DNA of 64,000 nt, taken from assembly GCA_040289475.1 (NCBI GenBank), contig PSLF01000004.1, positions 33,191 to 97,190 of the forward strand, in the 5' to 3' direction. A program made the position numbers and the translations under genes. The notes under the pieces are model-generated. The model was not told the origin of the DNA. It worked only from the letters and a program-made list of their open reading frames with translations, and ran no database searches. Positions within the stretch are counted from its first letter, which is position 1; every line of letters begins with the position of its first letter. Of the stretch, positions 1 to 64,000 are shown piece by piece. This DNA comes from Acidimicrobiia bacterium. Lineage in GTDB: Bacteria; Actinomycetota; Acidimicrobiia; ATN3; PSLF01.

Positions 1-1047
1 TTGGGATACCGCAACGAGCCTGTTGTGCTGGTTGCGCTACGGTCAGCTGCCATGCTAACGGGATTGGGAATTTTATCCTCCAGCCCTATTCATGCTGTTC
101 GTCTGGGGCCGGGCTCGGAGGCAGCCTTTAGAGGCCCGTGGCAACCGCCACGGTTTTTCCTCCCTTACTGGTCGCTTCTTGCTCTGGTAGTCATGGCAGC
201 ATCCATAGTCATTGACGGACACCGCTCTTCAGTGGTGTACGGATTCTCGGCCTTCGCTGGTGCAACTGCGCTTGTGGTAGTGCGCCAGCTGCTAACAATA
301 AGAGAGAACTACAAACTGTTTACCAGACTCGCTGAAGCCGACGAGAGACGACAAACGTTCTTGCGCGAACTCCTCAAGGGAGTTGAAGAAGAGCGAATCA
401 GGGTTGCTAACTCGATAGATAGCGGTCCTGTCCAACAGCTCACAGCACTCATGCTGCGAGCGCAGCGCGCCGCTACAAGGGAAACTACTCATCCCAAGCT
501 CCTTATTGAAGCCTTGACAAAACAGCTTTCCGTCGCCTTGGAAGAGCTAAGAGAACTTACACGCTCGCTCAGACCAAGTTTGACAGAAGCCAGAGACTTA
601 GCCGAAGCAATCGCTCTCGAAGTAAAAGAGGCCTTTTCAGGAGCTCCCGTGACAGTCGAACTCGATGTCGAAGAACCCCCAGGACTAGCACCTGAGCAAC
701 AGTTGCATTTATTCAGGATAGCTGAAGAAGCAATCGATAACGTCCGGATGCATGCTGGGGCATCCAAGGTGCAGGTTACGCTCAAATCGGAGAGAGGGCT
801 GGAATCTAGCCAGAGAAGGGTCGTCCTCGAGGTAAAAGACGATGGTAAGGGTTTCGTCGAAAGGGTGCTCTACACACGGACCAGCATTGTGCGCACAGGT
901 ATATCCTCCATGCGGGAGCGGGCTGACATCTTGGGAGCTGACTTACAGCTAATCTCGACACCGGGGGCAGGCACAATCGTAAGGGTATTGCTGGATTTGC
1001 CACAACAAATCCACTCGGCACAGCGTCACACAAAGGAGCCAACGTGA
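1..1047 (+). CDS. Histidine-kinase-like membrane protein lacking the phosphoacceptor His (5' end may be cut)
   Basis: The frame is open from base 1, so the TTG there may be an internal codon and the protein may begin outside the window. Hydrophobic segments lie at about residues 8-25 and 55-100. A NarX/LiaS-type dimerisation helix follows (about 120-190), then a HATPase domain with an N-box (EEAIDNVRMHAGAS), DDGKGF, and a TGISSMRERADILG segment. In this family the helix normally reads R-E-L-H-D-G. Here it reads ANSIDSGPVQQ, with Asp140 where the phosphorylated His should be and Ser in place of the next Asp. The ATP-binding half looks intact. The stop overlaps the next gene by 4 bp, so the two are probably translated together. 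It is either a regulatory pseudokinase or a kinase that phosphorylates in trans; the sequence does not decide between them. Confidence 0.85.
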   Translation: MGYRNEPVVLVALRSAAMLTGLGILSSSPIHAVRLGPGSEAAFRGPWQPPRFFLPYWSLLALVVMAASIVIDGHRSSVVYGFSAFAGATALVVVRQLLTIRENYKLFTRLAEADERRQTFLRELLKGVEEERIRVANSIDSGPVQQLTALMLRAQRAATRETTHPKLLIEALTKQLSVALEELRELTRSLRPSLTEARDLAEAIALEVKEAFSGAPVTVELDVEEPPGLAPEQQLHLFRIAEEAIDNVRMHAGASKVQVTLKSERGLESSQRRVVLEVKDDGKGFVERVLYTRTSIVRTGISSMRERADILGADLQLISTPGAGTIVRVLLDLPQQIHSAQRHTKEPT

Positions 1048-2816
1048 TCGACTACGAAACTCTAGACGGTGCTATTGGAGTCAACTGGTACGAGGTCGAC
1101 CCAAACTTACAGCAACTCGTCGACAGAGTCGTTGCACCTGGAGACAGAGAATGGGCCCATGCGAAGCTGAGGGAGTTTGGAGCACTGTGTGGCGGGCCAA
1201 TAGCGCAGAGAGCCGAGGTCACCGACCGGAACCCCCCACGCCTCGTCAAGTACGACCGCTGGGGGGAACGGATCGACCATATCATCCACCACCCTGGGGC
1301 GATAGAAACCAAACGCGACCTCCATGCAAAGTACTTGTCGCTTAGCTTTTCCGAAGCCGCGAGAGAACGTGAAGCTCCCGTGACATCAACAGTGGGAACT
1401 GCGTTCTCCTACTTGTTATCTCAAGCTGAGACTGGAATGCTGTGCGCTGTGGGAATGACTGGCGGCGCGGCAGCTCTCGTGGAGGCCTGGGGAGGGCCCC
1501 AGGCAAAAGCCGAGATTCTACCCCACATGACCTCCGAGGAGTTTGAACACTACTGGGACGGGGCCATGTTCATGACTGAACGCGCTGGAGGATCCGATGT
1601 GGGGGCCACCGAAACCGTTGCCCGACACCTCGAGGGAGAGAAGTGGATTTTGAACGGCTTCAAGTGGTTCTGCTCGAACGTAGATGCAAAGGTCATCGTA
1701 ACCTTAGCCCGCCCCGAAGGGGCACCTCCAGGGGTGCGAGGGCTGGCCCTTTTTGCTGTTCCCAAAACAAAGAGCGACGGAACTCCGAACGGAATCGACA
1801 TTCATCGACTAAAAGACAAGCTTGGCACTAAAGCCGTCCCGACTGGCGAGGTCGAGTTCGTGAATGCAGAGGCCTATTTACTAGCTGGCGGGAATCGGGT
1901 CTCTGAAGATCCCGAAGCCGCCGCAAGAGACGGCCAGGGATTGGTGCGCATGATGTCTATGGTGAATGGGTCTCGTCACGGGGTCGCACTGATGGGCCTG
2001 GGGATAGCGCGTCGTTGCTTTCTCGAGTCCGCCGTGTACGCCTCCAAACGCCGGGCATTCGGAACCAGAATCGACAACTTTCCCTTGGTACGGGAGACAC
2101 TGATGCGAATGCTCATGGAGATCGAAAGCTGTGCAGCGATGGTATTCGAGGCAGCCCGTGCTCTGGAGCAGGGCAACAGAGGATTGTGGCGGATCCTCGT
2201 ACCACTTGGGAAGTACCGCGCCACGCGGCGGGGTCTCCAAATAGCTACTGCCTCCCTCGAGCTGCTCGGAGGCAACGGTTACATAGAAGACTGGCCGACT
2301 GCTCGCCAACTGCGAGACGCACAGTGTCACACGATCTGGGAGGGCACCGAGAACATAATATGTCTTGATGTGAGGCGAGCTGCGAGCAGAGAAGGTTCAC
2401 ACCAAGAACTCTTCAAGCGCCTAGAAGAGGCAGTCTCTATAGACGCATCGAAACATGACATCTTGCGCGAGCCCCGTGATGCAATAGTCACAGCTCTCGA
2501 GGAAGCAAAGCAGGCTGTAGATATCGTACTCGGGGCTCCCAAGGACATTGCTCAGTTGCACACACGGAGACTGGCTCGGGCCCTAGCAGATGTCGCCCAA
2601 GCATCACTCCTTTTAGAAGAGGCGGCATGGGAACTCGAACATCGTTCTTCAGCCAGGAAGGCTGCCCTCACGCGGCTGTTCGTAAATACCCGGCTCGTGC
2701 GCCGGAAGCTCTGGGGGATAGGATCGCATGATCGCACCTGCATCGATTTATTCGAGCCGGTCATTAGGTACGAACCTATTGAGGATAAAGCCGTACTAGA
2801 GGCAGCGAGCGGTTAG
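1044..2816 (+). CDS. Acyl-CoA dehydrogenase, AidB-like
   Basis: This is a flavoprotein of the acyl-CoA dehydrogenase superfamily that oxidises acyl-CoA thioesters with FAD. At 590 aa it is longer than the usual 380-aa enzymes and fits the AidB/long-form group with a helical C-terminal extension (about residues 460-590). The FAD/substrate motif MTERAGGSDVG sits near residue 177. The C-terminal signature LLGGNGYIEDWP and IWEGTENI lies near residues 410-440. The GTG start overlaps the upstream stop and is preceded by AAAGGAG at good spacing. AidB proper is linked to alkylation damage, but many relatives are ordinary fatty-acid enzymes, so the substrate is unassigned. Confidence 0.9.
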   Translation: MIDYETLDGAIGVNWYEVDPNLQQLVDRVVAPGDREWAHAKLREFGALCGGPIAQRAEVTDRNPPRLVKYDRWGERIDHIIHHPGAIETKRDLHAKYLSLSFSEAAREREAPVTSTVGTAFSYLLSQAETGMLCAVGMTGGAAALVEAWGGPQAKAEILPHMTSEEFEHYWDGAMFMTERAGGSDVGATETVARHLEGEKWILNGFKWFCSNVDAKVIVTLARPEGAPPGVRGLALFAVPKTKSDGTPNGIDIHRLKDKLGTKAVPTGEVEFVNAEAYLLAGGNRVSEDPEAAARDGQGLVRMMSMVNGSRHGVALMGLGIARRCFLESAVYASKRRAFGTRIDNFPLVRETLMRMLMEIESCAAMVFEAARALEQGNRGLWRILVPLGKYRATRRGLQIATASLELLGGNGYIEDWPTARQLRDAQCHTIWEGTENIICLDVRRAASREGSHQELFKRLEEAVSIDASKHDILREPRDAIVTALEEAKQAVDIVLGAPKDIAQLHTRRLARALADVAQASLLLEEAAWELEHRSSARKAALTRLFVNTRLVRRKLWGIGSHDRTCIDLFEPVIRYEPIEDKAVLEAASG

Positions 2817-2893
2817 ATCTGGGGAAACGTCGAATCAGGGATTTCTAGGAATAGCTAGGTTTTCTAATGGATCAGGACGGTTGAGGAAGGGTC

Positions 2894-2900
2894 AGGGAGG
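2894..2900 (+). promoter_or_regulatory. Strong ribosome binding site for the 44-aa ORF
   Basis: AGGGAGG is followed after 5 nt by a TTG start at 2906. This is the main evidence that the small ORF is translated. Confidence 0.6.
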
Positions 2901-2905
2901 AAACT

Positions 2906-3040
2906 TTGAGACTACAAGTCCCGTTCATCGTCGCCCTAGTTTTGATGGGGCTAATAATGATGGTCTTTTTGGCATGGACAATAGGTCCCGCCGGACGATC
3001 GCACCGGTGGCAAAACAGGGGTAAGCAAGGACTTCGATAA
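2906..3040 (+). CDS. Small single-pass membrane protein, 44 aa
   Basis: The reading frame starts with TTG directly after AGGGAGG and ends in TAA 3 nt before the flavin reductase start. The product begins MRLQVPFIVALV, has one strongly hydrophobic segment (about residues 5-27), and ends in a basic tail (GRSHRWQNRGKQGLR). The strong Shine-Dalgarno, the coherent membrane-anchor layout and the tight coupling to the next gene argue for a real microprotein. No family is recognised. It could anchor or regulate the neighbouring reductase, or it could be a translated leader that couples expression. Confidence 0.5.
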   Translation: MRLQVPFIVALVLMGLIMMVFLAWTIGPAGRSHRWQNRGKQGLR

Positions 3041-3043
3041 CAA

Positions 3044-3595
3044 ATGGTGGGTCAAGACCGGGAGAAATCAGAGAGGGAGGTCAAGGGAGTAGATCCTCTT
3101 GAATTTCGCAAAGTCATGAGTCGATTTGCCACCGGCGTGACAGTGGTGACAACTCGCACCCCCGACGGCAAGCCCCATGGCCTCACCGCCAATGCCTTCA
3201 TGTCCGTGTCACTGCATCCACCACTCGTGCTCGTATCCATCGACAAAAAGACCGACACCCACGGATACCTTGACAAAGCTAGAGCGTTTTGCGTCAACGT
3301 CCTAAAAGAAGGGCATAGAGAGATATCAGATCGGTTTGCGTCCAAGCACCCCAACAAATTCGAGGGAGTGTCCCATAGCACCAAACATACCGGAGCGCCT
3401 GTGCTGGAGGATGCCCTCGCATGGATCGACTGCCGTGTCGTGGATCGATTCGAAGGTGGAGACCATACCTTGTTTCTCGGTGAAGTAGTGGGTCTTGAAT
3501 ACCGCGGCGGCAGGCCTCTGTTGTTTTACGGCGGTAAATACGGCAAACTCTCCCACGAGAACGGGTCGGAGAGTGGCGAAAGCGGTGCCTCCTAG
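3044..3595 (+). CDS. Flavin reductase-like FMN-binding protein
   Basis: This 183-aa protein belongs to the flavin reductase-like FMN-binding split-barrel family (HpaC/RutF type), which reduces free flavin with NAD(P)H, usually for a partner monooxygenase. The family signature is at residues 25-70: FRKVMSRFATGVTVVTT, then GLTANAFMSVSLHPPLVLVS. FCVNVL follows near residue 90. The length is typical of a stand-alone reductase. It starts 3 nt after the small membrane ORF. No monooxygenase partner lies next to it, so the physiological acceptor is unknown. Confidence 0.88.
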   Translation: MVGQDREKSEREVKGVDPLEFRKVMSRFATGVTVVTTRTPDGKPHGLTANAFMSVSLHPPLVLVSIDKKTDTHGYLDKARAFCVNVLKEGHREISDRFASKHPNKFEGVSHSTKHTGAPVLEDALAWIDCRVVDRFEGGDHTLFLGEVVGLEYRGGRPLLFYGGKYGKLSHENGSESGESGAS

Positions 3596-3903
3596 GTCGG
3601 CGAAAAGCAGTGCCATGCAGCGACGCAGGAGCCGCTGATGAAAAAAGGCAACCTGTCGCCCCTGGAAAACTCCTTGTAAAGTCCGTATCAAGTATCTGGC
3701 CGAGACAACTTGACTTTATTTGCAGCGCAGTCTTGTCCGGGATACCCTTGAGCAGCACCCAGATGCTTAGCTGATAAGAGCCACACGAAGCAAGGCGGCG
3801 GTGCAGTGGTGAAGAAACGTCGGCTAGCGAAACATGTTCAGTGTTTGTAGATGAACAAGTGCATCGGCAGCAATTGGTCGGCAGTTCGTACTGAGGAGTG
3901 TAG
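3596..3903 (+). other. Intergenic stretch without a recognisable gene
   Basis: These 308 bp lie between the flavin reductase and the alcohol dehydrogenase. The only clear element is GAGGAG just before the dehydrogenase start. No RNA gene, terminator or convincing promoter pair was found. Minus-strand open frames here look like chance. Confidence 0.5.
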
Positions 3904-5013
3904 ATGAAGGGCGCAATTCTTCCCGCAATAGGCAAGGATTTAGAAGTAGTGGACGACCTAGAGGTTTCATCGCCAAGAGAGCGAGAGGTCAAAGTCAAGA
4001 TTCACGCCACTGGTGTCTGCCACTCGGACCTATCAGTGCAGAACGGCACAATAATGGTTCCACTCCCAGCTGTACTTGGACACGAAGCTGCGGGAGTGAT
4101 CGAAGAGGTTGGATCGGCGGTAACGAGTGTCCAACCAGGAGACCATGTCGTGCTTTCTTTCGTACCCGAGTGCGGAAAGTGCTGGTTTTGCGTTCGCGGA
4201 ATGCCCAACTTGTGCGAGGTTGCAACTACTGGAATCGTACGCGGCGGCCTTTACGACGGCCAAAGCCCCTTTTCGAGAAAGGGAGAGCGAATCAACCAAA
4301 TGACTGAGTGCGGTACCTTCGCCGAGTACACCGTCGTTCCTGAGGGAGGGGTCATCAAAATTCCCGAGGACGTTGCTCTTGAAGACGCTGCACTTTTGGG
4401 ATGTGGCGTTACGACTGGGGTCGGTGCAGTTCTGAACACAGCTCAAGTCGAAGAGGGCTCCTCGGTAGCCGTCATCGGGACTGGTGGGGTCGGACTCAAT
4501 GTCATCCAGGGCGCAGTAATCGCTGGGGCTGCCAAGATTATCGCAGTCGATCTTTTGGACAACAAGTTGGAGATGGCTAAAGCGTTTGGAGCTACTGATC
4601 TAATCAATTCCTCCTCTCAGGATCCCGTATCGGTTGTCAAACAGCTCACTGAGGGCCGCGGTGCAGACTATACATTCGAGGTAATTGGATTACCTTCCAC
4701 TCAGGAACAGGCCTACAGGATGGCAAGGCGCGGTGGCACAGCGGTCTTTGTGGGAGTGCCCAAAATGACCGACATGCTCCAAATCCAGGCATTCTTGCCT
4801 GTATTCGAAGAAAAAACGATCAAGGGATGCTGGTACGGTTCGGCGCGTCCTCATATTGACATCCCAAGGTTGATAGATCTTTACAAGGCAGGGCGCCTCA
4901 AGCTTCAAGAGCTGATTTCCCGAAAGTTCAAGATCGATCAAGTGAACGAGGCTTTCGCGGCCCTGGCTAAAGGAGAGGTCGCCCGGGGTGTAATCACGAT
5001 GGCAGCGTCGTAG
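3904..5013 (+). CDS. Zinc-dependent alcohol dehydrogenase (class III-like MDR)
   Basis: This 369-aa medium-chain dehydrogenase oxidises alcohols or reduces aldehydes with NAD(P). The catalytic zinc ligands are visible in GVCHSDLS (Cys) and GHEAAGVIEEVGS (His). The structural-zinc cysteines form CGKCWFCVRGMPNLC (about residues 97-111). The Rossmann motif GTGGVGLNVIQGA lies near residue 196. The start follows GAGGAG with 5-6 nt spacing. It resembles actinobacterial Zn-ADHs of the Rxyl_3153/mycothiol-era type, but the substrate cannot be read from sequence. Its 3' end overlaps the convergent aldo/keto reductase by 20 bp. Confidence 0.92.
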   Translation: MKGAILPAIGKDLEVVDDLEVSSPREREVKVKIHATGVCHSDLSVQNGTIMVPLPAVLGHEAAGVIEEVGSAVTSVQPGDHVVLSFVPECGKCWFCVRGMPNLCEVATTGIVRGGLYDGQSPFSRKGERINQMTECGTFAEYTVVPEGGVIKIPEDVALEDAALLGCGVTTGVGAVLNTAQVEEGSSVAVIGTGGVGLNVIQGAVIAGAAKIIAVDLLDNKLEMAKAFGATDLINSSSQDPVSVVKQLTEGRGADYTFEVIGLPSTQEQAYRMARRGGTAVFVGVPKMTDMLQIQAFLPVFEEKTIKGCWYGSARPHIDIPRLIDLYKAGRLKLQELISRKFKIDQVNEAFAALAKGEVARGVITMAAS

Positions 5014-6007
5014 CTACTTCTTTCGTATTCGACTCACCCTCGCCGTCGAAGCCAGAAAGCCACAGTGCCTCGACGCGGGACAACTCCTCATCAGTAAGAG
5101 GCTTCGATGCCGCCTGGACGAACTCCTCGAGGTCAGCATTGTTCGTAACCGTCAGCAGCACCGAGGAAAAGGCGGGTTGGGCGATGATGAAGGCCACGGC
5201 TGCCTGGCCCATTGTTCGTCCTGATTCTTTCAAGAACTCCAGTTTTCTCTTGTTCTCCACGAGTTTTGCCAGCTCGTCTCTTTTCCTATGACTCCTGTGG
5301 TCATTAGGAGAAAAAACGGTGTTCTCATCGACTTTTTCTGTTAGGACATCGGATGCGTGAGGCACTCTGGCAAGTAACGTAGTTGCGTATCCTTCTTGGC
5401 GAGCTGCCTCGGCAAATGTTCTCCCCGGCTGCTGCTCCAGAACATTGAAGACGGTCTGGACTGTGTCTACCCTTCGATGGCGAATCGACGCAAGCCCCTC
5501 TTCTTCCCACCCGATGGCAGGTCCTAAAGCGACTCCAATAGCCCGTATTTTCCCGGAATCCCGAAGGGCTTCGAGCTCAGCGAAGAGATCGTCTCGGTCG
5601 ATGGCTATGAGCCGGGGGTTGTGCAGCTGGTATAGGTCGATGTAGTCCGTGCCAAGTCGTCTCAGAGAGCTATCTACAGCCCTGCGGCAAAAGCTAGGCT
5701 CCCAACACTGAGGCCGCTCGCCCTGAGAATGCTCCCGTTCTCCGTCAAGCACATAGCCAAATTTCGTTCCTATGACAACTTGATCTCTTATTCCCTTGAG
5801 AGCCTGTCCAAGTAGATGCTCCGACTTTCCCAATCCATAAACGTCCCCTGTATCGAAGAAAGTAACTCCCAAGTCGACAGCCGTTCTTACAAGACGCTGC
5901 CCCTCCGAATCGTCGATACTTCCCCACCAGTCGAGGCCCAGAGTCCAGGCTCCAAAGCCTATTACCGAAACTTCGATCTCCGAATCGCCCAAACGCTTCT
6001 TTTGCAC
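4994..6007 (-). CDS. Aldo/keto reductase
   Basis: This 337-aa NADPH-dependent TIM-barrel oxidoreductase reduces carbonyl compounds. The catalytic tetrad is present: Asp and Tyr in FFDTGDVYGLGKSEHLLG (about residues 49-66), Lys in VVIGTKFGY (about 77-85), and His in DLYQLHNP (about 125). The GTG start (MQKKRLGDSEIEVS) is set by a strong AAGGAGG 6 nt upstream. It converges on the alcohol dehydrogenase and overlaps its last 20 bp. The substrate is unassigned; the family is broad. Confidence 0.92.
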   Translation of the reverse strand: MQKKRLGDSEIEVSVIGFGAWTLGLDWWGSIDDSEGQRLVRTAVDLGVTFFDTGDVYGLGKSEHLLGQALKGIRDQVVIGTKFGYVLDGEREHSQGERPQCWEPSFCRRAVDSSLRRLGTDYIDLYQLHNPRLIAIDRDDLFAELEALRDSGKIRAIGVALGPAIGWEEEGLASIRHRRVDTVQTVFNVLEQQPGRTFAEAARQEGYATTLLARVPHASDVLTEKVDENTVFSPNDHRSHRKRDELAKLVENKRKLEFLKESGRTMGQAAVAFIIAQPAFSSVLLTVTNNADLEEFVQAASKPLTDEELSRVEALWLSGFDGEGESNTKEVATTLPS

Positions 6008-6050
6008 GTGATTCCTCCTTGAAGCAACGCCAACGTCGAACGGCGCGCCG

Positions 6051-7547
6051 CTATAGAGTTATGGTTCGAACCAATGAGAGGTCGTCGGCAAGTATCACCG
6101 AAACAGTAGATCCCCTTCCACTTGACTCTCCACCTCCCAATCCCGAAACGAACGAAGACGGCAATGGGTAGTTGCCCTCGGAGCTAGACCATCCCGCAAT
6201 CCATTGTGACCAAGCGTTAGACAACTCTGCAGCTTCTAGGGAGCCGGTAGCTTGAATCACGGCACGAAATAATTTTTTTCCTCCGCACTCCTCGAATCGG
6301 TACCTGTCGGCCGCCCAACCATCCGCTGCTCGCTCAGCCACAGAAACCTCCACAAACTCTTGGAGCATAAGGGAGAGGTCAAGCTCGCCAATAACGCCTT
6401 CTTCGATCGTCTTACAGCCGGGAGTGGGCGGTGGTGGAGCCACTCCCGCCCTTGTATCGTTGCCCCTAGCAGAATTGCTTACCCTGTCTATATAGACCTC
6501 GGGATGCATTATCTCCTTAGTAGAGATCGGTAGCCTCGAGTAAGCAGCGTCTAGACCCTTCCAGCCTTGCGCTTCTTGCAGCGCACGCGCGAACTCAACG
6601 CCTTGGGTATAGGGGAACTCGAGCCAGGCACGCACTATTCTGGGAGCAGAATCAATAGCGTCCGTGGCCATCTTCTGGGATTCATCTACAAAGCGCCTAA
6701 CATCATCGGAACTCAAAAAACGGCTCGCCCAGTGAATCATGACCAGTGACGCATCTCCTTCTACAAAAGCGTGAAAGGCGGCTGACCTCTCCGAGTCGCC
6801 AGCCCGCTCCACTTCTTGCTGCAACTTTTTCAGGTCGAAGTGCTGGTTTACTAGAGCATGTGCTAACTCGTGTGCAAGAGCTACTCTGTCTAAAAGAGAC
6901 AAGCCTTTAGGTGAGGTACGAACGAAAAGCTCGTCGGTGTCGGGGTCGAAAAACCCCACCGTCCCTTCCTCTACGAGACTCATATAAAGCTCTGCGATAT
7001 CAGTTTGAGGTGGGAACAGGCGGAGGTACTTCAATAGCTCACCTAGTGCTGCTAGATCTGCGCGCTCCTCGTCGGTGATGTTTTCGGCCTTCTCTCGAAG
7101 CAGCGATTTCATCTCTTCTGGAGAAACAGCTCTCCAGGTCACCTTTGCCTTCCAGGGGAGCTGTCTTACAGCCGAAACCTGGTCGGCCACGGTGTCCACC
7201 AGGGTCTGATCGATGGGCTGAGACTGGCCTGAGCGAAGGGCCGCACGGGCTGCAAAAATCAGCCCTCCCAAAAGCGAAATCGTCAAAAAAATAGCGAGTC
7301 CTACTAGCCACGCATTGGCACGAGGCGGACGAGGCTCCGGCTCTCCAGACCAAGGTCGCGTCTGGTATGGGGCTGAATATGGTGGCCAATACGTCGGGGA
7401 TTGGGGATGTAGAAAGACGTCCGCTCGCGGGTAAGGAGGGATCCAAGACTGCGTCACTCCGGGTGGATAACCGTACGGCAAGCCGCCTCCCGGGTTAGCC
7501 TGGCCAATCCAACTAGTTGGGTATGGAAAATCCGCTCGATAGCTCAT
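6051..7547 (-). CDS. Membrane-anchored HExxH metallopeptidase-like protein
   Basis: The 498-aa product has three parts. Residues 1-75 are rich in Pro, Tyr and Trp and are predicted cytoplasmic. A transmembrane helix lies at about 78-105. The rest is a large extracytoplasmic domain with the zinc motif AHELAHALVNQHF near residue 220 and FVEGDAS about 45 residues later, a plausible third ligand. This is a gluzincin-like arrangement, so a zinc protease or a degenerate relative is likely. Substrates are unknown. The same layout (Pro/aromatic tail, one helix, protease) recurs in the trypsin-like protein at 9874-10842, which suggests a shared assembly or partner. Confidence 0.75.
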   Translation of the reverse strand: MSYRADFPYPTSWIGQANPGGGLPYGYPPGVTQSWIPPYPRADVFLHPQSPTYWPPYSAPYQTRPWSGEPEPRPPRANAWLVGLAIFLTISLLGGLIFAARAALRSGQSQPIDQTLVDTVADQVSAVRQLPWKAKVTWRAVSPEEMKSLLREKAENITDEERADLAALGELLKYLRLFPPQTDIAELYMSLVEEGTVGFFDPDTDELFVRTSPKGLSLLDRVALAHELAHALVNQHFDLKKLQQEVERAGDSERSAAFHAFVEGDASLVMIHWASRFLSSDDVRRFVDESQKMATDAIDSAPRIVRAWLEFPYTQGVEFARALQEAQGWKGLDAAYSRLPISTKEIMHPEVYIDRVSNSARGNDTRAGVAPPPPTPGCKTIEEGVIGELDLSLMLQEFVEVSVAERAADGWAADRYRFEECGGKKLFRAVIQATGSLEAAELSNAWSQWIAGWSSSEGNYPLPSSFVSGLGGGESSGRGSTVSVILADDLSLVRTITL

Positions 7548-7767
7548 TCATCCAGCCATTCGACGCCTGGCTCGCTAGTACTTTTAGGACTATGGGCTGG
7601 GATCCCCGAAGGCGGATATTCACCGCAGGCCCGATCACAGCTCGCATGGGCAACGGGTAGTCATGTTTTACCAAAGTACTAAAGCTGAAAACATTTTCGG
7701 CCTTCCCTACTCGATTGTAGAGAGGGCATGCGACATTTGGCTTCGACATGCCTACAGCAGGGCCGTC

Positions 7768-7796
7768 TTGGCGCGTTCGCTCCCACTGGATTAGAT
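7768..7796 (+). promoter_or_regulatory. Putative promoter of the first response regulator (near-leaderless)
   Basis: TTGGCG (7768-7773) and TTAGAT (7791-7796) are separated by 17 bp. The ATG lies 8 nt after the -10, so transcription would begin within a base or two of the start codon. No Shine-Dalgarno is present, which agrees with leaderless translation. Confidence 0.4.
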
Positions 7797-7804
7797 TTAC
7801 CCTC

Positions 7805-8176
7805 ATGAAATCAGTCCTGATAGCTGACGATCATCCCGAAGTTCGGGCTGCCCTTGTCCAGCTTGTGTCGAACGTAGCTAAGGTCGTAGGCGAAGCTGAA
7901 AACGGGGAAATCGCAGTCGAGCTCGTCTCAAAACTCAAGCCCGACCTCGTGATTATGGATCTATCCATGCCAGTAATGGACGGCATTGCAGCTACGTTGC
8001 TGATAAAAGAGCAAGTGCCGGATGTCACTGTGATCGCCCATGGAGGTCCGCAGGACAAGGAGCTAATCAGCCAAGCTCTAGCTGCCGGGGCAGTGACCTT
8101 TGTGCCCAAGGGAGGCGACATCTTAGGGGTAATCGTCAGCCTGCTTGGCTCAACCCAAGGGGGGAGCCCTTCGTAA
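7805..8176 (+). CDS. Receiver-only response regulator
   Basis: The ATG at 7805 gives a 123-aa CheY-like receiver beginning MKSVLIADDHPEVR; the frame is open further upstream, but homology starts here. The acidic pair (ADD) and phospho-Asp (VIMDLSMPVMDG, about residue 54) are present, as is the Lys in FVPKGG. The Thr/Ser switch residue of beta-4 is replaced: VTVIAHGGP has Gly where NarL-type receivers have Thr or Ser. The receiver most resembles the NarL group, but no helix-turn-helix domain follows. It could be a phosphate sink, a protein-interaction switch, or the partner of one of the NarX/LiaS-type kinases in this window. Confidence 0.88.
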   Translation: MKSVLIADDHPEVRAALVQLVSNVAKVVGEAENGEIAVELVSKLKPDLVIMDLSMPVMDGIAATLLIKEQVPDVTVIAHGGPQDKELISQALAAGAVTFVPKGGDILGVIVSLLGSTQGGSPS

Positions 8177-8237
8177 AAAGATCTGCGACGAATCTCACAC
8201 CGCATAGCCCCGGAGCGGTAGCATTTTAGTAGCTGTG

Positions 8238-8266
8238 TTGAACCGTCTGCCGCCTGTGAGTAATGT
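8238..8266 (+). promoter_or_regulatory. Putative promoter of the second response regulator (near-leaderless)
   Basis: TTGAAC (8238-8243) and TAATGT (8261-8266) are 17 bp apart. The ATG at 8275 lies 8 nt after the -10, the same geometry as the upstream regulator gene, again without a Shine-Dalgarno. Confidence 0.45.
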
Positions 8267-8274
8267 GAGACAAG

Positions 8275-8670
8275 ATGGAAGAGCACGCGCGGATTTTAGT
8301 CGTCGATGACAGTGCCGAGGTTCGGCGGCTTCTCCGAAAAATTCTCGAAATGGAGGGGTACTCTGTGTCAGAGGCGGCGGACGGCAGGGAGGCTCTCCAG
8401 CACCTATACGACGAAGAGGTGCACCTCGTTCTACTCGACGCGATGATGCCTAATGTCAACGGTTGGCAGGTGCTAAAAGCAATTAGAGAGGACGAAAGAA
8501 TCGCCAATATTCCAGTCATTATTTGTACTGCTCGGGAAATCGTTCCAGGAGAAAGCCCTGGATGGGAAAAAGCGGACGGAGCTATTCACAAGCCCTTTCG
8601 AAGGTCCGAGGTTATAGGAGTAGTTCAGGAAGCTTTATCAGCTGGCAAGGCTAGATCAACGAGCACGTAA
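8275..8670 (+). CDS. Receiver-only response regulator (CheY-like)
   Basis: This is a 131-aa stand-alone receiver domain. The acidic pocket (ILVVDDSAEVRRLL), phospho-Asp (LVLLDAMMPNVNGW, about residue 55), switch Thr (IICTARE) and Lys (IHKPFRR) are all present, so it should be phosphorylatable. There is no output domain. It sits 98 bp after another receiver-only gene and between two minus-strand envelope genes. The cognate kinase is not identifiable; the PAS kinase at 10839-12605 is the nearest intact one. Confidence 0.9.
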   Translation: MEEHARILVVDDSAEVRRLLRKILEMEGYSVSEAADGREALQHLYDEEVHLVLLDAMMPNVNGWQVLKAIREDERIANIPVIICTAREIVPGESPGWEKADGAIHKPFRRSEVIGVVQEALSAGKARSTST

Positions 8671-8721
8671 GTTTTGTCTCACTTTGGCTTTGACATAACC
8701 GCTCATCTCTGAAGCTGAATG

Positions 8722-8751
8722 CGAGAAGCGCAAAAGCCGTTTCGCCTCTCG
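8722..8751 (-). terminator. Possible weak hairpin between convergent genes
   Basis: CGAGAAGCG (8722-8730) and CGCCTCTCG (8743-8751) can form a 9-bp stem, with one G:U pair on the minus-strand RNA, downstream of the zinc-ribbon gene. No U-tract follows, so this is at best a weak terminator. Confidence 0.2.
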
Positions 8752-8783
8752 TGAACCTCAATGCCTTGGCTCCATTGCGATAA

Positions 8784-9869
8784 TCAACCTGGAGTCGAGG
8801 GAAGTTCGTAAATTTCTCCTCCTCCCGCTGGCCCAGGTGCGTTCTGAAGCGCCTTCCATGTAACCACAAAGCCGATGACGAACAGGAGAGCCAAAGATGC
8901 AGCAAAGATAAGCAGTGGCCTTTTACCAGTGAGAAACGATTCTCCCTCACCGCTTGCCGACCGTCTTGCATCCAGGGCCGAGCCAGCCCATACGGCGGCT
9001 CCCATGAGAGCAAAGGCGACCTTGAAAAACAATAGACCGCCCGGAGACAAGACCATTAGGACGACCATAAGAAGTAGCAGCCATGTCACAAGAGCCGCAT
9101 GCCCAAAGAATCTTGCCTTTTTTCCTAGCGCCAGAAATCCTCCACCGGGAATCAAGCCCCAAATCATGGCGTTGGCTGGTGAAATTTCTTTGGTCTTTTC
9201 GGCTGGACGGAGGCCTGCCAAAAAGTCTGTCCCGCAAACAGAACAGAGATTCGCTTCTATAGGATTTGCGGTATCGCACAAGGAACAACGCTGTACGAGC
9301 CGGCCAAGTGGATCACGCTCAATCTTTGCCAAAAAACCTGCTCCGGCAGGTACTCTGCGTTCTGGGCCAGCTAGCGGGGCCGGATGCTGCATAGCCGAAG
9401 GCACCGCACCAGAAAGACCACTGGGCCGAGCCAGCGGGGTAGGCGTGCCGGCACCACTTGCAAACTCTAGCGATTGGATTGAACCCTGTACGCGGACTGG
9501 AAGTGTCCCAGCGGACCACTGACTCTTATCGAGCACTGGAGGGACTGATAATGCCTGTGTTCCCGAAGACCCACTCTCCTTAGGATCGCCCAACTTCGTC
9601 GTAACCTCGCCGGTACTCTCAAACCCGCTCTGGTGACCCGGGGTTGGAATAGCGATGCCCGACGCCCTAGCTTCGGCCGTCACTTCTGAGGCGCTCGGCG
9701 CTTCTGGGCGGATAACAGGCTGAGCGTCCAATACAGTTCCCGGTTGTGAACTGTCAAGCCCTTGCGACATCGGTTGCGGTGCGGTCGTCTCAACGAAACG
9801 CTGCAGGCAGAGGCTACACCACTTCGCCGTCTCAGCGTTTGAAGCACCACAGGAGGGGCATCGCTTCAC
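8784..9869 (-). CDS. Double zinc-ribbon membrane protein
   Basis: The 361-aa product carries two zinc ribbons: CPSCGASNAETAKWCSLC at residues 4-21 and CSLCDTANPIEANLCSVC at about 191-208. They are joined by a long low-complexity linker rich in Pro, Ser and Gly. Three or four hydrophobic segments occupy about residues 230-345. It is a predicted inner-membrane protein with cytoplasmic zinc ribbons, and no enzyme motif is visible. The gene ends close to the convergent response regulator and follows the trypsin-like protease by 4 bp, so kinase, protease and this protein probably form one operon. A scaffolding or sensing role is inference. Confidence 0.75.
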   Translation of the reverse strand: MKRCPSCGASNAETAKWCSLCLQRFVETTAPQPMSQGLDSSQPGTVLDAQPVIRPEAPSASEVTAEARASGIAIPTPGHQSGFESTGEVTTKLGDPKESGSSGTQALSVPPVLDKSQWSAGTLPVRVQGSIQSLEFASGAGTPTPLARPSGLSGAVPSAMQHPAPLAGPERRVPAGAGFLAKIERDPLGRLVQRCSLCDTANPIEANLCSVCGTDFLAGLRPAEKTKEISPANAMIWGLIPGGGFLALGKKARFFGHAALVTWLLLLMVVLMVLSPGGLLFFKVAFALMGAAVWAGSALDARRSASGEGESFLTGKRPLLIFAASLALLFVIGFVVTWKALQNAPGPAGGGEIYELPSTPG

Positions 9870-9873
9870 AAGT

Positions 9874-10842
9874 TCACCCCTCTTTTATGTAACAGGACCC
9901 AGAAGATACCGGGCCTTGTGAAGACTGTGCGACGCTAATGGCGGCTGCAACCCGCTCGTAAGGGATCGCTACACCCACATTTCTGCGCTCCTGACTGATC
10001 GCAGTAGCCACTCCTATCACATATCCAGTCTGATCCACAACCGGACTGCCACTGTTGCCAGGCTCCAGAGTGGAGTCCATCAAGAAGAAACGTCGAGCAG
10101 AAAGCGGTTTTCCATAAATTGATTCGGTCGTGAAATTAGCCGTGCCAATGAATGTGGCTCTCTTGATTCGAAACTCACCTCCTCCAGGGAAACCTGGCGC
10201 GTACAACGGTTCACCGGGCCGTGGGTCTGAGTTGGTGAAAAAAAGAGGCGATCCTGCCACACCAGTCCTCAACACAGCCAGGTCGTTGTCCGGGTCGAAA
10301 TGAACGACTGTAGTGTTTATCGTCACTTGGCGACCTCCAAATCCATATGAGATATGGGGAGTGTGGACCCCTGCCACCACATGAGCATTCGTGACTATCA
10401 ATCCGGAGGACGCAAAGAACCCGGTGCCAAACTTTTGGAAGTTACACGCTTCGCCTGAAACTTTCACTACAGCATGCTCCAGGGTATTGGTAGAAACGAC
10501 CGTAGATGGGTTATCTACCAGACCTGTGCCATAACTCTGGGAAAGCACAGAGCCTGTTACAGCGATTGCCGCTATCGTCAAGAGACTAATAGCGACGATC
10601 AAAACGATCGCTGTACGGGCCCCTGGAACATAACCTGCCCCAGGTGCGGGAGGAACTTTCCAAGAGTTCGGCTGGTAACCTTGCGGCCACTGAGCACTCC
10701 ACCCCGGATAGTGTCCCCAAGCCCGAGTCGTCGATTCGCCATGTGCTGTAGGTCCGAGATCGTATGGCGGTGCTTGGCTCGGAGTTGGGTAGGATCGCTC
10801 ACCCGAGGATGGCGAGGAAGAGTGTTGCTCGTGCCAGCTCAC
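9874..10842 (-). CDS. Membrane-anchored trypsin-like serine protease (S1C-like)
   Basis: The 322-aa protein has a Pro/Tyr/Trp-rich cytoplasmic tail (1-72), one transmembrane helix (about 75-98) and an extracytoplasmic chymotrypsin-fold protease. The triad is complete: His in VTNAHVV (about 152), Asp in DNDLAVL (about 189) and Ser in EPGNSGSPV (about 265). There is no PDZ domain. The layout resembles MarP-type periplasmic proteases of actinobacteria, which protect against acid or act in wall remodelling, but MarP has four helices. The GTG start overlaps the sensor kinase stop (GTGA), so the two are translationally coupled. This suggests the kinase and protease serve one envelope-stress circuit. 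Confidence 0.88.
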   Translation of the reverse strand: MSWHEQHSSSPSSGERSYPTPSQAPPYDLGPTAHGESTTRAWGHYPGWSAQWPQGYQPNSWKVPPAPGAGYVPGARTAIVLIVAISLLTIAAIAVTGSVLSQSYGTGLVDNPSTVVSTNTLEHAVVKVSGEACNFQKFGTGFFASSGLIVTNAHVVAGVHTPHISYGFGGRQVTINTTVVHFDPDNDLAVLRTGVAGSPLFFTNSDPRPGEPLYAPGFPGGGEFRIKRATFIGTANFTTESIYGKPLSARRFFLMDSTLEPGNSGSPVVDQTGYVIGVATAISQERRNVGVAIPYERVAAAISVAQSSQGPVSSGSCYIKEG

Positions 10843-12605
10843 AACTCCACCTCTAATTCCGAACTTTCGTCAGACAGAACAGGTTCGGAATTCATACCTG
10901 GGGTACCTGACCTCTCGATCGGAAGAATTACGGTAAAAGTCGAACCTTCTCCCGGGCGCGACATGACTTCTATCTCGCCACCATGAAGTGCGACAAGTCG
11001 CTTAGCTATGTACAGACCCAGGCCTGTGCCGGGCAACTGTCTCACCCGCTCGTCCGAGGAACGCGTAAACATGGTGAAAAGCTTCGACAACGTATCTGGG
11101 TCTATCCCATAACCGCTATCCTTGACCTCAAGGTGAACCCATCCATCTTGCAGTCGTGATCTCACCTCCACAGGAGACCCAGGATCGGAGTACTTGAGCG
11201 CGTTTCCTATAAGGTTGGCCAAGACCTGGGTTATGCGGTCTGGATCTACGTATACATAGGCCTCTCGGATTCGTTTTACGACACGATCACGGGCTTCCGG
11301 GAGAAAGGAAGCGAGAGACTGCTCTACCAGAGAAGACAGCGCCACTGTTCTTCTGTTGAGGTCTAATGTTCCCCTCTCCAGCGCTGCTGTGGATAGCAAC
11401 TCATCTACTAGTCCCGAAAGGCGGTTTGCGGCATCGAGAATTTCTGACGCGCACTCCTTGTACTGCCGCTCCTCGAACTCTCCTTCCAAGAGCAACTCAG
11501 AAAAGCCGACGATCATAGTGAGGGGCGTCCGCAGTTCGTGGCTGACCATCGAGACCAAAGAGTCTCGCATCTGCGATAGCTCCCTTTCGCGACTCACATC
11601 GACAACTAGAGCAACCAAGCCAGCAGGCTTGTCGCGCCTTATGAGGGGAGCAGCGGCAATCGTAACTGGCGTGCTTCGACCGTCTCTGGAGAGCAAACGC
11701 ATTTCCCCTGGAGAACCTCCTAGTACACTTCCCCGAAAAACTGGACCGCCCAAAGCTTTCTTGCAGGGATGCTCGTCATCTAGAATGTGGCCCTCAGCTC
11801 CCTCCAACTGAAGTACTTCCCAGACAAACCGCCCAGCCGCTTCGAACTCAGGGATGCCGGTAAGCGTTTCTAGCTTTCTGTTCCACAACTCGACCCTTCC
11901 CTCTCCATCGCAGCTCACCAAGCCCTCGGTCATCGACTGGATCACTGCGGTAAGCGTCAGGTTAAACAGCTCCAGCTGAGAAACCTGCTGTCTCAAGCGG
12001 CGTCGTGCCTCCAATACAATTACGTCCCTGAAAAGAGAGGATGTAGGCGAGCAAAGAGCAGTCACAGCGGATCCCAAAATCAGAGTCCCAATATAGTTCC
12101 GCTCGAACTGGGAGTGAACAGCTGCAATGCCAACCAGCACAACCCCGCCGAATAACCCGTTGGCAACGGAGAGCCTCATGGGCAAAAGAATGCCTCCCAC
12201 GCTCGATAAGACCACGAGACTGAGCCACAGTCCGCCTTCGATCCCCTTGGAATTCCACGCATTTATTCCGACCAACAAGTGGAGGGTAAGCAACACCGAG
12301 AGAATTAGCCACGACGGGGCCGTCCGACCAATTTTGGACAGCGAAACCCTTATAGCCTCCGCAGCAAAAATAACCGCGGCGCCAGAAACGACTGTCACTG
12401 GCCCCAGCCACGAGAGCCGAGAGTCACGCCACAGAACTGCCGTAGCTACCGAGACAGCGATCAAGTACGGAAGGGCTACATAGCGCGTTGCGACCTGGAG
12501 GACCTCAGTGGTGTCAAAATCCTCCGATGCAGGGAAGATACGCAGCCTGCCCGAGAAACGCCGCGCTCGCTTGACAGTAAGTGTTGCTTGCGCCACCATC
12601 TCCAC
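10839..12605 (-). CDS. PAS-domain sensor histidine kinase with multi-pass membrane domain
   Basis: The 588-aa protein has about six N-terminal hydrophobic helices (residues 40-190), then a PAS domain (about 210-335). A HisKA domain follows with the phosphorylated His in SHELRTPLT (about 355). The HATPase has an N-box (NLIGNALKYS), KDSGYGID and GTGLGLYIAKRL. All catalytic boxes are intact. No response regulator lies beside it on the same strand; the nearest are the two receiver-only proteins about 2-4 kb away on the opposite strand. It overlaps the serine protease by 4 bp. The annotated GTG start is one choice; an ATG 6 nt downstream is another. Confidence 0.92.
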   Translation of the reverse strand: MEMVAQATLTVKRARRFSGRLRIFPASEDFDTTEVLQVATRYVALPYLIAVSVATAVLWRDSRLSWLGPVTVVSGAAVIFAAEAIRVSLSKIGRTAPSWLILSVLLTLHLLVGINAWNSKGIEGGLWLSLVVLSSVGGILLPMRLSVANGLFGGVVLVGIAAVHSQFERNYIGTLILGSAVTALCSPTSSLFRDVIVLEARRRLRQQVSQLELFNLTLTAVIQSMTEGLVSCDGEGRVELWNRKLETLTGIPEFEAAGRFVWEVLQLEGAEGHILDDEHPCKKALGGPVFRGSVLGGSPGEMRLLSRDGRSTPVTIAAAPLIRRDKPAGLVALVVDVSRERELSQMRDSLVSMVSHELRTPLTMIVGFSELLLEGEFEERQYKECASEILDAANRLSGLVDELLSTAALERGTLDLNRRTVALSSLVEQSLASFLPEARDRVVKRIREAYVYVDPDRITQVLANLIGNALKYSDPGSPVEVRSRLQDGWVHLEVKDSGYGIDPDTLSKLFTMFTRSSDERVRQLPGTGLGLYIAKRLVALHGGEIEVMSRPGEGSTFTVILPIERSGTPGMNSEPVLSDESSELEVEL

Positions 12606-12860
12606 ACCCAGAATTCAATTCTTCGATAAATAGCTTCGCGCACGGAGCCTGGAGGGGGTCCCACTTACTTCCGCTCGTCCCTCACCATCGTTTCACTCGG
12701 ATGGGGACTCTGGTAGATCTGTCGGTGATTTCCCCATATATGCGCAACTGCCCCCTCACGGAAAGACGGGAGGCGCCTTCATAACAAAACTCGAATAGTA
12801 GCCATGATGGACCAGTAAATGGATCGAGTAGTCAAGTGGCAATTCTGCGACTGCTGGCTG

Positions 12861-14048
12861 CTATAGGTATCCCATAGGATCGACAGGAGAACCGTTTACC
12901 CGTACTTCAAAATGGAGATGCGGTCCCGTTGAGAAGCCGGTTGAACCTACGGCGCCTATATTTTCACCCCTATCGACAAACTGACCCACTGTTACGCCGA
13001 TAGCGGATAGATGCGCGTAAGCCGTCACGATGCCCCCTCCGTGTGCGATAAGCACAAGGTTCCCGTACCCACCCTGGGTACCAGCAAATATCACTTGACC
13101 AGATTGGGCGGCTCGGACTGGGGTTCCTATTGGTGCAGCGATGTCGATTCCGGCATGGAGCCGCCCCCAACGCATTCCAAACCCAGATGTGACGACCCCG
13201 TTTACTGGCCACACAAAACCGCTAACGGATGGTTTCGCGGCCGGTGGCGTTGGAGCGCCGGACTGGGCAACAGGATCCGAACGCCGCTTAGCTAAAGCAG
13301 CTTCGGCCGCCGCTTGTCTCGCTCTAATCACGGCTTGGATTCGCGCCTCTTCCCGAGCGAGCGCTTCTATTTCCTTTGCGAGTTCGTCGATCCGATCGTT
13401 TAGAGCAGCTTGAGTCGCTTCAGTCTGGGCCCGCACCTCAGCCAGGCGCGCTGCCTGCTCTTCGGCTTCTCTGCGGGCAGCTTCGGCTCTGGCCTTCTCT
13501 TCTTCGAAAGCACGCCTGTCTTCATCTAGATCCTTGCGCAAATTAGCGAGCCTATAAATCACTTCATTGTTGTGCTCTGCGACCTTGGTTAAGCCGTAAA
13601 GCCTGAGGCCAGCTTCAGATATGGACGTAGACCCCACTAAAGCATCAATGATCCCGGTGTCCGAAGATTTGTAGACCGCACGCACTCTTGCCGCATACAT
13701 GTTCTTTTGGGAGTCCAGCTCCGACGATGTTCTTTCGATCCTCTCCTGGGCCAGTTTCATTGCCACTTCAGCCTGAGAAGCAGCTTGTTTTGCCTCGTCC
13801 GCTCTGTGGGACTGCGTAGCAATCTCTGCTTTTAGCGCATCAAGGCGCGCTGCCAGTTGTTCATCAGTGGCTTTCGCTGCATCCAGTTCGGCTTGCTTAC
13901 GAGCTCTCTCTGCACGCGCTTGGACAAGCCCCGCTTCTTCACTAGCGCCCGCTTTCGCCCCACCCAGGAAAGCGAGGACCATCAGTACCGCCGTCGACAC
14001 TATCGCCGACCGGCGAGCTCTCTGCGGCCTCGTATTCAAGTGAAACAT
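12861..14048 (-). CDS. M23-family metallopeptidase with coiled coil (EnvC/NlpD-like)
   Basis: This 395-aa secreted protein acts on peptidoglycan or activates amidases. A signal peptide covers residues 1-36 (Arg-rich start, hydrophobic [17 protein letters not shown]). A long coiled coil (about 38-250) is full of Glu, Arg and Ala heptads. The C-terminal LytM/M23 domain (about 280-390) has the zinc ligands in HAGIDIA (about 301) and HLHFEV (about 377), plus AYAHLS. All expected ligands are present, so it may be an active endopeptidase. The layout is that of EnvC-like cell-separation factors. The promoter appears to sit directly before the ATG. Confidence 0.93.
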
Positions 14049-14058
14049 GTAAAATTAC

Positions 14059-14087
14059 AGGTTATGCGGAATAGACTCGAGATTCAA
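14059..14087 (-). promoter_or_regulatory. Putative promoter of the M23 peptidase gene
   Basis: On the minus strand TTGAAT (14087-14082) and TAACCT (14064-14059) are separated by 17 bp. The ATG follows 10 nt after the -10, leaving a leader of only a few bases and no Shine-Dalgarno. Confidence 0.45.
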
Positions 14088-14111
14088 GAATTCTCACCCG
14101 TAACGCCTCAA

Positions 14112-14184
14112 GCCGGAGTAGCTCAGTAGGTAGAGCGGTTCACTCGTAATGAACAGGTCCGGGGTTCGATTCCCCGCTCCGGCT
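14112..14184 (+). tRNA. tRNA-Thr (anticodon CGT)
   Basis: The 73-nt cloverleaf folds fully: acceptor GCCGGAG/CTCCGGC, D-arm GCTC/GAGC, anticodon stem GTTCA/TGAAC with loop CTCGTAA (anticodon CGT, 14145-14147), and T-arm CGGGG/CCCCG with loop TTCGATT. The discriminator is T. CCA is not encoded. It reads Thr codon ACG. Confidence 0.97.
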
Positions 14185-14315
14185 CCGAACAGTCCGCCAC
14201 ACCACCACAGCTCAACGCCAAACACGCTAGAATGAAGGCCGCTTTATTCAAGTGTGAGTAGTCGGACACAGTTCTTAGTAGGTGCCCATATGGGGCGACG
14301 GAGGACAATCCTGCG

Positions 14316-16751
14316 ATGGCCGGACCTCGACAGTTGAAATCCAAGATGCTCTGCACTTTCGTAATGGCGGTTGTACTGTTACCCACCGCAGCGTTCGTGC
14401 TTGCTAGAGCACAGACTGCTCAGGGCCTGGCCACCCTTGCTTCGGTCAATGTAGGGGAGTCGCCCGTCGCCGTAACAGTCGATGAAGCTCGAAACAAGAT
14501 ATACGTAGCAAATGCTCAATCAGGTACTGTCTCGGAGATAGACGGTAGCACTTTGTCACGCAGAGATATCCAGGTTGGGATTTGGCCAAGGGCAGTGGCT
14601 GCTATTGACTCCCCAGCGCGGATATTAGTAGCGAACTACATCTCGAACTCAATAACGATAATCACACCGAACCCGACTCCGCTTACTACAGAGATTCCTG
14701 TAGCCGAGGGTCCGGTGGATATTGCTGTAAACAAAACGACCAAGAAAGCCTACGTGGCAAGCATTCAGACTGGAGCCGTGACCGTAATCGACATTCCGAC
14801 GGCTTTGGTTGATGCGGTAATTGATTTCCCGTTTCAGGGGCCTTGGGACATCGAGGTTAACGAAGTCACGAACAAGGTTTTGGTTACGCTACAGCAAGCG
14901 TCCGCCTTCGCTGTCATAGATGGAGCGACCAACGGGGTCGACAATGTCTTGACCTCTGGTGGACAGTGGCCATACAAGATCGCCGTCAACAAAACCACCA
15001 ACACCGCCTACGTAGTCAACCACAACTTTGGTCCACAACCCTCGTTGCCTGACAACATTATGGCCACAGACTTGAACACCTCCACGCAAACGCTAATCGA
15101 GCTCGATCCCTCTGGCACCCAGTCGATGCTTCTTCGAGACGTCGCGGTCGACGAGGTAGCAAACAAGGCCTACGTGATCGGATACCTAAAGATCGAGCTG
15201 GTAGTGATAGACGGGACAACGATGTCGGTGTCATTGATCCCCTTCGGGCTCACCCACGCCAGCGTCTTAATACACCAGGGAGCCAGAAGGCTGTACTCGA
15301 CCAATGTAGGCGTGGGAACGCTTGACGAGATGAGCCTCGTCGACGGCCACAGAGAAAGCTCGCTCGTAGGCGATCAGCCGTGGTACGCAGCATTGGACGA
15401 GACGCGAAATGCAATTTACGTAGCAAACCGCACATCGAACAACGTGTCTGTTGTCGTAGGAGAATGCGGTCCAACCCTACCTGGATCTGTTCATAGCTCG
15501 TACTTGGCCGAGGGGTCGACCATAAACTTCGATGAATGGATCGTTCTAGCCAACCCAGCATCGACTGAGACTCGCGCATGCGTAAGCTACTTCACCGACA
15601 ACGGTTATAAGACTGGGGTCTGGCTCACTCTCGCTCCGAATACCAGGATGTCACTGAGGGCGAACGACAGCGTCTTGTCTTATCAGGTCTCTGCCAGAGT
15701 CGACTCTGGACCAAATCCAGTTTTCGTCGAAAGAGCTATGTACTCGACTATGCCGGGTCTCTACGGTGCTCATCTAGGAAAGGAAGCGGAAATTACTTCT
15801 ACCTCATGGCTGCTTCCAGAAGGAGTCAGCGCTGGAGGGACGGAGACGTGGGTCTTGGTCAGCAATCCCAACACGGCTCTCACGCCCACCGTAACAGTAC
15901 AATTCCTTACAGCCTTTGGCCCGGTAACCGTTCCGGCCTTCTCTCTTCCTCCACTCACGCGCCGCTCATTGAAGATCAGCAGTTATGTCTCGACGTTTGA
16001 GGTATCGACCAAAGTAGAGTCAACGGGAGGTGGTGTAGTAGCCGAACGGGCCACTTACCTGGCGCACAGTGGCTACGCGGGTTCAACAGAGTCTCCCGGT
16101 ATCTCTTCGTACTCAACAACTTGGTACGCCGCCGAGGGATCAACTGCAGGAGGATTCGATACCTGGATCCTGCTGGCTAACCCCAGCCCCTCAAGCACCG
16201 CTAATGCCAACATTACCTTTTTCACGTCCACTGGACCAGTTAGCGGTCCTAGCATCGTTATACCGCCGTTAAGCAGAAGGACCGTGAAGGCAAACTATTA
16301 CGTGACGGATTTCAACGTCGCCACCCGCGTAGTCGCGAACATTCCGATAGCCGCCGAGCGAGCAATGTATGCAAATCACCCCGTCCACGGAAAGGGGTCC
16401 TCGACTGGCGAGGCAGTACCGTCCCCATCTAACTCGGTCCTCTTAGTGGAGGGAGCCACCGCAGGAGGCTTCGAAACCTGGACACTCGTGGCAAATCCCG
16501 ACACGAACGCTTCTCAAACCGTCAACGTGAAGTACCTTACGTCCTCGGGCCTCGTCGCGCCTAGCGCACTTCAGGGGATTGTGATCGCGCCAGGACAGCG
16601 CATTTCAATCAGAGCCAACGATTTCGTCCCCAACAACTTCACTGTGTCAGCAAAGGTCGAGGTGACCTCCGGCAGTGGAATAGTAGCCGAGCACACGATA
16701 TTCGCTCCAGCTTCCCTAGCTCGAGACATGACCAGTGGACCAGGGCTCTAG
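14316..16751 (+). CDS. Secreted beta-propeller protein with C-terminal repeats
   Basis: The 811-aa product has a signal peptide (residues 1-33). A YVTN-type beta-propeller follows at about 38-385, with recurring motifs such as NKIYVANAQSG, KKAYVASIQTG and NAIYVANRTSN. The C-terminal half holds four copies of a roughly 100-residue module, each opening with a motif like AEGSTAGGFDTWILLANP and ending in a run like VVAERATY. This module resembles the DUF5719-type surface repeats of actinobacteria. No sorting signal or C-terminal helix is visible, so it is probably released or loosely wall-bound. Adhesion is the usual guess for propeller surface proteins; nothing here proves it. GGAGG lies 11 nt before the start, slightly far. 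Confidence 0.8.
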   Translation: MAGPRQLKSKMLCTFVMAVVLLPTAAFVLARAQTAQGLATLASVNVGESPVAVTVDEARNKIYVANAQSGTVSEIDGSTLSRRDIQVGIWPRAVAAIDSPARILVANYISNSITIITPNPTPLTTEIPVAEGPVDIAVNKTTKKAYVASIQTGAVTVIDIPTALVDAVIDFPFQGPWDIEVNEVTNKVLVTLQQASAFAVIDGATNGVDNVLTSGGQWPYKIAVNKTTNTAYVVNHNFGPQPSLPDNIMATDLNTSTQTLIELDPSGTQSMLLRDVAVDEVANKAYVIGYLKIELVVIDGTTMSVSLIPFGLTHASVLIHQGARRLYSTNVGVGTLDEMSLVDGHRESSLVGDQPWYAALDETRNAIYVANRTSNNVSVVVGECGPTLPGSVHSSYLAEGSTINFDEWIVLANPASTETRACVSYFTDNGYKTGVWLTLAPNTRMSLRANDSVLSYQVSARVDSGPNPVFVERAMYSTMPGLYGAHLGKEAEITSTSWLLPEGVSAGGTETWVLVSNPNTALTPTVTVQFLTAFGPVTVPAFSLPPLTRRSLKISSYVSTFEVSTKVESTGGGVVAERATYLAHSGYAGSTESPGISSYSTTWYAAEGSTAGGFDTWILLANPSPSSTANANITFFTSTGPVSGPSIVIPPLSRRTVKANYYVTDFNVATRVVANIPIAAERAMYANHPVHGKGSSTGEAVPSPSNSVLLVEGATAGGFETWTLVANPDTNASQTVNVKYLTSSGLVAPSALQGIVIAPGQRISIRANDFVPNNFTVSAKVEVTSGSGIVAEHTIFAPASLARDMTSGPGL

Positions 16752-16795
16752 CCCTTGGGGCAAAGGTACGGGGAGAGAGGCCGGGAACGAATCGG

Positions 16796-18412
16796 CTAGG
16801 GAACAAAGCGCCGCCTCAGACTATCTTTCAAGACTTTACCCGCTGCAGAACGCGGCAAGGAATCCACAAACTCTATGCTTTTGGGCGTCTTGTAGCTGGC
16901 TATGCGACTCCTGCAGTAAGCCTGCAGTTGAGCCACGTCTAGCCTTCCTCCTGGCTTCGGAACTACAACCGCGTGTACTCTCTCTCCCCACAACTCATCC
17001 GGAACGCCGATGACAGCTACCTCAGCCACCTCGGGATGGCTGCATAACACGTTTTCTACCTCAAGCGAGTAGACATTCTCTCCGCCTGTTATGATCATGT
17101 CCTTGAGTCGGTCCACTACGTATAGGTGCCCCTCCTCATCTAGGTATCCTAAGTCTCCTGTATGTAACCATCCGTCTTCGAGTACTTGCCCTGTAAGATC
17201 TGGCCGTTTCCAGTAGCCTTTCATGACAACAGTACCCGACACTACGATCTCGCCAATCTCTTTGGGGCCAGCGATACCACCGTCGTCACGCATTATTTTT
17301 ACTTCGAGACCAGGTACTTCCTTTCCTGCGGAGGCGAGAAGGTGTCGCCTAGGGTCGTATCCCTCGATCACTGCCCTGTAAATCTCAGGAGGCATCACTG
17401 TGATCCGGGACGAAGCCTCGGTCATCCCATAACCCTGGCCGATGCCACACGGAAATACATCGAATATCTCCCGAAGCATCGCCTCCGGCATGGGAGCAGC
17501 GCTGTAGAAGATCCTTCTCAAGCTCGACATAGAAGGGATATCCAAAGACGCCGAGTCGAGAAGCATGCGATACATAGTGGGGACCATCGTGACAGTCGTA
17601 ACACCAAAGCGGTTTACCGCATCTATAAATCCTTCTGGATTGAAATTCGGCAAGAAGACATGAGTAGCACCTAAAAGGGTGCAACTGAGCGAACCAGCAG
17701 CATCGGCCAGATGGAACATAGGACCGGCGTGAAGGTAGATATCATTCTCGTTATACCCCATGGCAAGGCAGATCTGGAGCGTGGCGTCATACAGATTGCG
17801 ATGGGTGAGCATCACACCTTTGGCCCTTCCGCTTGCCCCGCCCGTATAAAAGATCCCCACCAATTCGTCCTCGGAGAAAGAAAAGCCGAAGCCGCCTTTG
17901 TCTCCTAAAAGATCTAGTTCGTTGTGCGAGTTCATCCGTATCGCGCAATCTACCTCTCTAGTGGAAACTTCTTTCTCCCACTCCTCCGACTCCGTAGAAA
18001 GCACCCGACCGATGGATGGGACCTTTTCTTGCAAGGAACGCGCCCGCTCAAAGAAACGCTGATCGGAGACCAAAATGGACAGCTCTGCCTCGGCGACCTG
18101 TACTTTCAACTCCTCGTCCCCTAGCCTATAGTTGAGCGGGACGATCCGTGCTCCTGCTGTGGGGACAGCGAAAAACAGTTCGAAGTAATGGTGAGAGTTG
18201 TATGCAAGAACTCCGACCGTATCGGATCGGTCAAGGCCTTGCTTCAACAGAAAACGGGCGGTAGCCGTTACCCGTTGCGACACTTCGGACCACGAATAGG
18301 AATGGGGCTTCTTACAATAAGGATGATCCGAGACATCGATCAACGCGACCTTGGAGGGCACAAGCCGAGCAGGTCGCATCAAAATACTCATTAGGCTGCG
18401 TTGCGGCCTCAT
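16796..18412 (-). CDS. Acyl-CoA synthetase (AMP-forming)
   Basis: This 538-aa ANL-superfamily ligase activates a carboxylic acid to its CoA thioester through an acyl-adenylate. The phosphate loop reads FYTGGASGRAKGVMLTHRN (about residues 190-208), close to the consensus T-S-G-T-T-G-x-P-K-G. Further motifs are GYGMTEASS, TGDLGYLDEEGHLYV and the catalytic Lys in RSAAGKVLK near the C terminus. The length and motifs suit medium- or long-chain fatty acids, but the substrate is not determined. The gene is convergent with the propeller gene. The start codon lies in the loop of a perfect 6-bp GC hairpin. Confidence 0.9.
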   Translation of the reverse strand: MRPQRSLMSILMRPARLVPSKVALIDVSDHPYCKKPHSYSWSEVSQRVTATARFLLKQGLDRSDTVGVLAYNSHHYFELFFAVPTAGARIVPLNYRLGDEELKVQVAEAELSILVSDQRFFERARSLQEKVPSIGRVLSTESEEWEKEVSTREVDCAIRMNSHNELDLLGDKGGFGFSFSEDELVGIFYTGGASGRAKGVMLTHRNLYDATLQICLAMGYNENDIYLHAGPMFHLADAAGSLSCTLLGATHVFLPNFNPEGFIDAVNRFGVTTVTMVPTMYRMLLDSASLDIPSMSSLRRIFYSAAPMPEAMLREIFDVFPCGIGQGYGMTEASSRITVMPPEIYRAVIEGYDPRRHLLASAGKEVPGLEVKIMRDDGGIAGPKEIGEIVVSGTVVMKGYWKRPDLTGQVLEDGWLHTGDLGYLDEEGHLYVVDRLKDMIITGGENVYSLEVENVLCSHPEVAEVAVIGVPDELWGERVHAVVVPKPGGRLDVAQLQAYCRSRIASYKTPKSIEFVDSLPRSAAGKVLKDSLRRRFVP

Positions 18413-18419
18413 AGCCGCA
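18402..18419 (-). promoter_or_regulatory. Hairpin enclosing the acyl-CoA synthetase start codon
   Basis: TGCGGC and GCCGCA form a perfect 6-bp stem whose 6-nt loop holds the ATG. This could mask or present the initiation site; the function is inferred. Confidence 0.3.
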
Positions 18420-18531
18420 GGCCCTTTCGATGCAAAGCAGACCTAGTCTCGTCGAATCGAGTAACTCCCTCGGGCGGTAGAACCTTTCTCTCCTGCTCCA
18501 GCCTTACCTTCCTTAGGGTTATACCCCACCG

Positions 18532-19836
18532 TCAGACAGGCGAGATCGTTGCCCAAACCTCGGTCACGAGTCTGTCGAGCCACACTTCCAAGCGAGGGTT
18601 GGACGCCAGAGAAACTCTAGCCAGGCGAGCAATTTTTACTAGGCAATCGGTAGAGTTCGACCCGGCAGAAGCAGCCAACGGAGCGCTCTTTAGCCGTTCC
18701 AGCTGGCGAGTCGCGTCTTGGCCCAAGGTCTCGAGGCGGAATCGAGCTTGGTCTTCCAAACCAGCTTTTAGCAGCGCGCACACCAGTGTTACATATTCGA
18801 GCACCGTCACGATTTGAAGGCAGAGTGTTTGCTCTATGCGGCGCAGTCTTCTGTGTTTGGAAGCTCTAGCCGTCCCATGGGAAGACGCCGGTGATGCAAG
18901 GCCCAACTCTGTCTCCAACTTCATCTCGGCAGCCATTTCGTCGTCGATTGCAGACCCAACTTCTCCTCGAAGAGCTTCTATGCGCTCTCGAAGCATGCCG
19001 GACACTTCTAGGGGATTGGTTGATAGATCGTAAAAAAGGGGAAGCAGAAGAGAGGCAACGTACGCTGTGAACTCCCCATAAGAGCCTGTTTGAACGGCTT
19101 GCGCAGCCCACTGGAGACTCCCCTCGGACGCTCCGGCGGCAGCCATTGCCGTTTGCTGGTCGACACCAGCATCGACCAAGAGTTTTTCGATCCGAGCTGC
19201 AGGTATGGGATAGAAAGCGACTTCCCTGCACCTGGATGCCAATGTATCGAGAACTGCTTGCCTGTCCGGAGCAGCTCCGAACACAAAGGTCAGGCGAGCA
19301 TTTGGCTCTTCGACGGTGCGTAGCAATGCGTTCGAAGCAGCTCTTGAAAGGCGTTCAGCTTCTCTCAGTAAAACGAAGCGATGACCTCCTCGAAGTGCTG
19401 AGAACTTCGCCTCCGCCACTACTCTGTCCCTCACGAACTCCACGAGGTATGTATTGCCCTCGGGCTCGAAGACAAGCACGTCTGGATGTGATCCATGTAG
19501 CACCATGCGACATTCGCTGCACATCCAGCAAGGATGAGAAACTCCGTGTTGCAACCTCGGCTGGATGCAACGATTCGAGGCCGCGAGAAGCAAAAATGCC
19601 TCTTCTTGTCCACACCCCGCGGGCCCTGTAAAAAGGTAGGCGTTCGGCAGCGAACTTTCGCCCATGCCGAAAGAGTCCGCAGCCTTTTTCAGATCCGAGG
19701 AGAGGATAGTAGCGGCTCGCGGCTGAAAATCGAGCGCATCCCACCCTCTGCGCACGAGCAGCTCGATAATTGGCGACAGATACGATCCAACCGAACCGAA
19801 AGCGATTCGCGGTTCGGTTCCAGTTCGCGATTTCAT
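18532..19836 (-). CDS. holB: DNA polymerase III delta' subunit
   Basis: The 434-aa protein is a clamp-loader AAA+ subunit. The P-loop region reads FTGPAGCGQEEA (about residue 66) and lacks the ATP-binding Lys, as is normal for delta'. The zinc-binding knuckle CWMCSEC (about 102-108) and SNALLRTVEEPN followed by TLASRCREV (sensor and SRC-type motif) identify the family. The N-terminal 30 residues before GWDALDFQPRA may be over-called; a GTG within LLVRRGW is an alternative start. It sits at the end of the topA-MFS-tmk-holB run. Coupling of tmk and holB is common in bacteria. Confidence 0.9.
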   Translation of the reverse strand: MKSRTGTEPRIAFGSVGSYLSPIIELLVRRGWDALDFQPRAATILSSDLKKAADSFGMGESSLPNAYLFTGPAGCGQEEAFLLLAASNRCIQPRLQHGVSHPCWMCSECRMVLHGSHPDVLVFEPEGNTYLVEFVRDRVVAEAKFSALRGGHRFVLLREAERLSRAASNALLRTVEEPNARLTFVFGAAPDRQAVLDTLASRCREVAFYPIPAARIEKLLVDAGVDQQTAMAAAGASEGSLQWAAQAVQTGSYGEFTAYVASLLLPLFYDLSTNPLEVSGMLRERIEALRGEVGSAIDDEMAAEMKLETELGLASPASSHGTARASKHRRLRRIEQTLCLQIVTVLEYVTLVCALLKAGLEDQARFRLETLGQDATRQLERLKSAPLAASAGSNSTDCLVKIARLARVSLASNPRLEVWLDRLVTEVWATISPV

Positions 19837-19881
19837 CTCACTGCCACCGGCCTGTATCTCCTCTAAGATTGCATCTCGTTT

Positions 19882-20544
19882 CTATTGTCGAGACTCGGGC
19901 GAAAAGGACTGCCACCCTTTCAAAAACAAGAGCCTCTTTTCTACAGCCTCCAGGATGGCTCTCTCCACCTTGTCTACCGAGAGAAGCCCATCGACGACCA
20001 CGAAACGCCCGGGTTCACGGGAGGCCTGGCGCAGGTACTCATTTCTCACTCGGGAGTGAAACTCGAGGGGCTCCCGCTCCATCCTGTCGACACTCGTCCC
20101 TTTTCTGCGCAGACCCGCTTGTGGGGGCACATCCACAACCACTACTAAGTCCGGCTCGATGCCTCCCGAAGCTTGTGCACACAACCTCTCCACAAGATCC
20201 AAATCTAGACCTCTACCCGCACTCTGGTAGGCGACAGTTGAAGGCGTGTATCTGTCACACACGACAACGGCTCCCCGCTCCAGAGCAGGCTTGATGACCT
20301 CTGCTACGTGCTGCGCTCGGTCAGCTAGATACAAAAAAAGCTCGGCCAAGGCCGCGGCAGAAACCTCCGAGTCTAAAAGTACTGCCCGAATGCGAGATCC
20401 AAGCGGTGTCCCTCCTGGCTCGTGCGTGAGCACTACCTCCAATCCGAGAGAAGCGATATTTTGGGCGAGCCTCTGAGCCTGCGTTGACTTGCCAGATCCT
20501 TCCACGCCTTCGATAACGACGAAGGCGCTTCCTTTGGTGCTCAT
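19882..20544 (-). CDS. tmk: Thymidylate kinase
   Basis: The 220-aa enzyme phosphorylates dTMP to dTDP. The P-loop GVEGSGKSTQAQRL lies at about residues 12-25. The DR(Y) motif VVCDRYTPSTVAYQ lies near residue 95, followed by GRGLD. The length is typical. Its ATG overlaps the stop of the MFS gene (ATGA), so translation is coupled. Confidence 0.96.
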   Translation of the reverse strand: MSTKGSAFVVIEGVEGSGKSTQAQRLAQNIASLGLEVVLTHEPGGTPLGSRIRAVLLDSEVSAAALAELFLYLADRAQHVAEVIKPALERGAVVVCDRYTPSTVAYQSAGRGLDLDLVERLCAQASGGIEPDLVVVVDVPPQAGLRRKGTSVDRMEREPLEFHSRVRNEYLRQASREPGRFVVVDGLLSVDKVERAILEAVEKRLLFLKGWQSFSPESRQ

Positions 20545-22103
20545 CGCCTTCGGTCTGGAGGGTGAAAGCTTTGGGCGGACCCCTCTAGATCCTGCTGGCC
20601 AGCACCCTCGATTGCCTCGGAGTTTTCGTAATCCAACCGAGCATCGACATGAAACGGATCAACGTCAGAGACTGACACCTTGGGACGATCAAGCTCCGGC
20701 CTAACCCTCTCTTCTTCCACTTGTATTTGGGTGGATGCGGCGGAAACTACTGACTCTTCTCTTTGGGCTGGACCCCCATGGAAAACTCCTGCTGTGACAA
20801 TTCCAGAAAGAACTATAACTACTCCTCCTAGAAGGAGCGTAAGACGGGTCCCCGAAAGAACCAGGCTAAAAGCACCGAATCCTATCCTTTGCCCTGGGAA
20901 TAAAGAAGCAGTGACCGATCCCAGCCCTCCTGCAACCACAGGTGCCGCGCCCAGTGCGATCATCATCGCCAAGCGAGTCAGAGACAATAGAGCTGCGAAG
21001 CTTCGGCCTCTATAGATCGCGTCGGTCTCCTGATGAACTACGGTAAGTCCGGCGATGTAAGCGGGCGCAGCAGCTACACCAGTGACAAAAAGTAGAGCGG
21101 CTGCTGCAGGAACCGTGGTCACTGCTGCCCCTAGGACTAATGCAGCACCAGCACACACCAAAGAAAAGGGGTATACCGCCGCCCTCGAGAGTTTCCCTCC
21201 AACTGTCTCCATGGTGAGCACTCCGACAGCTGCCCCCATGCCCAAAGCCGTCACTAGCACTCCGAACCCAGAGGCTCCTCCCGCCAGATCCTGTTTCACG
21301 TGTAGAGGCCCCAACGATATGACTGAACCGGCTCCGAAGATAGCTGCCGACATTCCTGCGATCACCGTTCGTACCCGCACGTTGCGTGCTATAGCCCGAT
21401 ACCCGTCTCTGGTCTCTCTAAGAGCTAGGGTGAGATCTAGTGGGCGTTTAGGTTTGTAGTGGCGTTTCAGTTGCAGGCTGCCTAACAAATAGGCCGACAC
21501 AAAGAACGTCACCGAGTCCAAGAACAGGGCCAGTGACTCTTGGTTTAACTCGAAGATCCTGAAGAAGGGCAGCCCTCCAAGGAGCTGAGCGAGGTGAGCG
21601 AGTCCAGAGAAAGCCAGTGCCCCAACTGGGAACATCCCGTATGCGGCTATCTGTGACACCGAATTCATGCGCGAAATGCCATCTTTCGGCACCACGTCCG
21701 GTACCGACGCCTCTTTTGCGGGCTGCCACAGCATCGTTACTATTTCGAAGACTAACTGGTTGATGATGAGAAGCCCTAGGTTTGGCACGAATGGGAGACT
21801 CGCTATAAGCAGCCCTCTGGTTATGTCACAGGCAGCTAGTAGATTCCTTCGGTTCCACCGATCTACCAGAGGGCCTGCTAGCTGCCCGAACAGAAAACCT
21901 GGAACTGTCCTGGTGAGGAGCACCATTCCAGGCCCATACACTTCCAGCCTGGTGCCGCTGGTGAGACGAAACGAGAGTGCGAGAATAGCTATGAGCCCGA
22001 TCCAGTCACCGAGACTGGAAATGACTTGAGCGGCAGCGAACTTGCGCGCCTGAGGCGTCCAAAAAGGAGCTCCTTCTGGGGGACGCTGATCTAAAGAGTT
22101 CAC
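20541..22103 (-). CDS. Major facilitator superfamily transporter (EntS-like exporter)
   Basis: The 520-aa integral membrane protein has about 12 predicted helices in residues 25-430 and a hydrophilic C-terminal tail. The signature between helices 2 and 3, GQLAGPLVDRWNRRNLL, fits the MFS loop motif. The overall pattern matches the MFS_3 group of siderophore or drug exporters (EntS-like). It begins 3 nt after topA and overlaps tmk by 4 bp, so it is embedded in a DNA-replication operon; this placement recurs in actinobacteria. The substrate is unknown. Confidence 0.85.
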   Translation of the reverse strand: MNSLDQRPPEGAPFWTPQARKFAAAQVISSLGDWIGLIAILALSFRLTSGTRLEVYGPGMVLLTRTVPGFLFGQLAGPLVDRWNRRNLLAACDITRGLLIASLPFVPNLGLLIINQLVFEIVTMLWQPAKEASVPDVVPKDGISRMNSVSQIAAYGMFPVGALAFSGLAHLAQLLGGLPFFRIFELNQESLALFLDSVTFFVSAYLLGSLQLKRHYKPKRPLDLTLALRETRDGYRAIARNVRVRTVIAGMSAAIFGAGSVISLGPLHVKQDLAGGASGFGVLVTALGMGAAVGVLTMETVGGKLSRAAVYPFSLVCAGAALVLGAAVTTVPAAAALLFVTGVAAAPAYIAGLTVVHQETDAIYRGRSFAALLSLTRLAMMIALGAAPVVAGGLGSVTASLFPGQRIGFGAFSLVLSGTRLTLLLGGVVIVLSGIVTAGVFHGGPAQREESVVSAASTQIQVEEERVRPELDRPKVSVSDVDPFHVDARLDYENSEAIEGAGQQDLEGSAQSFHPPDRRR

Positions 22104-22106
22104 GGC

Positions 22107-24563
22107 TCACACTCGCGCAGTGCTAGAAGCTGCCTCTACCTCCCCCGCAATCTCCCCGTTCCTACCAGAATCCGATTCATTGTCGGACGCTTCGGTCAGC
22201 TCGAACTCTGCCGAGCACGATGAACATCTCGCTCTATTGCGCTCCACAAACTGCGTCCCTCCGCACTTTGGGCACAAATCCGCCAGAGGTCTTTTCCAGC
22301 TTGCGAATTCGCAGTCAGGATATCTGCTGCAGCTAAAGAAAAGCTTGCCTCTCCGCGTGCGACGCTCGACTAGCTCTCCGTCCTTGCACTTGGGACACCG
22401 AGCTCCGGTCGGCTTATCCTCCCTTTTTATATACCTGCACTCTGGGTAGCCGGAACAACCGACGAAGTCTCCATAACGGCCGTGTCGCTTCACCAAAGGT
22501 TTTTTGCACTCGGGACACGTTTCCCCGGTTGGCTGAGGCTGCTCTGGCTTGTTCAGCGGCTTTGAGAATTTACACTCTGGATACCTAGAGCAGGACAAGA
22601 AACGTCCATAGCGTCCTAACCGAACGACCATCTTTGAGCCGCAAACTTGGCACGTCTCGTCGGCTTCTTCAAGATGAGGCTGTACCTCGTGGTCCTTTTT
22701 TTCGAGATGCCGCGCGAACTCCTCGTAGAAGTCACGAATAACAGGTACCCACTGTCGCTTGCGCGAGGCAATTTCGTCAAGGTCCTCCTCCATTCGGGCC
22801 GTGAACCCAACATCCACTATGTCGGGAAAGTGCTCGACCAGAAAGTCAACAACAACAAACCCGGTCTCTTCGGGCACCAGTTTCTTGTTTTCTCTCCTTA
22901 CATACCCTCGCTCTAAGAGAGTGGAGATGGTAGGAGCGTAGGTTGAGGGTCTACCTATGCCGTTCTCCTCCAACGCCTTGATGAGCGAAGCGTCGGTATA
23001 GCGGGGAGGAGGCTGTGTAAAGTGCTGCTCGGGAACGACCTCAACAAGCAAGAGATTCTCTCCCTCTTGTAGGTCGGGGAGCGCTCCGGTCCCCTCTTCT
23101 CCTTCTCCCTCGTCTGTCCCCTCCGTGTACACCCGCATGAAGCCATCGAAGACCCGGACCTGTCCTGTCGCCCGAAGCAGGTATCCCCCAGTCGCAGAGA
23201 TGTCAACCGATGTCTGATCGAAAAGTGCCTCTTTCATTTGGGAGGCAATCGTCCGCTGCCAAATTAGGCGGTACAGTTTGAACTGGTCGTCGGTTAAGTA
23301 TGCCCTTACGGAGTCTGGGTATTTATCAGCGTATGTCGGGCGGATTGCCTCGTGCGCCTCTTGAGCTCCCCTTGATTTGGTCTTGTATGTGTGAGGCTTT
23401 TGAGGGAGATACTCCTTTCCGAATCTGGACTCGACCGTCGAAACGATGCTATCGACCGCCTCTTTGGAGAGCTGCACAGAGTCCGTACGCATGTAGGTGA
23501 TTAGGCCTACCTGGCCTTCTGAGCCCAGTTCTACTCCCTCGTAGAGTTGCTGGGCCACCAACATTGTCTTAGAACCGGTGAAACCTAATTTTCTGGAAGC
23601 TTCTTGTTGCAGTGTCGAAGTAGTAAACGGTGGCGGTGGATTGCGCCTAACCTGCTTCTTGCGAACTTCTTCCACACGGTAGGAGGCATTTCGCAAAGCT
23701 TCAGCGTGTTTGGTAGCCTGCTCCTCGGTTTCGAGTGCTGGCTTCTTTCCTCTAACCTTATGGAGCTGGGCCGAGAACACCCCACCCTGGGGATCATCTA
23801 CTCGGCTCAGCCTTGCCTCGACCGTCCAATACTCACGGGGCTGAAAATTCTGGATCTCCCGCTCTCGGTCCACTATCAGACGTAATGCCACCGATTGGAC
23901 TCGGCCAGCAGAGAGATTTCTTCTGATCTTTGTCCACAAGAACGGAGAAAGCTTGTAGCCGACGAGCCGGTCAAGAACTCTTCGCGCTTGCTGCGCGTCG
24001 ACGAGAGCAGAGTCGATATCACGAGGGTGTTTGAATGCTTCTTCGATTGCCGAGCGAGTGATCTCCGTGAACGTGACTCGTTTTGCTTTGGCGGGTTCGA
24101 TGTTCGCGGCCTGGAGGACGTGCCACGCAATTGCCTCGCCCTCGCGGTCGTAGTCAGTCGCTAGATACACAGCCTCTGCCGTAGATGCAGCCTTTTTCAG
24201 CTGCCCTACCACCTTTTTAGATTTGGGGATCACCTCGTATTTGGGCTCGAAATTTTTGTCGACGTCTACTCCGAGATCTTTTTTGGGTAGATCCCTTACG
24301 TGCCCCAGTGATGCGATCACCTTGAATCCGGTACCCAAATACCTTTCTATCGTTTTTGCTTTGGTGGGAGACTCGACGACGACGAGGTTGTAGCCCGACC
24401 GCGAAGATGACTTTAGGGTACCCTCGCTAACATCGCTCATTGAGCGTGAACTCTGCGAGCTGCTGGTCCTGCCGCCACCTCTTTTCCCTGATCGCTTCGA
24501 CGCAGCAGAGCCAGCAGTTGGTACAACTCCACACTTTTTTGCTGAAACTCGATTACTACTCAT
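22107..24563 (-). CDS. topA: DNA topoisomerase I
   Basis: This 818-aa type IA topoisomerase relaxes negative supercoils. The Toprim domain begins near residue 59 (VVVESPTKAKTIERYLG) with the acidic motif TDYDREGEAIAWH. The active-site Tyr is in LITYMRTDS (about residue 355). The C terminus holds three full C4 zinc fingers (CQVCGS, CPECKK and CPKCKD onwards) and one short fourth finger (CPKCGG...CSSC). The first 58 residues are basic and Ser-rich, and an internal ATG (MSDVSEG) is a possible alternative start. It heads the topA-MFS-tmk-holB run. Confidence 0.96.
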   Translation of the reverse strand: MSSNRVSAKKCGVVPTAGSAASKRSGKRGGGRTSSSQSSRSMSDVSEGTLKSSSRSGYNLVVVESPTKAKTIERYLGTGFKVIASLGHVRDLPKKDLGVDVDKNFEPKYEVIPKSKKVVGQLKKAASTAEAVYLATDYDREGEAIAWHVLQAANIEPAKAKRVTFTEITRSAIEEAFKHPRDIDSALVDAQQARRVLDRLVGYKLSPFLWTKIRRNLSAGRVQSVALRLIVDREREIQNFQPREYWTVEARLSRVDDPQGGVFSAQLHKVRGKKPALETEEQATKHAEALRNASYRVEEVRKKQVRRNPPPPFTTSTLQQEASRKLGFTGSKTMLVAQQLYEGVELGSEGQVGLITYMRTDSVQLSKEAVDSIVSTVESRFGKEYLPQKPHTYKTKSRGAQEAHEAIRPTYADKYPDSVRAYLTDDQFKLYRLIWQRTIASQMKEALFDQTSVDISATGGYLLRATGQVRVFDGFMRVYTEGTDEGEGEEGTGALPDLQEGENLLLVEVVPEQHFTQPPPRYTDASLIKALEENGIGRPSTYAPTISTLLERGYVRRENKKLVPEETGFVVVDFLVEHFPDIVDVGFTARMEEDLDEIASRKRQWVPVIRDFYEEFARHLEKKDHEVQPHLEEADETCQVCGSKMVVRLGRYGRFLSCSRYPECKFSKPLNKPEQPQPTGETCPECKKPLVKRHGRYGDFVGCSGYPECRYIKREDKPTGARCPKCKDGELVERRTRRGKLFFSCSRYPDCEFASWKRPLADLCPKCGGTQFVERNRARCSSCSAEFELTEASDNESDSGRNGEIAGEVEAASSTARV

Positions 24564-24714
24564 GCGGACTGCCAGTCTAGCTTTTGAGATCGAAACCCAA
24601 TGATTCCGTCATTGTTTACTTTGAGCTATAAAACGCAAAGGTTTGCAGTGTCAGTGATTTCAAGCTCGCTCGCTCCTAACCCGTACCGGATTTCGCAGCA
24701 TAGGCCGTCGCTCC

Positions 24715-24732
24715 GGTCGAACTGGTCGAACT
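24715..24732 (+). repeat. Two tandem copies of GGTCGAACT
   Basis: This is a perfect 9-bp direct repeat in the topA/lipoprotein intergenic region. It could be a pair of protein-binding sites on one face of the helix, or chance. Confidence 0.5.
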
Positions 24733-24744
24733 CTAGCGTGCACC

Positions 24745-24781
24745 CTACATTGCGCTACCGGGGTGTCAATGTAGCGTAATG
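24745..24781. repeat. Inverted repeat CTACATTG...CAATGTAG
   Basis: Perfect 8-bp arms (24745-24752 and 24767-24774) are interleaved with a second imperfect pair, CATTGCGCTAC (24748-24758) and GTAGCGTAATG (24771-24781). It is a candidate operator or small hairpin between divergent genes. Confidence 0.45.
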
Positions 24782-24987
24782 CTGATCGGTCGGTAGCACA
24801 GCTCTCCAAAAAGTCTTTACCTTCCAAGCCATGCTAGACGTCACGTTGAACTCCAAGAATAGTTGCTCGCTTGCCAGCCCTGTGTGCTTTAGATCGCACG
24901 AAAACCGGCTATTTCCGTGATAAAAAACTGATATTCGCCGACTCCGAGTCGGTGTCGGCTACGATTATTCGCCGGATTCGCAAAAAG

Positions 24988-25677
24988 ATGACGATCGATA
25001 AGACCAGCAGGCCCTTGGCGAAAATAACAGATACCTTCCAAACTGGATCAGAATCGCATAAACAAAGACCTTATTCCAAGCTAGCCCTGGGTCTGTTCGC
25101 TGCACTGCTGATCCTCTCCGCCTGCTCCAAGCGAGCCCCAACCGCACCTACACCCCTTGGCCTAGAGCTACATGCGACAAAGACAGAAGTAGTGGGTGCC
25201 GGCGCGTCATCTATTGCGAAAGCAGACGAAATCGCTGTGCAGGTGCTTGAGCCTGTACATCGCTACTACAACGGAACACTATTTGGCGTAGTGTTTCCCA
25301 CCGAAAACTTCGAAGGCGCTGTTTCCGAGTTTACTCCCACGATCGCAGCGAAGGCGCTCGGCGAGCATGCAGCTTTGATGACGCCGGCAGAAGCTGCGTC
25401 GCGTATTTCCGGAGTGCTCGAGCCTCACGACGTTACAGCCACAGTCACTTTGTTTTCCCCAGCGAAAGCGAGCGTATCACACGCCGGCGTCTCAGTAGCA
25501 CTGGGGGCTCGTGGCTACCTGGAGGACGGCACACCTTTAGACATCTCCCGACAGGATTTCTTCGTCGTCGAACAGTCCTCGTCGGGATGGAAAGTCATAT
25601 CTTACGAGTGCCGCCAAAAGATAGACGCCCCCGCAAGCATGCAAGAAGTCGTTGATGGAGGCTCGAGTGGTCGTTAG
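24988..25677 (+). CDS. Predicted lipoprotein of unknown function
   Basis: From the ATG at 24988 the product is 229 aa, with an N-terminal hydrophobic stretch and a lipobox ending LLILSACSK. The mature protein is therefore predicted to be lipid-anchored outside the membrane. The rest (from PLGLELHATKTEVVG on) has alpha/beta character and includes GTLFGVVFPTENFEG and SSGWKVISYECRQ, vaguely like NTF2/SnoaL-type accessory domains. No firm family is assigned. The n-region before the helix is long, and a TTG at 24871 would extend it. It ends over the ribosome binding site of the LCP gene, so the two are probably co-expressed in envelope assembly. Confidence 0.65.
   Translation: MTIDKTSRPLAKITDTFQTGSESHKQRPYSKLALGLFAALLILSACSKRAPTAPTPLGLELHATKTEVVGAGASSIAKADEIAVQVLEPVHRYYNGTLFGVVFPTENFEGAVSEFTPTIAAKALGEHAALMTPAEAASRISGVLEPHDVTATVTLFSPAKASVSHAGVSVALGARGYLEDGTPLDISRQDFFVVEQSSSGWKVISYECRQKIDAPASMQEVVDGGSSGR
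25657..25661 (+). promoter_or_regulatory. Ribosome binding site deciding the LCP start
   Basis: GGAGG lies 5 nt before GTG 25667. Upstream TTG 25652 and ATG 25655 in the same frame have no such site. Confidence 0.6.
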
Positions 25678-26584
25678 GGTGCGAATTTGCCGATGGCTGG
25701 TAGCGAGCTTTTTAGTGTACACGCTCGTCTATCCCGCCCCAGCCTCCGGCCAGAAGAATGCTGCGGTCACAGTTCACAAAGTCGAGTACAACAAAGCCAT
25801 CGACCTACAGGGGGGGATCGTAAGGATCCTTCTCATCGGATCGGATCGGCGGCGGGACGGCTCGGTAGAAGGGCAAAGGGCAGACGCGCTTCACCTGGTG
25901 AGTTACAACACCAAACTCAACAAAGCGTCCGTCATAAACATACCTAGGGACACTTATGTGGAAATTCCGTCTCGCAGAGCCAGAGATCGGATCAACGCAG
26001 CTCTGGAATATGGAGGGCCAGAAGAACAGGTCAGGACCGTAGAAAAGTTTGTCGGTTTCGACATTGATTACTACGCCATGGTCGACTTCGACAGCTTTGT
26101 TGCACTCATAAACCGTATCGGCGGCGTAACGGTGGTGGTGCCTGAGTCAATGAACGATTCTCACTCCGGAGCTCACTTTGCGCCGGGCCCCGTACATATG
26201 GACGGTGACGAGGCTTTAGCGTTCGTTCGCAATCGGGCGTTCGTGCGGGGCGACTTCGAGCGAACCGAAAACCAGGCGAGGCTTCTGTTGTATGCGTTTA
26301 GGCAGATCCGCTCAGAAGTGCCGAGCGATCCATCGAAGATAGTCAAATACATAGGTTTAGCGAGTGAGTTTGTCGAGTTGGACATACCCTACTCTGAAGC
26401 TTTCCGCCTCGCGATGAGCGCAATTTCGTTAGATCCTGCGACGGTGCAGAGCTACACCGTCGCGGGTTCTATAGCCGACGTCGGGGGCGCCTCCGTAGTA
26501 ATGCCCTCCGGTAACGAAGATGCCTTCAAGGACATACGCGATGATGGGCTTCTGTCCAAACCGGGCCCGCCGTTGATTCAGTAG
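25667..26584 (+). CDS. LytR-CpsA-Psr (LCP) family protein
   Basis: The 305-aa protein attaches glycopolymers (teichoic acid, arabinogalactan or capsule) from undecaprenyl carriers to peptidoglycan. It starts with a signal-anchor (residues 3-28). The LCP domain shows LLIGSDRRRDG, RADALHLVSYN, SVINIPRDTYVEIP, RINAALEYGG, the VDFDSF segment, and the Arg-rich end FVRNRAFVRGDFERTENQ. The key Asp and Arg residues of the family are present. The gene overlaps the lipoprotein 3' end by 11 bp. It lacks the long cytoplasmic N terminus of some actinobacterial LCPs. Confidence 0.93.
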   Translation: MVVRVRICRWLVASFLVYTLVYPAPASGQKNAAVTVHKVEYNKAIDLQGGIVRILLIGSDRRRDGSVEGQRADALHLVSYNTKLNKASVINIPRDTYVEIPSRRARDRINAALEYGGPEEQVRTVEKFVGFDIDYYAMVDFDSFVALINRIGGVTVVVPESMNDSHSGAHFAPGPVHMDGDEALAFVRNRAFVRGDFERTENQARLLLYAFRQIRSEVPSDPSKIVKYIGLASEFVELDIPYSEAFRLAMSAISLDPATVQSYTVAGSIADVGGASVVMPSGNEDAFKDIRDDGLLSKPGPPLIQ

Positions 26585-26619
26585 TGACAGAGCGGCGAAG
26601 AAGTGCGCCGTTTCCTTGC

Positions 26620-27108
26620 TCAACTTTGTGGAACCTTGACCTCGAGTATCTCTGCCCGCATCCTGCCCGATGGCGTCTCGTACTCGACCGTATCGCCGGC
26701 CTTGCGACCCAAACACGCGCTTCCCAGAGGTGCGTTGGGAGACACGAGGGATACTCGAGTATCTCGAGACAGAACGGATTTTTCTTCCCGTGCAGCGATA
26801 AGAAACTCTCTCGTACCCCCGGAATCTAGCCGAAGCACCACTATCTTTCCCTCGCTCACAATTCCATCGTCGACGATCTCGGCGGGCGCTGCAGATTTGA
26901 GCCTCTGCTCTAGTTCTCGGATGCGGCCTTCGATTTTTGCCAGCTCTTCCCTCGCGGCGTGGTAGTCAGCGTTCTCGGAAAGGTCTCCGTGGGCACGAGC
27001 CTGGCCCACACGCTCGATAAGCACAGGCTTGATCTCGTGCACCAGCCGATCGAGCTCAGCGCGCAAGCTTTCTATTGCAGCCTGGGAAAGACGGATTTTC
27101 TGTTCCAT
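26620..27108 (-). CDS. greA: Transcription elongation factor GreA
   Basis: The 162-aa protein stimulates RNA cleavage by backtracked RNA polymerase. The N-terminal antiparallel coiled coil carries the acidic tip GDLSENADYHAAREEL (about residues 41-56) with the Asp and Glu that enter the secondary channel. The C-terminal FKBP-like domain ends with SPNAPLGSACLGRKAGDTVEY. The length is standard. It converges on the LCP gene with a 35-bp gap that holds a small GC hairpin (CGGCG/CGCCG). A TAGCGT element 6 nt before the ATG hints at a leaderless transcript, but no good -35 was found. Confidence 0.96.
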   Translation of the reverse strand: MEQKIRLSQAAIESLRAELDRLVHEIKPVLIERVGQARAHGDLSENADYHAAREELAKIEGRIRELEQRLKSAAPAEIVDDGIVSEGKIVVLRLDSGGTREFLIAAREEKSVLSRDTRVSLVSPNAPLGSACLGRKAGDTVEYETPSGRMRAEILEVKVPQS

Positions 27109-27233
27109 TCGGGTACGCTACCTGCCAAATGGAAAATGCCTAGAGAACGCCTATCGTACCGTCGGCATACCATCTCTCTCACTCCCTATTAATCATTGAG
27201 CGATCCGTTTGCCCCGGGCCATTGCGATCTCAG

Positions 27234-27300
27234 CCTCATAGACTCGGTCTCATAGGTCTCATGGCCTAATAGGTCGCATAGATATAGATAAAGATACGAA
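27234..27300. repeat. Degenerate short tandem repeat, ATAG-rich
   Basis: Several imperfect copies of a CTCATAG/CTAATAG-like unit are strung together; read on the minus strand they give AGACCTATGAGACC. It lies between greA and the LOG-like gene. A related but cleaner repeat occurs at 33125-33147. Confidence 0.5.
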
Positions 27301-27371
27301 TAGGAGGGGAACTCGCGACCTTTCTTTGGTGCGGGTTATTATCCGGCCTGGTAGCGAAAGTCGGGGTATCA

Positions 27372-27890
27372 ATGCGTTCCAATGCGGAGATGCGACCAGT
27401 GATAGCGGTCTGCGGGGCTCAGAGCCCGCCGCCGCCCGTATACGAGCTGGCTTATTTCGTAGGGCAACATCTCGCAGACGCCGGCGCCCTCTTGGTATGC
27501 GGAGGCCTGGAGGGCGTGATGGAGGCTGCATGTAAAGGAGCTATGGAGAAGGGAGGTCTCACGATTGGTATCCTCCCTGGCTTGGATCCCAAGGAGGCAA
27601 ACCCCTGGGTACAAATCCCAGTGGCTACCGGCATTGGCCACGCCCGGAACCTTGCAGTCGTAGCGTCGGCTCATGCCGTGATTGCGGTGGATGGAGAGTT
27701 CGGAACTTTGAGCGAGATCGCCTATGCGCTGCGAATCGGACGCCCGGTAGTAGGGCTCGCCACCTGGGATCTCCAGCCAGGAGAACACAACTACGAACTG
27801 AAATCAAAACGCCTTGTACACGCCGCATCGACGCCAAAGGAGGCGGTCGAAGTAGCCGTCGCTCTCTCACTCAGCCACCTCCGCAGGTAA
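27372..27890 (+). CDS. SLOG/TIGR00725-type LOG-like protein
   Basis: This 172-aa Rossmann-like protein belongs to the SLOG superfamily (LOG/DprA relatives). Visible motifs are VIAVCGAQSPPPP, LLVCGGLEGVMEAACKGA, TIGILPG, and AVDGEFGTLSEIAYALRIGRP near residue 115. The G-E-F-G-T-L-S-E motif corresponds to the PGG-x-G-T-x-x-E of LOG phosphoribohydrolases but deviates from it, so cytokinin-type nucleotide hydrolysis should not be assumed. TIGR00725 members are functionally uncharacterised. An ATG at 27390 is an alternative start. Its end overlaps the convergent tadE gene by 24 bp. Confidence 0.82.
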   Translation: MRSNAEMRPVIAVCGAQSPPPPVYELAYFVGQHLADAGALLVCGGLEGVMEAACKGAMEKGGLTIGILPGLDPKEANPWVQIPVATGIGHARNLAVVASAHAVIAVDGEFGTLSEIAYALRIGRPVVGLATWDLQPGEHNYELKSKRLVHAASTPKEAVEVAVALSLSHLRR

Positions 27891-28253
27891 CATGAGCCTG
27901 GCTGTTATCTCTTCTTCGTCACCGAGCACCCACCCGAAGCCTCTACGGAGAGGGCGTTTGTACCGGACAACGACACCTAAGAGAGATCCGGGCTTTCGTT
28001 CGCCTACTACTTCGAAGGTGAGCCTTTCCGGAGCTAGCTGAGGCGCAGCGCTTCGCCCGGCAGCCTCGATTAAAGATCTATCGTCGGTTGACGCGGCAAC
28101 GCGCGCCGCTGCCCTGGCGGCATGGGTTACAAGTATCCTGTCCCTCACCTCTAAAAGTGCTAGAAGCGAAGCAAGGACAACAACCACCGCTAAGGGAAAA
28201 ACAAGAGCAAACTCTACCGTAGACTGCCCCCCATCGGGCCCTCGATAATTCAC
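27867..28253 (-). CDS. tadE: TadE-like pilus protein
   Basis: From the GTG at 28253 the product is 128 aa. It begins MNYRGPDGGQSTVEFAL, a TadE/pseudopilin N terminus: a short charged leader, then Gly-Gln-Ser-Thr-Val-Glu-Phe and one long hydrophobic helix. The GTG overlaps the stop of the upstream DUF4244 pilin (GTGA), which fixes the start; a longer frame up to 28328 lies inside that gene and is rejected. TadE-type minor pilins help assemble Flp pili at the outer face of the membrane. It is the last gene of the Tad operon. Confidence 0.88.
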   Translation of the reverse strand: MNYRGPDGGQSTVEFALVFPLAVVVVLASLLALLEVRDRILVTHAARAAARVAASTDDRSLIEAAGRSAAPQLAPERLTFEVVGERKPGSLLGVVVRYKRPLRRGFGWVLGDEEEITARLMLPAEVAE

Positions 28254-28495
28254 TTGTCCGCTGCTTCTTTGACTTTCCCGATGACAAACTCGAAAAGCTC
28301 TGCAATAGCTCCGCTCTTTTTCGCCCACACAATAAGCGTCGCAGCAAGAGCAACAGCAGCAAGGATCACCAGAGCGTACTCGGGAGTAGCCTGTCCTTCA
28401 TCGCCTTGTTGGCTATGCTGCGAGGCAGTAGCTCGCCACCTGACAAAAGCAAGATCCGCCAGAATCACAACGTACTGGACAGCGTCGTATAGCAT
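28250..28495 (-). CDS. DUF4244 Flp-type pilin candidate
   Basis: This 81-aa protein has a hydrophilic leader followed by GDEGQATPEYALVILA and a single helix. The Gly before Gln and the Glu at +5 fit prepilin-peptidase cleavage of type IVb pilins. DUF4244 proteins occupy this place in actinobacterial Tad loci (for example Rv3656c in M. tuberculosis) and are taken to be the major pilin. An AGGAGG-like site (28501-28505, spacing 5) precedes the ATG. No prepilin peptidase gene is in the window, so processing must rely on one elsewhere. Confidence 0.88.
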   Translation of the reverse strand: MLYDAVQYVVILADLAFVRWRATASQHSQQGDEGQATPEYALVILAAVALAATLIVWAKKSGAIAELFEFVIGKVKEAADK

Positions 28496-28500
28496 TTCCC

Positions 28501-28505
28501 CCTCC
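28501..28505 (-). promoter_or_regulatory. Strong ribosome binding site of the pilin gene
   Basis: GGAGG (minus strand) lies 5 nt before the ATG at 28495, preceded by A-rich sequence. It is stronger than the sites of the other tad genes, as expected for an abundant major pilin. Confidence 0.5.
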
Positions 28506-28617
28506 TTTTAGCTAAATTGACGGCTTTATAAACAGATGGCTCGGTTCTGATGCGAAGCGGTGCTACCTCTTCCCAATTCAAAAGCTGCGAAAAATGCCTT
28601 CAACTTTGCTTTCTGCT

Positions 28618-29460
28618 TCATGCACGAATAACCGCAAATGTGTCTGCTAAGACAGGAACCACTGTCAATAAGACAAACGCGGGCAAGATACAAAAGACCA
28701 GCGGAAAAAGAACCTTTATAGGCGCCTTTCGAGCAGAAGCCTGAGCCGCTCGAATCTCACGCTCCCGGAGGTCGCGGGCTAGGCGCATTAGAGCGGGTCC
28801 CAGGGGATGCCCCAATCGCTCCGACCCTGCAATGGCCCTTGACAACGCTGCAAGCTCAGCCCACCCTCGTTGCCTAGCGGTGAAGGCGAGTACTTCAGAA
28901 GTCGTCCGACCCGTAGTCAACTCCGCTGCTAGGTACTCGAATACGCTCTCGCACCCTTTCGGCCTAACGGCAGCGACTGCCTGAAATGCTCTGTAGGGAT
29001 TCATTCCAGCCATGCAGGCAATCGCCAGAAGATCTAGGGCGTCAGGAAAGCTTCTTCGAAACCGGCTTCGCTCAGCTGACACGGCTCGTCTCAGGGAAGC
29101 CTCAAATGTCCAGGTGACACAGACAACCCCCAAGAGCGCCCCTGCGATGCCGGAGAGCGCAAACCCGAGCAGGAGCGCAGCGGGTATGCCGGAAATCGTG
29201 GCACCTCTCAATATGCGCAGACTGTTTTCGGAAACTCCTGCGGCTCGTGCCTCTTCCAGGCGATCATTCAACAAATCACCAACTCTGCGTGTCAAGCTCC
29301 GCCACCAGAAGAGTAGCTGCCAGTACCACTCACGGCGCCCCAATTCAGACTCCTCGGCTGTAGTAGGTCGCTGGTTTCCGCACACTACCAGGGCTTGCGC
29401 CGCCACTCTTGTAGAGGACTGATTGGCCATATTCTTATGCGAACTACCACTTAGTCGCAC
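28618..29460 (-). CDS. tadC: Tight adherence protein TadC
   Basis: This 280-aa inner-membrane platform protein of the Flp pilus belongs to the T2SF family. Hydrophobic segments lie at about residues 92-125 and 245-275. The T2SF core includes SFPDALDLLAIACMAGMNPYR and ELTTGRTTSEVL. It begins 17 nt inside tadB, which it follows. The first 60 residues are less conserved, and an internal ATG (MANQSSTR) is a possible start. About 120 bp separate it from the pilin gene, room for a second promoter. Confidence 0.9.
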   Translation of the reverse strand: MRLSGSSHKNMANQSSTRVAAQALVVCGNQRPTTAEESELGRREWYWQLLFWWRSLTRRVGDLLNDRLEEARAAGVSENSLRILRGATISGIPAALLLGFALSGIAGALLGVVCVTWTFEASLRRAVSAERSRFRRSFPDALDLLAIACMAGMNPYRAFQAVAAVRPKGCESVFEYLAAELTTGRTTSEVLAFTARQRGWAELAALSRAIAGSERLGHPLGPALMRLARDLREREIRAAQASARKAPIKVLFPLVFCILPAFVLLTVVPVLADTFAVIRA

Positions 29461-30151
29461 AAACCCTCCTTACCCACCAATATCCGAGTAGCTCTAGGGC
29501 CAAGCCGCCTGCGAGTACCACATTTCCTGCGGAAGAAGAGATTAGAAAGCGCCCGCCTAGGCCCAGCGCGTAGGAGAGTAACGCAAATCCTGCGGGAGCA
29601 GTGGCCAAGACCAGGCTCGATAGGCGCGCCTGAGCTGTGAGGGCCTCAAGCTCACGACGCACCGAAATCCGCTGACGCAACGAGCCTGCGAGGATCTCGA
29701 GTGCAGCCGATAGGTTCCCACCTGCCCTTATGTGGGTTCGCAGCGCCATTTCCAGAGCCGTAGCCCCGGGCAGGTCTTGTAAAGAGAACAATCCTGCCAG
29801 GGCTCGATCGAGCGAGAATCCATGCGCCAACAAATACGATGCTCGCTCAAATGCCGGGGCAATAGACCGCGGCCCAGTGCGCGCAACTTCTTCGATTCCG
29901 AGCCGCAAGGAACCCTTGGCCCTGACAGCTTCAGCCAGTTCCTCGAGCGCTTCGGCAAACTCCTCCTCTGCTATTATCTTTGCCCTTCTAAGAGCTGCAC
30001 GTGTTCGTACCTCGAAAACAACGAGGCCTGCCGCGGCTCCTAGGACGACGCTCAGTGGTCCAAATCCGAACACCGTGATCGCTGCGGCTATGGCGCAAAT
30101 CAAGTGCAGTGCTACACCGGCAGGGTTGGATTTTCTGAGGCCCAAAATCAT
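29444..30151 (-). CDS. tadB: Tight adherence protein TadB
   Basis: From the ATG at 30151 the product is 235 aa (MILGLRKSNPAGV), 7 nt after the tadA stop; a longer frame would run back into tadA. It has two N-terminal helices (about 15-50), a T2SF domain with EEFAEALEELAEAVRAKGSL and LEMALRTHIRAGGNLSAAL, and two C-terminal helices. With TadC it forms the membrane platform that TadA drives. Confidence 0.9.
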   Translation of the reverse strand: MILGLRKSNPAGVALHLICAIAAAITVFGFGPLSVVLGAAAGLVVFEVRTRAALRRAKIIAEEEFAEALEELAEAVRAKGSLRLGIEEVARTGPRSIAPAFERASYLLAHGFSLDRALAGLFSLQDLPGATALEMALRTHIRAGGNLSAALEILAGSLRQRISVRRELEALTAQARLSSLVLATAPAGFALLSYALGLGGRFLISSSAGNVVLAGGLALELLGYWWVRRVCATKW

Positions 30152-30158
30152 CGAAGCG

Positions 30159-31538
30159 TTACCGACCCGGTATTGACATCTCCGTTTGCAAAGGCAATGT
30201 TTTACCTGTGCTAGCAGGGTCTGAGACAACACCTGCGCGTCTTTGCTTGGAAGCTCTGCGCTCCAACCTTCGAAAGAACACTTCGATGTCGTCGACTTTT
30301 ACCAGGCCCGGCTTTGTTTCGGACGTCACATTTACTTGGGAAGGCACACAAAAAAGCGGAAGCAAATGCGGCCAGGGTTTAGACCGATCTACGCACGAGA
30401 TCTCCGTAACAAGACGGGTTCCTCCTTCCCCACGAGACATCTGCACCACTAAGTCGATAGCCGATCCAATCTGTAAGCGCACCGCCTCTACCGACAATCC
30501 GACATTGGCCATGAGCGTCATGGTTTCTATGCGAAAAAAGGCGTCGTCAGGAGTGTTGGCGTGAACCGTGGTCAAGCTCCCCTCGTGTCCAGTGTTCATC
30601 GCTTGAAGCATAAACAGGGCTTCCGCCCCTCGGGCTTCGCCGAGAATGATGCGGTCAGGTCTCATCCGCAAGGCAGCTCTCACTAAATCGCCCAGCGTAA
30701 CTTCACCTGCGCCGTCGGAGTTAGGAGGCCGTGCCTCCAAAGACACGACGTGTTCTTGCTGAAGCTGAAGCTCAGCAGCGTCTTCTATCGTGATGATCCG
30801 CTCCCGCGGCGGAATCAGCGAGGAAAGGACATTCAGTAGTGTGGTCTTACCTGTAGAAGTTCCTCCCGACACTACGATGTTGGCGCGTCCTTTTACAGCC
30901 TCGACCAGAAGCTGAGCCGCTTCGCCAGAAAGCGTTCCTGAAGCGACTAACTCATTGAGGCTAAAGGTTGCCTTGCGAAACTTTCGGATGGTTACAACAG
31001 GTCCACCTCGAGCAACAGGCTCCAAAACCGCGTGAAAACGAGATCCATCGGGAAGACGGGCATCGACTATCGGGCTCGAATCATCGATTCGTAGACCGAG
31101 CGGGCCAATTACGCGCTCAATAAAGGACCGCAGTTGCTCGGAGCTTTTGAACGCGGTACCCGTAGCCTCTATCCTACCGCCGCGCTCAACCCACACCTCC
31201 GAAGGGCCATTGATCATTACCTCACTAACGGATGGGTCATCGAGGAATGGTTCTACTGGTCCCAGGCCCAGCATTTCGTCAACGATGTTCGCTGCGGCCT
31301 CGGCTGCATGAGACGAGCTGACGCTTCCGAAGCGATTTCGTAGCGCCGCACCCGCCAGCGCCCTAGCCCGGGCTTTGGACAGCGCGATGTTCCATCTACT
31401 ATCGCTTGCCGCTGCTAAGGCTTCGCTCCTACATCGAGCATGCTCTTCTAGGAGGCGCCGGCGGAGATCGTCCTCGAGATCGCTAATGCTACTCGGGTTA
31501 AAATCGGCTGCTAAAGACACGTTTAGGCTCGAGACCAC
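30159..31538 (-). CDS. tadA: Pilus assembly ATPase TadA/CpaF
   Basis: This 459-aa VirB11/PulE-like secretion ATPase powers pilus extension. The Walker A motif VVSGGTSTGKTTLLNVL lies near residue 228. ITIEDAAELQLQQEHVV, the His-box region, follows, and the Walker B-type RPDRIILGEARGAEAL lies near residue 297. The N-terminal domain (about 20-130) has the usual DPSVSEVMINGPSEVWVE. All catalytic motifs are intact. It overlaps tadZ by 16 bp. Confidence 0.94.
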   Translation of the reverse strand: MVSSLNVSLAADFNPSSISDLEDDLRRRLLEEHARCRSEALAAASDSRWNIALSKARARALAGAALRNRFGSVSSSHAAEAAANIVDEMLGLGPVEPFLDDPSVSEVMINGPSEVWVERGGRIEATGTAFKSSEQLRSFIERVIGPLGLRIDDSSPIVDARLPDGSRFHAVLEPVARGGPVVTIRKFRKATFSLNELVASGTLSGEAAQLLVEAVKGRANIVVSGGTSTGKTTLLNVLSSLIPPRERIITIEDAAELQLQQEHVVSLEARPPNSDGAGEVTLGDLVRAALRMRPDRIILGEARGAEALFMLQAMNTGHEGSLTTVHANTPDDAFFRIETMTLMANVGLSVEAVRLQIGSAIDLVVQMSRGEGGTRLVTEISCVDRSKPWPHLLPLFCVPSQVNVTSETKPGLVKVDDIEVFFRRLERRASKQRRAGVVSDPASTGKTLPLQTEMSIPGR

Positions 31539-32851
31539 TCTAGCCGTCCCTTCCTTTCGGGTTCAGCAAGCTCTTTGAGGTGACAGCCAAAACGCGTGTT
31601 ACGCCCTCCGGCAAACCCCACTATCCACTCGGCCAGCTCTACCATTGCTCGCCCATATGCAGTCCTGTCGGAAGGAGCAAGAAGACATCCCTCATCGATT
31701 GCAGCTCCGGCTTCTTCAGGAACCCATGGAAGCTCAAAAGTGGGCCGGTCCCCTAGGAGCGAGATGATCTCGTCTGGACGAGGGCCACTGCCTCGAAACG
31801 ACAACATGACTGCGGCGCTTTTGTTTTCCTGTAGAAGCGCGTCGATTTTGTGCAGAACTGTATGCGCTTGACGGACCCCGAAGTAGTCGAGCGAAAGTAC
31901 TACGAAAAACGCGTCGGGCGCAGCCAGTTCTCTTTTTTCGATCTGCCTCAGTAGCGGGTCAAGGCGGCGCCCGGGCACGTCAAGGAGGAGAACATCGGAC
32001 GCCTCCGCATCAGCAAGACTTCGCATTGATGCCCAGCCCTCGGCGTCCACTACTTCTTCGGCGATGTAGAGCCAGTGTGCCCCGGTCGGCACTGAATTTG
32101 TGCCGCTCACCTCTCCAACGGTGGTTTTTAGCCGAGGCGAGGAGGCGTCGTTTCCTCCTACAAGCTCCGTTAACTCCTTGTATGAATCATCGAGATCCAC
32201 AAGAAAGACTCTCCTACCCATCGACGTCAGCTGCGCCGCCAGATTGGCGGTGAGGAGAGTGGCGCCACTGGATTTAATAGAAGTCACTCCGACGCAAAAG
32301 AGAGAGTTGCCGAGATCTGATTCAGCTTCGAAAACACTCGCTTCGGCCTTCACCACCGCTGCCAGAAGCTCTTTCTCTTTAGGCCATACGACAGCGTAGT
32401 CGGCCTCAGAAGTTGCGCAAGCAGCAACGACATCTCTTTTGGAAAAACCCACTACCACTACGCTGCAAGAGCCGGTCGAGCCGACACACTCAGCCACAAC
32501 ACCTACCACCGACTCCCAGGCCACGACCACCGACAACCGACCGCTCGCCATGGAGAATGCTTTGACATAGTCGGTGTCCCTACTCAAATCGTCACCAATG
32601 CCAGCTTCTGCGGGAGCTTCATTCGTAAAATCTCGCACGCTCCTACTCTCTATCGCTGAAATTTGGCGCAGACTTGCCTCAGTGCTGCGTTCGGCAGCAC
32701 GATCCGCCCACGCTTCACCGAAAGAGCGGCCTTCGATTACAGATTTACCCCTCACATAAACATGGACCGCCGCCACCCCCACCTCCCGCAAATACCGGGC
32801 TAGCTCGGAGACGGGACTCTCAGGAGGACCTACCACCACTACCGGCGCCAA
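31523..32851 (-). CDS. tadZ: TadZ/CpaE-like (Ssd-type) localisation ATPase
   Basis: This 442-aa MinD/ParA-related protein heads the Tad operon. The deviant P-loop region is SIKSSGATLLTANLAAQL (about residues 205-222); it keeps the first Lys but has Ala at the usual P-loop Lys, as CpaE/TadZ proteins often do. FLVDLDDSYKELTELV and VLLLDVPGRR follow. The N-terminal half resembles a receiver-like domain. In mycobacteria the equivalent (Ssd, Rv3660c) is linked to septum-site regulation; in other bacteria TadZ places the pilus at the pole. The gene is divergent from the HAD phosphatase. Confidence 0.85.
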   Translation of the reverse strand: MAPVVVVGPPESPVSELARYLREVGVAAVHVYVRGKSVIEGRSFGEAWADRAAERSTEASLRQISAIESRSVRDFTNEAPAEAGIGDDLSRDTDYVKAFSMASGRLSVVVAWESVVGVVAECVGSTGSCSVVVVGFSKRDVVAACATSEADYAVVWPKEKELLAAVVKAEASVFEAESDLGNSLFCVGVTSIKSSGATLLTANLAAQLTSMGRRVFLVDLDDSYKELTELVGGNDASSPRLKTTVGEVSGTNSVPTGAHWLYIAEEVVDAEGWASMRSLADAEASDVLLLDVPGRRLDPLLRQIEKRELAAPDAFFVVLSLDYFGVRQAHTVLHKIDALLQENKSAAVMLSFRGSGPRPDEIISLLGDRPTFELPWVPEEAGAAIDEGCLLAPSDRTAYGRAMVELAEWIVGFAGGRNTRFGCHLKELAEPERKGRLEWSRA

Positions 32852-33061
32852 CTGCCACCCTCTCTTTCGACTTGATCTTGTCGCCTGCGTCGTCTGTTTG
32901 CGACAAGCTCCCGCTTTCTCGCAAACATCGAATCTCGTCCTGCAAATTACAACGTCATGAGTACATGGATATCTTTGGGTAGCATTGCATATTGTTACGT
33001 CACGATGCCGTGACTTAGCTTACACAGCAACCGGTGACATCAAAACTAGAAGCCTTACCGC

Positions 33062-34042
33062 ATGTCTCAAGATCCCGCCTCTCGTCAGGAGGAACCGGCG
33101 ACCCAACAGAGCAGCGATGCAACTGAGGCCTATGAGGCCTATGGAGGGCCCGTATCCCACCGAGAAAGACTTTGGCTACGATGCACCCAACAAACGGAAC
33201 GATCGCATCGAAGAGCGCGACAATCTAAAGCAATGGAAGCTGCGTTTTTCGATCTCGACAAAACCGTGATAGCGAGGTCTTCGGTGCTCGCCCTCGGAAA
33301 ATCCTTTTATAGAGAGGGGATGGTGAGTCTGCCGACGCTTTTGAGAAGCATTTATGCTCAGCTTCTCTTCGTCGCGCTTGGAGCTGACGAAGAGAAGATG
33401 GAAAAGGCAAGGCGGGCGGCAACGGAACTCACCAAAGGTTGGAGCGAGGCTACAGTGCGGCGTCTGATCAACCAGACAATAGAAGATGCCATTCGCCCGC
33501 TCATTTACCGAGAAGCACTAGAGCTGTTCGACCTGCACCGCCGAGCAGGCCGCCGAATCTACATTGTCTCTTCCGCCCCCGAAGAGGTTGTCGAGCCGCT
33601 CGCCCGGATGTTGAAAGCTGATGACTTTGTCGCTACTAGAGCACAAACGGTCAATGGAAAGTATACCGGAGAGATTGAGTTCTATTGCTACGGGCCCAAC
33701 AAAGCCAAAGCCATGCAAGAGATCGCCCAAGCTAGGGGGATCGATCTCTCCCTAAGCTATGCCTACTCCGACTCAATAACAGACCTTCCGATGCTCGATG
33801 TCGTGGGATATCCCCACGCAGTGAACCCAGATCGCGAGCTCGCAAAGATCGCATTTGAGCGAAACTGGCCAGTGTTGTATTTCGAAAAAACGGTCGCCTT
33901 GGGGAGTCCTCCCCAGGGGATCTCGCAAAGGAAACTATGGCTCGCCGTAGTGGCGGCCGCCTCCTTAGCAATCGCTTATAGGCTATTGCTCAAGCGCACT
34001 GTTCAATATCTTCGCGAAAGCGAAGACAACAACCTTTTCTAG
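33062..34042 (+). CDS. HAD-IB family phosphatase with C-terminal membrane helix
   Basis: This is a SerB-like HAD hydrolase: motif I AFFDLDKTVIARSS with the two Asp, motif II IVSSAPEEVV, motif III Lys and AYSDSITDLPML with the metal-binding Asp. A C-terminal hydrophobic helix (LWLAVVAAASLAIAYRLL) anchors it. The order ssd-like gene then divergent HAD matches Rv3660c/Rv3661, so it belongs to the extended Tad neighbourhood, although its role there is unknown. The coordinates give the longest frame. The first 57 residues contain a tandem repeat and look non-conserved, so ATG 33233 (MEAAFFDLDKT, 269 aa) is a strong alternative start. Neither start has a clear Shine-Dalgarno. Confidence 0.88.
   Translation: MSQDPASRQEEPATQQSSDATEAYEAYGGPVSHRERLWLRCTQQTERSHRRARQSKAMEAAFFDLDKTVIARSSVLALGKSFYREGMVSLPTLLRSIYAQLLFVALGADEEKMEKARRAATELTKGWSEATVRRLINQTIEDAIRPLIYREALELFDLHRRAGRRIYIVSSAPEEVVEPLARMLKADDFVATRAQTVNGKYTGEIEFYCYGPNKAKAMQEIAQARGIDLSLSYAYSDSITDLPMLDVVGYPHAVNPDRELAKIAFERNWPVLYFEKTVALGSPPQGISQRKLWLAVVAAASLAIAYRLLLKRTVQYLRESEDNNLF
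33125..33147 (+). repeat. Tandem GAGGCCTAT repeat
   Basis: Two perfect copies (33125-33133, 33134-33142) and a partial third lie in the doubtful 5' extension of the HAD gene. They relate to the degenerate repeat at 27234-27300 on the other strand. The repeats bracket the Tad operon. Confidence 0.55.
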
Positions 34043-34120
34043 CTGGTACGTCCCCAGCCGACACGTCAGCATTTAGGGACAGCTAGAAGGGCTACAAGAG
34101 CACCAGCGGGAACTACGATA

Positions 34121-34204
34121 CTAGTAGTTTTCCCGCCCGCTAATAGCACGCGCTACCAGAACGCCCAAGGCGACCAGTACTAACAGCACGATTATCTTCT
34201 TCAT
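34121..34204 (-). CDS. 27-aa membrane microprotein
   Basis: The ATG at 34204 follows GGAGG by 5 nt and opens a 27-codon frame. Two lysines are followed by one hydrophobic helix (KKIIVLLVLVALGVLVARAI) and a polar tail (SGRENY). The layout recalls the N terminus of the short DLW-39-type actinobacterial proteins, but that match is only suggestive. It is too short for routine gene callers. It lies alone between the HAD phosphatase and the large secreted protein, on the opposite strand. The function is unknown. Confidence 0.55.
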   Translation of the reverse strand: MKKIIVLLVLVALGVLVARAISGRENY

Positions 34205-34518
34205 GTCTACCTCCAATTTGCCCTTTCGTGGCACAAAGTCTCGCCGTTAGGCAAAGCGACTCGTCTTCGTAAAAGCTCACGTCTCTTTAGCGGAATGCTT
34301 TGAGAAGACGATCTTACTCCGAGCATATCAGCATTTTTTCCAGGGTGCCCGCGAAGCGCTGGACGACCTCCGCAAACCGTGATAACTTGCACAAGTCGGG
34401 CTCCGGATCTATGCCTCTGCGGGTCTAATAGCCAAACCAAAAGACAAATGTGAGACACTGCTCAAGTCGTGGCAGCTCGAGGGAGTCTTATCCGTGAAGA
34501 CAGCGCAAGGAGTACGCG
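34205..34518 (+). other. Intergenic region between microprotein and secreted protein
   Basis: These 314 bp hold divergent upstream regions. AAGGAGT is placed 5 nt before the plus-strand start at 34519. No riboswitch or RNA gene could be supported. The sequence is richer in AT than the gene that follows. Confidence 0.4.
34210..34214 (-). promoter_or_regulatory. Ribosome binding site of the 27-aa microprotein
   Basis: A perfect GGAGG on the minus strand, spaced 5 nt from the ATG, is the main evidence that this very short frame is translated. Confidence 0.55.
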
Positions 34519-37467
34519 ATGCGGCGTGTAGTGTGCGCCTTCAAACCTGTTGAGTTCGTTGGTCGATATCGCGTTCTTGGCAGGACAACCAAACAGCGTC
34601 TCGCACTTGTAGTTGGACTACTTCTGGTCGTTACCCCTGCAGCTACCCTTTTGAAGAGCGAAAAATTAGAGGCGCTCTCTATTTCGCAAGGTGAATTCAA
34701 GCTTGACGTCGAGATAGCCATGACAAGCACCGCGGCTTCAGGGTGGCGACCGGAGCCCGGTTCTTCCCCTGCTCTCAAGTTGTTCGTGCACAACTTTGGG
34801 ATTCCCGGAAGAGTACAACAGTGTGCCACCGACCCGGACCCATTCACGTGCGAGCGCGATTACATGCGCTCTTCTGCAGCCAAGTCCAACACCATCACCT
34901 TCGTGATCGAGCCTGGATACTCTCGAACGACCGACTTTGAAATAGCTTCAGGCACCGCTCTGCCCGATGGATTCGTCTTTGCTGGTCGAGGAGGAAAACC
35001 TGGGGATCCCTCACGAAATCCGATCAACCTTTCCGGAAACCCCGATGCAGGCACTGCAACCGTGAGAGTGTGCATAGACTCTTGGAACGGTGGCATCCCT
35101 GAGTACACCTGGAATGCGCAGTGCACATGGGCGAGGGAGCAGAAGACCACTGACCAGTTTCCGCTTGGCGGGGAAGGAGCCTGCCCAGGATGGGTCCCGG
35201 GTGAAGGAGGAATCACTGGTACCGAGCCAGGCGAAGGGCCTGCCCACATCGTCACCATAACCAACGATGCAGGTCCTTATGAAGTGCCTGGTCTAGGAGT
35301 CCATCCAAAAGGCCGGCTTTATGACCGACGGAGGGAGCGGTGGGCGTATGCCCGCTGGTCGGTTCTCGCATGTGCCGGCGTCAACATCACCAACATCCTC
35401 GGCCAGCAGCTAGGTCTGGGAGCCTCCGTGTATCTGGAGGCGTTCGTCTATCGTGACGACCCATACCCAGGCGCTTACTCGCTCATCCTTTATCAAGGCC
35501 AAGACGACAGACTTGGAGTTCCAGGCGACATGGACGGTGATGGCCAGCCTGACACTTACAAGACATGCGGAATCCTTTTGAATCCATGCATTTCAATCTA
35601 TGGTGTGGCGCTTAGCATCGACACATTTGCATCAAGTAAACGGGTTGCCACGGTCCCCAAAGTATGCGGAAACTACGCATACACCGTAAGAGCGGCAGAC
35701 GACGTAACCAGTCCAGGACACTCTTACATTGAAGGAAGTGATCGGCTGGCTACCGCGGGTTTTCCTGGATGCCCTGCTGGCATGCGAGGGGTGGTGGCAG
35801 GATCGAACGGGCGACCCCTCGGGGGAGCAATAGTCAGAGCTTTTGACGCCTCCACAGGAAACTACGTCAACTCCGGTTTTGGATGGGATGCTGTGCCGTG
35901 CAGGGGCGGTCAGCTCCCTTATGACGGCCCGGCGGGGGTTCCGGCCGGTCCTGAACCGGGTTCATACCCTTCAAGCTGGGGCTGTGACACAACGATCGGA
36001 AACACAGGTTTTGGGTTGCAGCAGACTCCGGGGTGGGGCGACGGAAGGTGGTACATACGCACCAACACAGGCTCGGGCAACTATAAAGTCCTTATAACTA
36101 GTCCGCCTCTGGACGGCAATGCCACTCGATGGGCTGCTCTAGCACCTCCTGCAAGTGGGACCAATGACTGGAACACGGCTTCGGTGTGGACAACATCTCC
36201 TGGACCTGTCCCTGCGGTCGTCGGAGATGGGGGTGACTTGACATCCACGCTTACCGCAGCCACCCCAGTGCAGGGCCAGGTACTAAAAGATGGCGCGTGG
36301 GTTACTGGGGTTGACCAAGCGAGCGTCGCGCTGTGGGACTGCTCGGGTCAACAGTTCGAGGCAACGCCGACCTATGTTTTCTCGGACGGAACCTTTGTAG
36401 TTGACACTCCAACGCCGAACGGGCCCTCAGCAAAAGGGGTCAAGGCCAAGTTTGAAGTCCGCTCCGCCCCAGGCGCACCCAACTTGGTCGGCTGGTATAG
36501 CGGTACTGCTGCGCCTGCCGACAACTTCGCTAGCGCAGCCTGCATAACTCCCGGAACACCCTTGTCCACCACCAACTTCACGGGCCAAGGTTTCATCACG
36601 GGAATGGTGCACAATCCGGACGGCAGCGGGCTGGCAAATGCCGAGGTCAGCCTGTATAGGACTAGTACAGGTACCCTCGCCTACGTCACCCTCACCTCTA
36701 GCGATGGCAGCTGGGCAGCGAGCGTTCCCGCCACTGTATCTAGCGGAGAAACTTACAAGATTCTAGTTAGGCCGCCTGCAGGGTCAGGGCTATTCAACGC
36801 CTGGTACAACCTCAAACTGAGTTATACCCAGGCAGACACGTACACATCGCCATCGGGAGTGCACCATATGTTCTTTGCGAACTCAGACGCTATAACCGGT
36901 TACGTAAAGGCACAAGGCACAGGTCCGGACATGTCAGAAGCTGCCGATATCAACAAGGCAGTTGTTTATGCGTACGATGCAAATACCTCTGCTTTTGCGG
37001 GATGGGCAAAAACCGGCGTCCAAGATACAGGTCGGTATACGCTGCCTCTTCCGCCCGGCACGTACAAGCTTCTTGTGCACGCTCCGACTGTCACGAGGGA
37101 GAACGCCTTTTGGAGCGGAGCCTGGTCCTTCTCGGAAGCCACCGCTGTTGCTCCGCCTGCCACGGCAAACTTCAGTCTCAGGCCAGCAGGCCTCATAGTA
37201 GGATCTTCTCCCCTAGGTGGGACCCTCGTATACGCTTATACCCACGACGGATCGCACTTCGCAGGTTGGACCCAGGTGAGCGGCGGTACGTACTCGCTCA
37301 AGGTTCCCAAGACCTCGGACAGCGGATACCAGTATAAAGTGCGGTTTCTGTGGCCAAGTGGGCAGGGAAGTTGCTGGTTTTCCAATACTGCGTCATTTGG
37401 ATCGGCACTGGCAGTTAACTCACCCGCGTCTGGGGTCGATGACCTGGGTCCACCGTGTGGACCGTAG
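34519..37467 (+). CDS. Large secreted protein with Ig-like/carboxypeptidase-regulatory repeats
   Basis: This 982-aa exported protein has a basic N terminus and a hydrophobic signal at about residues 30-46 (LALVVGLLLVVTPAATLL). Residues 320-350 include a calcium-loop-like GDMDGDGQPDTYK. From about residue 420 on there are at least four beta-sandwich modules opening with patterns such as GVVAGSNGRPLGGAIVRAFD, ITGMVHNPDGSGLANAEV and ITGYVKAQG, typical of CnaB or carboxypeptidase-regulatory-like folds. No LPxTG, PEP-CTERM or terminal helix is seen, so it is probably released or bound non-covalently. AAGGAGT precedes the start. The function is unknown; a structural or adhesive surface role is inferred. 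Confidence 0.78.
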   Translation: MRRVVCAFKPVEFVGRYRVLGRTTKQRLALVVGLLLVVTPAATLLKSEKLEALSISQGEFKLDVEIAMTSTAASGWRPEPGSSPALKLFVHNFGIPGRVQQCATDPDPFTCERDYMRSSAAKSNTITFVIEPGYSRTTDFEIASGTALPDGFVFAGRGGKPGDPSRNPINLSGNPDAGTATVRVCIDSWNGGIPEYTWNAQCTWAREQKTTDQFPLGGEGACPGWVPGEGGITGTEPGEGPAHIVTITNDAGPYEVPGLGVHPKGRLYDRRRERWAYARWSVLACAGVNITNILGQQLGLGASVYLEAFVYRDDPYPGAYSLILYQGQDDRLGVPGDMDGDGQPDTYKTCGILLNPCISIYGVALSIDTFASSKRVATVPKVCGNYAYTVRAADDVTSPGHSYIEGSDRLATAGFPGCPAGMRGVVAGSNGRPLGGAIVRAFDASTGNYVNSGFGWDAVPCRGGQLPYDGPAGVPAGPEPGSYPSSWGCDTTIGNTGFGLQQTPGWGDGRWYIRTNTGSGNYKVLITSPPLDGNATRWAALAPPASGTNDWNTASVWTTSPGPVPAVVGDGGDLTSTLTAATPVQGQVLKDGAWVTGVDQASVALWDCSGQQFEATPTYVFSDGTFVVDTPTPNGPSAKGVKAKFEVRSAPGAPNLVGWYSGTAAPADNFASAACITPGTPLSTTNFTGQGFITGMVHNPDGSGLANAEVSLYRTSTGTLAYVTLTSSDGSWAASVPATVSSGETYKILVRPPAGSGLFNAWYNLKLSYTQADTYTSPSGVHHMFFANSDAITGYVKAQGTGPDMSEAADINKAVVYAYDANTSAFAGWAKTGVQDTGRYTLPLPPGTYKLLVHAPTVTRENAFWSGAWSFSEATAVAPPATANFSLRPAGLIVGSSPLGGTLVYAYTHDGSHFAGWTQVSGGTYSLKVPKTSDSGYQYKVRFLWPSGQGSCWFSNTASFGSALAVNSPASGVDDLGPPCGP

Positions 37468-37502
37468 ATCCTTCCTCGGTACCAGAAACACTCGAAAAGC
37501 GA

Positions 37503-39200
37503 TTATCCTCGGTAGCGGTTGGTAATTGGTAGCCGCCGATCTTTGCCGAAAGCCTTGGCGGTGATCTTCACCCCTGGCGCTGCCTGCCGGCGCTTGTACT
37601 CGGCCGCATCTATCATTGCCGTAACCCGCCTCGCAGTCTCCTCGTCGATTCCCGAATCCACAACGTCTTGCAGGCTGCCATCTTCTTCGACATAGATCTC
37701 GATGATGCGGTCGAGGACCTCGTATGGAGGAAGTGTATCTTGGTCTGTCTGTCCTTCTCTAAGTTCGGCAGTTGGAGGCTTATACAGAACGCTATGAGGA
37801 ATCGGTCCCTCATCTTTTGACACCGCCATTTGCAGATCGGCTTCTTCCAGTCCCTCCATCGCGTCTATTCGCTCCTGCCGCGAAGGGAGATCGCCGACTC
37901 CGAAAAAGTTTCTGTAGCGGGCAAGGCTGTATACGAGTGTCTTGGGAACGTCTTTTAGAACGCTGAATCCTCCGACCATATCACCATAAAGAGTCGAGTA
38001 TCCCGTCGCCAGCTCGCTCTTGTTTCCCGTAGCCAAAACTAGCCAGCCGAACTTGTTGGAAAGTGCCATGAGGTAGTTGCCCCGAATCCTCGCTTGGATG
38101 TTTTCCTCGGTTATGTCGTAGGATCGCCCCTCGAAGACTGGCTCGAGTACCTCCAAATAAGCACGAAACGGTTTCTCAATGGAGAGCTCTATGAAGCGGA
38201 TTCCTAGCCTGCTAGCCAGATCAGCTGCGTCGCGGCGCGATTGGTCGCTGGTGAACCTAGAAGGCATGCTCACCCCAACGACACCATCTGGTCCTAGCGC
38301 ATCTGCAGCTATCGTGGCGGTGAGCGACGAGTCTATCCCGCCTGAGAGTCCGACGACCACACCCGAAAACCCGTTCTTTTCAACGTAATCCTTGGTTCCC
38401 AAAAGTAAGGCGGCGTAGACCTCTCCCAAAGGGTCGTATTCCGGCTCGATAGGACCCGACACTGTGCCTTGCGGATCGACCTCAATTTCGAACAAAGCTT
38501 CTTCGAACTGAGCGGCCCTTGCACGCACCACTCCCGCCGCATCGACTACGAAAGACCCGCCATCGAAGACAAGCTCGTCCTGACCCCCCACTAGGTTTAA
38601 GTACATCACGGCAGCGTTAGCCTCCGTTGCCCGTTCAGCAACTACCCCAGAGCGCTCCTTTGACTTTCGCATGTGATAGGGGGACCCGTTGATGTTGAGA
38701 ACCGCACCGACTCCCATCGACCGGTACTCTATGAAAGGACCCGAGGCAGACCATGCGTCTTCACATATAGATATCCCCACGTCTATCGAGGGATTCCCAA
38801 CGGTTACTACAACCAAATCATCACCTGGAACGAAGTAGCGCTTTTCGTCGAACACCCCGTAGTTTGGCAAAAGTCGCTTGGCGTAAGTCGACACGACCTT
38901 GCCATCTCTTAGCACCGAGGCGGCGTTCGTTAACCCTGCCGGGAGGCGTCCGACATGGCCTACCACTGCGACGATCCCTTCGCATCGAGCCGCTATGTCT
39001 CGGAGGGCAATCAAATTGGCCTCTACAAAGGAGGGCTTCAAAAGTAGATCTTCCGGTGGATATCCAGTAAGGGCTAGCTCTGGAAAGGCGACCAGGTCGA
39101 TGCCGCTTTTTCGAGCCTCTGCAATAACGTCCGATATGCGGCGCGAGTTTCCCTCGACGTCGCCAACGACAAAATCGAGCTGGGCTAGAAGTGCACGCAC
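37503..39200 (-). CDS. nadE: Glutamine-dependent NAD+ synthetase
   Basis: The 565-aa two-domain enzyme makes NAD+ from deamido-NAD+, ATP and glutamine. The N-terminal nitrilase-type amidase supplies ammonia. Its triad is Glu in FPELALTGYPPEDLL (about 40), Lys in YAKRLLPNYGVFDE (about 112) and Cys in ISICEDAW (about 146). The C-terminal synthetase has the P-loop GLSGGIDSSLTA (about 286) and LATGNKSELATGYSTLYGD. The GTG start has GGAG 8 nt upstream. It is divergent from glnE. Confidence 0.95.
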   Translation of the reverse strand: MRALLAQLDFVVGDVEGNSRRISDVIAEARKSGIDLVAFPELALTGYPPEDLLLKPSFVEANLIALRDIAARCEGIVAVVGHVGRLPAGLTNAASVLRDGKVVSTYAKRLLPNYGVFDEKRYFVPGDDLVVVTVGNPSIDVGISICEDAWSASGPFIEYRSMGVGAVLNINGSPYHMRKSKERSGVVAERATEANAAVMYLNLVGGQDELVFDGGSFVVDAAGVVRARAAQFEEALFEIEVDPQGTVSGPIEPEYDPLGEVYAALLLGTKDYVEKNGFSGVVVGLSGGIDSSLTATIAADALGPDGVVGVSMPSRFTSDQSRRDAADLASRLGIRFIELSIEKPFRAYLEVLEPVFEGRSYDITEENIQARIRGNYLMALSNKFGWLVLATGNKSELATGYSTLYGDMVGGFSVLKDVPKTLVYSLARYRNFFGVGDLPSRQERIDAMEGLEEADLQMAVSKDEGPIPHSVLYKPPTAELREGQTDQDTLPPYEVLDRIIEIYVEEDGSLQDVVDSGIDEETARRVTAMIDAAEYKRRQAAPGVKITAKAFGKDRRLPITNRYRG

Positions 39201-39325
39201 AGATGTTTCTCCACTGCCTCGTTCAAACCGTGACTGACCAGCACGAGCAGGCGTTATTCGCGCGATGCTGAGAAGAAACCGAATACAGAGAGCATTGCGA
39301 ACAGCATAATTTGCTAGGCCCCTCT

Positions 39326-42300
39326 ATGATCGATCCAATGCGAATTCCTCGCCACATCGCAACTTTCGTTCGTTTAAGCCCAGACCCTGATAGAGCCGGG
39401 GCGGCCTTGGAACGCCTTCTTGAGCTAGTTCCAGCCAACGTTGAACCCTTTTTTAGCCCCGATGCCGAGCGTGCTGCAGCCCGGCTGGTCAAGCTCTTGG
39501 CTACATCGCAGGCAGCTTTACGCTATATCTTGGACGACCCTGAGGCCCTAGAAGCGGTGGCAGAAGGGCTGGATTCCCCGACGATCCCAGATGTAGCTCA
39601 AGCGTGGCACCTTCTGGGGGATAGAGAACTCTCGGCGGGAGAGCGAGCTGCGGAGGATCACGTTCACTTTCGCAGACTTCTCCTGCGCTTCCGCAGGAGG
39701 GAGTGGATGCGTATTGTTGCAGCCGACCTCGCTGACGAAGGATCCTTTGAAACCTACACCGCTCGCTACTCCGCTGTAGCCGATCTGTGCATCCGTAATG
39801 CCTGGAGCCGAGTCGGCGGTGCGGAGATTGTGGGAGTCATTGCCCTGGGAAAACTCGGGGGACAGGAACTCAACTACTCTTCCGACGTCGACTTGGTGTT
39901 CGCCTCAGCCGATCTTAGTGCGTCCCAGGAGAGCCGTGTCGAGACGAATCTTGGCGAGTCAATGGTTTGTGGTGCAAGGTCCGCGCAGTCGGGGACAGAC
40001 AGCGCTGATGTGCCCGGCACAACGACTGAGCGAGTGTCTTTAGATGAAATGGCCTTTACGTCTTCGTCTTCAGCCGCCCTAGTCAAAGAGTTCATGACGC
40101 TTTTGGCAGGAGAGGTGCCTGCAGACAGAATCTTGCTCGTAGATCCAGATTTGCGACCCGAGGGTCAGTCTGGACCGCTCGTACGCTCTGTCTCCTCCTA
40201 TGAGAAGTACTGGAGCACGTGGGCCGAGCCATGGGAGATCCAATCGTTAATAAAAGCTCGCCCTGTAGCTGGTCCCCAAAGCATTCTCCGAGCATTTATG
40301 GAAAAAGCCTCTACCTACCTCTGGCCCGACACTTTGGATGCAGAGGCCATCAAGTCCATACGCCATATAAAAAGAAGATCGGAAGCTCATGCGGCCCGCA
40401 CTACTAAAACTTTCGACATCAAGCGCTCGTCGGGGGGAATTAGAGACGTTGAAATGGCTGTGCAGCTTCTACAGCTCATACATGGTAGGCACGACGACTC
40501 CATTAGATGCCCAAACACTTTGGACGCTATCGACGCTCTAGAAGAGGGCGGATACATATCGGGGAACGACACGAGTCTACTGCGAGAGTCGTACGTATTT
40601 CTCCGGCGCGTCGAGCATCGACTTCAGCTGAGAAACGACACCGCTCGATATGACCTTCCCAAGGATCCACGCTCGTTTCGCGTGCTAGCCAAGTCCATGG
40701 GCTACTCCGACACTAAAGCTGCTTCGGCAGAAGAGCGCTTCGACAATGCGTTTACGGAGGTGACAGCAAAGGTGAGGGAACTCCATCGTCGCCTCTTCTT
40801 CAGGCCGTTACTAGAAGCATTCGCCGCTCTTCCCAAATCAAATACCTCTGAAACCGGGCGCTCCGATGTTTTGGACATAGCTGTGGCGGAAGAGCGTCTT
40901 AGGGCCTTGGGGTTTCGGGATACCCGACGAGCAAGGGCGGGCTTAGAGGAGCTGACGAAAGGAATTTCTCGCAAGAGTAGGCTAATGGCCCAACTTATGC
41001 CACTGATCTTGGAGTGGCTTTCCGAGTCTCCCGATCCCACAACCGGTTTAGTCAACCTACGAAATCTCGTAGGAGCAGTCGGCGACCAAGTGGTACTGGT
41101 CTCTACTTTCAGAGAGAATCCTGCGGCTGTCCAACGCTTGTGCAAAGTTCTCGGTACTTCGAAGGTAGTAGCGGACTTGCTTATTCGAACCCCTGAGCAC
41201 ATCCATGCCTTCTCCGATGATCAGGAGCTCTTGTCAAAAAAAGACGATACAACTCTGGTGGAGGAGGCCCGCAGAACAGCATCGTGGAGGAGCGGGTACC
41301 GAGAAATCCTCGAAGGAACACTTCGATTTTGCAATCGAGAGCTGGTGCGCATAGCAACCAGAGATCTTCTTTCCAATGATCGCTCCGAGGTTGAGGTTGT
41401 GGCCCAGGAGCTGTGTGGTGTCTCCCAGGGTGCGATCACTGTACTCCTCGATGCTGCGGTCTCCGATTTAGGAAAGCCTCAAATCCGATTCTGTGTAATA
41501 GGACTCGGAAGTTTCGGGGCTCGGGAGATGACTTACTCCAGTGACATCGATGTCATGTTCATTTACGACACGGACCCCTCAGCTACCGACTCCGAGAAAA
41601 GAGATGCGGCAGGGGCGGCGCACTCTATTGCCACCCGCCTTCTACAGGATCTCAAGGGGCTAGGCACCCCAGGACCCGGACTCAACCTAGATGCAGATCT
41701 CCGCCCCGAAGGCCGCGCCGGGGTTTTAGCTCGAAGTCTCGATGCCGCCGTCTCCTATTACAAAAACTGGGCCGACACCTGGGAGTTTCAAGCGCTCGCA
41801 AAAGCACGGCCTGTCGCTGGAGACGAGCAGCTGTTTCGCCGCCTTATGGCAGAGGTAACGGAGCAGATCTGGCCCGCTCCGTTCCCCGAATCCAGGGCGC
41901 GGGAGATCCGCCTCATGAAAGCACGAGTCGAGCGCGAGCGAGGCTCACCGCAAAAGGCGTCCCGTCGTTTCGATCTTAAACTGGGACCAGGGGGATTAAC
42001 TGATGTCCAATTTTTGGTGGAGCTATTGTCGCTGCGGTACGGAGCTGAGCACAACGAACTTCGATCCGGAAGCACGCTAGAGCGCTTGAGGGTTTTGGCA
42101 AAGCTCGGAAAAATACCTGAAGAGGACGCGCGGCGCTTAGAGGAGTCATACTTGTTGTGCAGCCACATCAGAAACAGAATCTTTCTTATCAAAGGACGGC
42201 AGTCGGACACCATTCCTTCCCGCCCAGAAGAGACAGTAATACTCGCCGAAAGTTTGGGATACATGGGGCATCCCCGCTCCCGCCTCCTCGATGACTATCG

Positions 42301-42358
42301 ACGCGTCACGAGGCGGGCACGCACAAGCTTCGAACGCCTCTTTTACTCCGACGATTAG
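39326..42358 (+). CDS. glnE: Glutamine synthetase adenylyltransferase/deadenylase
   Basis: The 1010-aa bifunctional enzyme adenylylates and deadenylylates glutamine synthetase in response to nitrogen status. It has two nucleotidyltransferase domains: GKLGGQELNYSSDVDLVF near residue 175 and GLGSFGAREMTYSSDIDVMF near residue 726, each with the D-x-D metal motif. Both halves repeat the DLRPEG and WE(I/F)Q(S/A)L-KARPVAG motifs. After the first D-x-D there is a Ser/Thr-rich insert of about 45-50 residues not usual at this place. A TTG 15 nt upstream is an alternative start. It is convergent with mgtC. Confidence 0.94.
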   Translation: MIDPMRIPRHIATFVRLSPDPDRAGAALERLLELVPANVEPFFSPDAERAAARLVKLLATSQAALRYILDDPEALEAVAEGLDSPTIPDVAQAWHLLGDRELSAGERAAEDHVHFRRLLLRFRRREWMRIVAADLADEGSFETYTARYSAVADLCIRNAWSRVGGAEIVGVIALGKLGGQELNYSSDVDLVFASADLSASQESRVETNLGESMVCGARSAQSGTDSADVPGTTTERVSLDEMAFTSSSSAALVKEFMTLLAGEVPADRILLVDPDLRPEGQSGPLVRSVSSYEKYWSTWAEPWEIQSLIKARPVAGPQSILRAFMEKASTYLWPDTLDAEAIKSIRHIKRRSEAHAARTTKTFDIKRSSGGIRDVEMAVQLLQLIHGRHDDSIRCPNTLDAIDALEEGGYISGNDTSLLRESYVFLRRVEHRLQLRNDTARYDLPKDPRSFRVLAKSMGYSDTKAASAEERFDNAFTEVTAKVRELHRRLFFRPLLEAFAALPKSNTSETGRSDVLDIAVAEERLRALGFRDTRRARAGLEELTKGISRKSRLMAQLMPLILEWLSESPDPTTGLVNLRNLVGAVGDQVVLVSTFRENPAAVQRLCKVLGTSKVVADLLIRTPEHIHAFSDDQELLSKKDDTTLVEEARRTASWRSGYREILEGTLRFCNRELVRIATRDLLSNDRSEVEVVAQELCGVSQGAITVLLDAAVSDLGKPQIRFCVIGLGSFGAREMTYSSDIDVMFIYDTDPSATDSEKRDAAGAAHSIATRLLQDLKGLGTPGPGLNLDADLRPEGRAGVLARSLDAAVSYYKNWADTWEFQALAKARPVAGDEQLFRRLMAEVTEQIWPAPFPESRAREIRLMKARVERERGSPQKASRRFDLKLGPGGLTDVQFLVELLSLRYGAEHNELRSGSTLERLRVLAKLGKIPEEDARRLEESYLLCSHIRNRIFLIKGRQSDTIPSRPEETVILAESLGYMGHPRSRLLDDYRRVTRRARTSFERLFYSDD

Positions 42359-42404
42359 GCGGGATTACCGTTTTTTAACTCTCCGCTTGGCAGCAATACC
42401 TATC

Positions 42405-43088
42405 TCAACGGCCATACTCGAGGGAAGTTACGCCCTCGAGATCGGCGATCCTCATCACTGCTTGCTCAGGCTGAATACCAGGCTGACATCGCAGTACCGC
42501 ATAGATGGTCCGGTCTTTGTCACCTCCTTCCTCCTCGAAGTCCAAGTGATCGAGTTCTAAAGGCCTCTTGGACAGCTCACGAATTAGAACCCCAAGGTCC
42601 GCTTTGCGGTCGTACTCAATCGTTACACTGAATCTGCCCGCGGTAAGAAACCCTCTCAGAGGTCTACGAAGGATCCTGAAGACCATCAGAGTCAAAACGC
42701 TTCCGAGCGTGACCATGATGGCAGGGACGTACATTCCGAGGCCCGCTGCCAGCCCGATAGCAGCTACCACCCACAAGCTCGCAGCCGTAGTAAGCCCCCT
42801 GACTGTAGCTCCAAAACGCAGAATTGCTCCAGCTCCTAAGAAACCAATGCCCGAGGGAACTTGTGCAGCTACCCTAGATATATCTGTACGCGTGTTGTCA
42901 CCGGCATAGGGAAGCATTCCGTACACAGATATAACTCCGAACAATGCCGCACCGACACTCACTAATGCGTGCGTTCTCAACCCCGCTGGTTGATCTCGAG
43001 CTTCTCTTTCTGCGCCGAGGATCAGCCCCAATACCAAGGCGGCCGCTAGCCGAGCAGCGATCTCTAGGTGGAGCCTCGTACCCGTCAT
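42405..43088 (-). CDS. MgtC/SapB family membrane protein
   Basis: The 227-aa protein has four or five N-terminal helices with the family motifs LGLILGAEREARDQPAGLRTH and LVSVGAALFGVISVYG, and GIGFLGAGAILR further on. A soluble ACT-like C-terminal domain follows (about 145-227). MgtC proteins affect Mg2+ homeostasis and ATP synthase in pathogens; the role elsewhere is open. It begins 4 nt after the membrane phosphatase ends, so the two are probably co-transcribed. Confidence 0.9.
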   Translation of the reverse strand: MTGTRLHLEIAARLAAALVLGLILGAEREARDQPAGLRTHALVSVGAALFGVISVYGMLPYAGDNTRTDISRVAAQVPSGIGFLGAGAILRFGATVRGLTTAASLWVVAAIGLAAGLGMYVPAIMVTLGSVLTLMVFRILRRPLRGFLTAGRFSVTIEYDRKADLGVLIRELSKRPLELDHLDFEEEGGDKDRTIYAVLRCQPGIQPEQAVMRIADLEGVTSLEYGR

Positions 43089-43092
43089 AGCT

Positions 43093-44898
43093 TTAGCGTC
43101 CTTCTACAGATGGGTTGAACTCCGATGAACTGGAGTGAGCAGGCGGAACATTTTCTGTGAGCGAGAATCTCGTTTCGCTTTCTGCCGCTGAGAGCGAGCC
43201 CTGTTGTTCTCTTTGGTCTACTCTCTTCTTTCGGCGGCGTTCCCTGGCTACCGAGGCAAGCCAGACGACTATTGTCAACACGCCCGCTGATATTGCGGCA
43301 AATCCAGATGCGTACATAGCCCAAAACGTTGGCAATCCCAACCTGAGGTCCGGGAGTCGCCAGCTGTATTCGAGCCCGTAGTAGACGAGCATCCACGCCA
43401 CCAGAAGGCCAGCTACACCTTGGGCTGCGGATGTAGTCGCGACTAGATGTTCCGAGAAGGGTCGGTTTGATAAAGCTATGATCCGTCCAGAAATTTTAGA
43501 GACAAGAGATCCTACAAAGACCCCAGCTGCTGAAGCTCCCAGAAGTGCAAGGGTCAGGCGAGTTTCGTCGGAGACAACGTTGAACTGGGATATCGTAAGC
43601 CTCCAGCCGGTCGCCCACATGAAAAAGGCAAAGACTCCTGCGGCAGTAATACCGCCGAGCAATGACTCTTTCCTCAATGCCCGGCAAAAAGCCAAACAAA
43701 CGGACAAGGCGCCCAACAACACAATGGCGTAGGGCGTTCTTCTTAGGCCTTCCCGAACACCTCTTGTCCAGCCTGCTTCGGAGATCTGCATCTTCAGAAC
43801 CTCGACGTCGCCGGGCGCAGCGGGTCTGTCGGAAAGCTTCGCCAAGTCGGCTCTAAGCTTGCGCTCTAGTGCCACTTCGTGAGCTTGACGGATCGACTCG
43901 GCCACCGACCCAGACACCTCGAGATCTTCCAGTAACGGCATGCCTTCTGCATGACGGGGGCGAGGGACCCCCAGCAAGGCAGCTATTGTCGGCGCAATCT
44001 GGCTTTGAGCAACATCTGCAGTGCTTCCCCCCTTTATCCCTCTACCCACTATCAGGAGAGGACTTCTGCGAGCTAGCCACTCATATCCTCCATGACCACC
44101 CTCGTCGCGGTGCCCGTGATCGGAGGTCACAATTAGGGTGTCACGGGAGAAGTCGAGAGTGGCTGCGATCTCTCCTACAAACCCGTCGACTATTTTCGCC
44201 GCGTCAAGTCCCTGACGTGAGAGAGCTCCGTATAGGTGACTCAATTCATCTACGTCTGGAAAGTAGAGGTACAGAAAGCTCGCTTTAGTCTGCAAGGCTT
44301 TCTTGGTAGCCTGAAAAGACTCGAAATCCTGCGGAACGTAGGATTCGATGTGACTAGGAGAACTCGGGCGCGCAAAGACTTCGGTGTTGGGTAGGTAAAA
44401 GCGCGTATTGAATCCTTCACCCACACCAGCAACGGCAGACGAAAGGCCGGCAGCCGCAACCGTTTCAAAAAGACACTCTACGCTGACCTCGCCTTTACTT
44501 TCGTTGAGAGGAAAACCGGACTGCACAGGGCCAACTCCGCACAAAAGATTTATCGCTCCCGGTGTCGACAATGATGGCACTCCGGTGACAGAGCGTAGGA
44601 ATGCCGCATCGGGACGACGTCCGAGTGAAGACATATTCGGCAACTGTCTAGCAACATCGTCCCTCAAGCCATCGCTCACAACGAGTACGACTCGAGAAGA
44701 CACAGCGGGGCTTGACTGTGCTGCGGGAAGGTCGTGTACGTAAAAACGCTTCGGATTCGCATAGTTTGCGCGAGTCCATCCGGCAGCTAAAATGCCGGCT
44801 ATTCCGACGGCCAGCACTACCAGTAAAGCCAAGGCAGTGCGGAGTCGTGGTCTAAAGCGAGTATTTCCTATCGAGATCGATCGGTCTCGATCGCTCAT
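43093..44898 (-). CDS. Membrane-bound alkaline-phosphatase-superfamily protein
   Basis: The 601-aa protein has one N-terminal helix (about residues 21-43) and an extracytoplasmic alkaline-phosphatase-like domain (about 65-370). The metal ligands appear in VVSDGLRDDVA, YFPDVDELSHLYG, VTSDHGHRDEGGHGG and the Thr/Ser segment PSLSTPGAINLL. Several C-terminal helices follow (about 385-560). The layout resembles GPI-ethanolamine-phosphate transferases and other phosphodiesterases, so a lipid- or glycan-phosphate substrate is plausible but unproven. AGGA precedes the ATG by 5 nt. Confidence 0.83.
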   Translation of the reverse strand: MSDRDRSISIGNTRFRPRLRTALALLVVLAVGIAGILAAGWTRANYANPKRFYVHDLPAAQSSPAVSSRVVLVVSDGLRDDVARQLPNMSSLGRRPDAAFLRSVTGVPSLSTPGAINLLCGVGPVQSGFPLNESKGEVSVECLFETVAAAGLSSAVAGVGEGFNTRFYLPNTEVFARPSSPSHIESYVPQDFESFQATKKALQTKASFLYLYFPDVDELSHLYGALSRQGLDAAKIVDGFVGEIAATLDFSRDTLIVTSDHGHRDEGGHGGYEWLARRSPLLIVGRGIKGGSTADVAQSQIAPTIAALLGVPRPRHAEGMPLLEDLEVSGSVAESIRQAHEVALERKLRADLAKLSDRPAAPGDVEVLKMQISEAGWTRGVREGLRRTPYAIVLLGALSVCLAFCRALRKESLLGGITAAGVFAFFMWATGWRLTISQFNVVSDETRLTLALLGASAAGVFVGSLVSKISGRIIALSNRPFSEHLVATTSAAQGVAGLLVAWMLVYYGLEYSWRLPDLRLGLPTFWAMYASGFAAISAGVLTIVVWLASVARERRRKKRVDQREQQGSLSAAESETRFSLTENVPPAHSSSSEFNPSVEGR

Positions 44899-45216
44899 TG
44901 GAGTCCTTTCTTTTCGAAAATTTATCTAGTCTCTTCTGCAACCCTCAGCAGTCTTCGACCTCAAATGAAATCCCCGTGGACTGCCCTGCTGTTGTGGTAT
45001 CAGCCTTCGGTTTATGCAAGGTCCCGGTACTAGGAGCGTTCCCCAGTAGCTCCTAAGATTCTTTGTAGTACCTCCAAAAGAGCACGGAACAAATCCGGAT
45101 GACCAACCACCAAAGCAGGAAAGGCAGTTTCTGAGACAACCTAGGGTTACGAGGTTGTGGTAACTCCACAAGCTTAGCAAAGACTGCGAATCGAGAATCG
45201 CTCGCTTCGAAAGAGA
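44899..45216 (+). other. Divergent promoter region of phosphatase and hydantoinase genes
   Basis: The 318-bp region contains an inverted repeat ACAACCT (45137-45143)/AGGTTGT (45153-45159) about 60 bp before the hydantoinase start, a candidate operator. No gene is supported; the minus-strand open frame at 44926-45222 lacks a ribosome binding site. Confidence 0.45.
45137..45159. promoter_or_regulatory. Candidate operator upstream of hydantoinase operon
   Basis: Perfect 7-bp arms ACAACCT/AGGTTGT flank 9 bp, with a second nested GTTAC/GTAAC pair. The size suits a dimeric repressor; its identity is unknown. Confidence 0.3.
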
Positions 45217-47064
45217 GTGCACATGGAACGAGCCCGCGAATTACTGGCCGCAGTGGACACAGGAGGAACCTACACCGACGTAGTCTCAGTCACCGGTCGA
45301 GTCGAAAAAGTACTCACCCAAAAAACATCTCTCGTGACCTCTGTAGAAGAGGGACTACTCAGAGCTGTAGGGTCCGTGCCTATAGATATTCTGGCTCACG
45401 GAACCACAGTGGCAACCAATGCGCTACTCGAGCGAAAAGGAGCTTGCATTGCACTCGTTACCAACAAAGGGTTCGCGGATGTAATTGAAATCGGTCGCCA
45501 AACCAGACCCGATCTATACGACAACTTCGCGGACCGACCACCTCCTCTCGTCCCACCCCAGCTCCGGTTCGAAATCGCGTGTCGCATGGGTCCCAATGGC
45601 GAAGAGCTAGTACCAATTTCCGAGAGCGAACTGGATCGGGTGTGTGGCCTGCTGCTGTCGGCACCCGAGCGAATCAGCTCGGTGGCTGTAAGCTTACTTC
45701 ACTCCTACATCGACCCCTCTCACGAGAAAGCCGTCGCGCAAGTCCTACGCGACGCAGGATTCGACGTCGTCATTTCTTCAGAAATATCTCCCGAGTACAG
45801 GGAGTACGAGCGGACTTCCACCGTCGTTGCTACTGCCTATCTAAAACCAGTTTTGAAAAAATATCTTGGGGAACTGACGCGCCTTGCAGCCTCTGCCTAC
45901 GTTATGACCTCAGCCGGCGGACTAGTTCCAGCCGACCACGCTGCCGAAAACGCAGCAGCCCTTTTGCTTTCAGGCCCTGCCGCGGGAGCAATAGCAGGCT
46001 CTCTCGCCGCCCTGGAATGTGGCTTCGAGGCTGCGGTCACCTTCGACATGGGCGGAACATCTGCGGATATTTGCATGATCCAAGGCGGGATCCCCGAGCC
46101 AACCCCTCAGATTAGGGTAGGAGAGCTGCCTATCCGCCTTCCTTCGATAGAGATCGTGACAATTGGTGCTGGAGGAGGATCGATAGCACGAATCGATCCA
46201 GGGGGAGCTCTTCAGGTCGGCCCTCAAAGTGCAGGGGCCGATCCGGGGCCCGCTTGCTATGGACGGGGCGGTCGTGAATTCACCGTCACCGATGCCAATC
46301 TCCTCACCGGTCGAATTCCTCCAGGACATTCCTTTCCCGAACTCGGACTCCTGGATATTGATGCGGCCAAAGATGCAATGCGACGCTGCGGCACAACACC
46401 TGAGGAGACACTCGCGGTCGTCAATGCCAATATGGAGCGAGCTCTAAGAAAAGTTACGGCTGAGCGAGGACACGACCCCTCTCAACTCGCCCTTGTCGCG
46501 TTCGGCGGAGCTGGCCCGCTTCACGCATGTGAGCTAGCAGAAGCTTTGGGGATGCCCGCCGTTGTCGTACCTCCTCGCGCTGGGGTCTTGTCTGCGCTGG
46601 GGCTATTGGTATCCCCTGCTGTCAAAGAGCTCGTGAAGAGTCGCCCAGATCCTCTAAAGCATGACACGCTACAAGAAGAAATGGAAGCTTTAGCTCTAGA
46701 AGCAGCAAAAATCCTTGAAAAATGGGGATTTTCGGTAACAGAAACTGTCGCCAGGATTGATTGCCGGTATAAAGGACAGAGCTTCGAGTTGCCCGCTGCG
46801 AGTATCGCGGACTTCCATGAAGTACACCGGAGGCGCAACGGCTATACCAGACCTGAGCTTCTTGTGGAGGTAACCGCTGTGCGCGCCAAAGCCTTTGGTC
46901 GCCCGCTCGGGCGCTATCAAGACCTCGTTTCCTCGGTAGTGCGAAAAGGGGTAGTTAGGGGACCGGACTCCATCGTGGAAGACGACTGCACTGTCTTCGT
47001 CCCCAAGGGATGGATTGCTCACGCGCATCAGAGTGGAGCATGGCTGCTGAGGAGGAGTGCGTGA
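45217..47064 (+). CDS. hyuA: Hydantoinase/oxoprolinase subunit A
   Basis: This 615-aa ATP-dependent amidohydrolase subunit acts on cyclic amides such as hydantoins, 5-oxoproline or N-methylhydantoin. The N terminus (AVDTGGTYTDVVSV, about residues 12-25) is the actin-like phosphate loop. HGTTVATNALLERKGA, VTFDMGGTSADICMI and GAGGGSIARIDPGG are further family motifs. At 615 aa it is shorter than the usual 680-700, mainly through a reduced C-terminal region. It overlaps hyuB by 4 bp (GTGA), so an A/B complex is likely. The substrate cannot be told from sequence; acetone carboxylase and caprolactamase subunits belong to the same family. Confidence 0.9.
   Translation: MHMERARELLAAVDTGGTYTDVVSVTGRVEKVLTQKTSLVTSVEEGLLRAVGSVPIDILAHGTTVATNALLERKGACIALVTNKGFADVIEIGRQTRPDLYDNFADRPPPLVPPQLRFEIACRMGPNGEELVPISESELDRVCGLLLSAPERISSVAVSLLHSYIDPSHEKAVAQVLRDAGFDVVISSEISPEYREYERTSTVVATAYLKPVLKKYLGELTRLAASAYVMTSAGGLVPADHAAENAAALLLSGPAAGAIAGSLAALECGFEAAVTFDMGGTSADICMIQGGIPEPTPQIRVGELPIRLPSIEIVTIGAGGGSIARIDPGGALQVGPQSAGADPGPACYGRGGREFTVTDANLLTGRIPPGHSFPELGLLDIDAAKDAMRRCGTTPEETLAVVNANMERALRKVTAERGHDPSQLALVAFGGAGPLHACELAEALGMPAVVVPPRAGVLSALGLLVSPAVKELVKSRPDPLKHDTLQEEMEALALEAAKILEKWGFSVTETVARIDCRYKGQSFELPAASIADFHEVHRRRNGYTRPELLVEVTAVRAKAFGRPLGRYQDLVSSVVRKGVVRGPDSIVEDDCTVFVPKGWIAHAHQSGAWLLRRSA
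47051..47055 (+). promoter_or_regulatory. Ribosome binding site deciding the hyuB start
   Basis: GGAGG lies 5 nt before GTG 47061, inside the end of hyuA. It rules out the longer frame opening at 47010. Confidence 0.6.
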
Positions 47065-48656
47065 GTTTGTCGCCAGGTGAACTACAGATCCTCAATGCAC
47101 GACTAGCCGCTGTAGCCGAGGAAATGGGAGCGGTCTTGAGGCGAGCAGCCTACAGCCCCAACATCAAAGAGAGAGCGGACTGTTCCGCCGCGATTTTTAC
47201 AGCAGATGGCGAGCTTCTGGCCCAAGCAGAACACATCCCGGTCCACCTTGGATCTATGCCAGCCTCGGTAAGAGCAGCAATCCAAGCCGACTTTGCAGAT
47301 CTACCGCCCGGTTCACACGTTATTGTCAATGATCCCTACCAGGGCGGAACACATTTGAACGACATTACCCTCTGTACGCCAGTCCACAAAAAAGGTGAAC
47401 TCGTGGCCTGGGTGGCGAACAGGGCACATCACTCCGATGTGGGAGGAATGACTCCCGGCTCGATACCAGCTGCTGCAAAAGAAATTTTCCAGGAAGGGCT
47501 GAGGATCGCCCCTCTCATCTACAGCGAAGAGATCCGGACCCTCATAGCGGTGAACTCCCGCACCCCGCACGAGCGGCTAGGGGATCTCGACGCGCAGCTA
47601 GGGGCAAACATTTATGGCGCATCTCGCCTAAGTGACTTCGACCATCGAATCTTCGGGGAGATACTCAACTACGGTGAGAGAAGAATGCGGGCAGCTCTGG
47701 GCCGCTTAGCACGCGGAATCTACGAGTTCGAAGACTTCCTTGACAGCTTCGGCCCCTACCCCGATCAGCGTCGTCCTGTCAGGATCAAAGTAGTTGTGGA
47801 GATCGGCCCCGGCGTGTGTCGGTTTGACTTTTCCGGCTGCGACGACCAGGTCGCAGGAAACACGAATGCACCCAAAGCCGTAACCGATAGCGCCGTCTCT
47901 TTCTCGCTTAGAAGCGTTGTCGATCCTACGCTTCCTCGCAATGGCGGTGTCATGAGGCCCGTCGAGATCGTGACCCGGCCAGGCAGCGTTGTCGACGCCC
48001 GGCCCCCTGCTGCGGCGGGAGCTGGCAACGTAGAGGTTAGTCAGCGTATCGCCGATGTATGCCTCGGAGCGCTGGCAAAGGCAGCTCCCGACAGAGTAGG
48101 TGCTGCCTCCCAAGGGACCATGAACAACGTGCTCATTGGTGGGGCCGGTTGGGTCTACTACGAAACTATTGCGGGCGGACAAGGCGCGAGGCCAAACAAG
48201 GATGGAGCATCGGCTACCCACACCGGCATGACGAACACAGAAAACACCCCCATAGAAGCCTTGGAGAGGACATATCCGATGAGAATTAGAAGATACGAAA
48301 TCCGCAAGGGAAGCGGAGGAGCCGGGCAATACCGCGGGGGCGATGGAATAGTGCGCGAGATCGAGTTCTTAGAACCAGCAGTAGTGTCCGTCATATCGGA
48401 ACGTAGGATCTCTGCACCGTGGGGGGTAGCGGGAGGTAGCTCTGGAGCACCCGGCAAGAACTGGCTTGTTCGAGCCCGGAACAAATCCGTCTCTGACGGC
48501 AAGCTACATTCACATGTGCCAGTCGCTGAGCACGAAGGCGCCGAAGAGCTGCCCGACAAAGTCACAGTCGAAGTCGAAGCTGGCGACATCTTGAGAATCG
48601 AGACCCCGGGCGGAGGCGGCTACGGTCCGCCACCGAGCGATCCCGAAGTTAGATAA
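47061..48656 (+). CDS. hyuB: Hydantoinase/oxoprolinase subunit B
   Basis: The GTG at 47061 gives 531 aa; it overlaps the hyuA stop and follows GGAGG. Family motifs include RAAYSPNIKERADCSAA, HIPVHLGSMPASVRA, NDPYQGGTHLNDITL and ANRAHHSDVGGMTPG. The last two hold the metal-binding Asp and His residues of the B subunit. Near the C terminus, YRGGDGIVREIEFL and TPGGGGYG are typical. Together with hyuA it should form the hydrolase; no racemase or carbamoylase gene is adjacent. Confidence 0.92.
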   Translation: MSLSPGELQILNARLAAVAEEMGAVLRRAAYSPNIKERADCSAAIFTADGELLAQAEHIPVHLGSMPASVRAAIQADFADLPPGSHVIVNDPYQGGTHLNDITLCTPVHKKGELVAWVANRAHHSDVGGMTPGSIPAAAKEIFQEGLRIAPLIYSEEIRTLIAVNSRTPHERLGDLDAQLGANIYGASRLSDFDHRIFGEILNYGERRMRAALGRLARGIYEFEDFLDSFGPYPDQRRPVRIKVVVEIGPGVCRFDFSGCDDQVAGNTNAPKAVTDSAVSFSLRSVVDPTLPRNGGVMRPVEIVTRPGSVVDARPPAAAGAGNVEVSQRIADVCLGALAKAAPDRVGAASQGTMNNVLIGGAGWVYYETIAGGQGARPNKDGASATHTGMTNTENTPIEALERTYPMRIRRYEIRKGSGGAGQYRGGDGIVREIEFLEPAVVSVISERRISAPWGVAGGSSGAPGKNWLVRARNKSVSDGKLHSHVPVAEHEGAEELPDKVTVEVEAGDILRIETPGGGGYGPPPSDPEVR

Positions 48657-48866
48657 CTCAACCGACAAATCCCCCGATTCGACTAGTCCGAATCGACTAT
48701 TACGCTCCGACATGAGGCCTAGCAATCGCGAACATGTTCCGCCGACATTCGGTAAGGACAAAGCCACCAGGCAGCGGGGGCAGACGGACGATTGAGTCCT
48801 TCGAACAGCCTCACACCGACGCTGTCTCTTACTCGCAGACAGGACTACTCTTAGGAGGGTTTGGCA

Positions 48867-50060
48867 TTGGGAGCTATTGGACACATCTCACGAATAGCCC
48901 CGGCCGCTGCCCGGGAAACCGTCACGGCACTGGCTCCGACTCTTGCATCAAATGCTGAGCTTCGGCTGGCTGAGGTCGTATCCAGAATCTCTATAGCCTC
49001 CTGTGTCGACGAGTTGGGAGTTGAGCTCCAACGAAGTCTGCAAGACATTCTCGACACTTGCAATGCCGACGCTTCGGTAACAGTAGGATTGGTAGAAGAC
49101 AACAAACTCAAGAGCTGGTCCCCGATCCCGCCAGGAGCTTCCCTCGAGGACTTCGATCCGAAAGCCCTCTCTTGTGTGGCTGATCAACTAATACGTATTT
49201 ACCATCTGGGCTCGAGATCATCCCTGGCCAAGTTTTCGATAGGGCACGATATTTGCAAACTAGGCGCTATTGTCGTGACTTCGGAAACTCCCATTCAGCC
49301 ACAGACCGCCCGATTGGTGGAAGCTCTGTCTCGAGTATGTGCCATCACTTTGGACAGGATCCAGCTACGCAAGCAGCTTGATAAATCTGATGCTGTGCGC
49401 TTGGAGTTAATCAATCAGCTTGCAAGAGCCTCCGACGAAGAGCGGGCGATTCTCGCTGGTGACCTTCACGACGGTCCGCTTCAGACATTGGCCACGCTCG
49501 GATATCAGCTTCAAATAGCCAAGTGGAAAGCTGCCAGGAGGCAGAGCCAAGAAGTGGCCGAGGCTATTGACAAAGCAGAACGGACGCTGAGAAAGGAGAT
49601 GACCCGGATTCGATCGATGATGATCGATCTCGTTCCGTCTGAACTGGCCTCTACAGGTATAGCTGCTGCACTTCGGGAGTATGTCTGTCGCTTGCTTCCC
49701 GATTATCCACACGTCTCGGTGGAAATTGAGATCCCCGAGAACGGTCTCGAGTTGACAGAGGAGGTCTCCCGGATCTTGTACAGGGTGGCCCAAGAAGCAA
49801 TTATCAACGCTCTCAAACACGCCAGGGCCAAAAAGATTGACGTTGCTTTGTATAGAAGGTCAGAGCCGCATTGCTTGGTCTTGGTAGTGCAAGACGACGG
49901 TCTAGGATTCGACCCCTCTGAATTAGAGCGAAAGTTTGCCCGAGGTCACCTTGGGCTCCGCTACATGACCCGGCGGATCGCATCGCTCGGAGGAGAGCTC
50001 AAGATTCGGTCGGCTCCGGGCTGCGGAACAAGGATAGAGGCTGTCGTCGCCATGCCGTAG
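48867..50060 (+). CDS. GAF-domain sensor histidine kinase (NarX/LiaS type)
   Basis: The product is a soluble kinase of about 397 aa. A GAF-like domain spans about residues 40-165. The HisKA_3 helix carries LAGDLHDGPLQTLA with the phosphorylated His near residue 206. The HATPase has an N-box (AQEAIINALKHARA), DDGLGFD and LGLRYMTRRIASLGG. All boxes are intact, in contrast with the kinase at the left edge. TTG 48867 is chosen because AGGAGG ends 8 nt before it; TTG 48861 is too close to that site. No transmembrane segment and no neighbouring response regulator are present, so the signal is probably cytoplasmic (redox, gas or ligand). Confidence 0.9.
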   Translation: MGAIGHISRIAPAAARETVTALAPTLASNAELRLAEVVSRISIASCVDELGVELQRSLQDILDTCNADASVTVGLVEDNKLKSWSPIPPGASLEDFDPKALSCVADQLIRIYHLGSRSSLAKFSIGHDICKLGAIVVTSETPIQPQTARLVEALSRVCAITLDRIQLRKQLDKSDAVRLELINQLARASDEERAILAGDLHDGPLQTLATLGYQLQIAKWKAARRQSQEVAEAIDKAERTLRKEMTRIRSMMIDLVPSELASTGIAAALREYVCRLLPDYPHVSVEIEIPENGLELTEEVSRILYRVAQEAIINALKHARAKKIDVALYRRSEPHCLVLVVQDDGLGFDPSELERKFARGHLGLRYMTRRIASLGGELKIRSAPGCGTRIEAVVAMP

Positions 50061-50135
50061 AGCTAGTGAGCAAAAGCGGCCCCACTCTTCGCCACTCTCG
50101 CACCGTGCCACCCCCCGAGACCTCGACGCCAGCCT

Positions 50136-50627
50136 CTATCCGCCCGCTTTTAACCGTAACTGCTTGAAACGACGAACCTTCTCTCTTGCCTCTGAATCTC
50201 CTATGACTTCAAGTACATCGGCAGCGGCCCAAGCTACGTGTTTGTTGTCGTCTCCTAGAAGCCGAACCAGTTCGGACACAACTCTCGAGTGCCAACTGCC
50301 AAGAGAGCCAAAAGATGCGAGTTCTCCTAGTGCTTTTGCGGCGCGCCACCTAATGTGGCCGTTTTCATCATCCAAAGCAACGGTCAATGCCATAGCACAC
50401 TCCTCTTGAGGAGGGTGATAGAACAATTCGCTGGTACCGTCGATCCGTCGTTCAGCGCCCAACGACTCCAGGGACTCTACTGCGGCGAGGCGGACATCTA
50501 CGTCTTCGTCCCGGAGAAACGACGCCAAAAGCCCCACAGCATGGGGGTCTTTGCCACTACCGAGTTCTTGAGCGATCTTTCTGCGCAACTCTGGATCGTC
50601 TGGAAGAGATTCCGGTCGGGTGGACAT
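50136..50627 (-). CDS. Small HEAT-repeat protein
   Basis: This 163-aa all-helical protein has three or four HEAT/PBS-type repeats, visible as VGLLASFLRDEDVDVRLAAV, ALTVALDDENGHIRWRAA and VRLLGDDNKHVAWAAADVL. Repeats of this kind act as protein-protein docking surfaces or as phycobilin-lyase-like scaffolds. No catalytic residues are visible. It lies between convergent or parallel unrelated genes, so no function can be inferred from context. Confidence 0.85.
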   Translation of the reverse strand: MSTRPESLPDDPELRRKIAQELGSGKDPHAVGLLASFLRDEDVDVRLAAVESLESLGAERRIDGTSELFYHPPQEECAMALTVALDDENGHIRWRAAKALGELASFGSLGSWHSRVVSELVRLLGDDNKHVAWAAADVLEVIGDSEAREKVRRFKQLRLKAGG

Positions 50628-50689
50628 CTAGGCATCCCATTGCACAACCAAAACTTGCCAGCTAGTCACCGCCTCTTGCAGCCTTCCTC

Positions 50690-51502
50690 TCACGGAAACT
50701 GCGAGTAGTCGGGAGTCCGTTTCTCCATAAAAGCTCGGACAGCCTCTAAAAACTCTGGTTTTCCAAACGAATCAGCATTTGCCGCGTCTTCCCGGGCTCT
50801 TGCCGCCCGCACCTGATCGGCCTCTGCCTCCTTGAGAATGCACTTGATCCGTTGCAGTACGCGCCCTGGGTAGGACGCAAGTGACGTAGCTAAGCCCAAT
50901 GCCTCGTCGAGAGCTTTGCCAGGCTCAGAGAGCTTGTACGCAAAGCCGGCTTCGAGTAACCGCTGTGCCGAAATCCAATCACCCAGAAGTAGCATCTCGC
51001 GAGCCATCGTTCTACCCACCGCCAGTGGCAAGAGAACGCTGGATGCGGCCTCGGGGGCTATAGAGAGCGGAGCAAAAGGCATGCGCAGCCGAGCGTCGGA
51101 GGCCATGACCACAAAATCACAATGAAGCAGAAGCGTAGCTCCGATACCGACAGCGTATCCCTCGACTGCCGCAACTAGAGGCTTTGGGAAAGTCGAGATT
51201 GCATCTACGAACGGAACAAAGCCGTGTGGCTCGCCGTTGGAAGCCAGAGTAAAGCCCTCGGCCCACTCCCCGATGTCAGCACCTGCAGAAAAGTTATTCG
51301 AGGTGCTTCCGAGTACGGCAACCCTAACCGACTCAGAAGTTCGAGCGAGACTGAGGGCTTTCCGGACGTCGTCGTAGAGCCGAGTATTGAAAGCATTTTT
51401 CTTTTCCGGGCGGTCAAGAAGTATAAGCGCAACCCTCTCAGGTCGCTCCTCGTACTCGACAGTTTCGAGCGAAGACGTAGAGTTGTGGTCCCGGTCATTC
51501 AT
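50690..51502 (-). CDS. Enoyl-CoA hydratase/isomerase family protein
   Basis: This 270-aa crotonase-fold enzyme binds acyl-CoA and forms an oxyanion hole with SNNFSAGADIGEW (about residues 67-80) and VEGYAVGIGATLLLH (about 113-127). One catalytic Glu is kept in SIAPEAASS (about 148), while the other hydratase Glu position (in the GIGATLL segment) is not Glu. An isomerase or another crotonase activity is therefore as likely as hydration. Acyl-CoA genes elsewhere in the window could share its pathway. Confidence 0.9.
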   Translation of the reverse strand: MNDRDHNSTSSLETVEYEERPERVALILLDRPEKKNAFNTRLYDDVRKALSLARTSESVRVAVLGSTSNNFSAGADIGEWAEGFTLASNGEPHGFVPFVDAISTFPKPLVAAVEGYAVGIGATLLLHCDFVVMASDARLRMPFAPLSIAPEAASSVLLPLAVGRTMAREMLLLGDWISAQRLLEAGFAYKLSEPGKALDEALGLATSLASYPGRVLQRIKCILKEAEADQVRAARAREDAANADSFGKPEFLEAVRAFMEKRTPDYSQFP

Positions 51503-51753
51503 AAGCCAATCGATCCTCTAATTTGCTGACTTGAAGACGTTCTCCCTGTCGAATCGACCACTACAAGGGGCACCTTGTCACGCCCAATCGAATTGTTGAG
51601 ACAACAGAGATCATCGAGTAAATATCCACCGAGGTGTCACCGGACATCAACTTGAACATCGTGGGTCGATATTGGAGAGGGGGCGAGAAGCGTTTTGGCC
51701 CCAGAGTCACGAAAGGCAAAGAGGCGCCTCGTAAGATGACCCTCAAAGATATG
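51503..51753 (-). other. Intergenic region before tRNA-Ala
   Basis: These 251 bp contain small palindromes (for example CAAGGGGCACCTTG), but no gene, terminator or promoter is convincing. Confidence 0.35.
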
Positions 51754-51827
51754 TGGAGGTGAGGGGACTTGAACCCCTGACCTCGGCCGTGCGAAGGCCG
51801 CGCTCTTCCAGCCTGAGCTACACCCCC
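51754..51827 (-). tRNA. tRNA-Ala (anticodon CGC)
   Basis: The 74-nt minus-strand cloverleaf folds fully: acceptor GGGGGTG/CACCTCC, D-arm GCTC/GAGC, anticodon stem CGGCC/GGCCG with loop TTCGCAC (anticodon CGC), and T-arm AGGGG/CCCCT with loop TTCAAGT. The discriminator is A. The third acceptor pair is G:U, the alanine identity element. CCA is not encoded. Confidence 0.97.
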
Positions 51828-51957
51828 GGGGACGTTGCCAAGCTTACGATCTATTTATGCACCCATCCGCTGGATTCCTCGTATCCGATTGGATCTCGCA
51901 CGGCATTCGGCTTGGTTACAACGGCCCTCACTAGGCCCCTGCTATCTCGTAAGGGCC

Positions 51958-52596
51958 TTAGGATGGGTTATCTAACTTTTGGTGCAAGGCGGCCAGCGAG
52001 TGTGCAACCTCGTGTTGAATAGCGGTAATCGTCAACTCCGATCGGCTGCGCTCTATGGCACTGCGCGCCGCATCCGTTCTTGATCTCAGGCCCCGTGTGA
52101 GCGAGTCCGGGTAGTCCATCGTAGTTAGCAGTTGGTACAACTCATCCATAACCTGGAGCACTTCTTCTCCACGACCGATATCGCCTCTGCGAAGCGAGTC
52201 CAGCAAGTGCCGACGAAGCTCGCCGACCGTTTCGGCAACTCCACTGAGGTACTCAGCAATTCCTACTCCGACTTCGGCCGGGGTGGGAAGTCGACCATCT
52301 CTTATAAGACAGAAAGTCAGGTTCGCTTCGGCCAGTTCTTTTTCCGCATCCGCAATGAATCCTGCGTAACGCACCTGGGGCACTGGCTCACAACGCTCTA
52401 TCGCTTCCTGGAGGAAAGCTCTGGCTTGTGCCATCAAACTCTCTGCTTCTTGCCAGTCGCGCCGGTGGGTTGCCCGTATCGAGTTGGCAGCGCATCGAGT
52501 AGCTTTACGACAAGCCTGAAGAGCAGCCTCCCTGGCCTCGTGCGCCATGTCTAGGTAAGCTCGGGCTTCGTCGGCGATTGGCGCAATGGGTTCCAT
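51958..52596 (-). CDS. Translin-family protein (archaeal/TRAX-like)
   Basis: This 212-aa all-helical protein resembles the translin/TRAX family of RNA-binding and RNA-cleaving proteins. Signature segments are ANSIRATHRRDW (about residues 37-48), YAGFIADAEKELAEA (77-91), AEYLSGVAETVGELRR (114-129), RRGDIGRGEEVLQVMDELY (136-154) and TMDYPDSLTRGLRSRTD (159-175). Four acidic positions that match the catalytic residues of TRAX and archaeal TRAX-like nucleases are kept: Glu87, Glu90, Glu122 (Asp in TRAX) and Glu126. It should therefore be able to bind metal and cleave single-stranded RNA, though this is inference. Its ATG overlaps the stop of the membrane protein gene upstream (TAATG). Confidence 0.87.
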   Translation of the reverse strand: MEPIAPIADEARAYLDMAHEAREAALQACRKATRCAANSIRATHRRDWQEAESLMAQARAFLQEAIERCEPVPQVRYAGFIADAEKELAEANLTFCLIRDGRLPTPAEVGVGIAEYLSGVAETVGELRRHLLDSLRRGDIGRGEEVLQVMDELYQLLTTMDYPDSLTRGLRSRTDAARSAIERSRSELTITAIQHEVAHSLAALHQKLDNPS

Positions 52597-53300
52597 TACC
52601 CTAAGGTACGGCTCAAGCTACTCACGCCCTGTCGGGAGGCATCTGAGAGGATCTTGGACTGCAGTTTGAGCTTCCTCAATACGGAGACATATGCAATAAG
52701 AAGAGCCCCGCACAACAAACTCAACAAAAGTACTGCCTTTAGGCCCGGTAGGAGGCCAATTACAAAGGTCACCGTAAACGCAGCGAGTAGGGTCTGGAAA
52801 ACTGCCTTCCGTCGGCGACGAGCGCTGTACGAGCCCGCCGAGTTCCTAGCTACCTCACCGACATGCACTGCTGGTTGAAGATCAGGCCGACTAGGCACCA
52901 TCGCGGCTGTGGAGGTAGGTCTTGACTTGTAGCCCGCATCATTTAGCGATCCTTCAGCGTATGCGCCCGTGTCTCCGCGATAGCGAGTTCTCGGCTCCCG
53001 GATGGAGCTAGTTCCGTATCCGTATCCCTTCGCCTCCGGGGGCGGCTCGATGGGGCGCCCATCAGGCCCGATTAGCCGAACCGTGGGTGGTGGGTGACCG
53101 ACAATAGATGCCTCTTCCCACTGGTTGGCAGTCGAGATGCCCATCGCAAGAGGAGCAGTTCGGAGAAGCGCGATGTTTGCAAGCCTTCGATTGAAATCCA
53201 GAATGGACCCGTAAATAGCAAAGTCTCGCCGCTCGGAAAAAACCAATTGGGCGGCGACGACCGCAGCTACCACCAGTATCGAGATCAGCACAAGCACCAC
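52596..53300 (-). CDS. Membrane protein of unknown function coupled to translin gene
   Basis: The 234-aa protein has an N-terminal helix (residues 2-18) and a long polar middle, rich in Pro, Arg and Tyr (about 65-150). Two C-terminal helices (about 170-210) and a basic tail (RKLKLQSKILSDASRQG) follow. No family is recognised. The GTG start is one of several possible. The stop and the translin start share a base (TAATG), a hallmark of translational coupling, so the two products may work in stoichiometric ratio; a membrane tether for the translin protein is a testable guess. Confidence 0.65.
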   Translation of the reverse strand: MVLVLISILVVAAVVAAQLVFSERRDFAIYGSILDFNRRLANIALLRTAPLAMGISTANQWEEASIVGHPPPTVRLIGPDGRPIEPPPEAKGYGYGTSSIREPRTRYRGDTGAYAEGSLNDAGYKSRPTSTAAMVPSRPDLQPAVHVGEVARNSAGSYSARRRRKAVFQTLLAAFTVTFVIGLLPGLKAVLLLSLLCGALLIAYVSVLRKLKLQSKILSDASRQGVSSLSRTLG

Positions 53301-53402
53301 AATAACCGCCCAGATATCCCTACGCCTCTAGCGTACATGGAACGGAGGTAAAGTTGGTCAATAGGCACTAGATCTCAAGCGACTCCGTGGTGACAACGAG
53401 GT

Positions 53403-54302
53403 CTAAATCAGCTTTTTTTTCCGGGCAAGAGATGACAACACTTCGGCGACTTTCCCCGAAAGATCCTCTCTTTCGAGAGCGAGCTCAACAGTTGCTCTAA
53501 TCCAATCTTCTTTTTTACCAATGTCGTAGCGAGTCCCTTCGTAAAGGTAGGCATAGACAGTCTGCTCCTCGAGGAGCTTCGCAATTCCATCCGTTAGCTG
53601 GATCTCTCCACCCTTTCCAGGCTCTATGCGTGACAAAGCGTCGAAGATCTCGGGAGTAAATATATAACGTCCTATAACAGCCAGATTGGATGGTGCCTCC
53701 TCTCTAGACGGTTTTTCTACAATGCTCTTGACCTCGAATAGTTGATCGTCGACTAGCTCAGGCTCGATTACACCGTAAGCTTCAATCTCCTCGATAGGAA
53801 CTTCCATAACTGCTATCACACTTCTACCGTAGCGCTCGAACGCATCCATCATCTTCTTCAAAAGGGCGGCTCCGGCAGCGCAAATGTCATCTCCGAGAAG
53901 TACTGCAAAAGGGTTGCCCGCTACGTGGCTCTGGGCAACCAGCACCGCGTGACCCAACCCTAGTGGATCTTTTTGGCGAATATAGTGAATGTCGCCGATC
54001 TCCGATATAGCCCGAATCTCTTTTAACAAATCTTCTTTACCCGATCGCTCCAAGTAATGCTCAAGTTCGAATGATCGATCGAAGTGATCTTCAAGAGTTC
54101 TCTTTCCTCTTCCTGTGATGATAATGATGTCGTCGATCCCCGACTCGATTGCCTCTTCAACGACGTACTGAATCGCCGGTTTGTCCACAATCGGAAGCAT
54201 CTCTTTTGGCTGAGCCTTGGTTGCCGGTAAAAAGCGTGTCCCCAAGCCCGCCGCCGGAATGACAGCTTTGCAGACCGAGTAGTGTTTGGAGACCTTCCCC
54301 AT
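53403..54302 (-). CDS. galU: UTP-glucose-1-phosphate uridylyltransferase
   Basis: This 299-aa enzyme makes UDP-glucose for wall and capsule glycans. The nucleotide loop AVIPAAGLGTRFLPATKAQPKEMLP lies near residue 12 (quoted in part: GLGTRFLPATKA), with VDKPAIQYVVEEAI after it. VLLGDDI and IVEKPSREEAPSNLAVIGRY also match the family. The ATG at 54302 is chosen because GAGG lies 5 nt before it; a GTG two codons upstream is an alternative. It follows plsY by 10 bp and is probably co-transcribed. Confidence 0.95.
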   Translation of the reverse strand: MGKVSKHYSVCKAVIPAAGLGTRFLPATKAQPKEMLPIVDKPAIQYVVEEAIESGIDDIIIITGRGKRTLEDHFDRSFELEHYLERSGKEDLLKEIRAISEIGDIHYIRQKDPLGLGHAVLVAQSHVAGNPFAVLLGDDICAAGAALLKKMMDAFERYGRSVIAVMEVPIEEIEAYGVIEPELVDDQLFEVKSIVEKPSREEAPSNLAVIGRYIFTPEIFDALSRIEPGKGGEIQLTDGIAKLLEEQTVYAYLYEGTRYDIGKKEDWIRATVELALEREDLSGKVAEVLSSLARKKKLI

Positions 54303-54312
54303 CCTCACCTCG

Positions 54313-54933
54313 CTAGCTTGATTTCGCTGGATCGGTTCCCTCGCCCAAAGAAAGCTCTTTCCCAGCCAGGAGTCTTTTAATATTTGGAGCGTGGCGCGCA
54401 GCTACTAAGGCAGCCATGGCGGCCACGACTCCCTTCTCGGGCCACGACCGTCCGAACAGCATCACCCCTCCGACGGCAACAGCCAACGCAGCCAAAGACG
54501 CAACCGATGCCTTCCTCGTGGCCTTTGCCAGAAATGCCCACACCGCTGCAGCCACTACTAACACGGGAGGGTAGGCCACTGCCAGCGCCCCGCCTCCTGT
54601 AGCAACACCTCTTCCGCCTTTGAATCTCATTGTGACTGGCCAGCTGTGGCCAACAACCGCCGCCAGCCCCGCAAGCGATGCGACAGCCCAGTGTTGGCCT
54701 AGTGCGAAACGGGACACCGCCACCGGGAGCGCTCCCTTTGCTGCATCGACAACAAAGACCAAAACCGCCCATCTCTTCCCAAGCGCCCTGGAAACATTGG
54801 ATGCCCCTGGGTTACCCGATCCCACTGAGTAAATATCTACCCCCTTCGCCTTAGAAACCAGCACCGCGGTGGGAATAGATCCGACGAAATATGCGATACA
54901 AGCGGTGATTGCTATTGCGAGTGGAGTGTTCAT
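54313..54933 (-). CDS. plsY: Glycerol-3-phosphate acyltransferase PlsY
   Basis: The 206-aa five-helix membrane enzyme acylates glycerol-3-phosphate using acyl-phosphate, the first step of phospholipid synthesis. The three cytoplasmic motifs appear as GSIPTAVLVSK and GSGNPGASNVSRALGK (motif 1), GHSWPVTMRFKGGRGVATGGG (quoted in part: FKGGRGVATGGG, motif 2) and the loop RHAPNIKRLLAGKE (motif 3). The length is typical. It pairs with galU. Confidence 0.95.
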   Translation of the reverse strand: MNTPLAIAITACIAYFVGSIPTAVLVSKAKGVDIYSVGSGNPGASNVSRALGKRWAVLVFVVDAAKGALPVAVSRFALGQHWAVASLAGLAAVVGHSWPVTMRFKGGRGVATGGGALAVAYPPVLVVAAAVWAFLAKATRKASVASLAALAVAVGGVMLFGRSWPEKGVVAAMAALVAARHAPNIKRLLAGKELSLGEGTDPAKSS

Positions 54934-55003
54934 CGGTGCTAGCCTAGATGCGTCATGGTCCCAATGGGGCTAAGTCTCCGAGTCCTGACTCAGAGCATGT
55001 TCC

Positions 55004-55008
55004 GGAGG
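55004..55008 (+). promoter_or_regulatory. Ribosome binding site of fmdB-like gene
   Basis: GGAGG lies 6 nt before ATG 55015 and rejects the upstream in-frame start at 54955. Confidence 0.55.
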
Positions 55009-55014
55009 TTGGAT

Positions 55015-55329
55015 ATGCCTACCTACGAGTACCGGTGTAGTTCCTGTGGTGAGCACGTAGAAGTCTTCCAATCGTTCTCGGACGATCCGCTTGAAGAGTG
55101 CGGGATCTGCGGAGGCAAACTAACGCGGGTATTTCACCCGGTGGGGATTGTATTCAAGGGATCCGGATTTTACTCGACCGATTCCCGTAGCAACTCTTCT
55201 GCAAATGCTTCCTCGGCCTCTAGCTCATCCTCTGAGGGGACTTCTCAAAAGAGTGGGGAGGTAGGAGCAGAGGGATCGAGCACCACAGCTTCTACCGAAA
55301 CTTCGGATCGGGAATCGAAGATCGCATAA
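55015..55329 (+). CDS. FmdB-type zinc-ribbon protein
   Basis: This 104-aa protein opens with the FmdB-family ribbon MPTYEYRCSSCGEHVE, with the second Cys pair in CGICGGKLTRVF and the family tail FKGSGFYSTD. The last 40 residues are a Ser/Ala-rich low-complexity tail (NSSANASSASSSSSEG), usual in actinobacterial members. Function is unsettled; the name comes from a putative amidase regulator. The stop is in the same frame as the mtnP remnant that follows it. Confidence 0.9.
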   Translation: MPTYEYRCSSCGEHVEVFQSFSDDPLEECGICGGKLTRVFHPVGIVFKGSGFYSTDSRSNSSANASSASSSSSEGTSQKSGEVGAEGSSTTASTETSDRESKIA

Positions 55330-55345
55330 GTAAGGGATTCATCTC

Positions 55346-55752
55346 GCCTCCAAACCCACATAGAGCCGGGTTCGTTTGTCGTGCTCGATCAGATCGTTGA
55401 TCGCACCAAGGAACGGCGAGACACCTATTTCGATGGGCCCGTCGCCACTCATATAACCCTACAAGAACCTTACTGCCCGGTGTTACGAGAGATGGCGATC
55501 GAGGCAGCCCGAGCCGAGGGACTCCCGCTACATGAGCGCGGAACAGTGGTGGTAATAGAGGGACCTCGCTTCTCCACGTTGGTCGAATCAAAGTGGTATG
55601 CCTCCAACGGTTGGGAGGTGGTAAACATGACTCAGTACCCCGAGGTCGCCTTGGCAAGGGAACGCCAGATTGCAGATCAATACAGCGACTTTCTAGTTTA
55701 TGTACCCGAGCATGCTAGATCCACGGTAGTAGCCACCGAATGCTTGCGATGA
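55346..55752 (+). pseudogene. Remnant of S-methyl-5'-thioadenosine phosphorylase (mtnP), both ends lost
   Basis: The frame from HIEPGSFVVLDQIVDRTKER through VVVIEGPRFSTLVESKWYA to NMTQYPEVALARE matches the middle of MTAP phosphorylases. The motifs E-G-P-R-F-S-T and M-T-x-x-P-E are the phosphate- and substrate-site signatures. The first ~95 residues of the family, with the G-G-S-G-F-Y opening and R-H-G-R loop, are missing, as is the C-terminal part: after ALARE the sequence becomes unrelated (RQIADQYSDFLVYVPEHARS) and stops at 55752. No reading frame nearby supplies the lost ends. A GTG at 55381 could still start a 123-aa product, but it could not be a working enzyme. An assembly deletion is also possible. 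Confidence 0.75.
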
Positions 55753-56726
55753 AGAACACAGCGATAGTCGTCGACAACCTGACCAAAATCTACAAAGGGG
55801 CCAGCGGAGATGAGATTCGAGCCGTGGATGGCATCTCGTTCGAAGTCGAAGAAGCAGAAGTCTTCGGTTTGCTCGGACCCAACGGTGCCGGAAAAACCAG
55901 TACGTTAGAGATTCTCGAGGGACTTAGAGTCCCCACATCGGGCCATGCTCAGGTGCTCGGTATGGAGATCGGTCCAAACGGGGTTACAGATCGAGCGAGA
56001 CTCACTGCTTCAATAGGTGTGCAGCTTCAAGAAAGTGCCTATTTTGAGGAGCTATCCCTAGTAGAAACTCTCAAGCTATTGGGATCTTTTTATCCTCGCT
56101 CTAAAGATGCGCGAGAACTACTCGCCACGGTGAATCTACTTGACAAAGCCTCTTCTCGGTACGGACAGCTCTCAGGAGGGCAGGCCCGCCGATTTTCTAT
56201 AGCTGCGGCTTTGGTCAACGACCCCAAGGTGCTGTTCTTAGACGAACCAACTACCGGACTGGACCCTCAGGCCCGGCGCAACCTCTGGGAGCTCATCGAA
56301 GAAATTAAGTGCAGCCAGCGCGTAACCGTTGTTCTCACGACACATTACATGGAAGAAGCAGAAATCCTCTGTGACCGTGTCGGCATTATAGACGGCGGCA
56401 AGGTGGTAGCGCTTGACGCTCCCCGTACCCTAATCTCATCCCTCGGAGGATCATATGCGGCTTCGGTAGCAGCAACGGGCATAGACACGGAGTCGGTCGA
56501 TGCGATACTGCAGGACTGCGGAGTGGAAGGAAGGATAAACGAAGACCTAGCCGAATCGGAGAGAGCAGTGGTCCACTTAGACTTCGTATCGCCCAGTCCC
56601 GCAAGTGTCTTCAAGGTCTTGGACAGACTTGCGGCTTTCGGAGCCGAGATATCCGATCTATCCGTGCGAAATGCATCTCTCGAAGACGTGTTCCTGACAC
56701 TAACCGGAAAAGCTCTTCGTGACTGA
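55749..56726 (+). CDS. ABC transporter ATP-binding protein (DrrA-like)
   Basis: The 325-aa ATPase has Walker A GPNGAGKTSTLEILEG (about residues 42-57), the Q-loop region SIGVQLQESAYF, signature LSGGQARRFSIAA, Walker B VLFLDEPTTGLDPQ and the switch His in VLTTHYMEEAEIL. The C-terminal ~80 residues are the DrrA-type extension. It overlaps the permease by 8 bp, so the pair forms an ABC-2 exporter. The start is uncertain: ATG 55740 or 55749; neither has a clear Shine-Dalgarno. It overlaps the end of the mtnP remnant. Confidence 0.92.
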   Translation: MKNTAIVVDNLTKIYKGASGDEIRAVDGISFEVEEAEVFGLLGPNGAGKTSTLEILEGLRVPTSGHAQVLGMEIGPNGVTDRARLTASIGVQLQESAYFEELSLVETLKLLGSFYPRSKDARELLATVNLLDKASSRYGQLSGGQARRFSIAAALVNDPKVLFLDEPTTGLDPQARRNLWELIEEIKCSQRVTVVLTTHYMEEAEILCDRVGIIDGGKVVALDAPRTLISSLGGSYAASVAATGIDTESVDAILQDCGVEGRINEDLAESERAVVHLDFVSPSPASVFKVLDRLAAFGAEISDLSVRNASLEDVFLTLTGKALRD

Positions 56727-57831
56727 GTCCTTATCTGCTGCACTCAAAATTGTCTTTAGAAATCGCCAAAACGTCTTTTGGGGATTCGCGTTTCCCCTCT
56801 TTTTTGTGCTGGCATTCTCTTTCTTCAAGGGGGGAGGTGAGCTCCTCGTGCGCACCGAAATTCTTGCGCCGGAGTCTGGACCCGCTGCCGACGTCGCCAA
56901 TTTTTTGGAGACAACGTTGTCGGAGTCGCTTGCATTCCGGGTCTCTAGGATCGAGATAGCTGATACTCAGGCTGTATTGGAGTCGGACCTTCGATCAAAG
57001 GTCGAACATGGCACAGTGGATGCAGTCGTAGCCCTGAGGGACGCTCCCGGAGGGCCTTTGCCCAAGGTTTATCTGTCCGTAATCTACAACGAGGGGGATG
57101 TCCGTAAAAACGGAGTGATCCTCTCGACGATATCCTCCTTCGTCGACAAGACAAACCTTCGTGCCGCCGGAATAGCAGAGGGCTTTGCTCAGGCAAGCTT
57201 TTCTCCGGTTTCTACAAAGAAGGTGAACTTCTTCGACTTTACCTTAGCGGGATTTATCGCATACGGCGTCGCCACGATTTCGGTTATTGGCATTGCTTCT
57301 GCGATGGTCGGCTATCGCAAATCACAAATATTCAAAAGGTTAGCTTGCACACCTGTTAAACCGACTCGCTTCGTGTTAGCCCACGTTGCAGCGCGGCTAC
57401 TGCTTTCGGTCATCCAAGTAATCGTAATTGTGGCTGTAGCGAAGCTATTAGGTGCTCACGTCTACGGCAATCCCGCATGGGCAGTAGCGTTGATCGTGTT
57501 TGGAAACGTAATCTTTCTAAACCTTGGGCTTGCCTTGTCAGGCGTTATTCGAGGAGGGCCCGAGGTGGCATCGGCAGCCGGAACGGCTATTACTTTTCCG
57601 ATGTTCATCCTGTCTGGATCCTTTTTTTCCCTAGACAACCTGCCATGGGTAATACGTGCGATGGCAGAAGTGCTGCCTCTTACTCCCTTAGTGAGTGGAA
57701 CAAGAAAAATTCTTTTAGAGGGCGCTTCTTTCGTGTCTCTCGGCCCTCAAATACTGCTCCTCGGGGCGTGGGTGGTGGGATCTTCGATACTCGCCGTGTT
57801 CGGGTTCAAGAAACTGCTAGGGCACGAGTAG
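56719..57831 (+). CDS. ABC-2 type permease
   Basis: The 370-aa membrane protein has one N-terminal helix (about 20-40), a large extracytoplasmic loop (about 45-165) and five C-terminal helices (about 175-365). This is the ABC2_membrane layout of drug or lipid exporters. The segment FMFILSGSFFSLDNLPWVI-like PMFILSGSFFSLDNLP is typical. It overlaps the ATPase gene by 8 bp. The substrate is unknown. Confidence 0.88.
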   Translation: MTESLSAALKIVFRNRQNVFWGFAFPLFFVLAFSFFKGGGELLVRTEILAPESGPAADVANFLETTLSESLAFRVSRIEIADTQAVLESDLRSKVEHGTVDAVVALRDAPGGPLPKVYLSVIYNEGDVRKNGVILSTISSFVDKTNLRAAGIAEGFAQASFSPVSTKKVNFFDFTLAGFIAYGVATISVIGIASAMVGYRKSQIFKRLACTPVKPTRFVLAHVAARLLLSVIQVIVIVAVAKLLGAHVYGNPAWAVALIVFGNVIFLNLGLALSGVIRGGPEVASAAGTAITFPMFILSGSFFSLDNLPWVIRAMAEVLPLTPLVSGTRKILLEGASFVSLGPQILLLGAWVVGSSILAVFGFKKLLGHE

Positions 57832-57936
57832 GAGTCGCGTGGGGAAGTACTTGTGATTAGGCGGGGTCAGAGCGGTCGCTTCGGTAGCTATTGTGAGGCC
57901 GTGCTAGTCGATAGTGCTCGATTAGAAGATGGCGTG

Positions 57937-58758
57937 CTAACGGCGGAGGAGCCACACAGAAACAATGAATCCGGCTGCTATGACCCTGTATATAACAAAC
58001 GGTAGAAATGATCTGGTTTTCACCAACGTCGATAGAAACCAAGCTGCGGCGAATCCCGCGATAGCCGACGCTCCGATTCCTACTGCAAAGGGAAGCAAGA
58101 GCTGGGACTCCCAGCCTCCCTGGATCATAGAGATCACCTTGAAAGCGCCGGCGCCGGTAGTCACGGGAACCAACAGTAGAAACGAGAACTTAGTCGCGTT
58201 TGAGGAGTCAAAACCCCTGGCAAGCCCCGCGGTGATCGTTATGCCAGATCGACTTACGCCCGGTGACAGGGCGAGAACTTGGGCCGTACCAATTGTCAGG
58301 GCATCTGCAGTACCTATCTTGTCCAGATTTCTTCTTTTCGTTGAGATTCTTTCAACTATGAGAAGCAATACCCCGAATATGGCCAGTTGTACGGCGACCA
58401 GGAGCGGCGACCCGAGTCTTTCTTCTACAAACCGCTCACCTGCGACGCCAGCAAGGGCCGCAGGAATAGAGGCAACCACAACGAGTATCCCCAACCGTCT
58501 ATACAGCCGAGTCTGTCGGTCGGAGTGCCTCGACAACGTCGAGCGCATCATCGCAAAAAGCTCCCGCCTGAGAAATACCGCGGCGGCCGCAGCGGTCCCA
58601 AGGTGCACAGCAGCATCAAAGCTTTTCTCTACAGCAGCGCTTCCGAGTTCCCACCCCAAAAGCCATCTCACAACAAGTAGGTGGCCAGACGAAGAGATCG
58701 GAAAAAACTCAGTGAGCCCCTGCACTATTCCCAGTACCAGTGCGCGCGCGAGACTCAC
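57937..58758 (-). CDS. uppP: Undecaprenyl-diphosphatase UppP
   Basis: The 273-aa integral membrane enzyme recycles the lipid carrier of peptidoglycan and confers bacitracin resistance. The motifs LGIVQGLTEFFPISSSGHL (about residues 8-26) and LSPGVSRSGITI (about 165) hold the catalytic Glu, Ser, His and Arg residues. The GTG at 58758 gives a start (MSLARALVLG) that matches the family; a TTG 9 codons upstream is an alternative. It is divergent from the small membrane protein at 58792 with only 33 bp between the starts. Confidence 0.93.
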   Translation of the reverse strand: MSLARALVLGIVQGLTEFFPISSSGHLLVVRWLLGWELGSAAVEKSFDAAVHLGTAAAAAVFLRRELFAMMRSTLSRHSDRQTRLYRRLGILVVVASIPAALAGVAGERFVEERLGSPLLVAVQLAIFGVLLLIVERISTKRRNLDKIGTADALTIGTAQVLALSPGVSRSGITITAGLARGFDSSNATKFSFLLLVPVTTGAGAFKVISMIQGGWESQLLLPFAVGIGASAIAGFAAAWFLSTLVKTRSFLPFVIYRVIAAGFIVSVWLLRR

Positions 58759-58791
58759 AGACTTCCCATTCGGGTCGGATACCAACTAGAG

Positions 58792-59076
58792 ATGCCTGTT
58801 ATTTCCTTTTCCGCAAAGATCACCCTTGCGGTTCTGATCGGAATGCTCCTTTTGTCACTGGCACTACTCGCTGTCGAGGTGGCTACAGCAGATGATCTAA
58901 AACCTGCCCAAAAAGCTGGCTGGCTATTGGCTTTGCTCATCGGAACTTTCTTCACTGCGGTAATCTACTTCGCGCAAGGCCGAACAGGTAGGTTGGGAAG
59001 ATTAGCTAGTGTTCTCATCGCATTGGGCATACTGCTGGCACTGGGCATAGTCGCGGTACTTGCGCTGAGACTTTGA
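58792..59076 (+). CDS. Small three-helix membrane protein of unknown function
   Basis: The ATG at 58792 gives 94 aa with three hydrophobic segments (about residues 6-28, 40-58 and 68-92), separated by short loops (ATADDLKPAQKAGW and GRTGRLGR). No family is recognised. The longer frame upstream runs through the uppP promoter side and is unlikely. The intergenic space to uppP is 33 bp, so the two promoters must overlap each other's genes or the transcripts must be leaderless. Confidence 0.6.
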   Translation: MPVISFSAKITLAVLIGMLLLSLALLAVEVATADDLKPAQKAGWLLALLIGTFFTAVIYFAQGRTGRLGRLASVLIALGILLALGIVAVLALRL

Positions 59077-59086
59077 GCCACTAACA

Positions 59087-59758
59087 CTAGACTCGCTTCG
59101 GCCACTTGGCTTCTGCATATGAATAGGTACCTTTGTAAAGGTGCCCTGTCGAAAGAGCTCGCAAGAATTGGGTTGGATCCGAAGCGATCCGCTCGGGTGT
59201 GATTCCCTCAAAGGTCTCGGTTTCAACAAAAGCCCGGCCAACAAATTCGGGGTAGTGAGCGTCGCTAGCAGCAACCCCTATCAGGCCGTGATTCACAGCG
59301 AACGACAAGGCTCTTTCGTTCGCACAAGGCTGTGCTTTTGCGTTGTGAACCTCGACTATGTCGACCATCCCCTCCGCGACCAACTCTTCAAGCACCTCCA
59401 TCTGCAAACCATTGTGTTGTCGACAGAAAGGATGCGGTATGTACACCAGCCCTGCCTGCTCTCGGATCCGAGCCACTACTTCGTGGGGATGAAGATTACC
59501 GGGAATACGCTCATACAAGAACAACCCGATGATTTCACCAGCCCACGTCCTGCACTCTTGCCCGATGACTATGCCTCCTTTCCACGGAGTGGAAGTCTCA
59601 CTAGCTTTCTCTATGGCTTCTAACGCTCCATCTATTGTCCCGTGGTCGGTTATACACAACACGTCGATCCCAGCTTTATGCGCTGCCCGGAGAACTAAAG
59701 AGAGGGGAGATCTCGAGTCTCCGGACCTGTATGTGTGCACATGGGAATCGATCCTCAT
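59087..59758 (-). CDS. PHP-domain metal-dependent phosphoesterase
   Basis: From the ATG at 59758 (MRIDSHVHTYRSGDS) the product is 223 aa; 97 in-frame codons upstream have no homology. PHP motifs are visible: the H-x-H in DSHVHTY, CITDHGTIDGAL, GQECRTWAGEIIG, YIPHPFCRQHNG and ASDAHYPE. These supply the trinuclear metal site. Relatives include TrpH/YciV-type 3',5'-nucleotide phosphatases and histidinol phosphatase. The length favours a stand-alone phosphoesterase. It is divergent from bacterioferritin. Confidence 0.9.
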   Translation of the reverse strand: MRIDSHVHTYRSGDSRSPLSLVLRAAHKAGIDVLCITDHGTIDGALEAIEKASETSTPWKGGIVIGQECRTWAGEIIGLFLYERIPGNLHPHEVVARIREQAGLVYIPHPFCRQHNGLQMEVLEELVAEGMVDIVEVHNAKAQPCANERALSFAVNHGLIGVAASDAHYPEFVGRAFVETETFEGITPERIASDPTQFLRALSTGHLYKGTYSYAEAKWPKRV

Positions 59759-59846
59759 AGCGTGCCTCGCTCGGCTATTGTGAGGTTTGCCGTTCAAGCT
59801 GAAGTAGAATCGCACAGCACCAACTAAAAGAGGAGGATTACAAACG

Positions 59847-60335
59847 ATGCAAGGCGATCCCAAAGTTATTGAAATTCTCAACAGAGCACTCGCTCTAGAG
59901 TTAACAGCGATAAACCAGTATCTCGTCAACTCAAAGCTCCTCGAAAACATCGGCGCCACCAAGCTTGCCAAGATGGCACGAGATGAGTCGTTTGGGGAAA
60001 TGCGGCATGCCGAGTTGCTGATCGACCGAATTGTGTATCTAGAAGGCAAACCAGAGATGTCTTACTCGGCGTCGATAGTGACATGGTCTACCCTGGGCGA
60101 AATGCTCGGACAGCAGCTAGATCTAGAAAGAGACGCTGTAAAGCTTTACAACGATGGAATATCTGTAGCGCTCGCCTCCAACGACGCCGGTTCAAGAATG
60201 CTCATGGAAAAGATTCTCCAAGACGAAGAGGAAGAGGTGGAGTGGTACGAAGCGCAGCTGGAGCTGTTAGAGCGCATAGGAGAAGCAGCTTATTTGCAGC
60301 TGCAAGCCGAATCAGCCGAAGAAGATGACGAGTAG
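59847..60335 (+). CDS. bfr: Bacterioferritin with altered ferroxidase B site
   Basis: The 162-aa iron-storage subunit of a 24-mer cage oxidises Fe2+ and stores the mineral. By direct count, the usual residues occur at the usual numbers: Glu18, Tyr25, Glu51, Met52 (haem ligand), His54, Glu94 and Glu127. The second-site ligand His130 is replaced by Glu, in the run LQDEEEEVEWYEA. AGGAGG lies 10 nt before the ATG, and a TAGAAT -10-like box lies further upstream. It overlaps the thioesterase gene by 11 bp. The His-to-Glu change may alter iron turnover. Confidence 0.93.
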   Translation: MQGDPKVIEILNRALALELTAINQYLVNSKLLENIGATKLAKMARDESFGEMRHAELLIDRIVYLEGKPEMSYSASIVTWSTLGEMLGQQLDLERDAVKLYNDGISVALASNDAGSRMLMEKILQDEEEEVEWYEAQLELLERIGEAAYLQLQAESAEEDDE

Positions 60336-60741
60336 TACATCCGCAGGAATCGATGTCGGATCAGTGGGCCGAGCCTCGATGATCGTCGGAGCTTCGGACA
60401 CCGCTCGCAGTCAGCACAGCGGTGACGTGGAAGTATTAGCGACACCCCGTCTTCTAGCACTGTGTGAAGAGGCTGCCGTGGCGACAATTTCTCCTTTTCT
60501 CCCGCCAGACAAGACCTCTGTCGGGGCCAGGGCCGAGATCGATCATCTGGCACCTTCTTTTATCGGAGCCCAGGTCGAGGCGACAGCGAAAGTTGTCGAG
60601 GTATCGGGCTCAAGAATCGTTTTCGACATTGAAGCTCTTGAAGGCGAAAAGCCAGTCGGGCGGTGCCGCCACGTCCGCGTAATCGTTGAGAGGAGCCGCT
60701 TCGACTTCGTGCAAAAAGGAGATCAAGATACCGGGCGCTAG
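60325..60741 (+). CDS. FlK-like hotdog thioesterase
   Basis: This 138-aa hotdog-fold protein resembles fluoroacetyl-CoA thioesterase. Motifs are LATPRLLALCEEAAV (the Thr and Glu of the active site, about residues 38-52) and GARAEIDHLAPSFIGA (the His, about 66-81), followed by the beta-sheet VEATAKVVEVSGSRIVFDI. It probably hydrolyses a short acyl-CoA; most relatives are not fluoroacetate-specific. It overlaps bfr by 11 bp, an odd pairing of functions. Confidence 0.85.
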   Translation: MTSSTSAGIDVGSVGRASMIVGASDTARSQHSGDVEVLATPRLLALCEEAAVATISPFLPPDKTSVGARAEIDHLAPSFIGAQVEATAKVVEVSGSRIVFDIEALEGEKPVGRCRHVRVIVERSRFDFVQKGDQDTGR

Positions 60742-60747
60742 ATGAGC

Positions 60748-62589
60748 CTAGGAAACCCCATTTACACTCTTGACCCGGGATCTTGTCGCAGCAGATGGTA
60801 TCGTCATCTTAACAGTCGTACGCCCCGCAGTCTCGATGTCCACCCAGGCGCCTACCATCTCCGCAACACGCCGCATAGTGGCTATGCCCAACTTACCATC
60901 CAATATGTACTCGTTCTCGGACTGCTCTCTAAAGCCTGGACCATCGTCAGAGACAGTAAGTTCGAGACCCGCTGTCGTTGCTGCCAATCTAAGCCTCGCT
61001 TTCTTGGGATGCGCATGCTGGAGGGCGTTTTCGAGAGCCTCGTTGGCGACTCTATAAATGGAAACTGCAACCTGACGGTCGACTGCTCCGGCCCAATCCC
61101 AGTCTGCCTCCACTGCAAGACCTTGGCGTCTATAAGCAGTGACCAATTCTTTAAGCGCCGCCTCCAGCCCCAGCTGCTCTAGGGTAGGCGGGTACACAGT
61201 AGTAACTAGTCCCCTCGCTTCGGCAATGTTCTCGGACAGGGAGGAAATTCCTTCATTTAGCAGTCGCGTTCCTGTCTCGCTGTCGCCTCGAACTAAGAGC
61301 ATTCGCGCGTGTGACAGTTTTAGTAAAGACGCAGTCAGGGGCTGGACCAACCCGTCGTGGATCCTCGTAGCAACAGCACTACGCTCCCTGTCGACAGCCA
61401 GTAAGACCTCGTCGACCAGTGCTTTCTCGCCCATGAGCATGGAGGAGAGCACAGCAGAAGCTTTGAGCTCCGTCGATCTTTCGAATGCTAGCTTTGCGAC
61501 CGACGCGGTCAAAGACACAGAGAATCCCGCGTAAAAAATGGCTCTGTGCACTACCGTCGCCTCGCTTTCTCTGCTAAAAGATGCAAGAAGAATGACAGCG
61601 AGAACGATGGGTCCGGCAACCGACACGAAAGGCCCTGCAATCCTTTTGAAATTTTGGGCGGAGGCGTCCGTACGAACTGCCATCTTGAGCGTGTCGATCT
61701 CCAAAGAGGGGTACAGCTCTCGTCGTAACCCTCCCCTTCCGCTGCGCAGCTGCGCCCCAACCCTATCGGCCTCGAAAGCCTCGCCGAAGGCTGCCGCTCC
61801 AATGATGAGAATGAGAGCAGCTTGGGCCGAGCCACCCGTGGGATGTCGCTCAAACGCGTTTAGAATCCGGGCCATAAGCATGGTGGTAGCCACACTTTGA
61901 CATAGACAGCCCAAAAATATCCATCGGCTCGAGTGCTCGAAGAAGGTGTGGCCGTGCAAAAAGTTGACAAATGCACCGGCTACCGCTATAGACCAGCCTG
62001 CGATCTGCATGAGAGCGAGGACTTCTACCCAGGCAATGCTCGGGATCCCTTTAGGTATAGCGAGTACACTCTGGACAGCGAACAGGGCAGATCCCAAAGA
62101 CAACACGTCCAGCGCTGCCAGGCGATGGTGATGTGGCTCTGGAAAAAACACTTTCGATCGCAAATACGCAGCACAGGCGATACCTACCAGAACCACCACT
62201 CCACTTGACCCGATTCCAAGAAACCATGCACTACCTGGGACAGTACCCGTTTGAGATAGAGAGGCGAGCGAGCCGCGCAAAATGCCAGCGAGGCCAAAGG
62301 CGAGCATCGTCCCAGAGGAGAAAAACCCTATAAATGCCAGTACCCTCCAAAAACGCTTCTCAAGATCTGGCATTGCTCTTGGAACCTGAAGCAACGAAGC
62401 TCCAGTAACAGCGAAGAAAAAGGCTGTGGGTAGCCACACAACGCCGGCATACGGCTTAGAGAGCGGATTCGCAAAGAACGCTATGGCAAGGACGAAAGAT
62501 CCCGTCAGGACCACAGTTGCCCGACGGATTAGCGTAAGCTTGTGGGCTGCGTCGGCACGATCGATTGAAATTGTTCCAGCTTCCACCAT
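60748..62589 (-). CDS. Multi-pass sensor histidine kinase (NarX/LiaS type)
   Basis: The 613-aa kinase has about eight to ten N-terminal helices (residues 25-370). HisKA_3 follows with the His in VATRIHDGLVQPLTASL (about residue 413), then a HATPase: N-box ANEALENALQHAHPKK, SDDGPGFRE and LGIATMRRVAEMVG. The domain set is complete. No partner regulator adjoins it. Its membrane part is far larger than that of the kinase at the left edge. It converges on the thioesterase gene. Confidence 0.9.
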   Translation of the reverse strand: MVEAGTISIDRADAAHKLTLIRRATVVLTGSFVLAIAFFANPLSKPYAGVVWLPTAFFFAVTGASLLQVPRAMPDLEKRFWRVLAFIGFFSSGTMLAFGLAGILRGSLASLSQTGTVPGSAWFLGIGSSGVVVLVGIACAAYLRSKVFFPEPHHHRLAALDVLSLGSALFAVQSVLAIPKGIPSIAWVEVLALMQIAGWSIAVAGAFVNFLHGHTFFEHSSRWIFLGCLCQSVATTMLMARILNAFERHPTGGSAQAALILIIGAAAFGEAFEADRVGAQLRSGRGGLRRELYPSLEIDTLKMAVRTDASAQNFKRIAGPFVSVAGPIVLAVILLASFSRESEATVVHRAIFYAGFSVSLTASVAKLAFERSTELKASAVLSSMLMGEKALVDEVLLAVDRERSAVATRIHDGLVQPLTASLLKLSHARMLLVRGDSETGTRLLNEGISSLSENIAEARGLVTTVYPPTLEQLGLEAALKELVTAYRRQGLAVEADWDWAGAVDRQVAVSIYRVANEALENALQHAHPKKARLRLAATTAGLELTVSDDGPGFREQSENEYILDGKLGIATMRRVAEMVGAWVDIETAGRTTVKMTIPSAATRSRVKSVNGVS

Positions 62590-62682
62590 TATCTCGCCGA
62601 CGGGCGAGTGCTAAGTGGCGTACGGGCTTACTTTATCTTCACCGCTTTCTCCCATAGTTTTCGGGAGGCACTGCCGCCGTTA

Positions 62683-64000
62683 TTACCCGAAGTTAGATCC
62701 CAGGCGGACAAGCTTGTAAGCTGCGGACAAACGAATCACAAGGCCGGTTGTCGCTACTAATCCCACAATACCTAAGGCAAGCGTTGGCTTGCCCAAGGCC
62801 ATGAACACCGCCAAAATCAGCAGGCGCCCATCGCGTCCAGCAAGAAGATTGCCGATCAAGCGTTCGCTCCTTTCTATGTAGGAACGAACCTCTAAGGGAG
62901 CTACTAGCTCCAATCTATCCTTGGACGACATCGACAGTAGCGAGGAAGCCACCGAAATCCCCAAAAGCAATATCACATATTGAACCCGGGTTCCATATGC
63001 CAAAGATCGCAGTGCTACCCCCGTGAGGATGGCGGTGTCGCCGATCCGGTCAAAAACGCCGTCGAGAAGGCGGCCAAAGCGACTTTCTGAGAAAGTGGCC
63101 CTCGCGATCTCGCCGTCAACACCATCTATTACCGACACGAGCTGAATCAAAATTGCCACGAGCAACGGGGAAATTTCGCTGAGTGAAGCCGTCAGGGACG
63201 CCACTAATGCCAAAAACAAGGCGAAGGTCGATATCGCGTTGGGACTAGGTCGAAAACGCGCGATACCAGCCGTTATAGCCAAAGATAAGGGGCGGTTTAT
63301 GTACCGAGCGATTATTCCATCTTTAGTACCGCGCAGCTCCTTGAGCGCTTTGCGCCTCGCCCAGGCCAGGTCTTGCGGAGTGTCTATGTCTTGCCAAGTA
63401 CAGCCTTTTGGAACTTCCACGACGTACAGCGGGACGTCCTGTGCCATCGCTTCCAGAGCCGACGAAACGGTCACCTCCGACTGCACCCCGGTAGCCATGG
63501 AATCCAGGTAAGCAAAGACCTGAGAAGTGAGAAGGTGGGCCCCGGCGTCTAGGTACAGCCTGAAACAATCCACACCTTCGAGCTGCTTGCCAACCCTGAT
63601 GACCCGCCCTTCCGCGTCACACAACACCTTGGTCGCTTCTTCTACGTCGACGCCCTCGGGTACCGAGGAGTCTACGAGGATAGAGGGTGCTCGTCCCTCG
63701 AGAAGTGCTTCGATACACCGCACCGGCGTGTAGTGATCTCCCGAAATCGAGACAAATCGTTCGCCCGGCTTTATAAAAGGCGCTACCGCTGTGAGGCTAG
63801 CACCGTTTCCCTCTTGCCACCGTGGAGCGTACACAACCTTCACTCGGCCTAGCTCGCCGTCTGTGCCGCCAAACACCCGCCTGCAATACTCTCCCACCTC
63901 GGGGTGAGCTCCGTAGACGACAATGACGGTGTCTAGGCCCGCTCTCAATAGCGTGTGAACCGCCCGCTCCACTAGAGGAACCCCGAGAAGGGGCTGAAGC
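62683..64000 (-). CDS. Nucleotidyltransferase/CDP-alcohol transferase fusion, IPCT-DIPPS-like (partial, N terminus beyond window)
   Basis: The frame continues past base 64000 (upstream residues LQPLLGVPLVER are visible), so the protein is incomplete. The first domain is a sugar-phosphate-type nucleotidyltransferase with VSISGDHYTPVR and VVEVPKGCTWQDIDTPQDL. The second is a CDP-alcohol phosphotransferase whose full motif is present: DGVDGEIAR, then eight residues, then GRLLDGVFD. Four or more helices follow. This order matches the bifunctional enzyme that makes CDP-inositol from inositol-1-phosphate and joins it to another inositol phosphate, in the path to di-myo-inositol phosphate. Other fusions of these domains exist, so the substrate is inferred. 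Confidence 0.8.
   Translation of the reverse strand, partial: LQPLLGVPLVERAVHTLLRAGLDTVIVVYGAHPEVGEYCRRVFGGTDGELGRVKVVYAPRWQEGNGASLTAVAPFIKPGERFVSISGDHYTPVRCIEALLEGRAPSILVDSSVPEGVDVEEATKVLCDAEGRVIRVGKQLEGVDCFRLYLDAGAHLLTSQVFAYLDSMATGVQSEVTVSSALEAMAQDVPLYVVEVPKGCTWQDIDTPQDLAWARRKALKELRGTKDGIIARYINRPLSLAITAGIARFRPSPNAISTFALFLALVASLTASLSEISPLLVAILIQLVSVIDGVDGEIARATFSESRFGRLLDGVFDRIGDTAILTGVALRSLAYGTRVQYVILLLGISVASSLLSMSSKDRLELVAPLEVRSYIERSERLIGNLLAGRDGRLLILAVFMALGKPTLALGIVGLVATTGLVIRLSAAYKLVRLGSNFG

Follow-up and report, generated by a model that had tools for sequence, protein, structure and literature searches.

The C3PO complex of humans and archaea cuts RNA through its TRAX subunit, and in eukaryotes RNA cleavage of the C3PO type has been described in both RNA interference and tRNA processing. 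The nuclease activity of human TRAX requires four acidic residues, E126, E129, D193, and E197 (PMC9753400). In archaea, TRAX genes adjoining SepRS have been described (PMC5424206), and the Nanoarchaeum TRAX protein alone degrades RNA after oligomerizing (PMC9051087). Here we describe a gene from an Acidimicrobiia bacterium, located in a 64,000-nucleotide stretch of DNA (the window), the product of which resembles these proteins in sequence and predicted structure.

Family membership and predicted fold

The gene occupies positions 51958 to 52596 on the minus strand and encodes 212 amino acids, with an ATG start and a TAA stop; the plus strand over the same interval contains stops throughout and is closed as a reading frame. 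A reading of the locus from sequence only had taken the product for a bacterial translin/TRAX-like protein, citing three signature motifs, and all three are present in the 212-residue translation. The profile search that it had proposed as a check gave a significant match to Pfam PF01997 (Translin), with an E value of 1.3e-7 and 32.2 bits, compared with the curated cut-off of 25.9. By sequence, the closest solved protein is AfTRAX from Archaeoglobus fulgidus (E 5.7e-21), and Nanoarchaeum NEQ131 was also matched. A family profile of 23 sequences, comprising the window protein and its same-class relatives, reached AfTRAX at an E value of 1.8e-38, NEQ131 at 1.1e-14, human TRAX at 4.4e-8, and fly TRAX at 4.5e-5, with the human and fly TRAX chains falling between 4e-8 and 8e-5; the same search of solved chains returned no translin chain at E values up to 1. 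The profile thus places the protein on the catalytic, TRAX side of the superfamily and not with translin. The window protein is 61% identical to a same-order relative and 32 to 49% identical to relatives across the class.

An AlphaFold2 model, for which family relatives were supplied, is all helical and contains no strands (pLDDT 96.6, pTM 0.89). The best Foldseek matches of the model are AfC3PO (TM 0.90 by target length, 1.7 Å), NeC3PO, and human C3PO, while its TM scores to human translin reach about 0.79. The predicted structure therefore shows the all-helical fold of the translin/TRAX family. Profile, fold, and alignment all agree in assigning the protein to the translin superfamily and, as judged from its sequence and predicted structure, the product is a TRAX relative and a bacterial orthologue of the archaeal C3PO type.

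Comparison with AfTRAX, the subunit of AfC3PO (PDB 3zc0 and 3zc1), shows 32% identity over the fold, and the two proteins, each encoded by a single gene of about 200 codons, both contain the motifs DAxxELxEA, GxADxVGELRR, and FPDxLxxGLR. However, AfTRAX has an aspartic acid where the window protein has E122, and of the residues R41, H44, and R45, which are nearly invariant in the bacterial proteins, it retains only the histidine. NEQ131, which forms NeC3PO in Nanoarchaeum equitans (PDB 5jr9, 5jrc, and 5jre), has the same fold (TM 0.9) and the ExxE and DxxxE acids, but is only about 20% identical and again harbors an aspartic acid at the third position. The human and Drosophila TRAX proteins, seen in C3PO structures (PDB 3pja, 3axj, and 3riu), give significant profile matches and their four catalytic acids align with those of the window protein; in contrast to it, they have a long stretch inserted between the first and the second pair of acids.

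Active-site acids

With human TRAX numbering fixed by a letter-for-letter match of a fragment to PDB 3pja, E87 (codon GAA, positions 52336 to 52338), E90 (52327 to 52329), and E126 (52219 to 52221), all encoded on the minus strand, align with human E126, E129, and E197, respectively, and each is invariant in 103 bacterial relatives. The third acid, E122 (52231 to 52233, minus strand), aligns with human D193, and this residue is an aspartic acid in the human, Archaeoglobus, and Nanoarchaeum TRAX proteins. Across the 103 bacterial sequences, which represent three phyla, position 122 is always acidic, with glutamic acid in 93 and aspartic acid in 10. Eighty of the loci were found by the motif D[YF]PD[AG][MLV]T[GAR]G, so that the invariance of the motif in these loci arises by construction; the acids lie outside the pattern. 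The sequence-only reading had aligned the four glutamic acids with the metal-binding acids of TRAX-type nucleases. Our alignment bears this out insofar as all four are glutamic acids at TRAX acid positions, and corrects it at E122, where archaeal and eukaryotic TRAX have aspartic acid. Thus, on alignment, the E, E, D, E set of TRAX is represented by four acidic residues, three of them identical.

The two AfTRAX crystal sequences differ only at the position of E122, which is an aspartic acid in 3zc1 and an alanine in the RNA complex 3zc0, suggesting that the alanine is a mutation made to stop cleavage. A glutamic acid in place of the aspartic acid could shift the geometry of the bound metal and lower or change the activity. 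In the gene tree, the aspartic acid forms are found in a SAR202-like group, in one other Dehalococcoidales sequence, and in low-GC genomes of 1 Mb. Because these are separate places in the tree, the bootstrap of which had not settled, residue 122 may have changed more than once.

Gene neighborhood across phyla

Immediately upstream of the TRAX gene on the same strand lies a gene (52596 to 53300, minus strand) encoding a 234-residue, membrane-type and fast-evolving product, which matches SepX/GlpR, a divisome membrane protein, only weakly (E 8.8e-4, below the model cut-off). Relatives L027 and L028 have a SepX/GlpR-like gene with better matches at the same position. The TAA stop of the upstream gene and the ATG of the TRAX gene have one base in common (TAATG), and the translation of the two genes is therefore probably coupled. 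On the other side, a gene for tRNA-Ala with the anticodon CGC (51753 to 51827, minus strand, as is the TRAX gene) begins 130 bases past the TRAX stop, and a gene for an enoyl-CoA hydratase (50690 to 51502) is located beyond it. In another locus, L019 (genome G012), the enoyl-CoA hydratase gene directly follows the TRAX gene, in frame past one TAG. A promoter and terminator scan of the TRAX gene region gave a result no better than chance.

The usual order in Actinomycetota is plsY, galU, moaC, the SepX/GlpR-like gene, the TRAX gene, and tRNA-Ala(CGC); unlike this order, the window has no moaC at this place. The surroundings differ in Chloroflexota, where the TRAX gene lies between rnhB and thiE on one side and hppA on the other. 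This row, rnhB, thiE, TRAX, and hppA, is conserved in the Dehalococcoidia (L033, L037, L058, L080, and others), often together with a zinc-ribbon gene, a gene for an MBL-fold protein, and glyS. The neighbors vary between phyla and give no clear pointer to RNA metabolism.

Proposed function and its alternatives

Considering the sequence, the model, and the analogy to archaea together, we favor, with a probability of roughly 0.6, that the protein is an RNase like archaeal C3PO, which would assemble with itself, require metal, and clear short single-stranded RNA, where activity, assembly, and substrate are all inferred. The assembly would be a closed cage, as in the archaeal proteins, with each subunit binding a divalent metal via E87, E90, E122, and E126. 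Cleavage would take place inside the cage, on short single-stranded RNA or the single-stranded parts of duplexes. The likeliest job would be to clear or trim the RNA fragments left by ordinary RNases, such as those from tRNA leaders or from decay. The window's genome contains RNase P RNA. That the archaeal mechanism is the likeliest here is suggested by the Nanoarchaeum protein, which acts alone after oligomerizing. Eukaryotic TRAX, in contrast, works in a hetero-octamer with translin, and the window's genome, which is 96.8% complete, contains a single PF01997 match, so that the gene is single copy and no translin partner is visible. Eukaryotic C3PO also works with Argonaute/RISC, whereas a search of the window's genome for the Piwi domain gave no match, and a role in Argonaute loading is therefore unlikely.

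As fungal C3PO removes 5′ pre-tRNA fragments (PMC3834833), and tRNA-Ala(CGC) is directly downstream of the TRAX gene not only here but in most Actinomycetota loci examined, the protein might be a dedicated processing factor for this adjacent, co-transcribed tRNA. The tRNA-Ala(CGC) region was therefore examined as a control in 13 genomes of the same class that do not contain the TRAX gene (one contig was too short to judge). The synteny marker was moaC, the SepX/GlpR-like neighbor being too divergent for use. In 9 of the 13 genomes, moaC is still found ahead of tRNA-Ala(CGC) and in the same orientation, in 8 of them within 1 kb. Since the same neighbors are kept where there is no TRAX gene, the tRNA adjacency is old, inherited gene order and not evidence for tRNA-Ala processing, and a functional tRNA-Ala(CGC) operon was rejected on the same grounds. 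Moreover, the Chloroflexota and Armatimonadota relatives examined have no tRNA-Ala(CGC) neighbor. We thus regard a dedicated tRNA-Ala(CGC) factor as highly improbable.

An unlikely reading, though one to be taken seriously, is that the protein has the same fold and cage but binds RNA or DNA in the manner of translin, holding or protecting RNA without cutting it. Translin sets a precedent, as it functions with this fold but does not catalyze (PMC3834833), and the third active-site residue is glutamic acid instead of aspartic acid in most bacterial members. However, the alignment shows only one of the four acids remaining in human translin, while in the 103 bacterial sequences from three phyla three acids are strictly invariant and the remaining position is always aspartic or glutamic acid, and the family profile retrieves TRAX and not translin. 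That the enzyme degrades nanoRNA in place of oligoribonuclease (Orn) where Orn has been lost might be proposed from the counts, as Orn is missing from the window's genome and the TRAX gene is present in 13 of 17 genomes without Orn compared with 10 of 26 with it (Fisher p 0.027, uncorrected for kinship). These counts, however, follow a few related families, and all of the Orn-less genomes except one fragmentary one encode a DHH-family protein. In size, this protein usually corresponds to the nanoRNase NrnA, as does that of the window's genome. With the DHH proteins counted, Orn replacement finds no support and its probability is remote. Across genomes G000 to G039, G184, G194, and G236, the TRAX gene is found in 19 of 27 with a DHH-family protein and in 4 of 16 others (Fisher p 0.005, uncorrected for kinship).

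The names of the closest NCBIfam models would make the protein a haloacid dehalogenase-superfamily (HAD) hydrolase. NF011160 and NF011161, of the PRK14562 series, match over the whole length with E values down to 1.2e-66 and are the best models for the window protein and the relatives scanned, yet the window protein falls under the cut-off of each model in the series, and the scanned relatives likewise score below the cut-offs. The name "haloacid dehalogenase superfamily protein" is contradicted by fold, motif, and profiles: there is no HAD Pfam hit and no DxDx(T/V/L) motif, the model contains no strands, and its best fold matches are all C3PO or translin. The PRK14562-series models thus cover this very helical family but give it a wrong and misleading name, and the probability of a HAD hydrolase is close to nil. 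All six equivalog models from NF011156 to NF011161 carry the name, which is apparently wrong and would spread by annotation.

The TRAX gene is present in 23 of the 40 genomes in a set of relatives that includes the window's own. A sample of 397 genomes from the phylum has it in 132, or about a third. About half of the same-class genomes do not contain it, which indicates that its role is dispensable. An alignment query of public genomes retrieved at least 469 relatives, where a single-sequence query of the same kind gave none, and the best 80 are mostly from Chloroflexota, Actinomycetota, and Armatimonadota. Three loci labeled Acidobacteria or Proteobacteria (L026, L040, and L087) have an actinobacterial or chloroflexotal place in the gene tree or neighborhood and probably derive from misnamed bins. 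Among 14 control genomes, the family was present in three archaea only, and the E. coli genome in this set gave no match. The viral contigs searched contained no relative and PADLOC gave no hit, and a phage-borne or defense gene was rejected on this basis. The sequence-only reading had further held that a bacterial RNA-processing role would be little described. The open-access literature searched yielded no experimental work on any bacterial member; the members themselves are common and already recognized, as seen from the six NCBIfam models and from a 2012 paper by Gupta et al. (cited in PMC5424206), the title of which refers to translin-superfamily proteins in eubacteria. The gene therefore belongs to a widespread, uncharacterized bacterial branch of a known family and does not represent a new kind of system.

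For the family as a whole, we propose only tentatively, and with somewhat more doubt than belief, that members in the three bacterial phyla form C3PO as a homo-oligomer, with glutamic acid replacing aspartic acid in the active site. Such a cage RNase would act generally on small RNA fragments and constitute an as yet unstudied line of RNA turnover in bacteria. If the window protein is active, C3PO-type RNA cleavage would be extended to a large number of bacteria, most of them uncultured, and its activity in an Argonaute-less genome would hint at the job of this enzyme outside RNA interference.
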